The notes under the pieces: generated by a model | Database searches by the model: none | What the model saw: the letters and a program-made list of their open reading frames with translations, nothing else | Told to the model about the DNA's origin: nothing | Part shown: in pieces, positions 1 through 64,000 of the stretch | Position numbering within the stretch: the first letter of the stretch is position 1 | Layout: the number at the start of each line of letters is the position of its first letter | Translations under genes and position numbers: made by a program | NCBI RefSeq assembly: GCF_014279895.1 | Contig: NZ_CP047954.1 | Location: 620,001-684,000 of the forward strand | DNA: 64,000 nucleotides | Direction: 5' to 3' | DNA from: Synechococcus sp. M16.1 | GTDB lineage: Bacteria; Cyanobacteriota; Cyanobacteriia; PCC-6307; Cyanobiaceae

Positions 1-873
1 CACCTCGATGAAGGCCACGCCCAGGGTCTTGCCCACGAGCTCCTGGTGGTTTTCACCGTTTTGGAGTTGAGAGCGGGGAACGAAGCCGCGCAGCCCTTCG
101 AGATCGCAGGTGACACCGCCGCGGTTGAAGCCATTGACGATGACTTGAACCACTTTCCCCTGTTTCTCCAGTTCCTTCACCCGGTCCCAGCTCTTGCGCA
201 GTTCAAGGGCGCGACAGCTGATCGTGACCATCCCGTCAGCGTTCTGCTCACGGGTCACCAGAACTTCAACCTCCAGGCCCTTGGGGAAGCGCTCCCGGAA
301 GTTGGTCACCACGCCAAGGCCCGCCTCGCTCTTGGGCATGTAGCCGGGGGCTTTGCCGCCGATATCCACGTAAACGCCATCGCTTTCGATGCCGATCACC
401 GTGCCCTTGATCACCTCACCGGTGGTGCCCACCGGAGCGTTCTCGTCCAGGGCGGCGAGGAAGGCTTCTTCATCGAAATCGAAGTCGTCCACGCTGCGCG
501 GCTGATTGCGCTGCTCCTTCTTGGGTTGTTGATCCGGTGCGCCCATCAGGTCGGCCATGGTCATGCCTTCCATGCCGCCCATGTCGAACAGAGTGTCGTC
601 ATCCGTGCCTGGAGACGAGGTGGAGTCCTGCTGGACCGGTCGCGGCGGGGTGGCGAGACCCGCCCGTTCCTCAAGGATGCGTGCCTTTTCCGCAGCAGCC
701 TCTGCTGCTGCTCGTGCTTCAGCCGCTTCACAAGCCAGCTTTTCCTGCTCTTCGCGGCGGTTGATCTGCATCACCTGCAGCGGTTTCGTCGCTGCCGGCT
801 TGGGTGCCTTGGGGCGGTTGGGCTGCGGACTGCCGGCTGCGGGCATGGACCATTGGGCTTGTCGATCGCTCAT
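1..873 (-). CDS. rpsA: 30S ribosomal protein S1 homologue (C-terminus cut by window edge)
   Basis: RNA-binding ribosomal protein S1, which helps the 30S subunit bind mRNA. The visible 291 codons begin at the ATG at 873 (MSDRQAQWSM). The first ~140 residues are a low-complexity extension with an Ala/Glu-rich helical stretch (EEQEKLACEAAEARAAAEAA) and an acidic segment. An S1 repeat follows (GTVIGIESDGVYVDIGGKAP) and then the start of a second one (VVQVIVNGFNRGGVTCDLEG). The C-terminus lies left of the window. Cyanobacteria carry more than one S1-like protein; the long N-terminal extension suggests a cyanobacterial S1 variant (rps1a/rps1b), and I cannot say which. Confidence 0.9.
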   Translation of the reverse strand, partial: MSDRQAQWSMPAAGSPQPNRPKAPKPAATKPLQVMQINRREEQEKLACEAAEARAAAEAAAEKARILEERAGLATPPRPVQQDSTSSPGTDDDTLFDMGGMEGMTMADLMGAPDQQPKKEQRNQPRSVDDFDFDEEAFLAALDENAPVGTTGEVIKGTVIGIESDGVYVDIGGKAPGYMPKSEAGLGVVTNFRERFPKGLEVEVLVTREQNADGMVTISCRALELRKSWDRVKELEKQGKVVQVIVNGFNRGGVTCDLEGLRGFVPRSQLQNGENHQELVGKTLGVAFIEV

Positions 874-920
874 TTTGACAGGCTGGGTTGGGATCAGCAC
901 CCCCGTGCCTGTGCAACGCC

Positions 921-1763
921 ATGGACCAGCTCCGCAAGCGATTTGATCAGCTGACCTGGCCCGAGGCCAGCTGTGCTGCCAGCCAACCTGGTGCCACGGT
1001 GATCTGGCCCTTCGGAGCCTGTGAGCAACACGGCCCCCAACTGCCGCTTTCGACGGACGCTGTTTTTGCTGAGGGAATCCTCGATTCTGTGTTGCGCGGG
1101 CTTGAGCCAGCTCTGCCGATTTGGCGACTGCCGTGTCAGGCCATCGGCTTTTCGCCTGAGCACCAGAACTTTCCCGGCACCCTCAGCCTTTCAGCTCCTC
1201 TGATTCTGGATCTGGTCGACCAGGTGGGCATGCAGCTGGCGGCGATGGGGGTGCAGCGCCTGGTTCTGTTCAACGCCCATGGCGGCCAGATCGGTTTGCT
1301 GCAGGTGGCAGCCCGACAGCTGCGCGCTCGCTGCCCGTCGTTGGCCGTTCTGCCCTGCTTCCTCTGGAGTGGTGTGGAGGGGCTGGCGGATCTGTTGCCT
1401 GAGCAGGAGTTGGCCCATGGACTTCATGCCGGCCAAGCCGAAACCAGCTTGATGCTGCAGATGGCCCCAGAGCTGGTTGGATCTGCCCGCCCTGTGGATG
1501 GACGTCCAGCACCAGGATCCGCGCAGGATCCTCCAGCGGGCTGGAGTCTCGAGGGGGCGGCGCCCTGCGCTTGGCTCACCGACGACCTCAGCGCGACGGG
1601 AGTGATCGGTGATGCGCGCCAGGCCTCCGCTGATCTGGGACGTTGCCTGCAAGATCGCTTGATCAACCACTGGCAGGAGCGTTTTCAAGCCCTTCTGGCC
1701 AGTGACTGGCCACCCACGCAAAGTCTTCTCTCCCAACCGTCCAACATCACGCCCAAGTCCTGA
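921..1763 (+). CDS. creatininase family protein
   Basis: Metal-dependent amidohydrolase of the creatininase/MftE fold; the substrate is unknown. The 280-residue reading from ATG 921 ([10 protein letters not shown]) has the family signature near its start ([20 protein letters not shown]), with Glu, His and Asp as likely metal ligands, and the second motif [10 protein letters not shown] further on. An in-frame start at 888 exists but would run back through the short gap from the divergent S1 gene, so 921 is preferred. Creatininase itself is unlikely in a cyanobacterium. Members of this family also act in cofactor and peptide maturation, so only the family is called. Confidence 0.82.
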
Positions 1764-1839
1764 ACCTTGGACGCATGTGTCACCAACTCTTGGGGCACTG
1801 GTTATTGTCGGTCCCACTGAACGTGGTGGACAGCGTCCT

Positions 1840-2559
1840 ATGACGACCCTCAATGCACCTGAAACATTCGTGCTGGAGGGCCAGGACGCACTGCCCGATT
1901 TCACAACTGAGGCCTACAAAGACGCCTACAGCCGGATCAACGCCATCGTGATCGAGGGCGAACAGGAAGCTCACGACAACTACATCTCCCTGGGGACGCT
2001 GATCCCCGAACATGCCGAGGAACTCAAGCGTCTGGCGCGGATGGAAATGAAGCACATGAAGGGCTTCACCTCCTGCGGACGCAACCTCGGGGTTGAAGCC
2101 GATCTTCCCTTCGCCAAGAAGTTTTTCGAACCCCTTCACGGCAATTTTCAGGCCGCTCTCAAGGAGGGCAAGGTGGTCACCTGCCTGCTGATTCAGGCCC
2201 TGCTGATCGAAGCATTCGCCATTTCGGCCTATCACATCTATATCCCTGTGGCCGATCCCTTCGCCCGCAAAATCACTGAGGGTGTGGTGAAGGACGAATA
2301 CACCCACCTCAACTACGGTCAGGAATGGCTGAAGGCCAACTTCGAGGCCAGCAAGGACGAACTGTTCGAGGCCAACAAAGCCAACCTCCCCCTCATCCGC
2401 TCGATGCTGGAAGACGTGGCTGCTGATGCGGCCGTCCTTCACATGGAGAAGGAAGACCTGATCGAGGACTTTCTGATCGCTTACCAGGAAGCCTTGGGTG
2501 AAATCGGCTTCACTTCCCGCGACATCGCCCGCATGGCCGCAGCAGCGCTTGCTGTTTGA
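1840..2559 (+). CDS. ado: aldehyde deformylating oxygenase (alkane synthesis)
   Basis: Converts fatty aldehydes, delivered by acyl-ACP reductase, to alkanes/alkenes plus formate, using O2 and reduced ferredoxin. The 239-residue ferritin-like protein shows the di-iron ligand pattern: a Glu in [11 protein letters not shown], Glu and His in [10 protein letters not shown], a Glu in [11 protein letters not shown], and Glu and His in [11 protein letters not shown]. The ATG at 1840 ([10 protein letters not shown]) gives the family's usual length; an upstream in-frame ATG at 1702 would start inside the preceding gene. The next gene, 114 bp downstream on the same strand, is its partner reductase, the standard cyanobacterial arrangement. 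Confidence 0.96.
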
Positions 2560-2673
2560 CCCGTTTCAGGTCTTGATCCAACGCCGGTTTGTCGACAGGC
2601 ACGTTGCCGTCGATACCGGTTGCCATGGGAGCATGGTTGTTCGAGGTGTTCTTTGAGACGTCAGCAGTAAGAC

Positions 2674-3714
2674 ATGTTTGGTCTGATCGGACATTCAACG
2701 AGTTTTGAGGCTGCTCGCCGCAAGGCGATGGAACTCGGGTTCGATCACATCGCCGACGGTGATCTGGATGTTTGGTGCAGTGCACCTCCGCAGCTCGTTG
2801 AGCACGTGGAAGTCACCAGTCCCGTGGGCACGACCATCGAGGGTGCCTACATCGACTCCTGCTTCGTTCCCGAGATGCTGAGCCGCTTCAAGACGGCCCG
2901 GCGCAAGGTGCTCAACGCCATGGAACTCGCCCAGAAGAAGGGCATCAACATCACTGCCCTGGGTGGCTTCACCTCGATCATTTTCGAGAATTTCAACCTG
3001 CTCCAGCACCAGACGGTGCGGAGCACCACCCTGGATTGGCAGCGGTTCACCACCGGAAACACCCACACGGCCTGGGTGATCTGCCGTCAGGTGGAGAACA
3101 ACGCTCCAAGTCTCGGGATCGATCTCAGCAAAGCCAAGGTGGCCGTCGTTGGTGCCACTGGTGATATCGGCTCCGCCGTCTGCCGTTGGCTGCAGGCACG
3201 CACCGGAGTTGGTGAGCTCCTGCTGGTGGCGCGTCAGCAGCAACCGCTGCTTGATCTTCAGCAGGAACTGGGCGGTGGCCGGATTTTGTCGCTCGATGAG
3301 GCCCTGCCTGAGGCCGATGTGGTCGTCTGGGTGGCAAGCATGCCCCGCACCCTTGAGATCGATCAAGACAGCCTCAAGAAGCCCTGTCTGATGATTGATG
3401 GGGGCTACCCCAAGAACCTTGATACGAAGGTTGCCGGTGGTGGCATCCACGTTCTCAAGGGTGGAATCGTTGAGTTCTGCCGTGACATCGGCTGGTCGAT
3501 GATGGCCATTGCCGAGATGGAGCGGCCGCAGCGCCAGATGTTTGCCTGCTTTGCCGAAGCCATGCTGCTCGAGTTTGAGCGCTGCCACACCAACTTCAGC
3601 TGGGGGCGCAACAACATCACCCTCGAGAAGATGGATTTCATCGGCGCGGCATCGGTGCGCCATGGGTTCAGCACCTTGAACCTTCAACCCAACCTGCAGG
3701 CCACTGCTGCCTGA
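2674..3714 (+). CDS. aar: long-chain acyl-ACP reductase
   Basis: Reduces acyl-ACP to the fatty aldehyde used by the neighbouring deformylating oxygenase. The 346-residue protein begins [20 protein letters not shown] and carries a Rossmann NADPH motif ([18 protein letters not shown], residues ~152-170). A Cys at residue 292 ([10 protein letters not shown]) lies where the catalytic cysteine of characterised acyl-ACP reductases is expected; that match is from memory of the family. accA starts 19 bp after the stop, linking alkane production to fatty-acid precursor supply, probably in one transcript. Confidence 0.96.
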
Positions 3715-3733
3715 CATTCGAAGAGCCAGAGCC

Positions 3734-4723
3734 ATGCCCCGACGCCCCCTGCTTGAGTTCGAAAAACCGCTCGTCGAGCTGGAGCAGCAGATTGAGCAGA
3801 TCCGTCAGCTGGCCAGAGATTCGGAAGTCGACGTCTCGCAGCAGCTTCAGCAACTGGAAAGCCTCGCGGCCCGTCGGCGTCAGGAGATCTTTCAGGGGCT
3901 GACTCCCGCTCAGAAAATTCAGGTCGCCCGTCATCCGCAGCGTCCGAGCACGCTGGATTTCATCCAGATGTTCTGCGACGACTGGGTTGAACTGCACGGT
4001 GATCGTCGCGGTAACGACGATCAGGCCTTGATCGGCGGTGTCGGCCGGGTGGGCGATCGACCCGTGATGTTGATCGGCCATCAGAAAGGCCGCGACACCA
4101 AAGAGAACGTCGCCCGCAATTTCGGGATGGCCGCTCCGGGTGGATACCGCAAAGCCATGCGGTTGATGGATCATGCCGATCGCTTCCGCTTGCCGATTCT
4201 CACGTTCATCGATACCCCCGGGGCCTATGCCGGCCTTGAGGCTGAAGAGCAGGGCCAGGGTGAAGCGATCGCCGTCAACCTGCGGGAGATGTTCCGCTTG
4301 CGTGTTCCGGTGATCGCCACCGTGATCGGTGAAGGTGGATCCGGCGGTGCCTTGGGCATCGGGGTGGCCGATCGCTTGCTGATGTTTGAGCACAGCGTTT
4401 ACACGGTGGCCAGCCCTGAGGCCTGCGCTTCCATTCTCTGGCGTGATGCGGCTAAAGCGCCTGATGCGGCGGCAGCCTTGAGGATCACCGGCCGCGACTT
4501 GCTGGAGCTTGGGGTGGTGGATGAGGTGCTTGAGGAGCCTTCCGGCGGCAACAACTGGGCACCATTGGAGGCCGGAGAAAACCTGCGGGCGGCAATCGAG
4601 CGTCACCTCGAACAACTGCTGAGCCTTTCGGAACAGCAACTGCGTGAGGCCCGTTACTCCAAATTCAGAGCCATGGGACGGTTCCTCGAAAAAACGTCAC
4701 AGGATGTCGACAAAGCCGCTTAA
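3734..4723 (+). CDS. accA: acetyl-CoA carboxylase carboxyltransferase subunit alpha
   Basis: Carboxyltransferase alpha subunit; with AccD it moves CO2 from biotin on AccB to acetyl-CoA, making malonyl-CoA for fatty-acid synthesis. The 329-residue protein has the N-terminal helical region ([20 protein letters not shown]) and the crotonase-fold core with the glycine-rich oxyanion stretch [20 protein letters not shown] and the following [12 protein letters not shown]. Length is typical of bacterial AccA. It sits directly behind the alkane pair on the same strand. Confidence 0.97.
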
Positions 4724-4747
4724 AGTGTCGCGGTTTGCTAACGGTTT

Positions 4748-5455
4748 TTGCCAACGGCTCTAATAACAGGTGCGAGCCGAGGCATAGGTCGCCGAACTGC
4801 TGAGCTTCTGGCTCATCAAGGATGGGATTTGCTGCTAACCGCCCGCAGCGCTGATCAACTGGAGCAGCTGAGTGCTCAGCTCAGCTCCAAAGGTGTTTCT
4901 GTGGCCTTTGCCGCCATCGACCTGACGCAACCAGATGGCATCGCAGCTGCGATGGCTGGCTTGTTGCAGCAGGGTGAGACCCCATCCGTGTTGATCAACA
5001 ACGCGGGTGCGGCCTACACCGGCGATCTATTGGCCATGCCGATTGAGCGTTGGCAATGGCTGCTACAGCTGAATGTCACCAGCGTGATGCAGGTTTGTTC
5101 TGCTGTTGTTCCCGCCATGCGTGAGAACGGCGGACTGGTGATCAACATCAGCAGCCACGCCGCCCGCAATGCTTTCCCTCAATGGGGGGCGTATTGCGTC
5201 AGTAAAGCTGCCTTGGCCAGCTTCACCCGCTGCCTGGCGGAAGAGGAACGGAGCAATGGCATTCGTGCCTGCACCCTCACTCTTGGGGCCGTGAACACAC
5301 CACTGTGGGACGCGGAAACCGTACAAAGCGATTTCGATCGTCGTGCCATGCTCTCTGTCGATCAGGCGGCAGAAACACTGGCGAATCTGGCGTTGCAACC
5401 CAGCAACCAGTTGATCGAAGACCTCACCCTTATGCCGGCCGCCGGCGCCTTCTGA
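4748..5455 (+). CDS. short-chain dehydrogenase/reductase
   Basis: NAD(P)-dependent oxidoreductase of the classical SDR family, 235 residues. Visible motifs are the cofactor loop TGASRGIGRR near residue 8, NNAG in the middle, catalytic Ser in INISSHAAR, and Tyr149/Lys153 in AYCVSKAAL. Translation appears to begin at TTG 4748 (encoding PTALITGASRG next), since the Rossmann beta strand starts immediately and no ATG fits. It ends 9 bp before folE. Sepiapterin-reductase-like enzymes of pterin metabolism belong to this family, so a pterin role is possible from position alone, but the substrate is not determinable. Confidence 0.85.
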   Translation: MPTALITGASRGIGRRTAELLAHQGWDLLLTARSADQLEQLSAQLSSKGVSVAFAAIDLTQPDGIAAAMAGLLQQGETPSVLINNAGAAYTGDLLAMPIERWQWLLQLNVTSVMQVCSAVVPAMRENGGLVINISSHAARNAFPQWGAYCVSKAALASFTRCLAEEERSNGIRACTLTLGAVNTPLWDAETVQSDFDRRAMLSVDQAAETLANLALQPSNQLIEDLTLMPAAGAF

Positions 5456-5464
5456 ACGAACACC

Positions 5465-6214
5465 ATGACCTCCACAGTCCCTTTCGTTTCCAACGGCGTC
5501 GCCAACGGCAACGGCAATGGCAGCTTGAATCCCCAGATTTCTGCGCGCATCCGTGAACGCCTGAGGGAAGCGGGTGCTTCCTTCCTGGCGAACGACAACA
5601 TCGCTGATCACCTCCAGCCGGGTGAGCTGGATCAGCTTCAGGTTGAAGTTGCAGACAAGGTTCGCGACCTGCTGCGCAGCCTGGTGATCGATATCGATAA
5701 CGACCACAACACCCATGAGACGGCGGAGCGCGTCGCCAAGATGTACCTCCAGGAGGTGTTCAAGGGGCGCTACCACCAGCAGCCCAAGGTGGCCAGCTTC
5801 CCCAATGTGAAACAGCTGGATGAGATCTACACCGTTGGCCCGATCACGGTTCGTTCCGCCTGTTCACACCACTTGGTGCCGATCATGGGCAACTGCTGGA
5901 TCGGGATCAAACCTGGTGCCCGGGTGATCGGTCTCTCCAAATTCACCCGCGTGGCTGACTGGGTCTTCTCCCGACCTCACATCCAGGAAGAGGCTGTGAT
6001 GATCCTTGCCGATGAAATCGAGAAGCTCTGTGAGCCCCAGGGTCTCGGCATCATCATCAAGGCGCAGCACTACTGCATGAAGTGGCGTGGGGTGAAAGAG
6101 CCCCAAACCAGCATGGTGAACTCCGTTGTGCGCGGCGATTTCCGCCACGACCCAAGCCTCAAGCAGGAGTTCTTTGAGCTGGTGCGTCAGCAGCAAGCGC
6201 TGCTCAGCACCTGA
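5465..6214 (+). CDS. folE: GTP cyclohydrolase I
   Basis: Opens GTP to 7,8-dihydroneopterin triphosphate, the first step of folate and pterin synthesis. The 249-residue protein has a ~30-residue variable N-terminus rich in Asn/Gly, then the conserved core: NDHNTHETAERVAKMYLQEV, the zinc/active-site stretch SACSHHLVPIMGNCWIGI, GLSKFTRV, and QHYCMKWRGVKEP carrying the second Cys zinc ligand. The gene ends 36 bp before the convergent trpF stop, and its probable terminator lies within trpF (6271-6304). Confidence 0.97.
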   Translation: MTSTVPFVSNGVANGNGNGSLNPQISARIRERLREAGASFLANDNIADHLQPGELDQLQVEVADKVRDLLRSLVIDIDNDHNTHETAERVAKMYLQEVFKGRYHQQPKVASFPNVKQLDEIYTVGPITVRSACSHHLVPIMGNCWIGIKPGARVIGLSKFTRVADWVFSRPHIQEEAVMILADEIEKLCEPQGLGIIIKAQHYCMKWRGVKEPQTSMVNSVVRGDFRHDPSLKQEFFELVRQQQALLST

Positions 6215-6250
6215 TCAGCCGCGATTCAACGCTCTTTCAACTCCTCGACT

Positions 6251-6916
6251 TCACGGTCTCGACCTCACAGCCTCGACAAGGGCTTGAACCTTGTCGAGGT
6301 TTTTCCATCCCGGTCGTTCCTCAAGCCGACTTGAGGCATCGAGTCCCTGGGGAGTGACGCGGCTGAGCAGTTCTGGAACCCACTCCGCACTCACTCCCCC
6401 TGCCAGCCACCACGGCACCGAAAGCTCGGTTTCGGCCAGCCAATCAAGGGGGATCCGGTGCCCGGTGCCGCCCAGTTGATCGGCGCTCCAGGCATCGAGC
6501 AGCAGAGCATCCACATGGGGCGCGTACTGCTCGAGCTGCTTGAGATCGTCGGGTTCACGCACCCGCAACGCTTTCCACCACTGCTGCCGGGGGTAGCGCT
6601 GTTTCAGGTGTTGGCAGCGTTGGTCTGACTCGCTGCCGTGCAGCTGCACCACGGAGGGCTGCCCAGCACCGTTGAGCGCTTCCTCGAGAGCGGCATCGTC
6701 GGGATCGGCCACCACCCAAACGCGATGCAGCTGGGGGTGCTGTTGTTCCAGCAGCTGGAACAAGGCCCTGCGCTGGGCTGGTTCCACAAAGCGTGGGGTG
6801 GCGGGAACGCCGATCACGCCAATCGCCTGCACCCCCATCTGTGCGATGGCTTGAGCCTGCTCGGGGTCGGTGATCCCACAGATCTTGAGGTCTGGAGTGG
6901 GGCGGGGATCACGCAA
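6251..6916 (-). CDS. trpF: phosphoribosylanthranilate isomerase
   Basis: Tryptophan synthesis step 3: isomerises N-(5-phosphoribosyl)anthranilate. The 221-residue single-domain protein shows the start-of-barrel motif LKICGITDPEQA, VQLHGSES, LLLDAWSADQLGGTG and the C-terminal WWLAGGVSAEWV and GLDASSRLEERPGWKN phosphate-binding loops. It stands alone, convergent with folE and divergent from the membrane protease at 6946, with 29 bp between starts. Confidence 0.96.
   Translation of the reverse strand: MRDPRPTPDLKICGITDPEQAQAIAQMGVQAIGVIGVPATPRFVEPAQRRALFQLLEQQHPQLHRVWVVADPDDAALEEALNGAGQPSVVQLHGSESDQRCQHLKQRYPRQQWWKALRVREPDDLKQLEQYAPHVDALLLDAWSADQLGGTGHRIPLDWLAETELSVPWWLAGGVSAEWVPELLSRVTPQGLDASSRLEERPGWKNLDKVQALVEAVRSRP
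6271..6304 (+). terminator. intrinsic terminator of folE, inside trpF
   Basis: A perfect 11-bp stem (CCTCGACAAGG, 6271-6281; CCTTGTCGAGG, 6289-6299) with a 7-nt loop is followed on the plus strand by TTTTT (6300-6304). This is a textbook Rho-independent terminator for plus-strand transcription from folE. It lies within the last codons of the convergent trpF gene, where the same bases encode part of NLDKVQALVEA. Confidence 0.85.
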
Positions 6917-6945
6917 GGGCTGCTTGGGTTGCTCTCCCTAGGATC

Positions 6946-8238
6946 GTGGATGACAGTCCGCAGCAGCGGCACACGACGGGATTGGCGGTGGGAGAGGGCT
7001 GGCAGGTGCTCAAGATTGGCGGAATTCCCCTGCGGCTTCAGCCCAGCTGGTTGTTTGCCGTGGCGATCTTCACCACGTTGTTTCAGTCCCGCTACGCGTC
7101 CACGGCCTCGGTAACGGCGAGTTGGGGGCTGGGATTGCTGACCACCTTGTTGCTGTTCAGCTCCGTGCTGCTGCATGAATTGGGTCATGCCCTGATGGCC
7201 CTGCGAGAAGGGGTGAAGGTGTTGAGCATCACCCTGTTTCATCTGGGCGGCATCGCGCGGGTGGAGAAGGAATGCCCCACCGCCATGGGCAATCTGCGCA
7301 TTGCGGCTGCTGGCCCGATCGTGAGTTTGGTGTTGGCCTTCGGAATGCTGGCGGGGGCTGCAGCGCTGTCGGACAACCAGCCCTTGGCCACTCAGTTGTT
7401 GAGCCAGGTGGGTTTGCTCAACTTGATGCTCGGCTTGTTCAATCTCCTGCCCGGGCTGCCCCTCGATGGCGGGCTGATCCTCAAGGCCTTGGTCTGGCAG
7501 CTGAGCGGCAGTCAGCAGAAAGGCGTTCAGGTGGCATCGGCGTCCGGACGGGCTTTGTCGCTGCTGATGATCCTGTTGGGTGGTGTTCTGCTTTGGCAGG
7601 GCTGGGGGCTCAACGGCCTCCTGCTGATGTTGATCGGTTGGTTCGGCCTGAGTGCCAACCGCAGTCAGACCCAGATGCTGCAGTTGCAGACGGTGCTGCG
7701 GGAGTTGAAGGTGGAGGCTGCGGCAGGCAAACGTTTCCGCGTGCTGGAGGCGGATCAGACCTTGCGGCGCCTCAGTCAGCTGCGGCTGACCGCCAGCGAG
7801 GCGGAGGGACCTGCCGATTGGGTGCTCGTCTGCAAAAGCGGCCGTTGGGTGGGTTGGATTGATGATCAGCCCTTGAAACTGCTGCCGGTTCAGCAATGGG
7901 ACCAACAGCGCCTCGAGGATCATCTGCGCCCCCTCACTGAACTGCCGTCCATCGCCAGTTCGGCTCCCCTGGTGGAGGCGGTGCCGGCCCTGGAGGCGGC
8001 CTCCCAGGGACGCCTGTTGGTGATGAGTGCTGCGGGCCTTCCTTCCGGCACCCTCAACCGCATGGATGTAGGCGATGCGGTGCTGAAGCGGCTCGGGGTG
8101 ACCCTGCCCCCCGCAATCCTCGAAGAGGCGCGCAAGCGCAACGGCTATCCCCTGGGCCTGGCGATGCTTCCGCAGATGGTGCAGACGATGCAGGATCAGA
8201 GCTCTGAGCCGGATGCGAGTTCGCCCTCCAACTCCTGA
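6946..8238 (+). CDS. site-2 protease family (M50) membrane metalloprotease
   Basis: Intramembrane zinc protease of the M50/S2P group, 430 residues, starting at GTG 6946. Zinc-binding HELGH is at residues 77-81 inside a hydrophobic helix, and the third ligand is in NLLPGLPLDGG. About six hydrophobic segments occupy the first 230 residues. The rest is a soluble region in the position where family members carry CBS-like domains, but its similarity is too weak for me to assign by eye. Homologues act in regulated cleavage of anti-sigma factors or other membrane proteins; the substrate here is unknown. The last 43 bp overlap the tail of the convergent gene. Confidence 0.9.
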   Translation: MDDSPQQRHTTGLAVGEGWQVLKIGGIPLRLQPSWLFAVAIFTTLFQSRYASTASVTASWGLGLLTTLLLFSSVLLHELGHALMALREGVKVLSITLFHLGGIARVEKECPTAMGNLRIAAAGPIVSLVLAFGMLAGAAALSDNQPLATQLLSQVGLLNLMLGLFNLLPGLPLDGGLILKALVWQLSGSQQKGVQVASASGRALSLLMILLGGVLLWQGWGLNGLLLMLIGWFGLSANRSQTQMLQLQTVLRELKVEAAAGKRFRVLEADQTLRRLSQLRLTASEAEGPADWVLVCKSGRWVGWIDDQPLKLLPVQQWDQQRLEDHLRPLTELPSIASSAPLVEAVPALEAASQGRLLVMSAAGLPSGTLNRMDVGDAVLKRLGVTLPPAILEEARKRNGYPLGLAMLPQMVQTMQDQSSEPDASSPSNS

Positions 8239-8927
8239 GTTTCTTCGGGCATCAGGGGCTGCATTTGCCAACAGCAGTGGCTCCAGCTCTCAATCAGGCT
8301 CTGACGCAGCTGCTGATCCAGCCCCAGTCGGCTGATCTGGGCAGGGGCTGCCGCTGGAGCCGCTTCCTCAAACACCTCTTCCCAGAGCGCAGCAGGGGGA
8401 TCCAGCAGGATTTCACCGTGTTGAAGCACGCGACCGTTCTGCCAGCGCTGGGCGCTACCGACCCGTTTGACGCCGCACGGATCCACCAGGTCGGCCACCG
8501 TTGCCGAGGCGAAACAGTTGTTGGCCTCGCCACCAGCAGGGTCCGAGCCGAAGTGCAGCGCTAGCCCGAGATCCTGGAAGCCATCGATCAACCACTGGCA
8601 GGCCTGGCGGTAAGCCTCCTGGCGTCGCCGGGGTGCATCCGGCCAGATCAAGGCATAGGTGAGACCGCTGGCATGAAGCACGGCCCGACCTCCGCTCGGG
8701 CGTCGCACCAGGCTGATGCGGCCGCGGCGGGCCAGCTCATTCCAGTGTTCAGGCCAGTGGCGTTGATGGCGTCCCAGCGAGAGCCAGGGCCCATCCCAGC
8801 GGTAAAAACGCAGAACCGGACCGTTGCTGCGCTTCAGAAGCCAGGCATCCAAAGCCATCTGGGTGTGTCCATCCGCTTGCTGGGTGGGGAGCAAACGCCC
8901 GGTTGCGGGCATGCTGGAGGGAAGCAT
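8196..8927 (-). CDS. lipoate--protein ligase A family protein
   Basis: Biotin/lipoate ligase-fold protein of 243 residues. It has the nucleotide/lipoyl-binding motif RRPSGGRAVLHASGLTYAL and, further on, AQRWQNGRVLQHGEIL, both typical of LplA-type proteins. I use ATG 8927 (MLPSSMPATG); a second ATG lies at 8912, and a longer open frame reaching 9134 would run through the divergent permease gene and is unlikely. Members may attach lipoate to 2-oxoacid dehydrogenases or glycine cleavage H protein, or be octanoyltransferases. The end overlaps the protease gene tail to tail by 43 bp. Confidence 0.85.
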   Translation of the reverse strand: MLPSSMPATGRLLPTQQADGHTQMALDAWLLKRSNGPVLRFYRWDGPWLSLGRHQRHWPEHWNELARRGRISLVRRPSGGRAVLHASGLTYALIWPDAPRRRQEAYRQACQWLIDGFQDLGLALHFGSDPAGGEANNCFASATVADLVDPCGVKRVGSAQRWQNGRVLQHGEILLDPPAALWEEVFEEAAPAAAPAQISRLGLDQQLRQSLIESWSHCCWQMQPLMPEETQELEGELASGSEL

Positions 8928-8939
8928 CGATCGCACGCC

Positions 8940-9707
8940 ATGGTGCCCTGGTGGGATGTGCCGATCCTGATCGCCCTGGGCCTGCTGGCGGGGGGCTTGG
9001 CCGGGTTGTTGGGGATTGGCGGCGGCTTGATCTTTGCCCCGCTCCTGCTCTGGCTTGATCTCCCGCCCCATCAGGCCCTGGCCACCAGCAGTTTCGCCAT
9101 TGTGCCCACGGCTTTGGCGGGCACCATCACCCATCTGCGCCAGGGGCGGCTGCCGACCCGGCCTGGACTCGCCATCGGCTTGGCGGCCTTTGGCTCGGCT
9201 CTACTGTTCGGTGGTTTGGCCGGTTTGGCAGCGGGCTGGATTCTGCTGGCGATGCAGACGCTGATGTACATCGTGCTGGCGTTCTGCGTTCGCGAACGGC
9301 CCGAGGCGGATGCCAATGATGACGTTGATGACGGCAGCGCTCCGAAGTTGGCGGGTGTGGGCTGCATCGCCGGCTGGACCGCTGGGATGTTGGGCCTGGG
9401 CGGGGGGCTGGTGATGGTGCCCCTGATGAGCGGTCCGATGTCTGTGCCGATTCATCAGGCCGTGCGGCTGAGCACGGTGGCGGTGCTCTGCTCGGCCAGC
9501 GCAGCATCCCTCCAGTTCCTGCATGAAGGACGCGGAGTTCCTCTGATGGGCCTGCTGCTGGGGGCTGTGGCGGCGATCGCTGCGCAGTGGACGGCCAGCC
9601 GGCTCGATCAGTTTGATGCGGCCCTGCTGGTGCGCTGTCTGCGGGGGCTCGCCATCATCCTGGCAATCGACAGCTCCAGGCGGGCCCTGCAGCTTTGGCT
9701 GGGCTGA
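8940..9707 (+). CDS. TauE/SafE family permease
   Basis: Multi-pass membrane protein of 255 residues belonging to the sulfite exporter TauE/SafE family (DUF81). The repeated signature appears twice, GLLGIGGGLIFAPLLLWL near the N-terminus and GMLGLGGGLVMVPLM after the middle, each followed by PHQALATSS / IHQAVRLST, reflecting the internal duplication typical of the family. The start is ATG 8940, 12 bp from the divergent lipoate-ligase-like gene. The substrate (an organosulfonate, sulfite or other anion) cannot be read from sequence. Confidence 0.88.
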   Translation: MVPWWDVPILIALGLLAGGLAGLLGIGGGLIFAPLLLWLDLPPHQALATSSFAIVPTALAGTITHLRQGRLPTRPGLAIGLAAFGSALLFGGLAGLAAGWILLAMQTLMYIVLAFCVRERPEADANDDVDDGSAPKLAGVGCIAGWTAGMLGLGGGLVMVPLMSGPMSVPIHQAVRLSTVAVLCSASAASLQFLHEGRGVPLMGLLLGAVAAIAAQWTASRLDQFDAALLVRCLRGLAIILAIDSSRRALQLWLG

Positions 9708-9711
9708 CTGG

Positions 9712-10182
9712 TCAGCCCAACAGGTTCCAAAATCCCGAATCCAGCTCATAGCCCAGGGCTGCGGCCATCTGGGAGAGGTTGCCCCGCATCGGGCGTCCGA
9801 GCTCTCGCTGACAGAGGTCGTCCAACTGCATCAATCGATGCGTCACCCAGAGCTCCAAGGCTTCCGGGTCAAAACGCAGGCCTTCGCTGCGGCTGAAACT
9901 GTGGGGCACCACCAGGGCCACATGGCGAATCAGGCTGCCCTGGTCGCGTTCAAGCAAGAGCGGCAGCCAGGGGTAGCGCGCATCGGCCCGCAGGGCCCAG
10001 AGCCGAGGCTCGGGGCATTCCGGCAGTTCGCGTGGGTCATCCTGCGCCCGGGGCCAATCGAAACGAAGCTCGAGCACCGGTCCCTGGCTCAGCAGTGCAT
10101 CCAGCGGCTGAGTGCTCCAGATCTCCAGCGGCCGTAGATCCAAGGCGCGGATAGCAGGGGCATCGATCAGAACCGGATCCAT
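9712..10182 (-). CDS. CRR6-like NDH-1 assembly protein (DUF1817)
   Basis: Resembles chlororespiratory reduction 6 (CRR6), a factor for maturation of the NdhI subunit and assembly of the NDH-1 hydrophilic arm in cyanobacteria and plants. The 156-residue protein from ATG 10182 (MDPVLIDAPA) has family-like segments: LRFDWPRAQDDPRELPECPE, RLWALRADARYPWLPLLLER, VVPHSFSRSEGLRFDPEAL. Assignment is by recognition of these segments. An upstream ATG at 10287 would overlap psaM. The gene is 4 bp from the convergent permease stop. Confidence 0.75.
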   Translation of the reverse strand: MDPVLIDAPAIRALDLRPLEIWSTQPLDALLSQGPVLELRFDWPRAQDDPRELPECPEPRLWALRADARYPWLPLLLERDQGSLIRHVALVVPHSFSRSEGLRFDPEALELWVTHRLMQLDDLCQRELGRPMRGNLSQMAAALGYELDSGFWNLLG

Positions 10183-10265
10183 GGGCTGGTGTGACAGGCC
10201 TTTGCGAATGATGGCCTGCAGACCTTCCCTCAGAGAAGAATGGGACCGTTTGATGCATGGCTCCC

Positions 10266-10370
10266 ATGGAAACCGTTCTGTCTGCACCTGAGGTGTTCAT
10301 TGCCCTCGTGGTGGCTGCCCATGCCGCTGTTCTGGCCCTGCGTCTCTCCATCAGCCTTTACGAGGCCTGA
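10266..10370 (+). CDS. psaM: photosystem I reaction centre subunit XII (PsaM)
   Basis: A 34-residue single-helix thylakoid protein that sits at the PSI trimer/monomer interface. It reads METVLSAPEVFIALVVAAHA and continues VLALRLSISLYEA before the TGA. The pattern F-I-A-L-V-x-A-x-H-A-x-x-L-A-L-R-L is the PsaM signature. It starts 84 bp from the divergent CRR6-like gene. Confidence 0.93.
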   Translation: METVLSAPEVFIALVVAAHAAVLALRLSISLYEA

Positions 10371-10458
10371 TTTCAAAGGCAGCCCAGATCAACGGGCGTA
10401 GAGCTGGTCTTGGCACTGCGAACGGATTGCGTTACAAGCGGATGTTCGTGCTGATGCG

Positions 10459-10812
10459 GTGACCGCCAGTCAGGTTCAAAGATCAGCTCCCCGCACGGAT
10501 GCAGCCAGCATGGCTGCGGCGATTCAGCGGCAGACCGACCAACAAGAACTGCAGTGCAGCCTTCTCGCCTTGGCGGCCAAGGCGGGGCTTGTTCTGTTGG
10601 GCGCTGTGAGCCTGATCCGTCTGTCCGTGGCCTATCAGGAACGCATGGATCGCCACAGTGAAATCGCGGCGGTCGTGTCGATTGAGTCGGCGAAATTGGA
10701 AACGCTGCAACAACGCTTCGATCGTCTGTTCAGCATCGGTGGAGAGAAGCGTCTGATCAGCGAGCAGGATCAGTGGATCGCCCCCAACCGTCTGCGCGTG
10801 ATCTGGCGCTGA
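10459..10812 (+). CDS. conserved hypothetical membrane protein
   Basis: Unrecognised 117-residue protein starting at GTG 10459, with an alternative ATG at 10510. A charged N-terminus rich in Gln is followed by one hydrophobic helix (AAKAGLVLLGAVSLIRLSVAY, residues ~33-55), then a predicted helical region (VVSIESAKLETLQQRFDRLF) and a basic tail ending NRLRVIWR. The topology suggests a bitopic thylakoid or plasma-membrane protein with a coiled-coil-like cytosolic tail. It lies between psaM and por on the same strand, consistent with but not proof of a photosynthesis role. Confidence 0.65.
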   Translation: MTASQVQRSAPRTDAASMAAAIQRQTDQQELQCSLLALAAKAGLVLLGAVSLIRLSVAYQERMDRHSEIAAVVSIESAKLETLQQRFDRLFSIGGEKRLISEQDQWIAPNRLRVIWR

Positions 10813-10821
10813 GATTCGTGA

Positions 10822-11832
<1,011 letters not shown>

Positions 11833-11845
11833 GCTGAGCTCATCA

Positions 11846-11882
11846 CAACAAGGCCCCGGTGGCAGCGGCCAGGGCTTTGTTG
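11846..11882. terminator. candidate bidirectional terminator between por and chlL
   Basis: CAACAAGGCCC (11846-11856) can pair with GGGCTTTGTTG (11872-11882), an 11-bp stem with one G-U pair and a 15-nt loop. It lies between the convergent ends of por and chlL. There is no strong U-run on either side, so assignment rests mainly on position and stem. Confidence 0.45.
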
Positions 11883-11906
11883 ATGGCTTTGTTGATCAAG
11901 TGAGGA

Positions 11907-12860
<954 letters not shown>

Positions 12861-12947
12861 TCACCAAGAAATGAAAGATCTGGTTCTTGCTTGAGTTGCA
12901 AGAGCAGAATTTCTTTCAATTAAATAAAAAGAAATGAGTGCAAATGC

Positions 12948-14522
12948 TCATGCCTTGAAGTGGGCTTTTGCGTCATACAGCGTTTCGCTGCTGATCACTC
13001 TGCAGCCCACATCGCGCGCGTAAGCCTCTGTGTTGCGTCGCACCTTTCCCCGTACGAAGAAGGGGATCTTCTTCAGCTCGGCTTCCCCATCGGCCGTCCA
13101 CTGCAGAGCGCCATCGCCCTCCCCTGGGATGTCACTCAAGCTGGAACTGTCGGCGGCGCCGGCACCACCGGCATGGCCCAGGTGGCTCTGGTGGCCATCT
13201 ACGAATTCGAAGTCGTGGCGGAACATGCCGATCAGGTGTTCCTCCAGGCCCATCATCAGCGGGTGCACCCAGTCGTCGAAGATCACGTTTGCTCCTTCCC
13301 AGCCCATCTGGGGGCTCATTCGGGCAGGAACGTCCTGCACATGCATGGGTGTGCTGATCACCGCGCAGGGAATCCCCAGCCGCTTGGCGCTGTGGCGCTC
13401 CATCTGGGTTCCCAGCACCAGTTCCGGTGCCGCTTCGGCCATGGCCGCTTCCACCGCCAGGTAGTCGTCACTGATTAGGGCCTCCAGGCCCAGGGCTTTG
13501 GCGGCGGCCCGCACGGGCCGGGCCATCTCCCGGCTGTAGCTGCCCAGCCCCACCACCGTGAAACCCAGTTCCTCGCTGCAGATCCGGGCTGCGGCGAGGG
13601 CGTGACTACCGTCGCCAAAGATGAACACCCGCTTGCCCGTGAGGTACGTGGAGTCCACGGATTCCGAATACCAGGGCAGGCGTGAGCGCCGGTAGCCCTC
13701 GTCGGGGGCGGGGGGCTCCATCCCCAGCATTTCGTGCACTTCGACGAGGAAATCGTGGGTGGCGCCCACGCCAATCGGCACCGTTCGGCTGAAGGGCATG
13801 CCGAAATTGCGCTCCAGCCAGCTGCAGCTGGATTCCGCCACCTCTGGATAAAGGCAGACGTTGAGATCGGCATCGGGGATCCGCTGCAGATCCTCCACGC
13901 CTGCCCCGAGGGGCGCCACCACGCCCACATCGATGCCGTGCAGGGTGAGCAGTTTCTGCACCTCCAGTACGTCGTCGCGGCAGCGGAAGCCCAGCAGGGA
14001 TGGGCCCAACAGGTTCACCCGGGGCCGGCGGCCCTGGTGTTGCCATGCCCTGGGGTCGTGCTGGTTGTTGGCTGGCGCCTGCTCCTTCAGCAGGTTGCGC
14101 ACCAGTTGGTAGAAGGTTTCCGCGGCTCCCCAGTTCTCTTTTTTGCTGTAGGCCGGCAGCTCCAGACTCACCACCGGCATGGTGAGCTCCATGCCTTGGG
14201 CCAGGGCACCGGGCTGATCCTGAATCAACTCCGCGGTGCAGCTTTCCCCCACCAGCAGGGCATCGGGTTGGAAGCGATCCACCGCTTCACGCACATGCCG
14301 TTTCACCAGTTCGGCGGTGTCCCCGCCGAGATCCCGGGCCTGAAAGGTGGTGTAGGTGACGGGCGGACGCTGTCCGCGCCGCTCAATCATCGTGAACAGC
14401 AGATCGGCATAGGTGTCCCCCTGGGGGGCATGGAGCACGTAATGAACGCCGCGCATGGAGGCGGCAATGCGCATGGCCCCCACATGGGGTGGCCCTTCGT
14501 AGGTCCAGAGCGTGAGTTGCAT
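12948..14522 (-). CDS. chlB: light-independent protochlorophyllide reductase subunit B
   Basis: NifK-like subunit of the DPOR catalytic heterotetramer, 524 residues. It begins [20 protein letters not shown] and retains [17 protein letters not shown], the [15 protein letters not shown] segment, and the C-terminal [20 protein letters not shown] that is specific to ChlB/BchB. It starts 4 bp from the chlN stop, implying a chlN-chlB transcriptional unit. Confidence 0.97.
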
Positions 14523-14526
14523 GGGA

Positions 14527-15822
<1,296 letters not shown>

Positions 15823-15917
15823 TCAACCTCTCCAAGCTGCGAAAAAATCCGCTGAGGAGTGGAAATGTCGCTCAAACTCTTTGGGATCGCTCCGGCCAGG
15901 CAGGCCCTGGCTTGAGT

Positions 15918-16295
15918 TCAAAGGCGGCGGCGGAATCCGTCGTAGCGATCGGAGCGATCGCTCTCCTCTGATTTGCTCAAGCGCCAGACGTTGCGGCTGA
16001 CCCGGCGGGCGATAAGGCCACCGCGTTCCACCTTTTCCGTTCCAGGGCGGGCCCCCAGCAGCATGCTCACCTCCGCGGTGGTGAGGGGAGCACCGGTTTC
16101 GATGGCCAACGACGTCAGTTCCAGCCGTTGACGCAGCTGGCGCAGACGCTCACTGTCTGCATTTCCTGATGCCTCGAGCCAGGGCAGATCCACCTGGCCA
16201 TCCTGCGCAAGCCGTTGCATCAGGCCGAAGCTCACCATCCCAAGGGCTTGATCAGCGTTGAGATCCACTGGCTTCAAAGAAGACTGCTCAGTCAT
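15918..16295 (-). CDS. conserved hypothetical protein upstream of csoS1D
   Basis: Unrecognised 125-residue soluble protein. It is helical, with LRQLRQRLELTSLAIETGAP followed by LTTAEVSMLLGARPG, which has the spacing of a helix-turn-helix, and a basic C-terminus (GGLIARRVSRNVWRLSK). It is transcribed divergently from csoS1D with 118 bp between starts. A DNA-binding role is plausible from the helical pattern and the divergent position, but this is inference; no family could be named. Confidence 0.6.
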   Translation of the reverse strand: MTEQSSLKPVDLNADQALGMVSFGLMQRLAQDGQVDLPWLEASGNADSERLRQLRQRLELTSLAIETGAPLTTAEVSMLLGARPGTEKVERGGLIARRVSRNVWRLSKSEESDRSDRYDGFRRRL

Positions 16296-16413
16296 TGCAA
16301 GATCTCTAGAGGTGTTCTCCGGAAGTTATCGGCTGTTTTTCAAGGCGCAAGACCGCAGGCTCTAACTCTTTATTGGCCCGTTTGAGCTGAATTCGTCCGG
16401 TACACTCCCCGCC

Positions 16414-17199
16414 ATGACCCGTTTTGCCAGCTTCGATGCTCGGGAGCGGCGACGCGGCGGTAGTGCTCTCGTCACCGGCACTGAGGTGACCCCCCAGCAG
16501 GGGGGGGCGAGCTGTGTTGTGACAACGGATTCGGAGTCGCCCAGGCTGTTGCGGCAGAACAGCCATGTGCAGTCGATCGAACTGCGCACCCACGTCTTCA
16601 TTGACTCGCTGCAGCCGCAACTCGCGGCCTACATGGGTTCTGTGAGCCAGGGATTTCTGCCCATCCCCGGAGATGCCTGCCTCTGGATGGAGGTGTCACC
16701 GGGCATGGCGGTGCACCGGGTGACGGACATCGCCCTGAAGGCCAGCAACGTCCGTCTCGGCCAGATGGTGGTGGAGCGGGCGTTCGGCTCAATGGCCCTC
16801 TATCACCGCGACCAGAGCACGGTGCTCCATTCCGGAGATGTGGTGCTGGAAGCGATCGGGAGCACCATCGATCAGCGTTCTCCAGCCGATGTGAGCTGGA
16901 CGGAAGTGATCCGGGCGATCACCCCCGACCATGCCGTGCTGATCAACCGGCAGAACCGACGCGGCTCAATGATCGAAGCCGGGATGAGCATGTTCATCCT
17001 GGAGACGGAGCCGGCCGGATACGTGTTGATTGCTGCAAACGAAGCGGAAAAAGCCTCCAACATCACCTTGGTGGACGTGAAAGCGGTGGGTGCCTTCGGA
17101 CGTCTCACCCTGGCGGGACGGGAAGGTGATGTGGAGGAAGCGGCCGCGGCGGCGATGCGCGCCATCGACCACGTCAACAGCAACGCAAGGCTGCGCTGA
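16414..17199 (+). CDS. csoS1D: carboxysome shell protein CsoS1D (tandem BMC domains)
   Basis: Pseudohexameric trimer of the alpha-carboxysome shell, thought to form a gated pore. The 261 residues comprise a ~50-residue variable leader and two BMC folds. The first holds [20 protein letters not shown] and [20 protein letters not shown]; the second holds [20 protein letters not shown] and [20 protein letters not shown]. It sits ahead of the main cso operon, separated from it by rdgB on the other strand, as in other marine picocyanobacteria. Confidence 0.93.
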
Positions 17200-17208
17200 G
17201 CATTCAGA

Positions 17209-17790
17209 TCAGCTCAGGTGCAGCAGCTCTCGCAACTGTGGTGCCAGAGCTCGTGCCGCCTTGCCGCGGCTGCCCAGGCGGCTGAGCTGAGCCGCATTCA
17301 GTTCGCCGTAGGTGCAACGGGCTTCCCGCACCCAAAGCAAGGATTCGAATCCGCCGCCGGCGTAGGCCGGGGCACTCAGGAGTTCGCCCCAGCAGATTCC
17401 CTCCGCGGCGGCACGACAGTTGCCGGAGGGATCACACAACACCATCGTGCTGCGGAAACAGGCACTCCGATAAGGCGATCCCACCAGTTCGTGGAGGATC
17501 CGCTGCACCTTGGCCTCGTTTCCTTCGGCGTAGCGGGCCGAATAGAGCCCTGGTGCCCCTTGAAGGGCATCCACCTCAAGCCCTGAATCGTCAGCCAAGG
17601 CCCAGCAGCCGGTACGCAGGGCTGCAGCGCTGGCTTTCAGCTCAGCGTTTTCGCGGTAGGTGCTCCCCGTTTCTTCAACGTCCAGATCGGCAGGTTGACG
17701 CTGCACGTCCAGGGGAAGGGGTCCCAGCATGGCCTCGATTTCGGCAACCTTGATCGGGTTGCCCGTGGCGATGGTGAGCTGAAGCGACAA
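17209..17790 (-). CDS. rdgB: non-canonical purine NTP pyrophosphatase (RdgB/HAM1)
   Basis: House-cleaning enzyme that hydrolyses dITP, dXTP and ITP. The protein shows the HAM1 start LTIATGNPIKVAEIEAML, ETGSTYRENAELKA, WALADDSGLEVDALQGAPGL and SARYAEGN. A TTG at 17790 gives a 193-residue protein of normal family length; an ATG at 17817 would add nine residues (MEALFCWSS) not expected in the family. The stop lies 10 bp from the convergent csoS1D stop. It interrupts the carboxysome cluster on the opposite strand. Confidence 0.92.
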   Translation of the reverse strand: MSLQLTIATGNPIKVAEIEAMLGPLPLDVQRQPADLDVEETGSTYRENAELKASAAALRTGCWALADDSGLEVDALQGAPGLYSARYAEGNEAKVQRILHELVGSPYRSACFRSTMVLCDPSGNCRAAAEGICWGELLSAPAYAGGGFESLLWVREARCTYGELNAAQLSRLGSRGKAARALAPQLRELLHLS

Positions 17791-18146
17791 AGAGGACCAA
17801 CAAAAGAGGGCCTCCATTGTGCGGGCTGGTAGGGGCTAGGAGCTAACTATCTCTGGATTCGACCCAGCGACACCCGTTTGGGTTGAACATTCCACCCCGC
17901 AGCAAGGCTTTGGGAAGGTGACGCAACGTGAACCTATGCAGCTTCACCAGCGTCGACAACGACTTGTGGGGATGTGATCACACGAACCACCACAGCAGAC
18001 CGGAACAGTGAGGCACAGGGTGATAAGCCCGGCTTATTTGGTTCACTATGGACAGTGATCGAGAAAGTCGTCCAAATCGCTTGACGGGAAGGGTTCTGGC
18101 GAAGCAATGTCCCCAGCGAACATTCCACCCCTTCTCCCGGTAGGCA
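17791..18146 (+). promoter_or_regulatory. 356-bp leader/promoter region of the cso operon
   Basis: Non-coding stretch between divergent rdgB and csoS1. It contains two direct copies of GAACATTCCACCCC (17885-17898 and 18118-18131), the second ending 15 bp before the csoS1 ATG. A possible sigma-70 promoter is TTGACG (18081-18086) and CAATGT (18105-18110) with an 18-bp spacer, which would leave a short leader. There is no convincing ORF on the plus strand. The region must contain the main cso operon promoter because csoS1 has no plus-strand gene close upstream. Confidence 0.55.
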
Positions 18147-18458
18147 ATGGCTAACGAAACCATGGGCATCGCCCTCGGCATGATCGAGACCCGCGGTCTG
18201 GTCCCCGCCATCGAGGCAGCTGATGCCATGACCAAGGCTGCCGAAGTGCGCCTGATCGGTCGTGAGTTCGTCGGCGGCGGCTACGTCACCGTTCTGGTTC
18301 GCGGCGAAACTGGCGCTGTCAACGCTGCTGTGCGCGCTGGCGCTGACGCTTGCGAGCGCGTCGGTGACGGCCTGGTCGCCGCTCACATCATTGCCCGCCC
18401 CCACCGCGAAGTGGAGCCTGCTCTGGGCAACGGCAACTTCCTTGGTCAGAAGGACTGA
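18147..18458 (+). CDS. csoS1: major carboxysome shell protein CsoS1 (BMC hexamer)
   Basis: Hexameric BMC-domain protein forming the flat facets of the alpha-carboxysome. The 103 residues start MANETMGIALGMIETRGLVP. Pore-lining residues are in GREFVGGGYVTVLVRG, and the edge-contact Lys is in AADAMTKAAEV. It is the first gene of the operon csoS1-cbbL-cbbS-csoS2-csoSCA-csoS4A-csoS4B. A near-identical BMC core is repeated in the longer paralogue at 25183. Confidence 0.97.
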   Translation: MANETMGIALGMIETRGLVPAIEAADAMTKAAEVRLIGREFVGGGYVTVLVRGETGAVNAAVRAGADACERVGDGLVAAHIIARPHREVEPALGNGNFLGQKD

Positions 18459-18529
18459 GATCTTCCGCTGAGCCTCTGACGAGGCACGCGAACGTCTCAA
18501 CCTCTTCACCGACCTAACGGAGTTTTCCC

Positions 18530-19945
18530 ATGAGCAAGAAGTACGACGCTGGGGTCAAGGAGTACAGGGATACCTACTGGACTCCTGATTACGTCCCCCT
18601 CGACACCGACCTGCTGGCCTGCTTCAAGTGCACCGGCCAAGAAGGTGTGCCCAAGGAAGAAGTTGCCGCTGCTGTGGCCGCTGAATCCTCCACCGGCACC
18701 TGGTCCACTGTGTGGTCCGAGCTCCTCACAGATCTCGACTTCTACAAGGGCCGTTGCTACCGCATCGAAGACGTCCCTGGCGACAAGGAGTCTTTCTATG
18801 CCTTCATCGCCTACCCCCTCGACCTGTTCGAAGAGGGTTCCATCACCAACGTTCTGACCTCCCTGGTCGGCAACGTGTTCGGTTTCAAGGCTCTGCGCCA
18901 CCTCCGTCTGGAAGACATCCGCTTCCCGATGGCGTTCATCAAGAGCTGCTACGGCCCGCCGAACGGCATCCAGGTCGAGCGCGACCGGATGAACAAGTAC
19001 GGCCGTCCTCTGCTGGGTTGCACCATCAAGCCGAAGCTCGGCCTGAGCGGTAAGAACTACGGCCGTGTTGTCTATGAGTGCCTGCGTGGCGGTCTGGACT
19101 TCACCAAGGACGACGAGAACATCAACTCCCAGCCTTTCCAGCGTTGGCAGAACCGCTTCGAATTCGTTGCGGAAGCCATCAAGCTGTCCGAGCAGGAGAC
19201 CGGCGAGCGCAAGGGTCACTACCTCAACGTGACCGCCAACACTCCCGAGGAGATGTACGAGCGCGCTGAGTTCGCCAAGGAACTCGGCATGCCGATCATC
19301 ATGCACGACTTCATCACCGGTGGCTTCACGGCCAACACCGGTCTGTCGAAGTGGTGCCGCAAGAACGGCATGTTGCTGCACATCCACCGCGCCATGCACG
19401 CGGTGATCGACCGTCACCCCAAGCACGGCATCCACTTCCGCGTTCTCGCCAAGTGTCTGCGTCTGTCCGGTGGTGACCAGCTCCACACCGGCACCGTGGT
19501 CGGCAAGCTGGAAGGTGATCGTCAGACCACCCTCGGCTACATCGACCAGCTGCGCGAATCCTTCGTGCCCGAAGACCGCAGCCGCGGCAATTTCTTTGAT
19601 CAGGACTGGGGTTCCATGCCTGGCGTGTTCGCCGTTGCTTCCGGCGGTATCCACGTGTGGCACATGCCCGCCCTGGTCACCATCTTCGGCGACGACTCCG
19701 TTCTTCAGTTCGGTGGTGGTACCCACGGTCACCCCTGGGGCTCCGCTGCAGGTGCTGCTGCCAACCGTGTGGCCCTCGAGGCCTGCGTCAAGGCACGCAA
19801 CGCCGGCCGTCATCTCGAGAAAGAGAGCCGCGACATCCTCACGGAAGCCGCGAAGCACAGCCCTGAGCTGGCCATCGCCCTCGAGACCTGGAAGGAGATC
19901 AAGTTCGAGTTCGACACCGTCGACAAGCTCGACGTCCAGAACTGA
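18530..19945 (+). CDS. cbbL: Rubisco large subunit, form IA
   Basis: Carboxylates ribulose-1,5-bisphosphate inside the carboxysome. At 471 residues it has the form IA start ([20 protein letters not shown]). Catalytic Lys is in [15 protein letters not shown], the carbamylated Lys in [17 protein letters not shown], His in [11 protein letters not shown], and loop 6 in [13 protein letters not shown]. The form IA type and its place between csoS1 and cbbS define an alpha-carboxysome. A stem-loop follows the stop (19956-19976). Confidence 0.98.
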
Positions 19946-19955
19946 TCGTCTCAAC

Positions 19956-19976
19956 GGCCGGTTGATGCAACCGGCC
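19956..19976 (+). promoter_or_regulatory. stem-loop between cbbL and cbbS
   Basis: GGCCGGTT / AACCGGCC form a perfect 8-bp GC-rich stem with a 5-nt loop (GATGC), followed after four bases by CTTTTTC. It looks like a weak intrinsic terminator inside an operon. In co-transcribed genes such structures often act as 3' stabilisers or processing sites that raise upstream mRNA; which applies here is not shown. Confidence 0.6.
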
Positions 19977-20004
19977 ACCCCTTTTTCTTACACCCAGGAT
20001 CCCC

Positions 20005-20346
20005 ATGCCTTTCCAGAGCACAGTGGGTGACTATCAAACAGTCGCCACCCTGGAGACCTTCGGCTTCCTCCCGCCGATGACCCAGGACGAGATCTACGAC
20101 CAGATCGCCTACATCATTGCCCAGGGTTGGAGCCCGCTCGTCGAGCACGTCCACCCCAGCAACTCCATGGCCACCTACTGGTCGTATTGGAAGCTCCCCT
20201 TCTTCGGTGAGAAGGATCTGAACGTCGTTGTCAGTGAGCTCGAGGCTTGCCACCGCGCATACCCCGACCACCACGTGCGCATCGTCGGTTACGACGCCTA
20301 CACCCAGAGCCAGGGTGCCTGCTTCGTGGTCTTCGAAGGACGCTGA
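20005..20346 (+). CDS. cbbS: Rubisco small subunit
   Basis: Small subunit of form IA Rubisco, 113 residues. It starts MPFQSTVGDYQTVATLETFG and carries LPPMTQDEIYDQIAYIIAQG, HPSNSMATYWSYWKLPFF, and HHVRIVGYDAYTQSQGACFV, all typical of CbbS. It caps the L8 core and provides contacts used by CsoS2 to recruit Rubisco. It is flanked by stem-loops on both sides. Confidence 0.98.
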   Translation: MPFQSTVGDYQTVATLETFGFLPPMTQDEIYDQIAYIIAQGWSPLVEHVHPSNSMATYWSYWKLPFFGEKDLNVVVSELEACHRAYPDHHVRIVGYDAYTQSQGACFVVFEGR

Positions 20347-20366
20347 TCCTTCGAACCCTTGGTTCC

Positions 20367-20396
20367 GAGCCCTGACCTGATCAGGGCTCCAGCTTT
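20367..20396 (+). promoter_or_regulatory. stem-loop between cbbS and csoS2
   Basis: GAGCCCTGA / TCAGGGCTC (20367-20375 and 20381-20389) form a perfect 9-bp stem with a 5-nt loop, followed after four bases by CTTTTT. It resembles a leaky terminator. It could lower csoS2 expression relative to Rubisco while still allowing read-through. Confidence 0.65.
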
Positions 20397-20447
20397 TTCC
20401 GGAGGGGCAAGTGCCCTTCTACTTCACGACGACATCCTCGGGCGGAC

Positions 20448-22811
20448 ATGGCAAGACTCTCCAGTCGCGAACTCGCACTTGAACGCCGCAAGGCGCTGAC
20501 CACTTCCGGTAAGAAGTCCTCGGTAGCGGCTGGTGATGGCGCCAACCGTGTTCGCACCGTTGCTGATGCCCGTCCCACCCGCACCAACGCGGCCGCAGCT
20601 GCTGAGCCTGCCTCTGCACCTGCCACCCCCGCTGCTGTAGCTCCGCAGCGGACCACATCCTTCACAGCTGCTCCTGCAAACCGCAGCTCTCAGGTCAAGC
20701 CGCATCGCGATCCAAGTCGCGAATTGGTGCTCGCCCGTCGTGATGCCCTGTCCCGCCGCGGTAAGACCGCCGACACCAGCCGCGATCGCAACCGCGCTGA
20801 TGTTGCCCGCCAGACCAACGCCTCTGCTCCTGCAGCTGCACCCGCTGAAACCACCAAGAGCTGTGGCTGCGGTGGCAAGCGTGCCTCTGAAAAGGCTTCC
20901 CTCAGCGCACCGGCTCCCAAGTTGTCTGCCCGCACAGAGCGCCGTTCGGCCACTCCAAAGCGTCGTGCCATCGAGAACCCCAGCCGCGCGCTGGTGCTGG
21001 CCCGTCGTGAAGCCATGGCGAAGCACGGCAAAACCGCTGGTAAGCAACCCACCAGCGCCGCAGCTGTTGCCCGTCAGGCCAACCCTGACCTCACCAGCCG
21101 TGAGTTGGCCCAACAGGTGCGTGAGCTGCGCACCAAGGCCGGCGCTCGCAACAAACAAAGCGCTGGTGTGACTCGCCCCACCGGTCCCAACCGCCACGGC
21201 GCCAAGCAAGCCGCTGCCGCTGATGCCCACTGGAAGGTGGGTGAAAGCACCACCACAAGCGGCCAGACCGTGACCGGCACCCAGGCCAACCGCTCGGTGA
21301 AAACCACCGGCAACGAAGCCAGCACCTGCCGTTCGATCACCGGTACCGAGTACCTGGGCGCCGAAGTCTTCCAGACCTTCTGCCAGACCGCCCCCGCTGC
21401 CACCACTCCGGCCAAGGTGCGCGTCACCGCCACCAGCCACGGCAATCGCGTCACCGGCAATGAAGTTGGCCGTTCCGAAAAGGTCACCGGCGATGAGCCC
21501 GGCACCTGCAAGAGCGTGACCGGCACCGAGTACATCTCCGCTAATCAGTCCGCTGCCTACTGCGGTGGTGGCTTGACCTCCCCGCGCAAGGTGGGCCACA
21601 GCCTCACCGAACAGGGGCGTCCTGTGAGTGGTGTGATGGTGGGCCGCTCCGCCAGCGTCACTGGCGATGAAGCCGGTGCCAACCGCAGCCTCACCGGCGA
21701 TCAGTACCTCGGCTCAGATCCCCTGCCCGAAGGTCGTCCTGCCGCCAAGGTGGGCCTTTCCGGAACTCTCTCCGGCACTGGCGTGACCGGCACCATGGTG
21801 GGCCGTTCTGCTCAGGTCACCGGTGATGAGTTCGGCTCCTGCCACCGCGTTACCGGTGATCAATACATCAGTGCCGAGCAGGTGAATGCCTTCTGTGGTT
21901 CTAAGCCCGAACCCGAAGCAGCCAAAGTTGGTTTCAGCGTCACCAACCGCAACCAGGTGGTGAGCGGCACCCGCACGGGTCGTTCGGAGAACGTCACTGG
22001 CGACGAGCCCGGCAGCTGCCAGGCCGTCACCGGCACCCCCTATGCAGGCCTTGAGCAGGCCGGCCAACACTGCGGAACCCCTGCTGTTCAGGCCATCCGT
22101 GAGCGCACACCAGTGCGTGTCGGTACCCCTTCCGCTGCCATGACCGGCATCCAACCCGGTGTGGGTGGTGTGATGACCGGCGACAAGCGTGGCGCTTGTG
22201 AAGCAGTCACCGGCACGCCTTACGTGGGTGCTGATCAGCTGGCCGCTGCCTGCGGCGCTGATGCTCCCGCTGGCACCGATACCCACGGCCAAGCTCCTGA
22301 GGGTGCCGCCTGGACCCGCTTCAGCGTGGTGTCTCCCGCCCGTGCTGCCCAGCAGCAACGTGAGGCCGCGTCCGGTGTGACGGGCACCTCCTACGAGCAG
22401 GGGAATCGCATCACCGGCCCTTTTGACATGGCTGGCGGCAAGGTGACCGGTACCGAGCAGTTCCGCTTCGACAACCGCGAGTTCCAGAACCGTCAGCAGC
22501 AGCGCCAGTTCCAGCCCACCGTGGCTGTGGTCAGCGAGCCTTCCGAGAAGCCTGCATCCCGGGTGACCGGCGAGGGTTCCTCCACCAAGATCACTGGCGA
22601 TGACTGGGATCGTGGTGAGCACGTGACCGGTACTGAGGGTGCTTCGGCCCGCCGTCGTAACCCCAGCCGTCCCGGCCCGATGAGTGCCATGTCTTCCTTC
22701 GAGCGCAAGCGCAACGAGGAGACCGAATGGCCTGTGAGCCGCGTGACCGGTTCCAGCGGCAACACCGAAAAGGGCTCCCTGATCACCGTCTCCGGCGGCG
22801 CACGGGGCTGA
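20448..22811 (+). CDS. csoS2: carboxysome assembly scaffold CsoS2
   Basis: Intrinsically disordered scaffold linking Rubisco to the shell, 787 residues. The N-terminal domain has four Rubisco-binding helices: SRELALERRKALTTSGK (6-22), SRELVLARRDALSRRGK (90-106), SRALVLARREAMAKHGK (179-195) and SRELAQQVRELRTKAG (217-232). The middle domain has about six repeats of the pattern K-V-G...V-T-G-x-x-x-G-R-S...V-T-G-D-E-x-G...V-T-G-T-x-Y. Most repeats carry a pair of Cys, but the third (GDEAGANRSLTGDQYLGSD) lacks both. The C-terminus ends with a conserved-looking peptide (GSLITVSGGARG). The frame is continuous with no frameshift, so the full-length form is encoded directly. Confidence 0.97.
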   Translation: MARLSSRELALERRKALTTSGKKSSVAAGDGANRVRTVADARPTRTNAAAAAEPASAPATPAAVAPQRTTSFTAAPANRSSQVKPHRDPSRELVLARRDALSRRGKTADTSRDRNRADVARQTNASAPAAAPAETTKSCGCGGKRASEKASLSAPAPKLSARTERRSATPKRRAIENPSRALVLARREAMAKHGKTAGKQPTSAAAVARQANPDLTSRELAQQVRELRTKAGARNKQSAGVTRPTGPNRHGAKQAAAADAHWKVGESTTTSGQTVTGTQANRSVKTTGNEASTCRSITGTEYLGAEVFQTFCQTAPAATTPAKVRVTATSHGNRVTGNEVGRSEKVTGDEPGTCKSVTGTEYISANQSAAYCGGGLTSPRKVGHSLTEQGRPVSGVMVGRSASVTGDEAGANRSLTGDQYLGSDPLPEGRPAAKVGLSGTLSGTGVTGTMVGRSAQVTGDEFGSCHRVTGDQYISAEQVNAFCGSKPEPEAAKVGFSVTNRNQVVSGTRTGRSENVTGDEPGSCQAVTGTPYAGLEQAGQHCGTPAVQAIRERTPVRVGTPSAAMTGIQPGVGGVMTGDKRGACEAVTGTPYVGADQLAAACGADAPAGTDTHGQAPEGAAWTRFSVVSPARAAQQQREAASGVTGTSYEQGNRITGPFDMAGGKVTGTEQFRFDNREFQNRQQQRQFQPTVAVVSEPSEKPASRVTGEGSSTKITGDDWDRGEHVTGTEGASARRRNPSRPGPMSAMSSFERKRNEETEWPVSRVTGSSGNTEKGSLITVSGGARG

Positions 22812-22818
22812 TTCATTG

Positions 22819-24564
22819 ATGGTTCGCTCCAAGCCTCTCCGTGGCGGGCGACCTCAGGCCCCCTCGGCACCCACCCGACGTCAGCTTCAACAGCTGGCCG
22901 CAACCTCTGATTCCGTTCAGACCTCGTCTGATGTGGAGTCCTCCACCCGCAAGGCCGCTCTGGATCGGCGCCGTGCCCTCACCACAGCGGGCAAGGCCGC
23001 TCAACTCGGTGGCGGCTCGGTTGGTGGTGGTCGGATTCGCTCAAGCAAGGACGTTCAGCGCCCCGCTCCTTCCCAGCCGAACTGGGTCCGCCGGGAGAAG
23101 GCAGCCACCCGGGCGGTTCCTTTCAATCTGAGCCGCAGCTCTCTGCCGATCACCCATCGGCGCCATCCGTTGACGGATGCAGCGGCCAATGCCCGTCTCC
23201 AGGCCTACGAGCAGGAGATCAAGGGCCGCTTTGATCGGATCGTTCCCCTGCTGCAGCAGGTTTCAGCGCTTCAGCACGAAACCGATTTCATTCCCCAGGC
23301 ACAGCGGTTGTGCCGGGCCGAACTCGGCTTTGATCTGCCGGATCACATCCTGCAGCGGGCCTGGGTTCGCCCCCTCGACATGCGCGCCCTGTTCGCCTGG
23401 TGCGTGTTCGAAAGCCACCGGTTGTTCAGTGACCGCTTCTTCCAGGACGATCCCCTGGATGCCGGTACGGGCAGTGCTGCCTCCCGGGAGTTCGAACAGT
23501 TCCTGCTCGACTGTGGGATCCATCTGCTCGACCTGACGCCCTGTGCCGATGGTCGGCTGGCCCACACCGTGGCCTACGCCCTGCGCATTCCCTTCAGCGC
23601 TGTGCGTCGCCGTTCCCACGCTGGCGCCATGTTCGACGTGGAGAACACGGTGAACCGCTGGGTCAAAACCGAGCACCGTCGCTACCGCGAAGGTTCACCC
23701 AATCCCTCCACGGAACCGACCCGTTACCTGAAGGTGGTGACGTACCACTTCAGTTCCCTCGATCCCTCCCATCAGGGCTGCGCTGCCCATGGCAGCAATG
23801 ACGAACTGGCGGCAGCGGCGGGTCATCAACGCCTGCTCGATTTCCGTGAGTCGGTGGAAAACAGCTTCTGTTGCGGTGCCTCCGTTGACCTTCTACTGAT
23901 CGGCCTCGACACCGACACCGATGCGATCCGGGTGCATCCCCCAAGCCGTGAAAGCGAAATGGTGCTCGACCGTTGGCTCTGCGCCAGGGAACTGCATGCC
24001 GCCACGGCATCGATGAGTTCCGATCAAGCCATGGCACAGATTGCTGAAGCCGTTGAGAGCTCTGCCCCTGGCCCCATGGATGCCGGGATGGTGTCGTTCC
24101 TGACCCGTTTGCTCGCCAATAACTTCTCCCAGATCGACTACGTGCAGGATCTGCACGGGGGCACGTACCCGGATGCCGGGCACGCAGAGCGTTTCATTGG
24201 CGTTGGCATCGGTTTCAAAGAGGTGCATCTGCGCAACCTCACCTATTTCGCTCACCTCGACACCGTCGAGGAGGGCGCTCCTGATCTCGATGTGGGCGTG
24301 AAAATTTTCAAGGGTCTGAATGTGTCTCGGGATCTGCCGATTCCGGTTGTGGTGCGTTTCGACTATTCCGGCCGCGTGCCGGGTGCTCGGGAACGGGCCA
24401 TCGCTGATTGCCAACGGGTGAACCAGGCCATCGCCGATCGCTACGCAGTTCTCGTTGATGAGGGTCTGCTCCACACTTGTCTCACCATTCGCGACCGCAA
24501 CCAGACGGCTCCGGCCGAGGTCGTCGGTTCCACGCTCGACCCGCAACTTCCGGAGGCTCACTGA
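22819..24564 (+). CDS. csoSCA: carboxysomal carbonic anhydrase CsoSCA
   Basis: Epsilon/beta-type carbonic anhydrase (formerly CsoS3) that dehydrates bicarbonate to CO2 inside the carboxysome. The 581-residue protein is read from ATG 22819; a TTG directly before it is also possible. The disordered basic N-terminus holds TRKAALDRRRALTTAGK (43-59), strikingly like the CsoS2 Rubisco-binding motif. The catalytic domain has the Cys-x-Asp-x-Arg site in LDLTPCADGRLAHTV and the downstream His/Cys-rich SHQGCAAHGSNDEL and FCCGASVD. A degenerate C-terminal half follows. It begins 8 bp after csoS2 and ends 2 bp before csoS4A. Confidence 0.96.
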   Translation: MVRSKPLRGGRPQAPSAPTRRQLQQLAATSDSVQTSSDVESSTRKAALDRRRALTTAGKAAQLGGGSVGGGRIRSSKDVQRPAPSQPNWVRREKAATRAVPFNLSRSSLPITHRRHPLTDAAANARLQAYEQEIKGRFDRIVPLLQQVSALQHETDFIPQAQRLCRAELGFDLPDHILQRAWVRPLDMRALFAWCVFESHRLFSDRFFQDDPLDAGTGSAASREFEQFLLDCGIHLLDLTPCADGRLAHTVAYALRIPFSAVRRRSHAGAMFDVENTVNRWVKTEHRRYREGSPNPSTEPTRYLKVVTYHFSSLDPSHQGCAAHGSNDELAAAAGHQRLLDFRESVENSFCCGASVDLLLIGLDTDTDAIRVHPPSRESEMVLDRWLCARELHAATASMSSDQAMAQIAEAVESSAPGPMDAGMVSFLTRLLANNFSQIDYVQDLHGGTYPDAGHAERFIGVGIGFKEVHLRNLTYFAHLDTVEEGAPDLDVGVKIFKGLNVSRDLPIPVVVRFDYSGRVPGARERAIADCQRVNQAIADRYAVLVDEGLLHTCLTIRDRNQTAPAEVVGSTLDPQLPEAH

Positions 24565-24566
24565 TC

Positions 24567-24878
24567 ATGCTCATCGTCAAGGTCGTCAAGCCGCTCGTTT
24601 CCACCAACCGGATTCCCGATTTCGAGCACAAGCATCTCCAGGTGGTTCTGGATGGCAGCACCAAGAAGGTGGCCGTCGATGCGGTGGGTGCAAAACCTGG
24701 GGACTGGGTGATCTGCGTCAGCAGCTCGGCCGCCCGTGAAGCTGCCGGCAGCAAGTCGTATCCCAGTGACCTCACGATCGTGGGGATCATTGACCACTGG
24801 GAACCCGACCCCCCGAAGACCTCCGCTCCCTCTCCGTCCCCCAGCCCCAGCAAACCCGCGGGAGGCAAGGCCAGCTGA
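24567..24878 (+). CDS. csoS4A: carboxysome vertex protein CsoS4A
   Basis: Pentameric BMV protein capping the icosahedral vertices. The 103 residues start at ATG 24567 (MLIVKVVKPLVSTNRIPDFE); VDAVGAKPGDWVICVSSSAA and SDLTIVGIIDHWEP are family hallmarks. It has a ~20-residue Pro/Ser-rich tail after the fold. Its stop overlaps the next start (TGATG), indicating translational coupling with csoS4B. Confidence 0.95.
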   Translation: MLIVKVVKPLVSTNRIPDFEHKHLQVVLDGSTKKVAVDAVGAKPGDWVICVSSSAAREAAGSKSYPSDLTIVGIIDHWEPDPPKTSAPSPSPSPSKPAGGKAS

Positions 24879-25129
24879 TGGAGATCATGCAGGTGATGGG
24901 AACGCTGGTGTGCTCCTACCGGGTTGCCGGTCTGGATCACATGCACCTGCGCATTCTCAAGAACAACAAGGGCAAGAAGCTGGTGGCTGTTGACCCCGTG
25001 GGTGCCCGTGAGGGCAACTGGGTGTTCACCGCCAGCGGTTCGGCTGCCCGGCATGCCTGCCCTGACAACACCGTTCTCACCGATCTCACCATCGGTGGCA
25101 TCATCGATTTCTGGAATCCGGACGGATAG
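24878..25129 (+). CDS. csoS4B: carboxysome vertex protein CsoS4B
   Basis: Second pentameric vertex protein, 83 residues, without the tail of CsoS4A. It reads MEIMQVMGTLVCSYRVAGLD and includes VDPVGAREGNWVFTASGSAA and TIGGIIDFWNPDG. ATG 24878 overlaps the csoS4A stop. CsoS4 paralogues together cap the 12 vertices in the known alpha-carboxysome. Confidence 0.95.
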   Translation: MEIMQVMGTLVCSYRVAGLDHMHLRILKNNKGKKLVAVDPVGAREGNWVFTASGSAARHACPDNTVLTDLTIGGIIDFWNPDG

Positions 25130-25182
25130 GGATCCTTCATTTCCCTCCGCCGTTTCCGTTCCGCTTCCACACCTACCAATCC

Positions 25183-25734
25183 ATGGCCACTCCTTCCCCC
25201 ACCCCCCGTCGTCGCACCACCCGCAGCACCGCCGCGGCGAACAAGACTGTGGATGTGAAGCCCGTGGACGTGAAGCCTGTGGCCAGCACTCCTGCTCCCG
25301 CTTCGACTCCCGCCAAGGCAGCTCCTGCTTCCACCACCCGTCGCGCGTCCACCACAACGCGTCGCAGCAGCGCTTCCAACACCGGATCCGGAGGCGGCTC
25401 AGCCGTGACCAAGCCCGCTGCCACCCCTTCCCCCATCGTTCCCGGTGTGGCGCTGGGCATGATCGAAACCCGCGGCATGGTTCCTGCCATTGAGGCAGCC
25501 GATGCGATGACCAAGGCTGCTGAGGTGAGCCTGATCTGCCGTGAGTACGTGGGTGGTGGCTACGTCACGGTGATGGTGCGTGGCGAAACCGGTGCAGTGA
25601 ATGCCGCTGTGCGTGCCGGTGCCGATGCCTGCGAGCGCGTGGGCGACGGCCTTGTCGCAGCTCACATCATTGCCCGTCCTCATAAAGAGGTGGAGCCGGT
25701 GTTGGCCGGCAGTGGTGCAGCTCGACGCAGCTGA
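25183..25734 (+). CDS. csoS1E: CsoS1-type shell protein with long basic N-terminal extension (CsoS1E-like)
   Basis: The 183-residue protein has a ~85-residue low-complexity leader rich in Thr, Ser, Ala, Pro and Arg (PSPTPRRRTTRSTAAANKT, then a repeated VDVKP, then TTRRASTTTRRSS). A BMC domain nearly identical to CsoS1 follows (GVALGMIETRGMVPAIEAAD). The pore segment is CREYVGGGYVTVMVRG. The leader has no counterpart in standard CsoS1 and could face the lumen or tether cargo. It follows csoS4B by 53 bp, so probably belongs to the same operon. The name csoS1E is by analogy with the variant described in marine Synechococcus. Confidence 0.85.
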   Translation: MATPSPTPRRRTTRSTAAANKTVDVKPVDVKPVASTPAPASTPAKAAPASTTRRASTTTRRSSASNTGSGGGSAVTKPAATPSPIVPGVALGMIETRGMVPAIEAADAMTKAAEVSLICREYVGGGYVTVMVRGETGAVNAAVRAGADACERVGDGLVAAHIIARPHKEVEPVLAGSGAARRS

Positions 25735-25845
25735 TTGCATAAAAGCCTCCTCACAGCCGTTCACAAAGAGCCCTTTTGCTCCTGACCGGCTCCTAGATTC
25801 GCCGGCCAACCAGCGACCAGCTCGATCACCATCCCGCTCGCCGTT

Positions 25846-27690
25846 TTGACCCCGGAGCTTTCGCTTCCCATACAGACCGCCTGGTTGATCCCGCTCTATG
25901 GGTTCATCGGGATGCTGGTTTCTCTCCCTTGGGCCTGTGGCTGGTTCCGCCGAGATGCCCATCGACCGGCGGCCTACCTCAACATTCTTCTCACCCTGCT
26001 GGCCTTCGCCCACGGAAGCCTGATCCTGCAGGAGGTGTACCAATCAGGGCCGGTGGATCTGGCCTTCCCCTGGCTCAGCGTGGCTGATCTGGAGCTGAAC
26101 ATCAGCTTCAGCCTGTCGCTCACCAACCTGGTAGCCCTGGAACTGATCACGGGCCTCAGCTTGCTGTCGCAGGTGTATTCCTTGGGCTATATGGACAAGG
26201 AATGGGCGTTGGCCCGCTTCTTTGCCCTGCTTGGTTTTTTCGAGGGTGCGATGAGTGGTGTCGTGCTCAGCGACTCCCTGTTCCAGAGCTATTTCCTGCT
26301 GGAGATGCTGACGCTCTCCACTTATTTGTTGGTGGGTTTCTGGTACGCCCAACCCCTGGTGGTCACTGCAGCCCGGGATGCCTTCCTCACCAAGCGCGTT
26401 GGTGATGTGCTGCTGCTGATGGGTGTGGTGGCGCTCTGCAGCTATTCCGGCGTGATGGGGTTCAACGACCTTTACGCCTGGGCCGCTCAAGACACCCTCT
26501 CTCCCTTGGCGGCAACGCTGTTGGGTTTGGGCCTGGTTGCTGGCCCAACGGGCAAATGCGCCCAGTTCCCCATGCACCTCTGGCTGGACGAAGCCATGGA
26601 GGGTCCGAACCCCGCTTCGATTCTGCGGAACTCGGTGGTGGTGACCTGCGGCGCCATCGTGCTGCTGAAGGTGATGCCCATCCTTCAGCTCTCTCCCATC
26701 GCCATCGGCGTGATGCTCGTGATCGGCAGCATCAGTGCGATCGGTGGCTCTTTGGTGGCCCTGGCTCAGGTGGACATCAAACGCACGCTGTCGTATTCCA
26801 CAACGGCCCACATGGGCCTTGTCTTCATTGCCATTGCGCTGCAGATCCCAGTTCTGGCCTTGTTGCTGCTGTTCACCCATGCCGTGTCCAAGGCGCTGCT
26901 GTCGATGAGCATTGGCGGCGTGATTGCCTCCACCAACTGTCAGGACATCACCGAGCTGGGGGGATTGGGCAGCCGCATGCCGGCTACCACCACGGCGTTT
27001 CTGGTGGGTGGTGCTGGTCTCGTGGGCTTCCTGCCCCTGGGTGGCTTCCTGGCCCTGGCCCAATCGATTGAGCTGCTGAGCGTGCGCTCGGTTCCGTTCA
27101 TGGCGGTGTTCCTTCTCACCAACGCACTCACTGCCATGGGTCTGGTGCGGGTGTTCCGCCATGTGTTCATGGGGGATTCCCTGATCAAGTCCCGCCGGGC
27201 TGCCGAGGTGAACTGGCAGATGGCGTTCCCAATGGTGGCGCTCACCGTGATCGTGCTGATCACCCCGCTGTTGCTGGTGCGGCTTGAGTCCCTCGATGGT
27301 TTGTTGGCCTTCCCCCTCTGGGCAGCAGCTCTTGTGGTGGGAAGCGGACTGCTGGGCCTGCTGGCTGGTGCCGTTCTCCCCCTGAGCAAGGCCTGGTCCC
27401 GCTCGCTGAATCCTGTGCTGCGCTGGTGGCAGGACCTGCTGGCCTACGACTTCTACACCGAGCGCTTCTATCGCCTCACCATCGTCAACGTGGTGGCTGG
27501 CTTCTCTCGCCTGGCCTCCTGGTTCGACCGAAATGTGGTGGATGGTCTTCTCAATGGAGTGGCTCGCTTCTCCCTGGCCAGTGCCGACAGCCTCAAGCTC
27601 AGCGTCAGCGGCCAGAGCCAGTCGTACGTGCTGACGGTGCTCCTGGCCATCGTTCTTTTCCTCACCGCGGTGAGCTGGTTCCTCACCTGA
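25846..27690 (+). CDS. ndhF4: NDH-1 subunit NdhF4 (CO2-uptake complex)
   Basis: Antiporter-like membrane subunit of the NDH-1MS' complex that drives CO2 hydration at the thylakoid. The 614-residue protein starts at TTG 25846 (PELSLPIQTAWL follows). It has roughly 14-16 hydrophobic segments and the conserved AQFPMHLWLDEAMEGPNPAS with the proton-path Glu, then KRTLSYSTTAHMGL. The type-4 label comes from the neighbouring ndhD and cupB, and from the rule that alpha-cyanobacteria generally retain only this constitutive system. Confidence 0.92.
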   Translation: MTPELSLPIQTAWLIPLYGFIGMLVSLPWACGWFRRDAHRPAAYLNILLTLLAFAHGSLILQEVYQSGPVDLAFPWLSVADLELNISFSLSLTNLVALELITGLSLLSQVYSLGYMDKEWALARFFALLGFFEGAMSGVVLSDSLFQSYFLLEMLTLSTYLLVGFWYAQPLVVTAARDAFLTKRVGDVLLLMGVVALCSYSGVMGFNDLYAWAAQDTLSPLAATLLGLGLVAGPTGKCAQFPMHLWLDEAMEGPNPASILRNSVVVTCGAIVLLKVMPILQLSPIAIGVMLVIGSISAIGGSLVALAQVDIKRTLSYSTTAHMGLVFIAIALQIPVLALLLLFTHAVSKALLSMSIGGVIASTNCQDITELGGLGSRMPATTTAFLVGGAGLVGFLPLGGFLALAQSIELLSVRSVPFMAVFLLTNALTAMGLVRVFRHVFMGDSLIKSRRAAEVNWQMAFPMVALTVIVLITPLLLVRLESLDGLLAFPLWAAALVVGSGLLGLLAGAVLPLSKAWSRSLNPVLRWWQDLLAYDFYTERFYRLTIVNVVAGFSRLASWFDRNVVDGLLNGVARFSLASADSLKLSVSGQSQSYVLTVLLAIVLFLTAVSWFLT

Positions 27691-27700
27691 TCGCCCCGAG

Positions 27701-29191
27701 ATGCTTCTTTCCCTCCTGCTTCTGATTCCCTTCCTCGGGGCTCTGGCTCTGATCCTCTGGCCGGGATCCCCGTCTAGTGCACGCCTGCGCGATGTGTCCA
27801 TCGTGCTTCTGGTGGTGCAGTGCTTGGCGAGCTTCGCCCTGCTGCTGCCTTTCGATGCCGCCGACGCAGGTTTGCAGTTGGTGGAACAGGCCCGCTGGGT
27901 GCATGCCATCGGCCTGGATTACGCCTTGGCGCTGGACGGTTTGTCGTTGCCGCTGGTGTTGATGAATGGGGTGCTCTGCCTGGTGGCGGCCATCGCGTCG
28001 CGCACGATCGAAAACCGCCCCCGGGTCTACTTCGCCCTGTTGCTGGTGATTTCCGGAGCGGTGAATGGTGCCTTCCTGGCCCAGAACCTTCTGCTCTTCT
28101 TCCTTTTCTACGAACTGGAACTCATCCCCCTCTGGATGCTGATCGCTGTATGGGGTGGTGCCAACCGGGCCTACGCCGCCACGAAGTTTCTGATCGTCAC
28201 CGCCGTCTCAGGCGTGCTGATCCTGGGTGCCTTCCTCGGCATTGCTCTGGTCACAGGAACCATGGATTTCAGTCTGCGGCCGATCCTTTCCGGTGAACTG
28301 GGCATGACCGCCCAGCTGCTGCTGATGGGTGCTCTGTTGATCGGCTTCGGCATCAAGATCCCCCTCTTCCCCTTCCACACCTGGCTGCCGGATGCCCACA
28401 CCGAGGCTTCCACACCGGTGTCGGTTCTTTTGGCAGGTGTGCTGCTCAAGCTGGGCACCTACGGCCTGCTGCGTTTCTGCCTTGGCTTGTTCCCCGACGC
28501 CTGGCAGGTGGCTGCTCCCTGGCTGGCCGGCTGGGCTGCGATCTCAGTGCTCTACGGATCCCTTGCGGCGATTGCCCAGACCGACATGAAGCGCATGGTG
28601 GCTTACAGCTCGGTGGGCCACATGGGCTACGTGCTGCTGGCCGCCGCTGCCGCCACGCCGCTCGGGTTGATGGGGGCCCTGTTCCAGATGGTGAGCCACG
28701 GCCTGATCTCTGGCGTGCTGTTCCTGGTGGTGGGTGTCGTTTACGCCCAGACCGGCACCCGCGACCTCAACGTCTTGCGTGGCCTGCTCAACCCCCAGCG
28801 CGGCCTGCCGCTCACTGGATCTCTGATGATCATCGGGGTGATGGCCAGTGCCGGAATCCCAGGCATGGCCGGCTTCATTTCCGAATTCCTGATCTTCCGC
28901 GGCAGCCTTCAGCCCTTCCCCCTGGCCACGCTGCTTTCCATGGTGGGATCGGGACTGACGGCGGTGTATTTCCTGCTGTTGGTGAATCGCGCCTTCTTCG
29001 GTCGCCTGGCGATCGCCCCCGGCGAGGTGGTGAATCCCCGTATCCTCAACCGCGTGGCGCTGCGGGAGCAGGCCCCGGCCATCGCCCTCAGCCTCGGTGT
29101 GCTGGTGCTTGGCCTTGCTCCGGAGCTGCTGTCGAACCTCAGTGAGGCGGCCACCACGGGCCTCAGCCTGATCACTGGAGATCTGTCATGA
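27701..29191 (+). CDS. ndhD4: NDH-1 subunit NdhD4 (CO2-uptake complex)
   Basis: Antiporter-like subunit, 496 residues, starting MLLSLLLLIPFLGALALILW. Multi-pass; conserved stretches are FFLFYELELIPLWMLIAVWG with the key Glu, KIPLFPFHTWLPDAHTEAST and DMKRMVAYSSVGHMGYVLLA. It is 10 bp downstream of ndhF4 and overlaps cupB by 4 bp (ATGA), forming a tight three-gene CO2-uptake unit next to the carboxysome genes. Confidence 0.94.
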   Translation: MLLSLLLLIPFLGALALILWPGSPSSARLRDVSIVLLVVQCLASFALLLPFDAADAGLQLVEQARWVHAIGLDYALALDGLSLPLVLMNGVLCLVAAIASRTIENRPRVYFALLLVISGAVNGAFLAQNLLLFFLFYELELIPLWMLIAVWGGANRAYAATKFLIVTAVSGVLILGAFLGIALVTGTMDFSLRPILSGELGMTAQLLLMGALLIGFGIKIPLFPFHTWLPDAHTEASTPVSVLLAGVLLKLGTYGLLRFCLGLFPDAWQVAAPWLAGWAAISVLYGSLAAIAQTDMKRMVAYSSVGHMGYVLLAAAAATPLGLMGALFQMVSHGLISGVLFLVVGVVYAQTGTRDLNVLRGLLNPQRGLPLTGSLMIIGVMASAGIPGMAGFISEFLIFRGSLQPFPLATLLSMVGSGLTAVYFLLLVNRAFFGRLAIAPGEVVNPRILNRVALREQAPAIALSLGVLVLGLAPELLSNLSEAATTGLSLITGDLS

Positions 29192-30327
29192 CCCCGACAT
29201 CCGCATCCCCCGTTCAACCTCCGGTGCTTCCTGATCAGGAGGAGTTGATCCGTCGTTTGCTCAGCGACACGCCGCTGCTCAAGGACACCCCCGACCATCT
29301 GCTGCAGGTGGTGAATGTGCTCGAGAGCTATGGGCTTGTTCTCGATGCCTACAGCAAGAACCTTGTGGATCAGGGGGAGCAGCAGATGCTCAATCCCTTC
29401 CCGGTGTTCCGCTTCTTCCATGAGGGGTTCAACCTCAAGCGCCTCTGGACCCATCTGATGGGGGATCGCATCAACTTTGAGTACGCCGAGTACTGCCAGA
29501 AGGCGATGTTCTGGCATGGCACCGGCGGGTTGGATGCCTACCTCGACACGCCTGAGTTCGCCGAGGCCTGCCAGCGGATCATCAAGCGCAAGTCGGCGCG
29601 GGACCCTCTGCTGGCCCTCAACAACCGCCTTTATCCCGATTTCGCCCCCGAGGCCATCCGTTCGCTCACCACGATTTATTGCCTCGGTCTGTTCTGGCGC
29701 GTGATGAGCGACATCTTTGTCGACCTGGCCCGCCGCTACGCGATCAAGGAAGTCACCTGCGTCAACGATGTGGTGCATCACATCCGCGATGGCCTGGTGG
29801 CGGCGGCCGGAAGCCCGATTGAATACAAGGTGACGATCGGTGGTGAAGAGATCTGGGTGCTTCCCCCTGAGGCGGGTCTCACCTTTCTGGTGGATGTTGC
29901 GGTGCCCTACGTGGAGGCCGTTTTCTTCCGCGGCATGCCCTTCCTTGGAACGGTGTCGTACAACGCCCAGGCCCGGCAGATTTCACCGGACATCAGTGAT
30001 TTCAAGTACGGCGCCCTTTACGCCGACCCGATTCCGAGCATGGGTGCGGGCATTCCCCCCAGCCTCTGCATGCAGGACATGTACCGCCACCTGCCCGAGG
30101 AACTGAGCCTCTGGTACGACGACAACGGTCGAGGTCAAACGGATGTGCACGTGCAGATCTGCGTCAGCTTCCAGAAGTCGATGTTCTGCGTCACCAATGC
30201 CGCCATCGCCGGCACGATGCCGCATCCGCTGGACACCGATGACCCCGAGCAGCAGGCCGCCAATCGGGCCTACGCCGAGGCCTGGTCTGGGCGCTTGATG
30301 GGCTGTCAGCGGGTGGCGCTCCTCTAG
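29188..30327 (+). CDS. cupB: CO2 hydration protein CupB/ChpX
   Basis: Peripheral subunit of the specialised NDH-1 complex that performs vectorial CO2 hydration to bicarbonate. The 379-residue protein has recognisable family stretches: PFPVFRFFHEGFNLKRLWTH, AEYCQKAMFWHGTGGLDAYL, CVNDVVHHIRDGLVAAAGSP and VSYNAQARQISPDISDFKYG. Its several His and Cys residues may include the zinc site. CupB rather than CupA is inferred from the lineage and the ndhF4/ndhD4 context. Confidence 0.92.
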   Translation: MTPTSASPVQPPVLPDQEELIRRLLSDTPLLKDTPDHLLQVVNVLESYGLVLDAYSKNLVDQGEQQMLNPFPVFRFFHEGFNLKRLWTHLMGDRINFEYAEYCQKAMFWHGTGGLDAYLDTPEFAEACQRIIKRKSARDPLLALNNRLYPDFAPEAIRSLTTIYCLGLFWRVMSDIFVDLARRYAIKEVTCVNDVVHHIRDGLVAAAGSPIEYKVTIGGEEIWVLPPEAGLTFLVDVAVPYVEAVFFRGMPFLGTVSYNAQARQISPDISDFKYGALYADPIPSMGAGIPPSLCMQDMYRHLPEELSLWYDDNGRGQTDVHVQICVSFQKSMFCVTNAAIAGTMPHPLDTDDPEQQAANRAYAEAWSGRLMGCQRVALL

Positions 30328-30361
30328 GTTTCCAGCAGGTTCAGGCTGAACGGGGACTCTG

Positions 30362-30613
30362 ATGAATCAGTGGCAGGAGCGGAAACGACCCGTATGCCTC
30401 GAGTGTCGTTTCGAGTTTGAGAGCTACGACGCCACCAGGGATTTTCTCGACAAGCTCGGCGACCACAGCGAGGCCACCCAGCGCTTTCCTGACATCAGCT
30501 TTGGGCGCACCTACGTGAACATCACGATCCGGCCGGAGGATGACGGCCCCGAGGCCCAGCTGAGCGAAGCCGATCGTGCCTTTGCCGCAGAGATCGATGC
30601 CCTCCTCAGTTGA
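30362..30613 (+). CDS. acRAF-type pterin-carbinolamine-dehydratase-like Rubisco assembly factor
   Basis: An 83-residue PCD-fold protein; alpha-carboxysome clusters often carry such a gene, and acRAF has been assigned a role in Rubisco folding/assembly. The sequence [21 protein letters not shown] resembles the strand-helix start of PCDs. The catalytic His pattern of true dehydratases is not evident ([20 protein letters not shown] instead), supporting a chaperone rather than an enzyme. It overlaps cbbX by 17 bp. Confidence 0.85.
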
Positions 30614-31502
30614 TCTGGCTTCGGCCTATGCCGATTCCGGTGTGGCTGAGGTGTTGGACCAACTGGACCGTGAACTGATCGGCCTGGCGCCGGTGAAGAC
30701 GCGGATCCGAGAGATCGCAGCGCTGTTGCTGGTGGATCAGGCGCGGCAGCAACTGGAGTTGCCCAGCACCGCGCCCAGTTTGCACATGTCGTTCACCGGC
30801 CATCCCGGCACGGGCAAGACCACCGTGGCGCAGCGGATGTCGCAAATCCTGCATCGCCTGGGTTACCTCCGCAAGGGTCATGTGGTGACGGCCACCCGCG
30901 ACGATCTCGTGGGTCAGTACGTCGGTCACACCGCCCCGAAAACCAAGGAGATGCTCAAGCGTGCCCAGGGTGGCGTGCTGTTCATCGATGAGGCCTATTA
31001 CCTCTACAAGCCAGACAACGAACGCGATTACGGCGCCGAAGCGATTGAGATTCTCCTGCAGGAGATGGAGAGCCGGCGCAGCGACGTTGTGGTGATCTTT
31101 GCGGGCTACAGAGATCGGATGGAAACCTTCTACAGCTCCAATCCAGGTCTGTCCTCAAGGGTGGCGCACCATCTCGATTTCCCCGACTACAGCGACGACG
31201 AGCTGATGGCGATTGCAGGCCTGCTCCTCGAGGCCCAGCACTACCAGTTCAGTGCCGAGGCCGAGACTGCGTTCTCCGACTACGTCTCGCGTCGGCGTCA
31301 GCTGCCTTTCTTCGCCAACGCGCGCTCGGTTCGAAATGCGTTGGACCGGGCCCGTCTGCGCCAGGCCAACCGGTTGTTTTCGCGGATGGGAGAAGCCCTC
31401 ACCAAGCAGGATCTCATCACGATTGAGGAGGCCGACATCCGGGCCAGCCGTGTGTTCAAGGGCGAAGTGGAGGGCCACCATCCCGCTCAGCACGGCGCCT
31501 GA
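30597..31502 (+). CDS. cbbX: AAA+ Rubisco activase CbbX
   Basis: Removes inhibitory sugar phosphates from Rubisco by remodelling its active site. The 301-residue protein is read from ATG 30597 ([10 protein letters not shown]). Walker A is [18 protein letters not shown], Walker [14 protein letters not shown], the pore loop region is in [18 protein letters not shown], and sensor/arginine-finger segments are [13 protein letters not shown] and [20 protein letters not shown]. An in-frame GTG at 30576 is possible. Its end overlaps the convergent CLC gene by 47 bp. Confidence 0.95.
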
Positions 31503-32682
31503 TCAGCTGCGCCATGCCGAGGCCCACCAGCAGGCCGGCTGTGCCGTGACCCTGCAGGAGGGCAACCCCGAGCATCAGAACCGCCAAGGGTGCAGGAAGC
31601 ACGCAGCGGTACAACGCACCTGTGAGGGCGCCGCACCAGCTGCCCAGGCTGCCCAGATCGGGCAGCAGCAGGTGGAGTCCCATGCCAAGTGCGCAGGCCA
31701 CCAGGAACAAGGGGAAGAACACCCCTCCGCGCCAGCCTGTTTCCAGGCAAAGGCCGAGCATCAGCAGTTTCATGATCGAGGAGAGGAGCAGAACCAAGGC
31801 CCCACTTGAGTTCTGGCCTTCCAGCAGGGGCCGCAGCTGCTCTTCTCCGGCGAAGGGAACCAACGGCAACCAGTGCATGCAGGCCCCCAACAGCAGGCCG
31901 GTCAGCAGCGGCCACCAGGGCCATTGGGCCAGGAGTTGGCGCTGCTCCAGCCAGCCTCGCCACTGCAGAAACAACAAACCCAGGCCGCAACCGATGAGTC
32001 CCCCCAACAGGCCTGCGCTGAGGCTGCCGAGATCTTCCCCCAGGTTGCTGGGCCAGATGTAGGGAAGCCCTTGCAGCGATCCACCGCTAGCGGTTCCCAT
32101 GCCATTGAAGGCGGCAAAACCGGCAACACCGCCGAGGCTGCCGGGCAACCAGCGGTCGAGGTAGGCCTGCTTGCGGTTTTTGGGGTGAGTGACCTCGCCC
32201 ACCACAGCACCCCCCAGCAGTGGAGCTCCGAAAAAGGCGAGGCTGCCTGCCACTGTTGCTTCCTGAAGCTTCTGGTCACGACCACGCCAGATCCGTTGAC
32301 TGACCAGGGCGGCCATGCGGCTCATCAGGGCCTCAGGTCCGATGCAACCTCCCCCAACCTGGGCCAGCGCCGCTCCGAGGAGACCGCGAGCTTCATCGCG
32401 CTTCGGTGCCTGGTCGGGATCACGCAGATCACTCAGGGTGTCCCGCAGCTCCGGTAGCAATGTGGTGGGGCCGGGGCGATGCAGCAGCGAGAGGATCAAG
32501 CCGCTGCCGCCGCAGATCAGCAGCGACCAGCCCAGGGGAAGGCTGCGATCCAAGCCCTCGAGTACCGGATCTCCCCAGAGCCGCTGGCTTAAGCCACCGA
32601 TCCAGCCCATCACAACCGCCACACCGGCGCCGCTCAGGGTGCCGGTGAGCAGGGCCATCAGGCTGAGGCGAAGGCGAGTCAC
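31456..32682 (-). CDS. CLC family chloride channel/transporter
   Basis: Multi-pass membrane protein of 408 residues. Selectivity-filter-like motifs are visible: [17 protein letters not shown] (the G-x-G-P-E element) and [20 protein letters not shown] (the G-x-F-x-P element). It has ~10-12 hydrophobic segments and no C-terminal CBS domains. The GPE glutamate suggests a proton-coupled exchanger type rather than a pure channel. It overlaps the ferredoxin gene by 4 bp at its start and cbbX at its end. Anion balance during bicarbonate accumulation would fit the location but is speculation. Confidence 0.88.
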
Positions 32683-32918
32683 CAGTGCGGGTCGGTGGCG
32701 AATTCAACGCTGAGTTTCGCTGATTTCGACGCCGGAACGGTGCTGATGCAGGCGCGCACCGTCTTGCCGTTGACGTCGATCTCGCAGGCCCCGCAGCTGC
32801 CCCCCAGGCAACCGGTGGGAATGCTGATGCCCGCTCCACTGGCGGCCACCAACCAGTCCTCGCCGATGGTTTCGTGGGTGATGCGCCCATCGGGCCAGCG
32901 CACAGGAATCGACGTCAT
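32679..32918 (-). CDS. small [2Fe-2S] ferredoxin
   Basis: A 79-residue plant-type ferredoxin fold. Cluster ligands are in [17 protein letters not shown] (Cys-x4-Cys-x2-Cys) and the later [10 protein letters not shown] (fourth Cys). It is shorter than photosynthetic PetF (~97 residues) and begins [20 protein letters not shown], so it is a divergent low-abundance type. It overlaps cobQ upstream (4 bp) and the CLC gene downstream (4 bp), making a translationally coupled unit. The electron partner is unknown. Confidence 0.9.
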
Positions 32919-34411
32919 GGCTGGAGCAATGGAGCAAGGTTCACATGTTGCTCGAAGGCATCGGCGAGGCGATCGAGCAACAGATCACGGTGGGCGCTGT
33001 GGTTCTTGGGATCGTTGGCCAGCGGTTGCAATCCCCGTTGCTCGCGAAGCCGGTTGAGCCAGGCCCGTCGCCAGGGGCCGTTGTCGAGCAAGCCGTGCAG
33101 GTAGGTGCCCACCACGCTCGAACCCTTGGGCCCGGGAGCCCACCACCCCAAGCCAGGGTCGCTGCTTAGCGGCTGAAGACCGGGATCAGGGGTGGTGGTG
33201 CCGTAGTGCAGTTCAAAACCGTTCAGCGGTGTTTCCATGGGCCAGAGGCCATCGATGCTGCGCTGGCTCAGCCTTTTCGTGCCGCTGAAGGTGGTTTCCA
33301 GGGGCAGGAGGCCCAAGCCGCTCTGGGGTCCCCGCTGATCGGTGCCCTCCAGTCCCTCCGGATCGTCCAACGTTTTGCCCAGCATCTGCATGCCGCCGCA
33401 GATGCCCAGGACGGACCCCCCAGCCTGGGCATAGGCCCTGAGTTGATCGGCCAGTCCACAGCTGTTCAACGCTTCGAGATCCCGCAGCGTCTGCTTGCTT
33501 CCCGGAAGAATCACCGCATCCGGCTCACCCAGGGGTTCCCCGGGTTGAATCCAGCGCAGCTTCAGGCTGGCTTCGGCTTCGAGCGGATCGAGATCGGAGA
33601 AGTTGCTCAAGGAGGGCAACCGCAGCACAGCGATCTCCAGATCGGTGGCCCCGCGGGTGGGTTTGCGTTCCAGCAGATCGAGGGAATCTTCGGGTGGAAA
33701 CAGCTCGTTGAGCCAGGGCATCACCCCCAGCACCGGTACCCCGGTGTTGGCTTCCAGCCATTGGCGACCCTCATCAAACAGCTCCCGACGGCCGCGGAAG
33801 CGGTTGATCAGGATGCCTTTGATCAGCGGGCGCTCCACCGGGCGCAGCAAAGCGAGCGTCCCAACGATCTGGGCGAAGACACCGCCGCGCTCAATGTCGG
33901 CCACCAGCAGGCAGTTGGCCCGCAGGTACTGGGCCAGGCGCAGGTTGGTGAGGTCGCGGCGTTGCAGGTTCACTTCCACCGGGCTTCCCGCCCCCTCCAG
34001 CACCAGCCGGCCTTGGGGCCATTGCTGCTGGAGCTGCATCAGGCCGGTGCGGATCGCCTGCCAACCGGGGCGGAACCAGTCGCGGTAGTAGTGCTCGGCG
34101 CGGGCGATCCCCACGCTCTGGCCCCCATGGATCACCTCACTGGTGCTGTCTCCCCGGGGTTTCAGCAGCACGGGATTCATGGCGCAGCAGGGCTCAAGGC
34201 CCGCCGCCCAGGCCTGCATGGCCTGGGAGTAGGCCATCTCGCCGCCATCGGCATCCACCCAGGCGTTGTTGCTCATGTTCTGCCCCTTGAAGGGCAGCGC
34301 CTGTTCCCCACGGCGTTGGAGAACCCGGCACAGCGCCGCCGTCATCAGCGATTTGCCGGCACCGCTGGAGGTGCCCAGCACCATCAGCGGTCGCGGCGTG
34401 GTGCCGGTCAC
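32915..34411 (-). CDS. cobQ: cobyric acid synthase
   Basis: Amidates four side chains of adenosylcobyrinate a,c-diamide with glutamine and ATP in B12 (pseudocobalamin) synthesis. The 498-residue protein has the N-terminal ATP-binding domain ([40 protein letters not shown]) and a C-terminal type I-like glutamine amidotransferase domain with the nucleophile motif [20 protein letters not shown] and [12 protein letters not shown]. Its start overlaps the upstream gene by 4 bp. Confidence 0.96.
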
Positions 34412-34851
34412 AGCGGCCAGTGCCGACGCAGGCCGTGACGCAGACGCTCCAACACCGGAATCGAACGCTGCAGGAGTGCGGGGTCGTCATCGAGCAGCTG
34501 GCGACCCAGGGGCGTGAGCCTGAAGCGGCTGGTCAGCCCTTGCCCATCCACTTCCCGGCGCAGCACGCCCACGCTGATCAGCCAACGCAGGTCGTCTTCG
34601 AGGGCTTCGCTGTTGCGGAACCAGCGTGTTTTGCGGCCGTAGCGGCTGGGTTCGCTCCAGAGGTCGCCGGCATCCAAGCCTTGCTGCTGAAGATCCCGAT
34701 AGAGCGCTTCAGAGAAGGGCAGGCATCCCATGGCCCGGCAGGCCCGGTCACGGCTGCGTCGATCCAGCAGGTCGGTGGGGTGAGCGATGGCGAAGCCTTC
34801 CGTCCCTGGCAGCCTACGGAGCGTTGTTCTGCGGTGTGTTCCCGTGCTCAT
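34408..34851 (-). CDS. Npun_F0494-like conserved cyanobacterial protein
   Basis: A 147-residue soluble protein of unknown function. Segments [20 protein letters not shown] and [20 protein letters not shown] followed by [13 protein letters not shown] match my memory of the cyanobacterial Npun_F0494 family. The last segments look like a winged-helix recognition helix and wing, so a regulator is conceivable but unproven. The start is uncertain because the annotated 5' end overlaps the divergent maf gene by a few bases; a start nearer [10 protein letters not shown] is possible. Confidence 0.6.
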
Positions 34852-35416
34852 GCTTGCTTCCGCCTCGCCGGCGCGTCGCCGTTTGCTGGAGCAAGCGGGA
34901 ATCCCGCATCAGGTGCGCGTCAGCGGTGTGGATGAAGATCAGATCCAGCATGCGGAGCCCGCCGAGCTGGTGAAACTGCTGGCTCAGGCCAAGGCCACAG
35001 CTGTCGCCCAGACGCTTGATCGGGTGGGCGATGCCGAGATCACTGCTGTGCTGGGCTGTGATTCGGTGCTTAGTGTTGAAGGGCAGGTGTTCGGCAAGCC
35101 CTCAGGGCCAGCCGAAGCGATCGAGCGTTGGCAGCGGATGGCTGGCGGCTGCGGATCTCTGCTGACGGGCCATTGCCTGATCCGTCGCGGACAACCTGAG
35201 CTGTTGGCTTGCGTGGAAACGGTGGTGCGCTTTGCCCCGCTCAGCCAGGCCGAGATCGAGGCCTATGTGGCCAGTGGAGAACCGCTGCAATGCGCTGGTG
35301 GTTTTGCCCTCGAGGGCCGCGGCGGCCTCTGCATCGATGGCTTGGATGGCTGTTATTCCAACGTGATCGGCCTGAGCCTTCCCTGGTTGCGTCAGCAGCT
35401 TTCAGCGTTGGCTTAG
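34844..35416 (+). CDS. maf: Maf-like nucleotide pyrophosphatase
   Basis: Hydrolyses nucleoside triphosphates such as dTTP/UTP or modified bases. The protein has the signature [17 protein letters not shown] at the very N-terminus, [19 protein letters not shown] with the catalytic Asp, and [23 protein letters not shown] 34844 gives MLMLASAS, matching the usual family start; ATG 34850 is the alternative. The frame is open further upstream to 34787 but runs into the divergent gene. The end overlaps the convergent DUF4079 gene by 4 bp. Confidence 0.92.
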
Positions 35417-36033
35417 TGCAGCAGCAGATTTCGCGTTCCCGAGATCGCTTGCATGGCCAGCAGCAAAGCCACCAGCAGATTGCTGCTGATGTGAATGCGC
35501 CTGGCCTGCACGGAATGACCAATCAAGGGCTGCAGCGCCGTTGAGCTCAGCAACAGGGCGGTGAGCAACAGTCCCATCCAGAAATGGGACTGCCAGAACA
35601 GGGGGCTCCAGGGAACATCGCTGAACCGCTCCACGGCCGGATGCAGCCCCAGCAGAAGCAGGCCGCAGGCACTGGCGATAGCCCAGAGAAAGCGCTGCCA
35701 GACCAGCCGGGTCGTTAGCAGGCGCCCGAAGCTGAACAGCACAGCGCTGCCGGTAACGATCAGACCCAGGGGATGGCTGCTCCAGAGGCTGTGGCCTAGG
35801 CCGATCAGCACCGCCACCAGCACTCCGCCGGTCACCCAGGCCCCATGCTGCGCATGCTCCACCGGCACCGTGTCGGCGATTGGGTTGATCTTGAGCCGCT
35901 TTTCCCGCGCCAGGATTCCCAGCCGGATCGTGGCGCCCACCACCGGGTAGACGAACAAGATCATCAGCACGGGGTGGATCAATCCCAGCCAGTCGTGGCC
36001 GGTGAGCGACTGCAGTGCCTGGGGATCAGCCAA
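35413..36033 (-). CDS. DUF4079 family membrane protein
   Basis: Multi-pass protein of about 206 residues, conserved in cyanobacteria and chloroplast-bearing plants, function unknown. It shows [23 protein letters not shown]-like [40 protein letters not shown] and a final helix, about six hydrophobic segments. The open frame extends to an ATG at 36066, but its first 11 codons are the rpsD terminator hairpin; TTG 36033 ([11 protein letters not shown] follows) is the more plausible start. Confidence 0.75.
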
Positions 36034-36063
36034 AAAAAACGCAACCCTGAACCCAGGGTTGCG
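36032..36063 (-). terminator. intrinsic terminator of rpsD
   Basis: On the minus strand, CGCAACCCTG / CAGGGTTGCG (36040-36063) form a perfect 10-bp stem with a 4-nt loop, followed immediately by eight Ts (36032-36039). It lies 31 bp beyond the rpsD stop and would end rpsD transcription. The T-run abuts the probable TTG start of the next minus-strand gene. Confidence 0.92.
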
Positions 36064-36093
36064 CATCGTGGGGTTGTGAACTGCGGATCTGGA

Positions 36094-36702
36094 TCAGACC
36101 TTGCGGGAGTAGTACTCCACCACCAGCAGTTCGTTGATCTCCAGGGCAACCCACTCGCGTTCGCAACGGGCGGTGACCTTGGCGCTCAGCTTGGACTTGT
36201 CCAGCTCGAGGTGGCTGGGCACGTTGGCCAGACCGGGGAACTCGAGGTTGGCTTCAGCCAGCTTCTTGCTGCACTTGCGCTCGCGGATGGCGATCACATC
36301 GCCAGGCTTGCACTGGTAGCTGGCGATGTCGGTCACACGACCGTTCACGGTGACGTGGCCGTGGTTCACCAGTTGACGGGCGCCGGGCACGGTGGGACCG
36401 AAGCCGAGGCGGAAACAAACATTGTCGAGACGGTTCTCGAGCAGCTTGAGCAGGTTGGTTCCGGTGGAACCTTCCTGGGCGCGCGCTTTCTTCACGTAGC
36501 GCACGAGCTGACGCTCGGAGACGCCGTAGTTGAAGCGAAGCTTCTGCTTCTCTTCGAGACGGATCGCGTATTCAGAGCGCTTGCGACGGGCTTGGCCGTG
36601 CTGACCGGGGGGATAGGACCGTTTGGCGGCCTTCCGGGTGAGACCGGGGAGGTCTCCCAAGCGCCGCGTGATCCTCAGGCGAGGGCCGCGGTAACGAGAC
36701 AT
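36094..36702 (-). CDS. rpsD: 30S ribosomal protein S4
   Basis: Primary 16S rRNA-binding protein that nucleates 30S assembly. The 202-residue protein from ATG 36702 ([20 protein letters not shown]) has the S4 N-domain and the S4 RNA-binding motif [20 protein letters not shown]. It ends with the usual [10 protein letters not shown]. It lacks the N-terminal zinc Cys of some bacteria, as is typical for cyanobacterial S4. It is monocistronic, with its own terminator. Confidence 0.98.
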
Positions 36703-36811
36703 AGGTGGGAAGGTGTGTGTTGAGTTCGTGCTGTTGTTGGCCATGCTGGAACCGAAACAGCTCCAGGCATCTGCAGCGATGCACGAATCTGCCATTGTAT
36801 CTGGCGGCCCG

Positions 36812-37057
36812 ATGGCCAAGCTGCGACAGGCGTTGAACCAGGCTCTGGCGGCTGTTCTCCTGGCAGGGATTGGGTTTTATCGGCGTTTCATCTCCCCGAT
36901 GATCGGGCCTCGCTGCCGCTTCACGCCCACCTGCAGCGCCTATGGCCTGGAGGCCATCCAGAAGCATGGACCGTGGAAAGGGGGCTGGCTCACCGTGAAA
37001 CGGCTGCTGCGCTGTCATCCCTTCACGCCCTGCGGATGTGACCCGGTGCCCGATTGA
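36812..37057 (+). CDS. yidD: membrane protein insertion efficiency factor YidD
   Basis: Small amphipathic membrane-associated protein that assists YidC-dependent insertion. The 81 residues from ATG 36812 ([10 protein letters not shown]) contain the DUF37 core [20 protein letters not shown] followed by [19 protein letters not shown] and the C-terminal [15 protein letters not shown] longer frame to 36713 would extend into the rpsD upstream region. It overlaps the following gene's start. Confidence 0.93.
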
Positions 37058-37329
37058 TGAAGCAGCTCACCCTCTACAGCCGCTCTGGTTGCTGCCTCTG
37101 TGAAGGTTTGGAATCCCGCTTGCGCGACCTCGATCTGTTGGGGCTTTCGATCGAGCTGGCGGTGATTGATATCGATGCGCAAGGCACCCCCCAGGAGCTG
37201 AAGGCGCGCTACGACCTCGAGGTGCCCGTACTCGCGCTCGATGGGTCTGAGCTTCCGCGGGTTTCCCCGCGTCTCACGGGTGAGGGACTGTTGAATTGGT
37301 TGCAACGCTGTCTGTCCGCGGCGCTCTGA
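37057..37329 (+). CDS. glutaredoxin family protein
   Basis: A 90-residue thioredoxin-fold protein starting [20 protein letters not shown]. The redox-active motif is C-C-L-C, close to the CxxC of the DUF836 glutaredoxin-like family; the cis-Pro is in LEVPVLALDGSELPR. ATG 37057 shares its first base with the yidD stop, so the two are translationally coupled. The target is unknown. Confidence 0.88.
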   Translation: MKQLTLYSRSGCCLCEGLESRLRDLDLLGLSIELAVIDIDAQGTPQELKARYDLEVPVLALDGSELPRVSPRLTGEGLLNWLQRCLSAAL

Positions 37330-37365
37330 ACGGCTTAAAACTCCCCCAAGCACAGGGGTGATGGG

Positions 37366-38871
37366 ATGACGCAGGCGTTGCATGCCCTGTTGATTGACGC
37401 AGGCATCGCAGTGCCGCCGGGCCTGGTGAACCCTGGGTTGGAGGCCATCACCACCGATTCCCGTCGCGTCGGCCCTGGAACCTTGTTTCTCGGTCTCCCG
37501 GGCGAACGGGTGGATGGAGGCAGCTTCTGGTCTCAAGCCCTTGAGGCTGGGGCCGCCGCTGCCGTGATTGGAGCTGAAGCCGCAGCTGCGCTACCGCCAG
37601 CTGCTGACGACCCCGTGGTGGTGATCCAAGAGCCGGTGGCGCGTCGGATTGGTGAGATCGCAGCGGCGTACTGGGATCACCCCTGCAGGCGCATGGCCCT
37701 GATTGGTGTGACCGGCACCAATGGCAAAACCACCACCACCCATTTGATCGAGCATCTGGCCGCTTCGGCCGGCCAATCGGTGGGCTTGTTCGGCACGTTG
37801 GTGAACCGCTGGCCGGGCCACAGCATCACGGCCACCCACACCACGGCCTTTGCTGATCTCCTGCAGGGCCAACTCGCTGAGGCTGCCTCCGCAGGTTGCG
37901 GCCTGGCGGCGATGGAGGTGAGTTCCCACGCCCTGGCGCAGCAGCGGGTGGCGGGCTGCCGCTTCGCAGGGGCCGTGTTCACCAACCTCACCCAGGACCA
38001 CCTCGATTACCACGCCTCAATGGAGGACTACTTCGAGGCCAAGGCGTCGCTGTTTTCAGATCCTCTGTTGCTTGCTGACGGCGTGCGATCGGTGGTCAAC
38101 AGCGATGACCCCTGGGGGGTGCGCCTGGCCGAACGGCTTGGGGCCGCCTGTTGGCGCAGCTCCCTTGAGGATCCCTCGGCCGAGTTGCACATGAGCGACC
38201 TGCAGATGACGGCTGCTGGGGTGGAGGGTCGCTTGATCAGTCCTGTGGGCGAGGGTCGTTTCCGTTCGCCCCTGTTGGGTCGCTTCAACCTGATGAACCT
38301 GCTGCAGGCGGTGGGGGTGCTGCTTCAGCAGCAGCTGCCTTTGCCGGTGTTGCTGGAGGCCATCGGCCGTTTCGGTGGCGTGCCCGGCCGCATGGAGCGG
38401 GTGATCCTGAACGGGGTGGATGCAGCGAATTTGCCCCCGGTGCTGGTGGATTACGCCCACACTCCCGATGGTCTGGACAATGCGCTTTCGGCAGCGCGTC
38501 CGTTCTGCACCGGGCGGCTGATCTGCGTGTTCGGTTGCGGTGGTGATCGGGATCGGGGCAAGCGTCCGCAGATGGCGGCGATTGCGGCACGCCTGGCGGA
38601 CCGCGTGGTGGTCACCTCCGACAACCCCCGAACCGAGGATCCTCAGCAGATCCTGGATGACGTGGTGGCGGGGATCCCTGCCGATAGCGATTTGCTTGTG
38701 GAGGGTGATCGAGCCAAGGCGATTGCCTCAGCCATTGCCGAAGCAGAGCCGAACGATCTGGTGCTGGTGGCCGGTAAGGGGCACGAGGATTACCAGATTC
38801 TGGGAACTGAAAAGGTCCACTTCGACGATCGCGAGGAAGCGGAACGTGCCCTGCGTTTGAGGTTGTCTTGA
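37366..38871 (+). CDS. murE: UDP-MurNAc-L-Ala-D-Glu--meso-diaminopimelate ligase
   Basis: Adds the third residue of the peptidoglycan stem peptide in the cytoplasm. The 501-residue Mur ligase has N-terminal UDP-binding domain [20 protein letters not shown], the ATP loop [19 protein letters not shown], and [16 protein letters not shown] with the carbamylated-Lys region downstream. The C-terminal [18 protein letters not shown] is the motif that selects meso-diaminopimelate over lysine. Confidence 0.97.
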
Positions 38872-38903
38872 AGCAAGGTGCTCTGAAGCGGTTGATATGA
38901 GCC

Positions 38904-40085
38904 TCAAAGGATGCTGATCGCGGCCACCAAAGCGCTGATGTCGTCGTCTGTGGTGGTGAGGTGTGTGCAGGCCCTCAAGCAACTGGGGTCTGCCAGGTTG
39001 CGAATCCACAGCCCCTGGGTCCCCAGCTGCTTCACATGCTCTGCAGGGGACACATCGCCAATGATCTGAAAACTCACCAGTCCGCTGGCGGGCGGCACAT
39101 CCAGCAGGGGCTTGACGGCCTCCAGCCCCTGGAGTGCTTGCCAGAGCTTGCCGCTGAGGGCTCGGATGTGGTCCCAGCGTTGCTGGGCCGATCCCGCGTT
39201 CTCCAGCAGTTGCAGTGAACAGCGCAGGCCGGCCATCAGGGGAACGCAGCTGGTGGCCACTTCGAAGCGGCGGCTGTCGTGATGAAACAGATCAGTGCTG
39301 CTCAGATCCACCTTGCTTTCATCACGCAGGCTGCGCCAACCGATCACTGTTGGAGACGCCTCGGCCACCACACGCTCTGAAAGCGCCACGCCCCCCAGGC
39401 CTTCCGGTCCACAGGCCCACTTGTGCCCAGTGAAGGCGTAGATGTCTGCCGCGGCAGCGGCTTCGTCGACGGGGATCTGCCCGAAGCTTTGGGCGGCATC
39501 CACCAACAGAAAAGGTTGTTGGGGGTGCTGATGGAGTTGCTTGGCGACGGCGGCTATCGGCATCACCTGGCCGGTGTTCCAGAGCAGATGGCTCAGCACC
39601 ACCAGACGGGTTCGGGGGGTGAGGGTTCGCTCAATCGCCTCGACCACGGCGGCATCGCATTGGGTCTGATCACCCCGCAAGTGCTTCACCGGCAGCACAT
39701 CGATGGCGAGGTTCTGGCGCCGGGCCAGTTCCACACAGGCACTCACAACACCGGGGTGTTCGCAGTCGCCGATCAGCAGCCGCTCCCCTTCGGTAAAGGG
39801 CAACCCCCAGAGCGGCAGCACGCAGCCGCTGGTGACGTTTTCAGTGAGGGCAAGCCGATGGGGCGGAACACCGCAACACTGGGCCAGAAGGCGGCGGGTG
39901 CTGTTCACCTCCTTGGCGATGTAGGGCCAAACATCTGCTGTGAATGGCCCCAACTCCTGAATGCGCGCCCAGCTTGCGGTGATCGCCTCCAGGGAAGGAT
40001 TGGGCAAAGGCCCTTGGCCGCCGTAATTGAAGTAGGTCTTGTTCTGTAGGGCAGGACACAGTGATCGCAACTTGTTTGTGTCCAT
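38904..40085 (-). CDS. class V aminotransferase (5' end supplied by the integrated element)
   Basis: PLP enzyme of the class V fold (cysteine desulfurase / isopenicillin-N-epimerase-like), 393 residues. The PLP Lys is K222 in AFTGHKWACGPEGLGG, with D196 in LLVDAAQSFG and the ring-stacking region ENVTSGCVLPLWGLPF. Its substrate is unknown. The current start (MDTNKLRSLCPALQNKTYFN) lies inside the integrated element up to the 20-bp core repeat at 40027-40046. A second copy of codons LCPALQNKTYFN, preceded by a different start, is stranded at 48369-48416. So the gene is chimeric but intact. Integration also replaced its promoter region. Confidence 0.85.
   Translation of the reverse strand: MDTNKLRSLCPALQNKTYFNYGGQGPLPNPSLEAITASWARIQELGPFTADVWPYIAKEVNSTRRLLAQCCGVPPHRLALTENVTSGCVLPLWGLPFTEGERLLIGDCEHPGVVSACVELARRQNLAIDVLPVKHLRGDQTQCDAAVVEAIERTLTPRTRLVVLSHLLWNTGQVMPIAAVAKQLHQHPQQPFLLVDAAQSFGQIPVDEAAAAADIYAFTGHKWACGPEGLGGVALSERVVAEASPTVIGWRSLRDESKVDLSSTDLFHHDSRRFEVATSCVPLMAGLRCSLQLLENAGSAQQRWDHIRALSGKLWQALQGLEAVKPLLDVPPASGLVSFQIIGDVSPAEHVKQLGTQGLWIRNLADPSCLRACTHLTTTDDDISALVAAISIL
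40027..40046. repeat. left attachment-site core
   Basis: TTGAAGTAGGTCTTGTTCTG, identical to 48373-48392. Read on the minus strand it is CAGAACAAGACCTACTTCAA, codons for QNKTYF plus two bases of N in the aminotransferase. Similarity beyond the core continues upstream in the gene sense only at the protein level (LCPAL), with changed third codon positions. That is the pattern expected of an attL made from an element-borne mimic of the gene start. Confidence 0.9.
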
Positions 40086-40107
40086 CTGGCTTTTGGCTGA
40101 CTAGGGT

Positions 40108-40129
40108 GTGACTAAAGCTGTGACTAAAG
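40108..40129 (+). repeat. paired GTGACTAAAG repeats, left end
   Basis: Two direct copies of GTGACTAAAG at 40108-40117 and 40120-40129, 12 bp start to start. They fill half of the 44-bp gap between the divergent starts of the aminotransferase (40085) and the integrase (40130). The same pair recurs at the right end in the same orientation. They resemble arm-type binding sites of a tyrosine recombinase or its excisionase. Confidence 0.8.
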
Positions 40130-41323
40130 GTGCCGTTTCGGAAGCATCCGACATACGTGCGTAAGGCCCGTAATGGGTACCAGTTGCAGCGTGGCGTTCC
40201 TAAAGACGTTCAGCCAGTCATAGGCAAAACGATTTGGGTGGAAGGTGCGGGTGCGACTTATCGCGTCGCCCAGCGTCTCTCGCCAGCTTTTGCGGCCAAG
40301 ACCGACCGGCTCATTGCTGAGGCTCGAAATGAGGTGTTGCTCACGGGGGATGAGCTGATTGATTCGCTGCCTCAACGGTTTGACCTCAAAAATTTTGAAA
40401 TTGTCGATCTGTTGCTTGAAGGCTCTGGTGTCGCCGTCGAGGAAGGTCTGATCACTCCCCAGCAAGAGAGCAGGTACAGAGCTGTTCTGAGGGGAGAGGA
40501 GCCGCCTCGACAACATCTCTCGAAGGACGAGTTGATCCAGCAGGCCAAAGCCCTTAAGTCGCCTGCAGCGCGGACCGAGATGAGTTGGAGGAGTGCTTTA
40601 GACGGTTTCTTGGAACACGCAGGAGTCACTCACCCAACCACTGCCACTAAGCAACATGCCATTGCCTATCGATCCTGGTTGCTGGAACGCCTCAATCCTT
40701 CAACTGTCAAAACGCAACTCGCCTTTTTGGGCGGTCTTTGGTCAGTTCTTTGTGAGTTGCAGCCTGATTCCACTCATATCTTCCGAGGACTTAATAAACG
40801 AATCAAGGTCGTCAAGGCCAGAAAGCCTGATATCACCATCATCGATCCATCGCAGTGGAAGGGAGCAGGAGAGCGGATTGAGATTTTTCAGTTCCTGTTT
40901 TTCACAGGTGCACGTCTTGCCGAAATTGCTGGCTTGCAAGCGGAGGACTTGCTGGAAGACCGGATTCTTATCCGGCCTAATGAGTTAAGGCCTCTTAAAA
41001 CCTCATCCTCTGAGCGGTCTATTCCGATTCATCCAAGGCTTAAGTCTTTGGCTGTAGAGCTACGCGAGAAGGAGGGACTTTTATGGCCAGCTCAGTATCA
41101 GGAGTCCAATCAGCGTTGGGGTGTCAACCTTTCAAAGCCATGCAGGAAAATAGTTGGAATTACTCCTAAAGTATTTAGAGACCGTGCTGCAACGGTATTA
41201 CGGTCCAATAATATGAATGAAGCTGTTGTCGTTGCATTGCTTGGGCATACACCCAATTCAATTTCAATGTTGTATGGCGCTGTGCCATGGAATGAGCTGA
41301 AACGTGCCGTAAAGCTCCTCTAA
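40130..41323 (+). CDS. int: tyrosine recombinase/integrase
   Basis: Site-specific recombinase that presumably integrates and excises the element. The 397-residue protein starts at GTG 40130 (PFRKHPTYVRKARNGYQLQR follows), an N-terminus typical of an arm-binding or DUF6538-like domain. The core-binding region is ~130-215 and the catalytic domain ~240-397. Predicted active-site residues are R262 (FFTGARLAEIAG), K290 (LKTSSSERS), R350 (PKVFRDRAAT), H373 (LLGHTPNS) and Y382 (SMLYG). The usual first His of the HxxR box is Lys347. It begins 84 bp from the left core repeat and reads into the element. Confidence 0.92.
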   Translation: MPFRKHPTYVRKARNGYQLQRGVPKDVQPVIGKTIWVEGAGATYRVAQRLSPAFAAKTDRLIAEARNEVLLTGDELIDSLPQRFDLKNFEIVDLLLEGSGVAVEEGLITPQQESRYRAVLRGEEPPRQHLSKDELIQQAKALKSPAARTEMSWRSALDGFLEHAGVTHPTTATKQHAIAYRSWLLERLNPSTVKTQLAFLGGLWSVLCELQPDSTHIFRGLNKRIKVVKARKPDITIIDPSQWKGAGERIEIFQFLFFTGARLAEIAGLQAEDLLEDRILIRPNELRPLKTSSSERSIPIHPRLKSLAVELREKEGLLWPAQYQESNQRWGVNLSKPCRKIVGITPKVFRDRAATVLRSNNMNEAVVVALLGHTPNSISMLYGAVPWNELKRAVKLL

Positions 41324-41346
41324 GGTCTGCGTTTCTGGCTAAATGA

Positions 41347-41640
41347 TTAATCCATCACGCAGCACTTATCTCCTGTTGTAGCGTCTTCTAGATGCTTCTG
41401 GGTAATGGTGCAGTAAAACAGGGGGACAGCCAAAGGCTTCCCACCATCATCAAAGAAAAGATGATCAAAAACTCGTGGTTTGGAAGCCACGTAAAAGAAA
41501 GGGGTGACTCTGAATGCCTTCGGGAGTAGGTCGTCATCCGCGTTGTCAGACGCCAGGGAGAACAAGCCTTCAGGCAGCTTGTAGTAGTACCCGTTATCTG
41601 ATCCCGTCAGCGTGACGCCCTAACACAGCGGCACCACCAT
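41347..41640 (-). pseudogene. small ORF interrupted by an in-frame UAG
   Basis: From ATG 41640 the frame reads MVVPLC, then TAG (41620-41622), then continues open as GVTLTGSDNGYYYKLPEGLF and on to KHLEDATTGDKCCVMD ending at 41347. After the TAG the first usable start is a TTG at 41565, giving 72 residues. The downstream protein has plausible composition but matches nothing I recognise. It is either a decayed gene, a gene starting at TTG or a non-standard codon, or a readthrough product; decay is most likely. Confidence 0.4.
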
Positions 41641-41872
41641 GAACTCAAGTGAAATCGTCCTCTACGGGGTATTCATTTGATTAGTGTTTGCGGAGTGAGT
41701 GCTACAGGCGGAGCCTGCGGCAACACCTCCCAAACCGATTCTAAGTGAATTCATAGATCAATATTGTTATGGATACTTGGAAGTGGGAGGCTAATCTTTT
41801 TTTTCAGGTAGACAACTTAAGTTGCTCATCAAAGATCAAGTAAGCCCCGACAAAGATCATTTGAGAGCAGCT
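41641..41872. other. non-coding, AT-rich stretch
   Basis: AT-rich with short T and A runs (for example CTTTTTTTTC near 41796-41806). I see no gene. It may hold promoters or the 3' end of the next minus-strand gene. Confidence 0.4.
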
Positions 41873-42583
41873 TTACTCAGACCATGGGTCCGATTTGGAT
41901 TCCTCTTGGGCTGCCTCACGTGCCGCGATGATTTCCTTTGCCTCTTGCTTCCAGGCCAATCCAATCGGATCGCCTTCCATTTTCAGGAGATATTCAGCCT
42001 GGCTAGCGAAGTAATCCTCTTTCGTGATCCGTCCAGCCTTGATCAGGATTAAGGCTCGGACGACATGGCCGTGGCAGTCATAAGGAGCTCCTTCCTCGAT
42101 GAAGCCCCCTCCATTTTTTCGGCTGAACTCGCGGGAGTCGGAAATCAAGTCGATGGTCTTGCCTGCAATTACCTCTGCAGCACGCGCACGTAACCAACGG
42201 TCAGCCCCGTCGGGCATGTTCCCTTTCTGGAGCCACTCATCCCAGACGTAGTCGCGGTATGCATCAATCTGCTGTTCGCGCGTCCACTCTGGTTTCTTTT
42301 TCTCGAAGAAGTTGCCTACAGGTGATTGTTCACGGCTGATGAAGTAGCGCCGTGCCAGATCGGGCCGCTGGGGCGATCTTGTTCCACGGTTTCCTTTTGG
42401 TGTAGTTGCACCAACCCAGTCAGAGCGAGTATCCGTTCTCCCCATAACTGCGATGGGGTCAATCTCGTCGTCATCAGTTTCATCCCACGCTGATGAACTA
42501 CCAACGACAGCCTCGGCAATCCAGGACAGCATTTCTTTGCTGTTCGTTCGCCAGTCCCATTTTTTGGCCCTACTACTCGTCAT
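41873..42583 (-). CDS. hypothetical protein of the integrated element
   Basis: Unrecognised 236-residue soluble protein starting MTSSRAKKWDWRTNSKEMLS. It is rich in charged residues, with an acidic patch (SSAWDETDDDEIDPIA), a middle region ARRYFISREQSPVGNFFEKK, and a well-behaved helical C-terminal half (EQQIDAYRDYVWDEWLQKGN, RWLRARAAEVIAGKTIDLIS). There is no signal peptide or membrane segment. It is the largest cargo gene of the element after the integrase. The late part, with mixed helices and a DCHGHVVRALILIKAGRITK segment, could be a small enzymatic or binding domain, but no family is called. Confidence 0.7.
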   Translation of the reverse strand: MTSSRAKKWDWRTNSKEMLSWIAEAVVGSSSAWDETDDDEIDPIAVMGRTDTRSDWVGATTPKGNRGTRSPQRPDLARRYFISREQSPVGNFFEKKKPEWTREQQIDAYRDYVWDEWLQKGNMPDGADRWLRARAAEVIAGKTIDLISDSREFSRKNGGGFIEEGAPYDCHGHVVRALILIKAGRITKEDYFASQAEYLLKMEGDPIGLAWKQEAKEIIAAREAAQEESKSDPWSE

Positions 42584-43062
42584 CGGCGTTTTCGGATCAC
42601 TTTGTCATAACTCATTCTGGACCTCCTCTTGGCCAGCAGGATCAATTGGTTCTGTAGAAGCGCCCATTTCTCCATCTATTGATTGATCTTCTCTGGCTTG
42701 CGGATGCAGAGCTGCGTCTCCGGCCAGTGTTGTAGACGCGATTCACGATTCATTGCTATGAATGCAAGTGAGACGAGATGGCCAGGAAAATGGCGGTCTT
42801 GGCTCAGGTGATCTGCTCTATGAGCTGCAGCGGATCACCTTGACATGAATTGGGCGGGACAGAATCAGGCTGTAGACCCTGATGTCTATCCATTGCTCGT
42901 ACACCGTTGCTGTGTTCGACACAAGGTGACATAGCTTTTTCTTATACTCGGAGTTCAGCCGCTCTTCACCCCTTGGCATTGAATGGCGCTTAGTGAAAGT
43001 TGCGATCCTTTTTCGGCCTAGGATATTGCAAGCCATATTGAACTGTGGTTCGAGGGTTTTAC
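42584..43062. other. intergenic stretch with one weak minus-strand ORF
   Basis: The only candidate is a 72-codon minus-strand frame at 42818-43036 (MACNILGRKRIATFTKRHSM...), basic and with no recognisable domain or clear ribosome-binding site. I do not regard it as established. A divergent promoter for the genes at 42583 (minus) and 43063 (plus) must lie here. Confidence 0.35.
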
Positions 43063-43305
43063 GTGAAACGACTGCCGGTTCTCCTTTCTGTTCTGCTCAT
43101 TTCGGCTCCCTCAGCTTTTGCTTGGGAGAGGTTTGACAGCGACGAAGGATATAAAAACTGCGTCGATGTGGCTTTAAGAGAATGGTTAGACCAGGGGAGA
43201 TGGAGATCATTGAGCAGGGTCGAGAAGAGCGCCTACAAGTCTTTGGCGCATCAGCGCTGCAGTTCGCCAGCCCAGCAACATCACTTGAGTGATGTGGTGA
43301 AATAA
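43063..43305 (+). CDS. small exported protein
   Basis: An 80-residue protein from GTG 43063 (an in-frame GTG at 43045 is also possible). The signal peptide is KRLPVLLSVLLISAPSAFA with likely cleavage before W-E-R-F. The mature part is ~60 residues with two Cys (YKNCVDVALREW, HQRCSSPAQQ) and a helical middle. Function unknown; periplasmic location is inferred. It is one of several small exported proteins in the element. Confidence 0.65.
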   Translation: MKRLPVLLSVLLISAPSAFAWERFDSDEGYKNCVDVALREWLDQGRWRSLSRVEKSAYKSLAHQRCSSPAQQHHLSDVVK

Positions 43306-43478
43306 TATTTAATCCCGTTTGGGTTTAGTAGTCGAGATCTGAAGGTTGATGAGAAAGGCGCTCGGCAGCTTTCTTCACTTGGCTCATTGGCGTTCCATAA
43401 CTTCCCATTTCGGTGTCTTCCAATCAGCTGCGCTTGGCGTCTCTATGGGAGTAGCTTTTCAATAGAGGAACAATCACG

Positions 43479-43901
43479 ATGCCCTCGCTCCAACCTTTCC
43501 TTGTGTCCCTGCTGATTGGCACAGCGGCTACGCCTCTCGTTGGCGTTTTAGGTGTAGAAGCCCAAACCGTTTCCCAGCCTGGTTATTCGCGTAGTACGAA
43601 GTGTTTTCGGGACGAGTACAGGGAGGAATACGTACCTGGTACAAAAGACAGGCCTGGATACGTACGGAATTGGACTGAAAAGGTAGAGATTGCCTGCTCT
43701 GGCAGCTCGACTCAGGCCTCTACGCAGAAATCCCAAGAAGTCGATATCGACAACAACGACTGCAGCCAAGGGAGTGTGATTGGTGGATTGCTTGGAGCAG
43801 GATTAGGCGCGGCTCTTTCCAGGGACAAAGGCCGTTGGGTGGGAGTCCCTGTTGGAGCTGCAGCAGGAGCAATGGTCGGCTGTCAGGTAGATGGTGGTTA
43901 A
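43479..43901 (+). CDS. exported glycine-zipper protein
   Basis: A 140-residue protein with an N-terminal signal (PSLQPFLVSLLIGTAATPLV, ending near GVEAQT), a tyrosine/charged middle (KCFRDEYREEYVPGTKDRPG), a Ser/Gln/Asn linker, and a C-terminal glycine zipper (SVIGGLLGAGLGAALSRDKG then GVPVGAAAGAMVGCQ). This matches the organisation of glycine-zipper 2TM / 17-kDa surface-antigen-like proteins of the outer membrane. No lipobox Cys is evident. Confidence 0.75.
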   Translation: MPSLQPFLVSLLIGTAATPLVGVLGVEAQTVSQPGYSRSTKCFRDEYREEYVPGTKDRPGYVRNWTEKVEIACSGSSTQASTQKSQEVDIDNNDCSQGSVIGGLLGAGLGAALSRDKGRWVGVPVGAAAGAMVGCQVDGG

Positions 43902-44360
43902 TGCTCTCTGAACACGCATGAGTCCTCTTCTCCTGCTGGTCGGATAGGGCTCGGCGGTTATCTCGCCGTATGGCGCAACAAGCGAGCCTTAAAAGCCAAA
44001 GTGCGACGCAGGCCTTAGCTGTCCTCAGCCAGCTCAATCACGTGCCGCAGCGTCACCCACTGCATGTTGAATCCCAGCTTTTGACAAGCGAAACCACCGC
44101 CTACACAGAGGTGATATCGCCGCTCTCAGAGGTGCAAATCAACTGGAGCACCTAAGTCATAACTTTGGAGACCCAGCACCCTGCGTATCACTTGCTACTT
44201 AAATTGAGTTTTGCTCTTCTCAATGACCGCTTAAGTGAATGGGGTAGAGGTAGCACCGCGTAAAAGCCACTAATCCCGACCAAACAGATTTCAAACGGTC
44301 GTGCCTAGGCAAACAACGCGACTTCGGGTGACCCGAAAGCATTTCTATGCAAAGGACCCC
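43902..44360. other. intergenic stretch with a possible gene remnant
   Basis: No complete gene found. On the minus strand an open frame at 44015-44125 reads RYHLCVGGGFACQKLGFNMQ and continues WVTLRHVIELAEDS to a stop. It looks protein-like but lacks a conventional start before ATG 44068 or so, suggesting a 5'-truncated remnant or a very small gene. The rest (44160-44360) shows nothing I can assign. Confidence 0.35.
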
Positions 44361-44792
44361 TTATAAGCCTTCAGAACGTCTTTTAACTGATTTTTGAATA
44401 GATTTAGTGACTGCATTGCTGTCCCCATCAGTAGCAAAAAGATAGTTAGGAGCATTCAGAGATGCGCATCCAGCCCTATCAAGCTCTTTGCGAAAAGAAG
44501 CCACAAAAGAGCTGCCCAAGCTTTGACCTTTCCAATCAATTCCTGGATCCCATGAATCCATCTCGACATTGTATGCGACAAGATATTCATTAAATATCAA
44601 ATCTAGAGCTTGATCTACCTCAATCATTCCTTTCTTATATGCGTGACAAATCACTCCTGCACCGGCTTGCGAAGCCCCAGACCAAAACGAATTGAAAGTA
44701 TCGTTTTCACTTGTTTTTTGTTCTGATTGAACTGATATGGGTGTGAATGCTGAAATCCCAAATACGGCAAATAAAGTTAGAAAAATTTTCAT
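44361..44792 (-). CDS. exported hypothetical protein
   Basis: A 143-residue protein from ATG 44792. The signal peptide is KIFLTLFAVFGISAFTPISV, cleavage probably near SVQSEQ. The mature domain has two Cys (AGVICHAYKKGMIE and DRAGCASLNAPN), which could form a disulfide, between helical segments. Low GC and A-rich codons distinguish it from the flanking core genome. Function unknown. Confidence 0.7.
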   Translation of the reverse strand: MKIFLTLFAVFGISAFTPISVQSEQKTSENDTFNSFWSGASQAGAGVICHAYKKGMIEVDQALDLIFNEYLVAYNVEMDSWDPGIDWKGQSLGSSFVASFRKELDRAGCASLNAPNYLFATDGDSNAVTKSIQKSVKRRSEGL

Positions 44793-44924
44793 CGCAACAA
44801 CATGGCTTTCTAGTCTCAGTGGAAGGTAGCGATTCAGGGCACGAAGGTAAAGCCCGAGGGGTCTGCATCCCCCCGGCTCCATCTGCACCAGAGCTGGCAC
44901 AGGTCGCGGTTATGTGATTTCGTC

Positions 44925-45155
44925 ATGCATCGCAGCAAAGAGGACAAGGAGGGAGGCCGCCCCTCCCAGGTGTATGAGATGTGGATGGTTTGCGAAAAGC
45001 ACGAGCAAGCTGGTCATAAGGGTCACCACGAATTCACTCGCGTAGTGGGCTACGCCCGTGAGGCGAGCCCACGAAGGAGAAGTACAAGCTCTGGGCTCCG
45101 TCGTAGCAAAAGCAGATGGGCTGGGTTCCTGAGGTGGGATGAGCCCTCGCAATAA
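44925..45155 (+). CDS. small His/Cys-containing hypothetical protein
   Basis: A 76-residue reading from ATG 44925. The first half is MHRSKEDKEGGRPSQVYEMW then MVCEKHEQAGHKGHHEFT, a His-rich stretch with a single Cys that could bind metal. The second half is strongly basic and Ser/Arg-rich. A hairpin follows (45158-45181). Coding status is moderately supported; the basic tail could be non-coding read-through. Confidence 0.4.
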   Translation: MHRSKEDKEGGRPSQVYEMWMVCEKHEQAGHKGHHEFTRVVGYAREASPRRRSTSSGLRRSKSRWAGFLRWDEPSQ

Positions 45156-45157
45156 AA

Positions 45158-45192
45158 AGGCAGGGATCTCACCCCCTGCCTCATCCGTCTTT
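45158..45192 (+). terminator. candidate terminator
   Basis: AGGCAGGG / CCCTGCCT (45158-45165, 45174-45181) pair in an 8-bp stem with an 8-nt loop, with CTTTTTC about eight bases downstream. It lies just after the small ORF ending at 45155. The T-run is too distant for a strong intrinsic terminator. Confidence 0.45.
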
Positions 45193-45761
45193 TTCTCCTG
45201 ATGATGCAGTCCAGAGAATCCGCAGCTCTGCTGGACAAGACCCTAGTGATGTCTGATTAATTGCGTGATGTCAGTCCCCTCTATCGGCGGGGCTGACTTC
45301 CAACAGCCGTTGCCGAATTAAAGATGCGGGACTACGGAACCGCGAGGAGAAAGATGTTCGCCCCGAGCGATGCGATCCGTTCCCTAACGCTGGCGAGCAG
45401 TTGTGCAATCAAGTGCAATGCACTGAATCTTTCCCGTTATTGGAAGACGGGGTTAAGCGCAGAAAGCCAGCCCCATCCACAGTTGCCGTGGGATGGGGGC
45501 TGGATTGTCTGCCAGCCACGGGTCGCTCTCCCGTGCTGCTGCGATGGCTCACTCAGCCGTAAGAGGAGATGTCGCAGGAACCATTGATAGGGAGTCTCCA
45601 GTGGAGTTGCACACCATTTTTCGGAGAGCTTTGGGATCAAGGATTTCTTCCGTGAAGGTCTGATAAGCAGGTCGCGATGGCTACAGAAAGTCGTCGTATG
45701 TCCTTCTAACGCCTACTGGCCCAATGCCACACGCGAAACTGAGATAAGGAATCAGCTTTGT
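45193..45761. other. 570-bp stretch without a convincing gene
   Basis: A plus-strand frame at 45324-45587 and a minus-strand one at 45437-45640 cover the same bases; neither has protein-like composition along its length. The region contains an imperfect inverted repeat (CCAGCCCCATCC near 45467 and GGATGGGGGCTGG near 45490). A structured non-coding RNA is possible but unsupported. Confidence 0.3.
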
Positions 45762-45896
45762 ATGGAAGACCGCTTGAAGGTCGCAATGAGTGCGGTGCTC
45801 ATTGCGGCAATGTTTGTAACCGCTGCTGGCGGTAACTGGTTGACGTTCCTTTTCTTCGCTGCCATGGCTGTCATCGTGACTTGGGAGACTAGCTAA
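45762..45896 (+). CDS. 44-residue two-helix membrane protein
   Basis: ATG 45762 is preceded by a purine-rich GATAAGGA. The protein is MEDRLKVAMSAVLIAAMFVT then AAGGNWLTFLFFAAMAVIVT then WETS and a TAA. Two hydrophobic helices joined by a Gly-Gly-Asn turn. The clean composition supports a real small gene, but there is no family assignment. Confidence 0.5.
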   Translation: MEDRLKVAMSAVLIAAMFVTAAGGNWLTFLFFAAMAVIVTWETS

Positions 45897-45983
45897 ACAG
45901 GCTTCATTAACTGGGTTAACACTGACCTCGTTACCCGCATTGTTCCAAGAGCCTGAACTCTGGGCTCCTCTGGCGGGTTGACG

Positions 45984-46496
45984 TCAAAATTGAGATTGAG
46001 GTGATGTACGGGGCGAGGTTGAGTCAGAAGCTGGAGACTGTTCTGAAGGGCTCTCCTCAGTACTTGTCTCAGAGGCCATATCCTCAACCTCTGAGACCGG
46101 TTTATCCGTCGCTTGACTTACTGAAGACTCAGGTTGAGTTGAAGGGGCTGTGACCCGAGTGGCGCAGTCGCGTCTGATTTTTTGGACATCCAATGCGAAT
46201 TGATTGGCTGCTCCTCCTGCCAGTAAGGCTTGCTCCATATCTCCTAGTTCATCCATCAGGACTGCAAACGCTCGGTATCGAGGAACAAGCAAGTCCATCC
46301 CTGCAGTGATCCTTCCGCTGTTGGCGCACCGCCCATCTAGGTCAAGGTCTGCCACCTTCTCGAGGTTCTTGTCCACCTCTTCGAGAAGCTCGTTGATCTG
46401 CGCTTGAACTTTTTCTGCTACCTGAGCGGCTGTCGGTTCCGCGGGTTTACAAGCAGCTAGCAACAGCAGTGGCAGAAGCAGCAGAAGTCTTTTCAT
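45984..46496 (-). CDS. lipoprotein
   Basis: A 170-residue protein with a lipoprotein signal (MKRLLLLLPLLLLAACKPAE), lipobox L-A-A-C with Cys16 as the acylation site. The mature part is helical (AQVAEKVQAQINELLEEVDK, LVPRYRAFAVLMDELGDMEQ), ending in a ~50-residue Ser/Glu/Thr/Pro disordered tail. It is probably membrane-anchored on the periplasmic side. Function unknown. Confidence 0.78.
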   Translation of the reverse strand: MKRLLLLLPLLLLAACKPAEPTAAQVAEKVQAQINELLEEVDKNLEKVADLDLDGRCANSGRITAGMDLLVPRYRAFAVLMDELGDMEQALLAGGAANQFALDVQKIRRDCATRVTAPSTQPESSVSQATDKPVSEVEDMASETSTEESPSEQSPASDSTSPRTSPQSQF

Positions 46497-46622
46497 ACCT
46501 CTGATTGTGCCTTGATCTCGCTTCTGGCGCCCAGCCCATTTGCTTTTGTACTACGCAGCGGGGAAGGAAGTGGGTCGCCAGAGCAGTTGGAGTGCGTAAT
46601 GCCCAACTTGATCGACGTTGGA

Positions 46623-47129
46623 TCACAATTGGTAGCTGCAGGTTGTTTGCCACTGATCAAGACCGCCATAACCGTCGTTTTCCAAGTAGGTCACACGAAC
46701 ATCGACACCGTTGATGTCGTTGGCGACGTACAGGTGATCTACGAAGACATAGCTCCCTGGATCCCACAGAGCTGCTTTGATTGCCCGCGCACAGTTTCGA
46801 ACCAAGTCCTGACGCGAAGCAGCCTTCAACCTTTCAGCAGGCTCCACATAAGCCTTGAGCTCTTCGCATTTGAAATGTTTGTCTCCTATTCCCGGTTCAG
46901 CCTTGTTGAGTTGGACACGAGTCCAGTCGCACCTCTTGAAGTCAGAGATGATCCCTGCACTTTTGAAATCAAAGTGGTCTTTCCCCTGCTTGTCGGTTAA
47001 AGCAGACGAAACATCACTGTCAGCCGACTTTGTTGAGAGAAACGCGTCTGCATGGCTGAAGTAACCCCGAGCTCCTAGGCCACCCGCGACAACAAGCAGA
47101 GCCGAGGGAATCCAGTGTCGCCTTCTCAT
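46623..47129 (-). CDS. membrane-anchored or exported hypothetical protein
   Basis: A 168-residue protein. The N-terminus MRRRHWIPSALLVVAGGLGA is a basic stretch plus hydrophobic helix, an uncleaved anchor or signal. The mature domain has four Cys (FKRCDWTRVQ, HFKCEELKAY, VRNCARAIKAAL, WQTTCSYQL), and the segment AALWDPGSYVFVDHLYVAND followed by alternating beta-like DVRVTYLENDGYGG. The pattern resembles small periplasmic domains that build on DPxSY motifs, but I do not assign a family. Confidence 0.68.
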   Translation of the reverse strand: MRRRHWIPSALLVVAGGLGARGYFSHADAFLSTKSADSDVSSALTDKQGKDHFDFKSAGIISDFKRCDWTRVQLNKAEPGIGDKHFKCEELKAYVEPAERLKAASRQDLVRNCARAIKAALWDPGSYVFVDHLYVANDINGVDVRVTYLENDGYGGLDQWQTTCSYQL

Positions 47130-47194
47130 TGACCTATGAGAGCCGGAGCCAAGGATGTAAGCGGTAGCAATTCAGACCCTTAGCAGAATCAGGC

Positions 47195-47335
47195 TCAGTG
47201 GTGGCCCTTTGCAGCTGCTGCTTCTGCTGACTGGCTTCGAAGGCAGTCTCCAGCGTTGGCGCCGCCAACGAATACAGCAAGGAACATGAACGCGACGATC
47301 ACGCCGCCACCTAAGTAGGCAATCGGGAGTTTCAT
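47195..47335 (-). CDS. 46-residue small exported/membrane protein
   Basis: From ATG 47335 the protein is MKLPIAYLGGGVIVAFMFLA then VFVGGANAGDCLRSQSAEAA and a short AAAKGHH tail. It has one hydrophobic helix with a possible signal-peptidase site (ANA-G). An upstream frame to 47377 exists but the local ATG is better. Confidence 0.55.
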   Translation of the reverse strand: MKLPIAYLGGGVIVAFMFLAVFVGGANAGDCLRSQSAEAAAAKGHH

Positions 47336-47406
47336 GTCAACGAAACTAACGGCGTTTTCAGCCCCTGGGCACGTCATTTGATACGAGGTCAGCGTCCATA
47401 TCAGAC

Positions 47407-47628
47407 CTAAGCAGGCTTAGGGCAACGCGCCTCAGCGGAAGCTGCGGAATATTCCAGATACTCCTCTAAGGGCTTAGCTGCATAGAGGCAGTGCCGGTAA
47501 TGCTCAACCTTCCGGAATAGGAAATCCATCTCCCTCTTCAGGTCACTCACGTTCTGCTCATACGCCTCTTCTGCATCCCGCAGCTTGTGCTGCGGTGCGA
47601 ACGAGTCAAAGCTCTTCCGGAGTGACAT
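47407..47628 (-). CDS. small coiled-coil-like hypothetical protein
   Basis: A 73-residue reading from ATG 47628 (MSLRKSFDSFAPQHKLRDAE). The middle is predicted helical with heptad-like spacing (EEAYEQNVSDLKREMDFLFR) and ends ASAEARCPKPA. No signal peptide, no recognised family. Confidence 0.5.
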   Translation of the reverse strand: MSLRKSFDSFAPQHKLRDAEEAYEQNVSDLKREMDFLFRKVEHYRHCLYAAKPLEEYLEYSAASAEARCPKPA

Positions 47629-47687
47629 TTGACCAAACCGTTGTGGCAATGATGCCAGCGGTTCAGATCCTCGTGCAGATGTGAGTC

Positions 47688-47924
47688 ATGAGATCAGCGT
47701 TTACCCAGTTGAAGACGCCTCAATCGTCTCGCCACCCCGTCCAAACTCCAGCAGAAATTTCTGAGGCCCGTCTACGTACTGGCATGGACCTGGAAGCCCC
47801 CCATGCCCCTGCTGTTTTTGAAATTTCGCAGGACTGGGTAGTGGCTCAGTCGCTGTACCAGCATTCCTCCAAGCCAACCCAGCTTCGATGGCAGTGCCAG
47901 CTGCCTGCTGCACAAGGGGCATAG
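47688..47924 (+). CDS. doubtful small ORF
   Basis: A 78-codon plus-strand frame (MRSAFTQLKTPQSSRHPVQT...). An equally long minus-strand frame covers the same bases, and neither has a clear ribosome-binding site or recognisable motif. Retained only because no other gene occupies this stretch. Confidence 0.25.
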   Translation: MRSAFTQLKTPQSSRHPVQTPAEISEARLRTGMDLEAPHAPAVFEISQDWVVAQSLYQHSSKPTQLRWQCQLPAAQGA

Positions 47925-47995
47925 AGGAGGGCTGCCCCTCCCAGTAGAAGAGACGGCCTATCTCGCTTGTTCAGGATTTGTCGATCAATTGTTGA

Positions 47996-48136
47996 TCAGC
48001 CTCCAGTGGCTATTCCCACAACAACCGTCGCAATAGAAACCACGATGCCTCCCCACTTCACCCATTCCGTGCCGTGATCATGAGTGTTGGCGAAAAGAAG
48101 AGCGCCAAGCTGAATGACAACAAGCTTTTCGAACAT
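47996..48136 (-). CDS. 46-residue small membrane protein
   Basis: ATG 48136 to TGA 47996 encodes MFEKLVVIQLGALLFANTHD then HGTEWVKWGGIVVSIATVVV then GIATGG. Two hydrophobic segments flank a His/Asp/Trp-containing loop. The gene is close to the right end of the element and is read away from it. Coding potential is good by composition. Confidence 0.5.
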   Translation of the reverse strand: MFEKLVVIQLGALLFANTHDHGTEWVKWGGIVVSIATVVVGIATGG

Positions 48137-48277
48137 GACAGAAGAGCCAATAGCAGCCTCTTTGTAACCCAGAGAACGTGTTCGTGCGGTTACATTGTCT
48201 CTCGAATTATGTATTGCTTGTTACTTTCGTTTGTCATGGCTCAGGGTGTTATCGGCTGACTGTGCCGACCAAATTTC

Positions 48278-48299
48278 GTGACTAAAGGTGTGACTAAAG
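48278..48299 (+). repeat. paired GTGACTAAAG repeats, right end
   Basis: Two direct copies of GTGACTAAAG at 48278-48287 and 48290-48299, again 12 bp start to start and in the same orientation as the left pair. They lie 73 bp inside the right core repeat; the left pair lies 61 bp inside the left core. Confidence 0.8.
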
Positions 48300-48368
48300 C
48301 TTTCTTGTCTACTCTTTGAAAGCCGTTGTGCTGCATGCGATCTGAGCTTGTGCAAAGAGTAGTGCGTC

Positions 48369-48416
48369 CTAGTTGAAGTAGGTCTTGTTCTGCAGGGCAG
48401 GGCAGAGGTCGCGCAT
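48369..48416 (-). pseudogene. displaced original 5' end of the aminotransferase gene
   Basis: From ATG 48416 the minus strand reads MRDLCPALQNKTYFN and then TAG. Twelve residues (LCPALQNKTYFN) are identical to residues 9-20 of the intact protein at 38904-40085. The codons of LCPAL differ between the two copies. This is the chromosomal start and probably promoter of the gene before integration, now cut off from its body 8.3 kb away. Confidence 0.85.
48373..48392. repeat. right attachment-site core
   Basis: Second perfect copy of the 20-bp core. On its right (chromosomal) side the sequence continues as the original start of the aminotransferase gene; on its left (element) side the reading frame hits TAG at once. 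Confidence 0.9.
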
Positions 48417-48799
48417 GGTCACGGCAATGGCGTGAGCCAAAGGATCGGTGTCACCACGTTGGCAGTGGCGTCGTCGCTCTTCAGGGTCTTTGCTTCTTGC
48501 TCAACGACTCAGGCCCACCTTTTTCTGAACTGTTTTTCAGCGGTTCGTTCCATCTGCCAGCCCGACCAACGTCGCCATTCGATTTCTGCGGCCGTCAGAC
48601 ATTGATCTGCAAGCGATTCTTTTTGATTGTTCGCTGTGCCAAAGCGGATGGGGCAAGCAGGACCAGCGTTCATCTCGAGCTCCCCATTTGATTCAACCTT
48701 GTCGTACAGGTTCAACCGATGGTGGTTGTGATTGCTACCGAACCAAATTGATCCGTATTTCAACTCAGTTTGTCGTCCAATCTGTCGGTTTGGACAACA
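48417..48799. other. chromosomal stretch with overlapping weak ORFs
   Basis: It should contain the original promoter of the aminotransferase. A minus-strand frame at 48509-48763 (MKYGSIWFGSNHNHHRLNLY...) gives an 84-residue protein with plausible composition, including NAGPACPIRFGTANNQ. It could be a real small gene or a remnant. The overlapping plus-strand frame looks like a shadow. Confidence 0.35.
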
Positions 48800-49033
48800 T
48801 CAGCTGGCTTTGAGGTAGACCTTGCGGCCATTGGCATCCACCTTGTAGCGACCACCCCGTGGACCGATGTGAATTACATCGGTGCTTGATGTGTTGATGG
48901 GGGTTGGTGGCTCCAGAGATTCCGGCTCAACCTCTATGGGGGCTGGAATCTCAGGTGTTTGTGTCCTCAGGTGTGGTGCTGCCTTGAAGATATTCAGCCC
49001 GAGCTTGCGATACAGAAAATCTGCAATTCGCAT
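48800..49033 (-). CDS. small protein with a PBCV-basic-adaptor-like C-terminal motif
   Basis: A 77-residue protein MRIADFLYRKLGLNIFKAAP with a Pro/Glu linker and the C-terminal HIGPRGGRYKVDANGRKVYL. The G-P-R-G-G-R-Y-x(6-8)-G-R-K-x-Y-L pattern resembles the short basic-adaptor motif of algal viruses that also occurs in scattered bacterial proteins. That resemblance is from memory. It lies just outside the element. Confidence 0.6.
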   Translation of the reverse strand: MRIADFLYRKLGLNIFKAAPHLRTQTPEIPAPIEVEPESLEPPTPINTSSTDVIHIGPRGGRYKVDANGRKVYLKAS

Positions 49034-49116
49034 GACGCATTACTGGAACTACCTTTTATTTTCCGGCGATGTCAAGTCTGTGATGGCGCTGATCCAAACG
49101 CCCGGTTCCAATTGCC

Positions 49117-49839
49117 TTACCGCTGATTGTTCGACGACTCTTCTCGATTGCTTTGCACGTCGGGGAAGTGCTCGTTCATGCAGTCCGGGCAGATGCCATG
49201 GCTGAAATTCAGCGTGCTGTGCTGCATTAGGAATCGTTCGATCGGTTGCCAGAACCCTTCGCTGTCGCGGATCGATTTGCAGTAGCTGCAGGTGCTGATT
49301 AAGCCTTGAGCGTGATGCATTTGGCAGAACTCATCCATCAGAGCCAGGGATCGGCGTCTGAGTTCCAACAGAGTGGTGGCCTGTTCCGCCAGGCCTTCCA
49401 TCACCTTGTACTGCGAATTCGTGAGCGATTTGGGAATGCGATCAATCACGCAAAGCGTTCCAATGCGGTGGTTGATGTCTGTTTTCAGGGGGAAGCCTGC
49501 GTAGAGCCGAATGTGGGGTTCTTCCTGAACGAGGGGGTTGTCGCGGAATTTCTCATCAAACAGCGCGTCCTCCACCACCAGAGGCTTGGAATCGAGAATC
49601 GTGTGGGCGCAAAAGGAAATATCCCTGTCGGTTTCGCTGGCTTCAAGGCCCACCTTTGATTTGAACCATTGACGCTTTTCATCCACCAGAGAGATCAGGG
49701 CAATCGGTGACTGGCAGATCTCTGATGCCATCCGAGTGATGTTGTCAAAGGCCTGTTCGGGCTTTGTTCCCAGAATCCGATATTCACTGAGGGACCTCAG
49801 CCTGGCTGCTTCGTTGATCGGTTTGGGTGCTGCCTGCAT
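49117..49839 (-). CDS. GAF-domain signalling protein
   Basis: A 240-residue protein. The N-terminal RLRSLSEYRILGTKPEQAFD leads into a GAF domain (residues ~25-165), with SLVDEKRQWFKSKVGLEASE, DISFCAHTILDSKPLVVEDA and the INHRIGTLCVIDRIPKSLTN closing segment. The C-terminal ~60 residues hold STCSYCKSIRDSEGFWQPIE and SHGICPDCMNEHFP, a CxxC...CPxC arrangement found downstream of PAS/GAF modules in other bacterial sensors. There is no kinase or cyclase output domain, so it is probably a stand-alone sensor or adaptor. Confidence 0.85.
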   Translation of the reverse strand: MQAAPKPINEAARLRSLSEYRILGTKPEQAFDNITRMASEICQSPIALISLVDEKRQWFKSKVGLEASETDRDISFCAHTILDSKPLVVEDALFDEKFRDNPLVQEEPHIRLYAGFPLKTDINHRIGTLCVIDRIPKSLTNSQYKVMEGLAEQATTLLELRRRSLALMDEFCQMHHAQGLISTCSYCKSIRDSEGFWQPIERFLMQHSTLNFSHGICPDCMNEHFPDVQSNREESSNNQR

Positions 49840-49943
49840 CGGCCCACCTCACTTGGTATGTCAATGGTCTAAGTCATCATTTTTTTATTTTCTGTAAATG
49901 TGCAGTGCGAAAAATTTAGCTTTGTGGATTTTGCTTTCTTCGA

Positions 49944-50246
49944 TTAATTAATTCTTGGGGCTGCTTCATAGAGCCACGCGCTGCGGCCATCCCTGAGGGT
50001 CACGCTGCTGCGTTGGTACACCTCAGGCACCTCCTCCCAATTATCCAAATCGGTCCAGCAAGGCTCGGGAACCCAGTACACCTCACCTGAGATAGCCCCG
50101 TCTCCCCGCCGCAGCATCGGGTAGCCCCGGTGCTGAATCTCGATGAAGCCGTCAACGATGCCGTCGCGGTCTCGTTTGGCGCCCTCCAGCAAGTGATGGG
50201 CGCTGCCGTTGCTTTTGAGTGATCCGTAGACGAAGAGGCGCTTCAG
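49944..50246 (-). CDS. gamma-glutamylcyclotransferase-like (AIG2/GGCT) protein, probable CTG start
   Basis: The conserved N-terminus of the family, [20 protein letters not shown], is encoded upstream of the first conventional start (TTG 50192). In that frame the only possible initiator after the preceding stop is CTG 50246, which overlaps the nifU-like stop as CTGA. Taken from there the protein has 100 residues, with the Y-G-S-L substrate loop and the later [15 protein letters not shown] carrying the likely catalytic Glu. Translation is probably coupled to the upstream gene. If TTG 50192 were used the protein would lack its active-site loop. Confidence 0.75.
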
Positions 50247-50488
50247 AGCACCTGCACCACTTCACTCACTTCGGGGATCGACTCGCGCATCTTGCGTTCA
50301 ATACCCATCTTCAAGGTCATCGTGCTGCTGGGGCAGCTGCCGCAGGCTCCCTGCAGTCTCACCTTCACGATTGGTCCGTCCAGTTCCACCACTTCAACGT
50401 TGCCGCCGTCGGCCATCAGGAAGGGGCGCAGCTCATCCAGCACCTTCTCCACGTTCTCAAGCGTGAGGGCCATGGTTTCAGTGCTCAT
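50243..50488 (-). CDS. NifU-like Fe-S scaffold protein (Nfu domain)
   Basis: Carries and transfers [4Fe-4S]/[2Fe-2S] clusters, including for photosystem I in cyanobacteria. The 81-residue Nfu domain reads [20 protein letters not shown] then [11 protein letters not shown] and has the cluster-binding CxxC in [20 protein letters not shown]. Single-domain length is normal for cyanobacterial NfuA/NifU. It is divergent from mqo with a 50-bp gap. Confidence 0.94.
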
Positions 50489-50538
50489 CGGGATGAACCA
50501 GACATCAAGTCCCCAAGGTTACGGAGTGGCCCCATAGG

Positions 50539-52077
50539 GTGACGAGAGCGGTTAACCCTCCAGCTCCGGTGCAGCACGACGGTTCGTTCAACCCAGAGGC
50601 CCGTTATGACGCCGTGCTGGTGGGCGCCGGAATCATGAGCGCCACTCTGGCGGCGCTGCTGCATGAACTCGACCCGCAGCTGCGGATTCTTCTGGTTGAG
50701 CGCCTTGAAGCGCCTGCCCTGGAGAGCAGCGCAGCAGTGAACAATGCCGGCACCGGCCATGCCGCCAACTGCGAGCTGAACTACACCCCGATCCAGGCGG
50801 ATGGCACCGTCGCGACGGCCAAAGCGGTGGCCATCAACGCCTCGTTTGAACGCAGCCTGGAGTTCTGGAGCTCGCTGCAGGAGCGGGGCGATCTCGACAC
50901 CAGCAGCTTTCTCCACCAGGCGGCTCACATCAGCGCCGTGTGGACGCCGGAGAACATCGCCTTTCTGCGTCAGCGCTTCAGCCAACTGAAGGACCTACCG
51001 GCCTTTGCGCGGATGCGCTGGAGCGAAGACCAGAGCGAGCTCACCGAATGGATGCCCCTGGTGATGGCGGGCCGCGATCTCAAGCAGCCCGTGGCGGCCA
51101 CGCGCATAGATCGGGGTACGGACGTGGATTTCGGCACCCTCACCCGGGCCTATCTGATGCCGTTGCAGCAGAGCGGAGCGCTCAGCGTGGAGTACGGCAC
51201 CCAGGTTCAAGACCTCAAACGTCTGCGCCACAGCGACATGACTGAGGCCGACTGGCGCGTGCTGCTCAAGGGGCCCTCCGGCAAAAAAGAAGTGCGGACC
51301 CCCTTTGTCTTTCTTGGTGCCGGGGGTGGTGCCCTGCCGCTGCTGCAACGCTCCGGGATTCCGGAGGCGGCTGATTTCGCGGGCTTCCCGGTGAGTGGCC
51401 TCTGGTTGGTCTGCGGTGATGCCCAACTGGCGGATCGTCAGCGGGCCAAGGTCTACGGCAAGGCGGCGGTGGGAGCCCCACCGATGTCGGTGCCCCACCT
51501 CGACACCCGCTGGATCGATGGCAAGCGGTCGCTGCTGTTCGGCCCCTTTGCTGGCTTCAGCAGCAAGTTCCTCAAGCAGGGTTCCCTGTTGGACCTCCCT
51601 GCTTCCGTAAGGGCCACCAATTTGGTGCCGATGCTGCAGGTGGGGGCCACCAATTTCGAACTGGTGCAGTACTTGATCAATCAGCTGCGTCAGAGCCCGG
51701 CGGAGCGCCACGAGGCGCTGCAGCAGTTCATGCCCACCGCCCGCGCTGAAGACTGGACCCTCTCGGTGGCGGGCCAGCGGGTGCAGATCATCAAACGCAG
51801 CAAGCAGGGCGGACGGCTGCAGCTGGGAACGGAAGTGGTGGCCTCCGGTGATGGCTCCCTGGCGGCGCTGCTGGGGGCCTCCCCGGGAGCGAGCACAGCG
51901 GTGACGATCATGTTGGAGGTGTTGCAGCGCTGCTTCAAGCAACGGCTCGACAGCGACGCCTGGCAGCAGCGGTTGCAGGCGCTGTTGCCGAGCATCCATG
52001 AAGACCCACAGCAGGATCCGCAGGTGCTAAACCGGATGCGGGAACGCAGCGATGCCCTGCTGGGACTCAGCGCCTGA
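50539..52077 (+). CDS. mqo: malate:quinone oxidoreductase
   Basis: Membrane-associated FAD enzyme oxidising malate to oxaloacetate with quinone reduction. The 512-residue protein starts at GTG 50539. Its FAD motif is DAVLVGAGIMSATLAALLHE, followed by NNAGTGHAANCELNYTP, and VFLGAGGGALPLLQRSGIPE and SGLWLVCGD are typical of Mqo. It would feed electrons from the partial TCA cycle into the plastoquinone pool. Confidence 0.96.
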   Translation: MTRAVNPPAPVQHDGSFNPEARYDAVLVGAGIMSATLAALLHELDPQLRILLVERLEAPALESSAAVNNAGTGHAANCELNYTPIQADGTVATAKAVAINASFERSLEFWSSLQERGDLDTSSFLHQAAHISAVWTPENIAFLRQRFSQLKDLPAFARMRWSEDQSELTEWMPLVMAGRDLKQPVAATRIDRGTDVDFGTLTRAYLMPLQQSGALSVEYGTQVQDLKRLRHSDMTEADWRVLLKGPSGKKEVRTPFVFLGAGGGALPLLQRSGIPEAADFAGFPVSGLWLVCGDAQLADRQRAKVYGKAAVGAPPMSVPHLDTRWIDGKRSLLFGPFAGFSSKFLKQGSLLDLPASVRATNLVPMLQVGATNFELVQYLINQLRQSPAERHEALQQFMPTARAEDWTLSVAGQRVQIIKRSKQGGRLQLGTEVVASGDGSLAALLGASPGASTAVTIMLEVLQRCFKQRLDSDAWQQRLQALLPSIHEDPQQDPQVLNRMRERSDALLGLSA

Positions 52078-52080
52078 GCG

Positions 52081-52401
52081 TCATTCCCCCAGGTTCACCA
52101 AAACAACGCCGGCCGTGATCAAAGCGATGCCGATCAATTGGGCGGGCTGCAGCATCTGGCTGTAGGCGAAGCGCCCCACCAGCACGATCACAACAGTGCC
52201 GATGCCGCTCCAGAGGGCATACGTAATCCCCAGGGGGATGCTCAGCACCACCTTGGAGAGCAGGGCCATCGCAAGGGCATAGGCGCTGAACACCAGCAGT
52301 GTGGGCAGCGGTCGTGTCATGCCTTCCGAAAGCCGCAGGCAGGAGGTGCCGATCACCTCAGCGCTGATCGCCAGCAGCAGCAGGGTCCAGGGATTGCTCA
52401 T
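52081..52401 (-). CDS. small multidrug resistance (SMR/EmrE-type) transporter
   Basis: A 106-residue four-helix protein. The conserved Glu in helix 1 is in LLLAISAEVIGTSCLRLSEG, then LLSKVVLSIPLGITYALWSG and ALITAGVVLVNLGE, all typical of the SMR family (quaternary-ammonium or guanidinium exporters). The start is ATG 52401 (a GTG two codons upstream is possible). It is 4 bp from the convergent mqo stop. The substrate is unknown. Confidence 0.92.
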   Translation of the reverse strand: MSNPWTLLLLAISAEVIGTSCLRLSEGMTRPLPTLLVFSAYALAMALLSKVVLSIPLGITYALWSGIGTVVIVLVGRFAYSQMLQPAQLIGIALITAGVVLVNLGE

Positions 52402-52472
52402 GACCACTGGTGCCGCTCCTTAGGATTGTGGCAACGACGCTTTCTGGACCCGAGACGGGATTCCGCCGCTGC

Positions 52473-54293
<1,821 letters not shown>

Positions 54294-54317
54294 CCCTCTT
54301 CCGCAGTTCGGGAGACA

Positions 54318-55190
54318 ATGCATCTGCCTGAGGCCAACCTGCCCGTGACCCGCAGCCTCTCCACCCGCATGGCCCGCTGGGGCCTGGTGATTGTGGGGAT
54401 CTACCTGCTGGTGGCCTTGATCACACCGTTGTTGGTGAGTGCTGGCGTCCTTCCGGACGCCAATGCCGGCCTGGAGAACCCGATCTATTCCGCTCCCAGC
54501 TGGACCCATTGGTGCGGCACCGACCGGCTCGGCCGGGATGTGTGTGTGCGCACCATGGCCGGCAGTGGAGTGGCTCTTCAGGTGGTGTTGCTGGCGGTGG
54601 GTGTGGCCCTGCTGGTGGGTGTGCCCCTGGGCATGGTGAGTGGTTATTTCGGCGGCGCTGTCGATCGCCTGATGGTGCTGCTGATGGACACGCTCTACAC
54701 GCTGCCGGTGTTGTTGCTTTCGGTGGTATTGGCCTTTCTGCTGGGCAAGGGCATTCCCAATGCCGCCGCCGCCCTTTGTGTGGTGTACGTGCCGCAGTAT
54801 TTCCGCGTGGTGCGCAATCAAACCGCCCAGGTGAAGAGCGAGCTCTTTGTGGAGGCGGCCCAGAGCCTCGGGGCGGGCCCGCTCTGGATCCTGCGGCGCT
54901 ATCTGTTCCGCAACGTGATCACCTCCGTGCCGGTGCTGCTCACCCTCAATGCCGCCGATGCAGTGCTGGTGCTGGGCGGATTGGGATTTCTCGGCCTGGG
55001 TCTGCCGGAGACCGTGCCTGAATGGGGTGGTGATCTCAACCTGGCTCTTGCCGCAGTGCCCACAGGGGTGTGGTGGACCGCGCTGTTCCCTGGCTTGGCG
55101 ATGTTTGTGCTGGTGCTGGGGCTGTCCTTCCTTGGGGAAGGCATTGAGGCCTGGGTGAGCGGCGCAGAAGCCCGACCCGCGTCAGACTGA
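54318..55190 (+). CDS. ABC transporter permease (OppC/DppC type)
   Basis: Inner-membrane permease of a peptide/nickel-type ABC importer, 290 residues. It has about six hydrophobic helices, the family pattern HWCGTDRLGRDVCVRTMAGS, and the EAA loop EAAQSLGAGPLWILRRYLFR for ATPase contact. No binding protein, partner permease or ATPase is seen nearby, so the complex must be encoded elsewhere. The start could also be the GTG at 54342. It is 24 bp downstream of lepA. Confidence 0.9.
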   Translation: MHLPEANLPVTRSLSTRMARWGLVIVGIYLLVALITPLLVSAGVLPDANAGLENPIYSAPSWTHWCGTDRLGRDVCVRTMAGSGVALQVVLLAVGVALLVGVPLGMVSGYFGGAVDRLMVLLMDTLYTLPVLLLSVVLAFLLGKGIPNAAAALCVVYVPQYFRVVRNQTAQVKSELFVEAAQSLGAGPLWILRRYLFRNVITSVPVLLTLNAADAVLVLGGLGFLGLGLPETVPEWGGDLNLALAAVPTGVWWTALFPGLAMFVLVLGLSFLGEGIEAWVSGAEARPASD

Positions 55191-55209
55191 TCCCATCGGC
55201 ACGGGTGTG

Positions 55210-55425
55210 ATGGCCTGGTGGATCAGCTTGCTGTTGCTGAGCATGGCCGCGCTGCTCTGGAAAAAAAGCTGCGACAGCACCGATGACGTGATCGCCTTGC
55301 TCGAGCGGATCCTGGCCACCACCTTGATGTTGGTGGTGGTGCTGGTCAGCCGCAATCTGCTGCTGGAAACGGCGGTGTTGATCGCCGCGGTTCAGTTGCC
55401 TGGAGTGCCGCGGCGACCGCGCTGA
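55210..55425 (+). CDS. small hypothetical membrane protein
   Basis: A 71-residue protein from ATG 55210 (GTG 55207 adjacent). It has two hydrophobic helices: MAWWISLLLLSMAALLWKKS and ILATTLMLVVVLVSRNLLLE, joined by an acidic turn (CDSTDDVIALLER). Unrecognised. It follows the ABC permease by 19 bp, probably in the same transcript. Confidence 0.6.
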   Translation: MAWWISLLLLSMAALLWKKSCDSTDDVIALLERILATTLMLVVVLVSRNLLLETAVLIAAVQLPGVPRRPR

Positions 55426-55427
55426 TC

Positions 55428-55601
55428 TCAGGCTGGTTTCGGTGCCTTCACCTCACGGATCGAAATCCGGCAGGAGCTGGGGAAGATGGCGTGGGCCGCT
55501 TCCACGGCATGGCTGAGATCGTCGGATTGGAGCATTTCTTCGCCCCATTCGTTGCCGCAGTGGTAGGTGACCGCGTACTGGTGCAGCTGTTTGTTGTCCA
55601 T
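55428..55601 (-). CDS. conserved small hypothetical protein
   Basis: A 57-residue soluble protein from ATG 55601 (MDNKQLHQYAVTYHCGNEWG). It is helical in the middle (DDLSHAVEAAHAIFPSSCRI) with a strand-like end (ISIREVKAPKPA). An extra upstream frame to 55610 exists. The fold suggests a small alpha/beta protein; no family is called. Confidence 0.5.
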   Translation of the reverse strand: MDNKQLHQYAVTYHCGNEWGEEMLQSDDLSHAVEAAHAIFPSSCRISIREVKAPKPA

Positions 55602-55664
55602 TGCTGACAATCCGCTGCTTTGGTTATGGCCCAGGGTTCACGGAGATACAAGTCTTCCCTTGGA

Positions 55665-56354
55665 TCAGCAGCGCAGCTTCACAGTTCTCGGCAACTCCTC
55701 CATCAGCTCTCCTTCCTCACTTAAGGCGGGGTATGACCGTTCCTGCTCCCGGCACCAGCGGGCCACCTCGGGGTAGGACCACTCAAACAGCAACTGCTGG
55801 TACTGCTCTGGCTTCAGGCCTTCGCCCTGGGTTGGAGCCAGTCCGGCCACCTGGCGTTGGCGCAGCGCTTCAAATAGCAGGGTTGCGGTGGCGACTGAAA
55901 CGTTCAGGGACTGCACCATGCCTCGCATCGGGATGAACAGCGCTTCATCCATCAGGTCCCGGGCTTGATCGGTCAGCCCCCATTTCTCGGCCCCGAGCAC
56001 GAAGGCGGTGGGCCCGGTGAAGTCGCACTCCCTGTAGTCCTTGGCATCCACCCCGAGATGGGTTCCGTAGAGCCGGAACCCTTTCGCTTTGAGATGACGG
56101 ATGGCTGTTTCGGTGTCGGGATGGTCGTGCAGAGGCACCCATTTCTGACTGCCCTGGGCCGTGCTGTTGAACGTGCGTGGTCGCCCGTCAAAACTCACCG
56201 CGTGGGCCTCCAGGGCCCCGACGGCATCACAGCTGCGCAGGATGGCGGAGAGGTTGTGCGGTTTCTCCACGTGTTCGAGCAGCACCGTGAGATCCGCCAT
56301 GCGGTGGTTGAGCACGGATTTCAGCCGCTCAAACCGTCGCGGCAGCAGGGGCAT
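55665..56354 (-). CDS. trmH: tRNA (guanosine(18)-2'-O)-methyltransferase
   Basis: SPOUT-class 2'-O-methyltransferase of the tRNA D-loop G18. The 229-residue protein has motif 1 VEKPHNLSAILRSCDAVGAL, motif 2 AFVLGAEKWGLTDQARDLMD and motif 3 MVQSLNVSVATATLLFEALR, the knotted SAM site. The N-terminal RRFERLKSVLNHRMADLTVL and length favour TrmH over TrmL. It is divergent from the gene at 56522. Confidence 0.93.
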   Translation of the reverse strand: MPLLPRRFERLKSVLNHRMADLTVLLEHVEKPHNLSAILRSCDAVGALEAHAVSFDGRPRTFNSTAQGSQKWVPLHDHPDTETAIRHLKAKGFRLYGTHLGVDAKDYRECDFTGPTAFVLGAEKWGLTDQARDLMDEALFIPMRGMVQSLNVSVATATLLFEALRQRQVAGLAPTQGEGLKPEQYQQLLFEWSYPEVARWCREQERSYPALSEEGELMEELPRTVKLRC

Positions 56355-56521
56355 GGGCGGTCAGTCGGGAGAGAGCAACAGGTGGGGTCCTTCCATGCTT
56401 TGGGGTCTGGAACGACAATCAAGAAGTCAGCGCTTCCGTCGCCATCCAGATCCCGCCCAAGGATCCCACCGTTGAACCGTACGTCTCCGGCGGCACGTTT
56501 GATCAGCGTGTCTGGAGCCAG

Positions 56522-56818
56522 GTGGCTCGTATTCCCCACGGTCGGTTGGCGACCTACGGCCAGATCGCTGATTTGATCGGTGCCTTTGGTTGTGCGCGTC
56601 AGGTGGGTTGGGCCTTGCGGCGGCTCAAGCTCCCATCCAGCGTTCCCTGGCACCGCGTGGTAAACGCTCAGGGCCGGATTTCGATGAGCCTCAGCCGTGA
56701 GGGCAGTGACTGGATCCAGCGGGATTTTCTGCTGGCTGAGGGCATTCCGGTGGATGAGGAAGGACGCTTGCCGCTGCGTCAGTTCCTCTGGCACCCGGAC
56801 GCCCATGCTGGGGACTGA
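56522..56818 (+). CDS. MGMT-like alkyltransferase-like protein (ATL)
   Basis: Resembles the DNA-binding domain of O6-alkylguanine alkyltransferase: ARIPHGRLATYGQIADLIGA and ARQVGWALRRLKLPSSVPWH. The reactive Cys of P-C-H-R is Trp in VPWHRVVNAQGRIS, so it is an ATL protein, which flags alkylated bases for nucleotide excision repair rather than repairing them. The only ordinary start is GTG 56522, yet the preceding in-frame codons spell FDQRVWSQ, the usual beginning of this domain. The true start may be a non-standard codon upstream. It is 4 bp before rsmB. Confidence 0.85.
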   Translation: MARIPHGRLATYGQIADLIGAFGCARQVGWALRRLKLPSSVPWHRVVNAQGRISMSLSREGSDWIQRDFLLAEGIPVDEEGRLPLRQFLWHPDAHAGD

Positions 56819-56821
56819 TGC

Positions 56822-58159
56822 GTGTCGCTTTTGTCTGATTCTGCTCCGATTGGACTGCTGCCGCGCCGTCTCGCCTGGGATGTGTTGCAGGCGGTTGCGG
56901 CTGGGGCCTATGCCGATGTGGCGCTGGAGCGGGTGCTGCGGGAGCGGGACCTCAAGCCTTCGGATCGGGGATTGGTGACCGAGCTGGCCTATGGCGCGAT
57001 CCGCCAACGGCGCACCCTCGATGCCTGGTTGGATCGGTTGGGCAAGGTGCCGGCCGAGAAGCAACCGCCCAAGCTGCGCTGGCTGTTGCATGTGGGGCTC
57101 TATCAACTGCTGTTGATGGAGCGGATTCCAGATTCAGCAGCGGTGAACACCGCTGTGGAATTGGCCAAAACCAGCAAGGGATTGGCCCGGCTGGCCCCTG
57201 TGGTGAACGGGGTTCTTCGGGCGGCGCTGCGGACGCGTGAGGCCGGCGAAACCCTGCCATTGACCAACGATTTGCCGGCTCAGCTCGCCCAGGCCCATTC
57301 CCTGCCGGATTGGTTCACCCAGTTGTTGGTCGAGTGGCGCGGGGCGGAGGGGGGCGCGGCGGTGGCCAGCGCCTGCAACCGCGTACCGGATCTGGATTTG
57401 CGGGTGAACCGGTTGCGATCGAGTCCTCCGCAGGTGCAGAAGGATCTCGCCGCGGCTGGCATCAACAGCGAGCCCATCGTTGGTTGTCCCGATGGCCTGC
57501 GCATCTCAGGCCACAGCGGCGATCTGCGCCACTGGCCTGGTTATGCCGAGGGCCATTGGTGTGTGCAGGATTGTTCGGCGCAATCGATTGCGCCTCTGCT
57601 CGATCCCCAGCCGGGAGATCGCATCCTGGATGCCTGTGCGGCTCCGGGGGGCAAATCCACCCATGTGGCGGAGTTGGTGGGAGATCAGGCGGAGATCTGG
57701 GCTGTGGACCGTTCAGCCGGACGGCTGAAGCGCGTTGCAGCCAATGCCGCCCGGCTTGGCCTCGCCTCCATCAATGCCCTGGCTGCGGATGCTGCCAATC
57801 TTTTGGAGCAGCGCCCCCAATGGCGTGAATCCTTTCAGCGGATCCTGATCGATGCCCCCTGCTCAGGGCTGGGAACCCTGGCCCGTCACCCCGATGCCCG
57901 TTGGCGGGTGACGCCCCAATCCATTCGTGGTCTTTTGCCCCAACAGCAAGCTCTCCTGGATGGGCTTTTGCCGTTGTTGGCTCCCCAAGGCGTGTTGGTG
58001 TACGCCACCTGCACCATTCATCCCGATGAAAATCAGCAACAGATCCAGGCGTTGTTGAAGCGACATCCATCGCTCTGCCTGGAGCAGGAGAGCCAGCTCT
58101 GGCCGGATCAAGCCAGCGGAGGAGATGGCTTCTATTCGGCTGTGCTGAAGCGGGCTTAA
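56822..58159 (+). CDS. rsmB: 16S rRNA (cytosine(967)-C(5))-methyltransferase
   Basis: SAM-dependent methyltransferase that makes m5C967 in 16S rRNA. The 445-residue protein starts at GTG 56822. The N-terminal NusB-like domain includes RGLVTELAYGAIRQRRTLDA and LYQLLLMERIPDSAAVNTAV. The catalytic domain has the SAM motif ILDACAAPGGKSTHVAELVG, the catalytic PCS in IDAPCSGLGTLARHPDARWR, and the TCTIHPDEN Cys loop. Confidence 0.96.
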   Translation: MSLLSDSAPIGLLPRRLAWDVLQAVAAGAYADVALERVLRERDLKPSDRGLVTELAYGAIRQRRTLDAWLDRLGKVPAEKQPPKLRWLLHVGLYQLLLMERIPDSAAVNTAVELAKTSKGLARLAPVVNGVLRAALRTREAGETLPLTNDLPAQLAQAHSLPDWFTQLLVEWRGAEGGAAVASACNRVPDLDLRVNRLRSSPPQVQKDLAAAGINSEPIVGCPDGLRISGHSGDLRHWPGYAEGHWCVQDCSAQSIAPLLDPQPGDRILDACAAPGGKSTHVAELVGDQAEIWAVDRSAGRLKRVAANAARLGLASINALAADAANLLEQRPQWRESFQRILIDAPCSGLGTLARHPDARWRVTPQSIRGLLPQQQALLDGLLPLLAPQGVLVYATCTIHPDENQQQIQALLKRHPSLCLEQESQLWPDQASGGDGFYSAVLKRA

Positions 58160-58168
58160 GGCCTTGGA

Positions 58169-60220
58169 TCAATCCCGGTTCCAGCGACGTCCCTGGCGAT
58201 CAACGCTCCTGCCAGACCCCCTATCTCTCCAGAGATAGGGGGTCTGGCGAGGCGGAGGCGCCAAGGGCGTGAGATCGGGCAGGCCGGTCTGCCCCGTCGG
58301 TTGAGCTCCATCAGGATCGCCGCTGCCATTCCCCTTCTCCTGCTCTGGTTTGGTCTTCGGTGGCTTGGCGATCGTTTTCGGGTCAACAGCCAAACGCACT
58401 TTGCGTTTCAGCTTGGGTTTGTCGGGGAAGTTGCGGACGGGGATCTCGTCCTTGATCTGGAGCATGAACTGCTTCCAAGCCCATGCCGCCTCGCCGCTGG
58501 TGCTCTTGGTGGCGCGGTCGTCGTCGTATCCGAACCAGACGCCCGTTGTGAGCTGAGGAATCGAGCCGATGAACCAAAGATCACGGGTGTTCTCTGACGT
58601 TCCCGTTTTGCCGGCCACCTGGCGATCATCGAGTTTTGCGGCGATGCCGGTGCCGCCGGTCACCACCCGCTGCAGCATCCAGTTCATGGTGTCCGCCACA
58701 TCACTATCAATCGCTCGCTTGCCTCGGTTGTCGCTGAGGCGTCGGCTCCAAAGCAGCTCATTCTTCGGTCCTCGGATTTCCTCAAAGGGGCTGGGTGAGA
58801 AGAACACGCCGCGGTTGGCCATGCCGGCATAGGCGGCGGTCATGTCGAGGATGGTTTGCTCGTAGGCCCCGATGGCCATGGGGTAGTACTTGCCGAGAGG
58901 CCGATCGGTGCCGATGTTGAAGTTGTTGGCAACCTCAATGACGGCATCAAATCCAACGATGTCCTGCAGTTGAACCGCCACCGTGTTCAGTGAGTTCTTC
59001 AGGGCATCGGCCAGGGAGATGTTGCCGTAGTACTTGTTGCCAAAGTTTTTTGGGCAGTAGCCGTTCCAGCACCGCTTGGCATCAAACACTTTGGTTTCGG
59101 GCTTCATTCCCCGATCAATGGCCGCGGCGTAGGGAAACAGCTTGAAGGTGGAGCCCGGAGAGCGCAGCGCCAGGATGGTGCGGTTGAACTGGCTCTTGGA
59201 GAAATCCTTGCCGCCCACCATTACCCGCACCAGTCCGTTGCCTGGATCGATCGAAACCATCGCGCCTTCCGTGTCGAAGGGGGCATTGGCTCGAATCACC
59301 TGCTGAGCCTTCTTCTGCCAGTCGAGATTCAGGCTGGTGCGCACCTTGACCCCGCCCACCTCCAGTTGCTCTGGCGTCAAGAATTTGGGCAGCTCCTGGG
59401 CAATCCAGGTGGTGAAGTAGGGCGCTGAACTGTTGAAGTACTTGGGTGTTGCTGGCTTCAGGCCGAGGGGGCTGTTGCGACCGCGCTCTGCCTCGCTGGC
59501 GGAGATGAATCCGGCCTGGGCCATGCGAGCCAGAACGATCGAGCGCCGTTCCTTGGCCAGATCTGGGTTCACCAGGGGTGAATAAATCGATGGAGCTGGC
59601 GGCAGCCCAGCGATCATGGCTGCTTCAGGAACCGTGAGCTGCTCCGGGGTTTTGGAGTAGTAGATCCAGGCCGCATCGGCAACGCCATAGGCGCCGGAGC
59701 CCAGGTAGACGTAATTGAGGTACTGCTCGAGGATCTGCTGCTTGCTCAGCTGGCGCTCCAGCTTCATGGCCAGAGCCGCTTCCTTGAGTTTGCGGGTGAT
59801 GGTGCGGTCTTGGCTCAAAAAGACGGTTCGAGCCAGCTGCTGGGTGATGGTGCTTGCCCCTTCCCGAACCGCCCCTTGGCGGACATTGGTGACGATGGCC
59901 CTGGCGATGCCCCAGCCATCAACACCGTCGTGCTGATAAAAGCGACGGTCTTCGGCAGCGATGAACGCCTCAGCCACCGTTGGCGGCATCGCACCGGGTT
60001 TCACCTTCTCCCGCGTGGCTGGCCCCAGCTTCTGGATCACCTTGCCGTTGGTGGAGAGCAGGGTGATCGTTCCCGGCCGATTGAAGCTGGCAATACCCCG
60101 GGCATCAGGCAGCGTGGCATCCACCAGTTCCGTCAGGGCGCGCATGCTTAGAGCAGCGCCCACGCCCACTGCAGCTGCTGTGCCAGCGATCATTGCCCAG
60201 TGCAGGCGGGAACGGTTCAC
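58169..60220 (-). CDS. penicillin-binding protein 1A, bifunctional transglycosylase/transpeptidase
   Basis: Class A PBP that polymerises and cross-links peptidoglycan, 683 residues. It has an N-terminal membrane helix (HWAMIAGTAAAVGVGAALSM). The GT51 transglycosylase has catalytic Glu90 in IAAEDRRFYQHDGVDGWGIA and EGASTITQQLARTVFL. The transpeptidase has S357-x-x-K360 (SPGSTFKLFP), SLNTVAVQ and KTGTSENTRD. A Lys/Pro-rich C-terminal tail ends in a segment encoded by a perfect inverted repeat (58211-58248). It overlaps chlG by 4 bp. Confidence 0.95.
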   Translation of the reverse strand: MNRSRLHWAMIAGTAAAVGVGAALSMRALTELVDATLPDARGIASFNRPGTITLLSTNGKVIQKLGPATREKVKPGAMPPTVAEAFIAAEDRRFYQHDGVDGWGIARAIVTNVRQGAVREGASTITQQLARTVFLSQDRTITRKLKEAALAMKLERQLSKQQILEQYLNYVYLGSGAYGVADAAWIYYSKTPEQLTVPEAAMIAGLPPAPSIYSPLVNPDLAKERRSIVLARMAQAGFISASEAERGRNSPLGLKPATPKYFNSSAPYFTTWIAQELPKFLTPEQLEVGGVKVRTSLNLDWQKKAQQVIRANAPFDTEGAMVSIDPGNGLVRVMVGGKDFSKSQFNRTILALRSPGSTFKLFPYAAAIDRGMKPETKVFDAKRCWNGYCPKNFGNKYYGNISLADALKNSLNTVAVQLQDIVGFDAVIEVANNFNIGTDRPLGKYYPMAIGAYEQTILDMTAAYAGMANRGVFFSPSPFEEIRGPKNELLWSRRLSDNRGKRAIDSDVADTMNWMLQRVVTGGTGIAAKLDDRQVAGKTGTSENTRDLWFIGSIPQLTTGVWFGYDDDRATKSTSGEAAWAWKQFMLQIKDEIPVRNFPDKPKLKRKVRLAVDPKTIAKPPKTKPEQEKGNGSGDPDGAQPTGQTGLPDLTPLAPPPRQTPYLWRDRGSGRSVDRQGRRWNRD
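58211..58248. repeat. perfect 18-bp inverted repeat in the PBP1A C-terminal codons
   Basis: GCCAGACCCCCTATCTCT (58211-58228), two bases, then the exact reverse complement (58231-58248). On the minus strand it encodes PPRQTPYLWRDRGSGR near the end of PBP1A. It lies 52 bp past the convergent rsmB stop. There is no U-run, so it is not a classical intrinsic terminator, but the hairpin would be very stable in either transcript. Confidence 0.92.
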
Positions 60221-61170
60221 ATCACCTGGGTCAAGGGGCTATGGCCCACGGCCAGAGCGGTCACCAGCATGCCGAGCACCAGGAAGGGCTGGGCACTGGC
60301 CTGATATTTCACGTCAAAGGCCACGGGGTCTCTCAGCAGCCAGATGTCCTGGAAGGTGATCTGGGGAACGATCAACAGAACCAGCAGAACCGCTGCAAAA
60401 TGCTGGCCGATCCCGATCAAGACGGCAACCATCGCCAGCTGAAAAACATCGATCATCGCGGCGCTGATCCAACTGGCGCGTTTGATGCCGAACACCACTG
60501 GCAACGATTGAAGTCCGAGTTCACGGTCGCCCTCAACGCTCTTGAAGTCGTTGACGACAGCGATGCCGAGGCCCGCAAGGCTGTAGGCCAGGGTGAGCAG
60601 TGCAGTGCCCCAGGTCAGCTGCCCAAACAGGGCCTGGCCGGCCCACCAGGGCAGGGCGATGTAGCTGGCGCCGAGGGCGTAGTTCCCCAGCCAACCGTTC
60701 TGCTTCAGCTTCAGCGGAGGTGCTGAATAGATGTAGCTCACAAACGAGCCACCCAACGCCAGCAGAAAAACCACGGGCGTGGTGTGGCCGGCCCAGCGGT
60801 CGAGTCCGTAAGACACGCCTAAACCGGCGAGCAGCAGCACCCAGATCTGCAGCTTCACTTGGCCCAGTGGAATCGCTCCCGACGGGATTGGCCGATACGG
60901 CTCGTTGATCGCGTCGATCTCACGGTCGTAGTAGTCGTTGATGGTTTGGGTGAAACCCGCCAGCAGGGGGCCGCTCATCAACATGCAGGCGAAGGCGGCA
61001 AGCACGTGATCCACACGCCACTCGTAGTTGCCGCTGGCTGCAGCACCACAGACCACCCCCCAGATCAAGGGGATCCAGGTGACCGGTTTCATCAGCTGCA
61101 GCCGCAGCTTCCAGATGTTGGTGGTGCCTGAGGCACCTTTCATCCCAAGCAGCTGACGCGCGTCGCTCAC
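60217..61170 (-). CDS. chlG: chlorophyll a synthase
   Basis: Membrane prenyltransferase of the UbiA superfamily that attaches phytyl or geranylgeranyl diphosphate to chlorophyllide. The 317-residue protein has the Mg-diphosphate motif NDYYDREIDAINEPYRPIPS and the second loop NDFKSVEGDRELGLQSLPVV, with about eight helices. It overlaps the PBP1A start by 4 bp and follows petP by 11 bp. Confidence 0.96.
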   Translation of the reverse strand: MSDARQLLGMKGASGTTNIWKLRLQLMKPVTWIPLIWGVVCGAAASGNYEWRVDHVLAAFACMLMSGPLLAGFTQTINDYYDREIDAINEPYRPIPSGAIPLGQVKLQIWVLLLAGLGVSYGLDRWAGHTTPVVFLLALGGSFVSYIYSAPPLKLKQNGWLGNYALGASYIALPWWAGQALFGQLTWGTALLTLAYSLAGLGIAVVNDFKSVEGDRELGLQSLPVVFGIKRASWISAAMIDVFQLAMVAVLIGIGQHFAAVLLVLLIVPQITFQDIWLLRDPVAFDVKYQASAQPFLVLGMLVTALAVGHSPLTQVM

Positions 61171-61181
61171 AGAGATAGTCC

Positions 61182-61397
61182 TCAGGCGGCGGCGATTTCG
61201 TCTTCGAAGAACCAGCTGGTGGAGCCATCGCTGAGCTCAACAACCACACCGATTCCTTTGCCGTCGACGGTGCGGAAATCCTTCACCGTGCCGTTGGCGT
61301 CCTTCTTCAGAAGGTCAACCATGGCCTGGGGAATGCGATCACGCACGCGGGTCACGCGAACCTTGGAGCCGATCGAAATGGCGTCAGCCTGGGACAT
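61182..61397 (-). CDS. petP: cytochrome b6f-associated PetP (DUF2862)
   Basis: A 71-residue soluble SH3-like beta protein that associates with the cytosolic side of the cytochrome b6f complex in cyanobacteria. The pattern [20 protein letters not shown], then [20 protein letters not shown] and [14 protein letters not shown], matches the family. It is upstream of chlG in one minus-strand unit with PBP1A. Confidence 0.9.
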
Positions 61398-61453
61398 GGC
61401 CTGCGAGGCTTGGAGAGTGGCGCAACCCTAACAGTCGCTTTTGCGCCGAATCG

Positions 61454-62224
61454 ATGGTTGCTCTGCGTCTGATTCCTTGCCTGGATGTCGCCCGGGGACG
61501 GGTGGTGAAAGGTGTCAATTTCGTTGGCCTGCGCGATGCCGGCGATCCAGTGGAGCTGGCTTGCCGTTACAGCCGGGCAGGGGCGGATGAACTCGTTTTC
61601 CTCGACATCGCAGCCAGCCATGAGGGGCGCGGCACCCTGATCGACATGGTGCGTCGAACGGCTGAATCGGTCACGATTCCTTTCACGGTTGGCGGCGGCA
61701 TCAGCACCGTTGAAGGGATTACCGAGTTGTTGCGGGCCGGTGCCGACAAGGTGAGCCTCAACTCCTCGGCGGTGCGGCGGCCTGAGCTGGTGCGAGAGGG
61801 GGCCGATCAGTTCGGCTGCCAGTGCATCGTCGTGGCCATTGATGCCCGTCGTCGCGATGCCGGCGGCTGGGATGTGTACGTGAAGGGAGGCCGCGAGAAC
61901 ACGGGCCTCGATGTTGTGGAGTGGGCCCAGCGGGTGGCTGGCCTCGGGGCTGGAGAGATCCTGCTCACCTCCATGGATGGTGATGGCACCCAGGCTGGTT
62001 ATGACCTCGCCCTGACCAGGGCCGTGGCCGATGCGGTCCCCATCCCGGTAATCGCCTCCGGTGGTGCGGGTTGCCTGGATCACATCGCTGAGGCGTTGGA
62101 CGTGGGCCCCGAGGGAGGCCATGCTTCCGCAGCCTTGCTGGCCTCGTTGCTGCACGACGGTGTTCTCACCGTGGAACAGATCAAGCAAGATCTGCTTTCC
62201 CGTGGCCTGACGATCCGTCCATGA
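61454..62224 (+). CDS. hisF: imidazole glycerol phosphate synthase subunit HisF
   Basis: Cyclase subunit that, with HisH-supplied ammonia, forms imidazole glycerol phosphate and AICAR in histidine synthesis. The 256-residue (beta-alpha)8 barrel has catalytic Asp11-type [47 protein letters not shown] and the second Asp in [17 protein letters not shown]. Its stop overlaps the next start (ATGA). Confidence 0.97.
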
Positions 62225-62922
62225 AGCCTGGTGATCCCGCGGCGGTGGAACAGCTGTTTGACGCTGTCGCTCCTCGCTACGACCGCCTCAACGATGTGCT
62301 CAGTTTCGGGTTGCATCGCCAGTGGAAACGTCAGTTGGTGCGCGCCCTCAAGCCGGTGGCTGGTGAGCACTGGCTGGATCTGTGCTGCGGAACGGGGGAC
62401 CTGGCCTTGGAATTGGGGCGATGTGTTCGCCCCGCTGGTGCTGTCACTGGTCTCGATGCCGCCGCTGCTCCGCTTGAGCGCGCCCGCCAGCGCCAGCGCC
62501 AGCAGCCCTGGTTGCCGGTGACCTTCCAGCAAGGGGATGCTCTGCAAACCGGCTTGCCCACTGCCTGCGTGGATGGTGCGGTGATGGCCTACGGATTGCG
62601 CAATCTGGCTGACCCCCTGCAGGGGCTGAAGGAACTGCGCCGGCTGTTGAAGCCCGGCGGGCGTGCCGGGGTGCTGGACTTCAACCGTTTGCCCCAAAGC
62701 GGCGCGGCGGCTGCCTTTCAGCGCTTCTATCTGCGTCGCCTGGTGGTGCCCGCTGCCTCCTCTGTGGGTTTACGGGAGGAATACGCCTACTTGGAGAAAA
62801 GCCTGGAGCGCTTTCCTGCGGGGCCTGAACAGGAGCGGCTGGCACGGCAGGCGGGATTTGCCGAAGCGAACCACCGCTCGCTCGTGGCCGGGCAGATGGG
62901 CGTTTTGATCCTTAGGGCATGA
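62221..62922 (+). CDS. menG: UbiE/MenG-type quinone C-methyltransferase
   Basis: SAM-dependent methyltransferase. In cyanobacteria this enzyme methylates demethylphylloquinol at the last step to phylloquinone, the PSI cofactor A1. The 233-residue protein shows [20 protein letters not shown], the SAM loop [39 protein letters not shown] and [16 protein letters not shown]. It is translationally coupled to hisF by a 4-bp overlap. Confidence 0.92.
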
Positions 62923-63001
62923 ATCTTCGCCTGCGTCGCTTGCGACACACCCCGCTGCTGACGTAGGAAAGCTGAAGAGAACGTTAAGGGGAGGTTCCGG
63001 T

Positions 63002-63352
63002 TTGGCGTTTCCGCGGCCGAAGCTGCTGCCCCGCATTGAAGAGCTGCTTCAGGAAGTGCAGTGGCTGGATGGCCTGATCCTGATCACCGACTCCGACCGC
63101 GCCTGTTTCGTCTCCTTCTCGCAGGTGGATCCACTGTTGCGTCGCCTGCGCCAGCGCCCCAAGGGCCCTGAGGTCGCTGAAAAGCTGTGCATGTCCTTGC
63201 TGGATTGCCATGGCAAGGGCGGTGCAAAGCCCGTCCTGGTTTTTCAGGGGGATGGCAGTTTCTGGCTCGGAATGATTGGTCCCAGCGGCAACAATCCGCA
63301 TCGCCATCACGCCATCGCGCACCTGCACCGTTGCCTGGCTTTGGAGGGCTGA
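63002..63352 (+). CDS. conserved hypothetical protein
   Basis: Unrecognised 116-residue soluble protein starting at TTG 63002. It has an N-terminal helix (LLPRIEELLQEVQWLDGLIL), a strand-rich centre (LITDSDRACFVSFSQVDPLL) and a C-terminal GDGSFWLGMIGPSGNNPHRH with several His. It is the middle gene of a same-strand run between menG and glyQ. No domain is assigned. Confidence 0.65.
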   Translation: MAFPRPKLLPRIEELLQEVQWLDGLILITDSDRACFVSFSQVDPLLRRLRQRPKGPEVAEKLCMSLLDCHGKGGAKPVLVFQGDGSFWLGMIGPSGNNPHRHHAIAHLHRCLALEG

Positions 63353-63394
63353 CCGGCCACTGGGCAGAATCGGAACCCAGGACGCCCCGGCCCA

Positions 63395-64000
63395 GTGCAT
63401 TTTCAGGACATCATCAGCACGCTCAACCGGTTCTGGGCAGACCAGGGATGTCTGTTGCTGCAGCCCTACGACACCGAAAAGGGTGCCGGCACCATGAGCC
63501 CCCACACGGTGCTCCGGGCCATTGGCCCAGAGCCCTGGGCCGTGGCCTATCCCGAACCCTGCCGTCGCCCCACCGATGGCCGTTATGGCGACAACCCCAA
63601 CCGGGCCCAGCACTATTTCCAGTACCAGGTGCTGATCAAGCCATCCCCAGATGGCATCCAGGAGACCTACCTGGCGTCATTGGAGGAGTTGGGCATCAAG
63701 GCCGCTGACCACGACATCCGTTTCGTCGAAGACAACTGGGAGTCCCCAACCCTCGGCGCCTGGGGTGTGGGCTGGGAAGTGTGGCTCGACGGCATGGAGG
63801 TGACCCAGTTCACCTATTTCCAGCAATGCGGCGGCATCGATTGCAAGCCCGTTTCGATTGAGATCACCTACGGGCTCGAGCGGCTGGCGATGTATCTCCA
63901 AGACGTGGAAAGCATCTGGGACCTCAGCTGGAACAGCGAGCGCAGTTACGGCGAGATCTGGCTGCCGTTTGAAAAGGGGCAGTGCCACTTCAACTTTGAG
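63395..64000 (+). CDS. glyQ: glycyl-tRNA synthetase alpha subunit (C-terminus cut by window edge)
   Basis: Class II synthetase alpha chain of the bacterial alpha2beta2 type. The 202 visible codons begin at GTG 63395 ([20 protein letters not shown] follows) and include [20 protein letters not shown], the class II motif [20 protein letters not shown] and [20 protein letters not shown]. The rest lies right of the window. Confidence 0.97.

Follow-up and report, generated by a model that had tools for sequence, protein, structure and literature searches.

The start of a class V aminotransferase-fold gene in the window, as the whole 64-kb stretch of marine cyanobacterial DNA analysed here is called, has very probably been taken over by a mobile element: a tyrosine-recombinase-type, site-specific integrative element swaps the start of this lyase-like gene for its own. 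The observation had first been made by a sequence-only reading of the window, and comparison with the sequences of related genomes confirms it and makes it stronger than first stated.

The integrated element in the window

The element is delimited by a 20-bp perfect repeat, whose two copies lie 8346 bp apart from start to start, as the sequence-only reading had claimed with its figure of about 8.35 kb, and are embedded in a 43-nt repeat (86%) (Table 1). The core had been placed in codons 15-20 of the aminotransferase; the location holds, while the exact codons do not, the repeat covering codons 14-20. The insertion thus falls in the 5′ coding end of the gene, which begins with MDTNKLRSLCPALQNKTYFN in the window and whose reading frame is still open, and at the far end of the element the old gene start is found followed by a stop, again as claimed. 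The description of the element as AT-richer stands on its left side (GC 0.47-0.55 vs. 0.62-0.67 left of the element); on the other side AT-richer DNA runs about 1.5 kb beyond the element, so composition alone cannot mark the right end. The GTGACTAAAG pairs just inside both element ends are new relative to the earlier reading. A tRNA target was rejected, as the 64-kb window has no tRNA genes.

Table 1. Features of the locus in the window (positions in the window; G004 is the integrase-less relative described in the text)
Feature	Position	Strand	Remarks
Class V aminotransferase-fold target gene	38904..40085	-	intact, 393 aa; nearest solved relatives L-cysteine/L-cystine C-S lyase (C-DES)
20-bp repeat TTGAAGTAGGTCTTGTTCTG, gene-proximal junction	40027..40046	.	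strand exchange narrowed to 40027-40034 (TACTTCAA, minus strand)
Element-derived start codon and first 17 codons (MDTNKLRSLCPALQNKT)	40035..40085	-	tracks integrase, not gene body; missing in insert-free relatives
Integrated element	40035..48380	.	8346 bp
Putative arm-type repeat pair, gene-proximal end	40108..40129	.	GTGACTAAAG-N2-GTGACTAAAG, copies 12 bp apart; sequence only
Integrase, tyrosine recombinase kind	40130..41323	+	397 aa, GTG start; complete ORF; R-K-K-R-H-Y pattern (from alignment)
Cargo ORF	41873..42583	-	236 aa, no family; common to G004
Cargo ORF	43045..43305	+	86 aa; common to G004
Cargo ORF, glycine-zipper 2TM protein	43479..43901	+	140 aa; common to G004
Cargo ORF	44361..44792	-	no family; no match in G004
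Cyano-2 RNA (RF01702) in element	45327..45540	-	G004 element has one too
Cargo ORF	45984..46496	-	170 aa, Leu-rich N-terminus; common to G004
Cargo ORF	46623..47129	-	168 aa, sub-threshold DUF2880; common to G004
Cargo ORF	47195..47377	-	60 aa; common to G004
Cargo ORF	47407..47649	-	80 aa; common to G004
Putative arm-type repeat pair, distal end	48278..48299	.	GTGACTAAAG-N2-GTGACTAAAG; likewise
Native start, displaced: MRDLCPALQNKTYFN, then element-side TAG	48369..48416	-	far end of element
20-bp repeat TTGAAGTAGGTCTTGTTCTG, distal junction	48373..48392	.
Target gene's native upstream region, now severed from gene	48417..48480	-	right limit of part undefined

The integrase that had been noticed beside one end is encoded divergently, with 44 bp separating it from the target gene's new start codon, and gives a strong integrase match in PHROGs (E 4.9e-24); its score against the Pfam Phage_integrase family (24.6) is just below the curated cut-off of 27.1, and the SAM-like and DUF6538 Pfam matches are likewise below their curated cut-offs. 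Its active-site pattern was compared with the lambda integrase residues R-K-H/K-R-H-Y as given in PMC10187409. In a tree leaving aside two partial matches (G221 and G066, at loci L047 and L048), 15 integrases form one branch with support 100/100; they are 36-100% identical, and all 15 placed members of the clade stand divergently against the 5′ end of the same gene. A phage origin was rejected, since none of 50,697 phage records matches the integrase and none of 17 pattern stretches in IMG/VR, in a search reaching close relatives only, was confirmed as an integrase relative. Matches were found in seven of 386 genomes of the phylum, all within the family of the window, and a spread beyond the family was rejected on this ground.

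No replication or packaging genes, such as a phage satellite would carry, were found among the window cargo proteins searched, and no relaxase or transfer genes, such as would mark an integrative conjugative or mobilizable element, either among these or in the relatives, where Pfam was applied to 20 chosen larger proteins out of 125 ORFs of at least 90 aa; among these 20, VapE-like, primase or RNA polymerase matches occur in G033, G120 and G271. The LAAC motif of the 170-aa ORF is lipobox-like. Two ideas on the cargo were dropped: a gene of about 175 aa common to several elements is not one family, only the copies of G020 and G024 agreeing (99%), and defence cargo comes down to three PADLOC matches on two of eight proteins, one to a subtilase and two weak.

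Occupied, insert-free and relic sites in related genomes

The displaced start is present at the far end in all 12 loci in which that end can be read, the window included (G000, G020, G024, G005, G016, G033, G144, G271, G120, G102, G162 and G276; the contigs of G157, G208 and G364 stop before it). It lies 2.1-16.6 kb off, and the cargo between differs, which bears out the prediction of different cargo at the same site. The octamer TAYTTCAA (codons Y-F-N), to which strand exchange maps in 11 of the 12 loci, is there the overlap of the identical stretches between both copies; in G102 one of its bases differs.

Element-free strains with a continuous gene, also predicted, were found at 11 loci of 10 genomes, in which the gene starts with MRDLC or MRNLC. 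Over the 60 nt before the junction, these loci agree with the right flank of the element in the window at 54-58 positions in 10 cases and at 45 in L004, and with the new start of the window at just 31-35. Starts of the MDTN type, whose occurrence in element-free relatives had been named as an observation that would speak against the element, were found at four of the 104 loci read (L002, L003, L015 and L016; 105 were examined and L082 was removed, having YLN and not YFN), every one in an element-bearing genome. Among 20 chosen loci, integrase fossils were seen at five of the 11 insert-free ones, so that element-free means, for these five, no more than the lack of an insert of today's kind; since such fossils lie next to some native starts, start replacement seems to have happened repeatedly. 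The start displaced in G271 is similar to the one that the element supplies in G208, and a reading of serial replacement stays weak here because the contig stops 101 nt before the Y codon.

The genome G004 has no trace of an integrase (best E 0.3) and has nevertheless retained the start of the element, so that the start has persisted after integrase loss. This start differs from that of the window by three changes, all synonymous, while the displaced native start, also present at the far end, has its ATG changed to ATC. The new start therefore seems to be used, which leaves the level of expression unsettled. Two of the five codon changes between the new starts of G020 and G000 are non-synonymous, so that selection on the new start rests on few changes, and in G016, G033 and G162 the replacement start is uncertain because the closest codons that could serve as starts are TTG. 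The same arrangement recurs in a sister integrase clade at the 5′ end of dapF (32 genomes with a match, 30 loci read).

New start, repeats and alternative readings

Among 15 genomes (105 pairs, the integrase-less G004 being excluded), the identity of the 60 nt before the junction follows that of the integrase (Spearman 0.71, a value reached in 0 of 2000 permutations), not that of the gene body (0.10, permutation 0.13); between G000 and G033, for example, gene bodies are 96% and starts 42% identical. In these comparisons the new start is co-inherited with the integrase rather than with the gene body, and the idea that the element brings its own mimic of the gene start is upheld.

Paired repeats spaced by 12 bp occur at most element ends, the period being given without a shuffled control, and are probably the arm sites of the integrase. 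The longest stretch common to an element's own two ends averages 13.5 nt, vs. 5.9 for mismatched ends (n=134) and 5.6 for shuffles, with arm intervals picked after the 12-bp repeats had been inspected. The highest mismatched value, 11 nt, is exceeded in eight of 13 elements and not in G271 (9), G004 (10) and G005 (10); in G102 (6 nt) and G276 (7 nt) the match is no better than between mismatched ends. The arm-type repeats are weak or incomplete in G004, G102, G271 and G276; in G005 and G144, and partly in G016 and G033, they fall inside the only available host frame.

The mechanism which these data point to would start from an attP site in which paired, 12-bp-spaced arm-type sites flank a core; this core would mimic the conserved beginning of the host gene and form a short frame that reads MDTNKLRSLCPALQNKTYFN-stop. 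Strand exchange by the integrase would take place inside codons Y-F-N of the gene in the chromosome. Thereby the body of the gene is joined to the start codon and first 17 codons of the element, with 44 bp between them and the divergently oriented integrase gene, and the native start comes to lie at the far end, closed by TAG. The target, the junctions, the displaced start, the sites that lack the insert, the joint inheritance of new start and integrase, and the survival of the new start in G004 are seen in the sequences themselves. The window integrase may be expected to catalyse this exchange and the repeats to bind it; translation would begin at the new start, under a promoter located within the element, and an excised circle would exist. 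It is a tentative extension, which we regard as possible though not probable, that the starts of the lyase and dapF genes are in effect owned by mobile elements, which rewrote start, leader and N-terminus over and over and left relic starts beside integrase fossils, and that in some lineages the 12-bp-spaced binding repeats are translated as four-residue N-terminal repeats (ANQTTNQD, TNASTNAN, perhaps LTHGLTHA). If this is true, integrase binding and host expression compete on the same DNA.

That the 20-bp match is due to chance or to a separate local duplication, with the integrase unrelated, is extremely improbable. The repeat is short, and judged on run length only, neither G016 (9 nt) nor G033 (11 nt) has a remarkable far copy, both having been recognised via translation and 36-37 identities in 63; a chance match is nevertheless excluded because the same arrangement is seen in all 12 loci with a readable far end, and the duplication reading was rejected on these 12 displaced starts together with the insert-free sites, the repeats at both ends and the integrase-linked start. 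Somewhat short of an even chance, and compatible with the preferred mechanism, is the reading in which the window copy is no longer mobile and has left a domesticated relic as gene start: the searched cargo proteins include no recognisable excisionase or transfer gene, and G004 illustrates the end state of such a copy, but the window integrase is full length with its active-site pattern retained, and both ends are intact.

Two further readings, both compatible with start exchange by the element, concern its consequences for the host. In one, which is on balance probable, the element has found a passive safe harbour and only repairs the gene, the changed N-terminus and promoter being inconsequential. 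All 25 matches of the target gene in a genus search are open and free of inner stops, element-bearing genomes included, and no residue exceeds 24% beyond 12 codons before the Y codon in 98 loci (six on already counted contigs having been removed, and many of these positions preceding the start codon). In the other, which we consider rather unlikely, the element controls the enzyme, as the sequence-only reading had proposed in its last step: the arm sites overlap or adjoin the new start, which also has the integrase gene as its neighbour, so that integrase binding or the integrated or excised state would set expression. This would fit the 44 bp between the new start codon and the integrase start, with repeats between them or, in other elements, in frame, and the case of KplE1-type prophages, where an attachment region that overlaps the integrase promoter is linked to autoregulation (PMC2951348). 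The lowered expression of dusA reported with a dusA element (PMC8409611) favours control and, being measurable, argues against a passive harbour, as does G004, where the displaced start decays and the new one is in frame. However, consensus searches located no promoter in 39950-40450 and no sigma-70-like promoter near either start, and a plain safe harbour with gene repair explains the sequences equally well.

Relation to known systems

An integrase clade of Synechococcus-group cyanobacteria thus has capture of a 5′ end with replacement of the start as its standing strategy, with two metabolic targets, and this helps to explain why the lyase and dapF genes of close strains vary in their N-termini, upstream regions and start codons. 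The natural empty, occupied and relic alleles make it possible to ask whether mobile elements tune the sulfur and the lysine/cell-wall metabolism of their hosts. None of the papers listed in literature searches describes the lyase site or the dapF site, as judged by titles and the beginnings of abstracts, with subscription journals thinly covered. With its open frame, element-supplied start and displaced native start, the window element has the features of a 5′-end-targeting, gene-restoring element, and with its integrase pattern and putative arm-type repeats on both sides of the core, the latter as sequence, those of a lambda-type element. In proteobacteria, 5′-end capture with start replacement is documented for dusA and also for prfC.

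The principle itself is not new, having been shown for the dusA elements, and is extended here. These integrase-bearing elements are reported to enter a housekeeping gene at its 5′ coding end and to replace its start with their own sequence (Farrugia 2015, PMC4482086; for the Vibrio IMEVchUSA3, PMC8409611), which is the likeness to the present case. They differ in host group and target, which is dusA or dusB for the dusA-specific integrase family and a cystine lyase-like gene or dapF here. Moreover, the elements studied here have putative arm repeats in or beside the new frame, their starts track the integrase, an integrase-less relative keeps the start, and what was searched contains no recognisable genes for transfer or mobilisation. 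The SXT/R391 ICEs likewise insert at the 5′ end of a protein-coding gene, prfC (PMC4344509, citing Hochhut and Waldor 1999), but SXT is described as about 100 kb long and transferred as a conjugative circle (PMC2654960). The elements here measure 2.1-16.6 kb, with no recognised transfer genes.

Tycheposons, reportedly the subject of work by Hackl in 2023, are likewise cargo-carrying tyrosine-recombinase elements. They appear to have been first described in marine Prochlorococcus and to border tRNA genes (PMC10872708), whereas here, in a window devoid of these, the border is the 5′ end of a protein gene. A tyrosine-type integrase family of Prochlorococcus and Synechococcus that also marks variable islands has its reported sites at tRNA genes, near tRNA-Phe and tRNA-Cys (PMC10187409), as against a protein gene here. 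Finally, the promoter of the intS integrase gene of the KplE1 prophage overlaps the attachment region, hence a possible autoregulation, in what is a tRNA-associated integrase (PMC2951348), while in the present elements the attachment region also contains the start of a host protein.

Displacement of the lyase gene start

The perfect repeat, the coordinates and the reading frames by which the sequence-only reading had placed an integrative element in the 5' coding end of a class V aminotransferase gene proved correct on re-reading, and the whole analysis reported here rests on sequence comparison of genomes. The closest solved relatives of the target are the L-cysteine/L-cystine C-S lyases C-DES (1elq, 1n2t; E about 1e-90 to 1e-89), and because they align only from query residue 9-10 onwards, the part replaced by the element is a short N-terminal arm together with the stretch preceding the conserved Y-F-N-x-G-G-Q-G motif. 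A consensus scan near the lyase gene starts located no promoter.

The lyase gene was found in 24 of 34 genomes searched in the genus (25 matches). Eleven of these loci (10 genomes) hold an uninterrupted gene that starts with MRDLC or MRNLC, and no integrase was matched there. In the 60 nt before their Y codon, 10 of the 11 share 54-58 positions with the window's right flank (45 in L004), against 31-35 shared with the window's present start, and the 300 nt downstream match the window's left side at 255-272 positions versus 71-79 for the right side (in this flank comparison L054 replaces L026, one and the same contig). Since the upstream part matches the right flank and the downstream part the left side, the split is the signature of an insertion between two gene halves.

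All 12 loci with a readable far end have the gene start again beyond the element, at distances of 2.1, 6.3, 7.6, 8.3, 8.5, 9.1, 9.3, 13.2, 13.6, 14.4, 15.0 and 16.6 kb; the far end is not readable in G208 and G364, whose contigs stop soon past the integrase, and in G157 no displaced start was found in the 14.8 kb up to the contig end. In 11 of the 12, what is identical between the two copies includes TAYTTCAA (codons Y-F plus most of N); G102 differs at one base of it, and TTCAA is shared by every element. An immediate TAG after Y-F-N closes the displaced start in 9/13 elements (G004 counted), making a short frame of the native start; in the window this codon lies at 48369-48371.

Past the right end of the window's element, AT-richer DNA runs on for about 1.5 kb (48417-49950), and contains a 240-aa ORF of GAF-like appearance by eye, without an NCBIfam match. 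This region is also matched in G004 and G033, and for this reason is perhaps older acquired DNA.

Coordinates of features in the window and in compared loci (L-handles)
Feature	Location	Strand	Remarks
20-bp perfect repeat	window 40027-40046 and 48373-48392		spacing 8346 bp
Lyase gene	window 38904-40085	-	present beginning MDTNKLRSLCPALQNKTYFN
Far end of element			MRDLCPALQNKTYFN, then stop
Rfam Cyano-2 RNA	window 45327-45540		
Cyano-2 and Cyano-1 RNAs	L131 14676-14887 and 15024-15090		on G004 copy
RNA_pol and VapE-like proteins	L140 7719-11492 and 14127-15107		cargo of G033 element
leuS-dapF interval with sister integrases	L155, L156, L157, L158, L049		

Inheritance of the start with the integrase

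Integrase matches were obtained in 23 of 300 family genomes, 22 of 399 order genomes (one new, G364) and 7 of 386 phylum genomes, samples that overlap, and all fall in the window's family. Of the 26 loci, 15 adjoin the lyase gene (36-100% identity); 9 more are placed in the tree, and 2 with partial integrases were omitted from it. A divergent integrase gene lies against the lyase 5' end in 15/15 loci, G364 among them, and these integrases form a single branch (support 100/100). Over 105 pairs from 15 genomes, identity in the 60 nt before the junction is correlated with integrase identity (Spearman 0.71; 0/2000 permutations that high), and is not correlated with that of the gene body directly after it (Spearman 0.10; permutation 0.13); the element-bearing loci of G000 and G033 share 96% identity after the junction versus 42% before.

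The G004 copy has 8 of the 9 window cargo ORFs tried (67-96% protein identity) and no trace of the integrase. Its lyase gene keeps the MDTNKLRS start, with three changes from the window's, all synonymous, and its displaced native start shows ATG to ATC and Y to H; the start now in use appears to be the element's.

Among 20 chosen loci, integrase-like stretches were found beside the lyase gene in 10. Those of L007, L010, L011, L012 and L014 (E 4e-13 to 6e-4) adjoin MRDL/MRNL "native" starts, all with stops and in divergent orientation; those of L060, L064, L067, L068 and L120 are broken or partial, and none lies beside the gene in L008 and L009, whose flank is closest to the window's. Because such fossils adjoin MRDL/MRNL starts, some of today's native starts may be relics of earlier elements. 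Across 98 loci, conservation is absent beyond 12 codons upstream of the Y codon, and the motif after it is nearly conserved.

Putative arm repeats and cargo

On the gene side, 12 of 13 elements carry a pair of 9-10-nt direct repeats (at least 8 of 9 matching) about 60-95 nt from the junction, with a 12-bp period judged without a shuffled control; the same kind of pair is found on the far side, about 70-95 nt from the junction, in 11 of 13, and on one side of G162 a 13-bp period fits too. The repeat sequence varies with the integrase group (TTTAGTCAC, TTGACCCAC, CTACCAACG, TATACCAAC and others), and the two ends of one element mostly agree: their longest common stretch averages 13.5 nt, compared with 5.9 for 134 mismatched ends and 5.6 for shuffled ends, and the highest mismatched value (11 nt) is surpassed by own ends in 8/13 elements. 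No such agreement is seen between the two ends in G102 and G276. The layout fits that expected of attP arm sites, which the integrase would bind.

Some repeats may lie within the host frame, counting ATG, GTG and TTG as candidate starts. In G005 the nearest in-frame starts precede Y by 26 and 31 codons and lie upstream of the two repeats, whose predicted reading is ANQTTNQD; in G144 they precede it by 27 and 32 codons, and the repeats would read TNASTNAN. For G016 and G033 a TTG inside the second repeat comes nearest, and the next start lies inside the first (predicted readings LTHGLTHA and LTHGLPHA).

Cargo varies between elements, as seen in the 20 proteins searched. Neither an excisionase nor a transfer gene was recognised in the cargo searched. 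Ion-channel and fasciclin proteins are carried in G020, subtilase, RTX-repeat proteins and an ion channel in G024, primase/helicase-type domains in G120 and G271, a Mu-type transposase in G162, and a DUF4135-LANC protein (L152 136-3360), presumably LanM-like and lanthipeptide synthetase-like, at the lyase site of G102; the 2.1-kb element of G016 holds the integrase and one 91-aa ORF only (ORFs of 90 aa or more). The 16.6-kb element of G033 encodes a VapE-like domain protein and a 1257-aa protein matching Pfam RNA_pol, which we take to belong to the single-subunit (T7-like) RNA polymerase family, and their presence suggests a satellite-like replicon. The window's cargo is mostly without known family, apart from a glycine-zipper protein and the Cyano-2 RNA. 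The latter is carried by this element in two genomes, with Cyano-1 additionally on the G004 copy, and on this account both Cyano RNA families may be components of mobile elements.

A second 5'-end target and known systems

Sister integrases (33-37% identity) adjoin leuS in G008, G002, G131, G243 and G033. In all five, the integrase side bears a copied dapF start (MLQFSK...); dapF itself, with a start of its own, is at the far end in the first four and on another contig in G033; in G008 the two start copies have only a short stretch in common, found by motif and outside the top repeats. In the dapF elements the far end provides the new start and the integrase adjoins the displaced one, a polarity opposite to that at the lyase site. 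Divergent leuS lies at 305-346 bp in 17 of 30 dapF loci of the genus, and L198 shares their upstream motif; 11 of the 30 have a different leader, leuS not being matched within the flank available, and in L195 leuS is at 563 bp and the dapF start changed. About 12/30 of the loci read have a changed leader. Other sister integrases seem to be located at the 3' ends of three further genes, which we take to be a YajQ-like gene, glnA and glyS. In 8 of 9 sister integrases (L040-L046, L049, L050) His replaces the expected first catalytic Arg (G-A/S/C-H-x-S-E), Arg being retained in L044; the His-bearing group is that of the dapF/yajQ/glyS/glnA sites.

Within the literature searched, the novelty lies in the target genes, in a dedicated clade of cyanobacterial integrases, in the co-inheritance measured for start and integrase, in the relic starts and in the putative repeats within the host frame. 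The mechanism of the lyase-site elements is of a known kind; SXT elements use the 5' end of prfC as their insertion site (PMC4344509).
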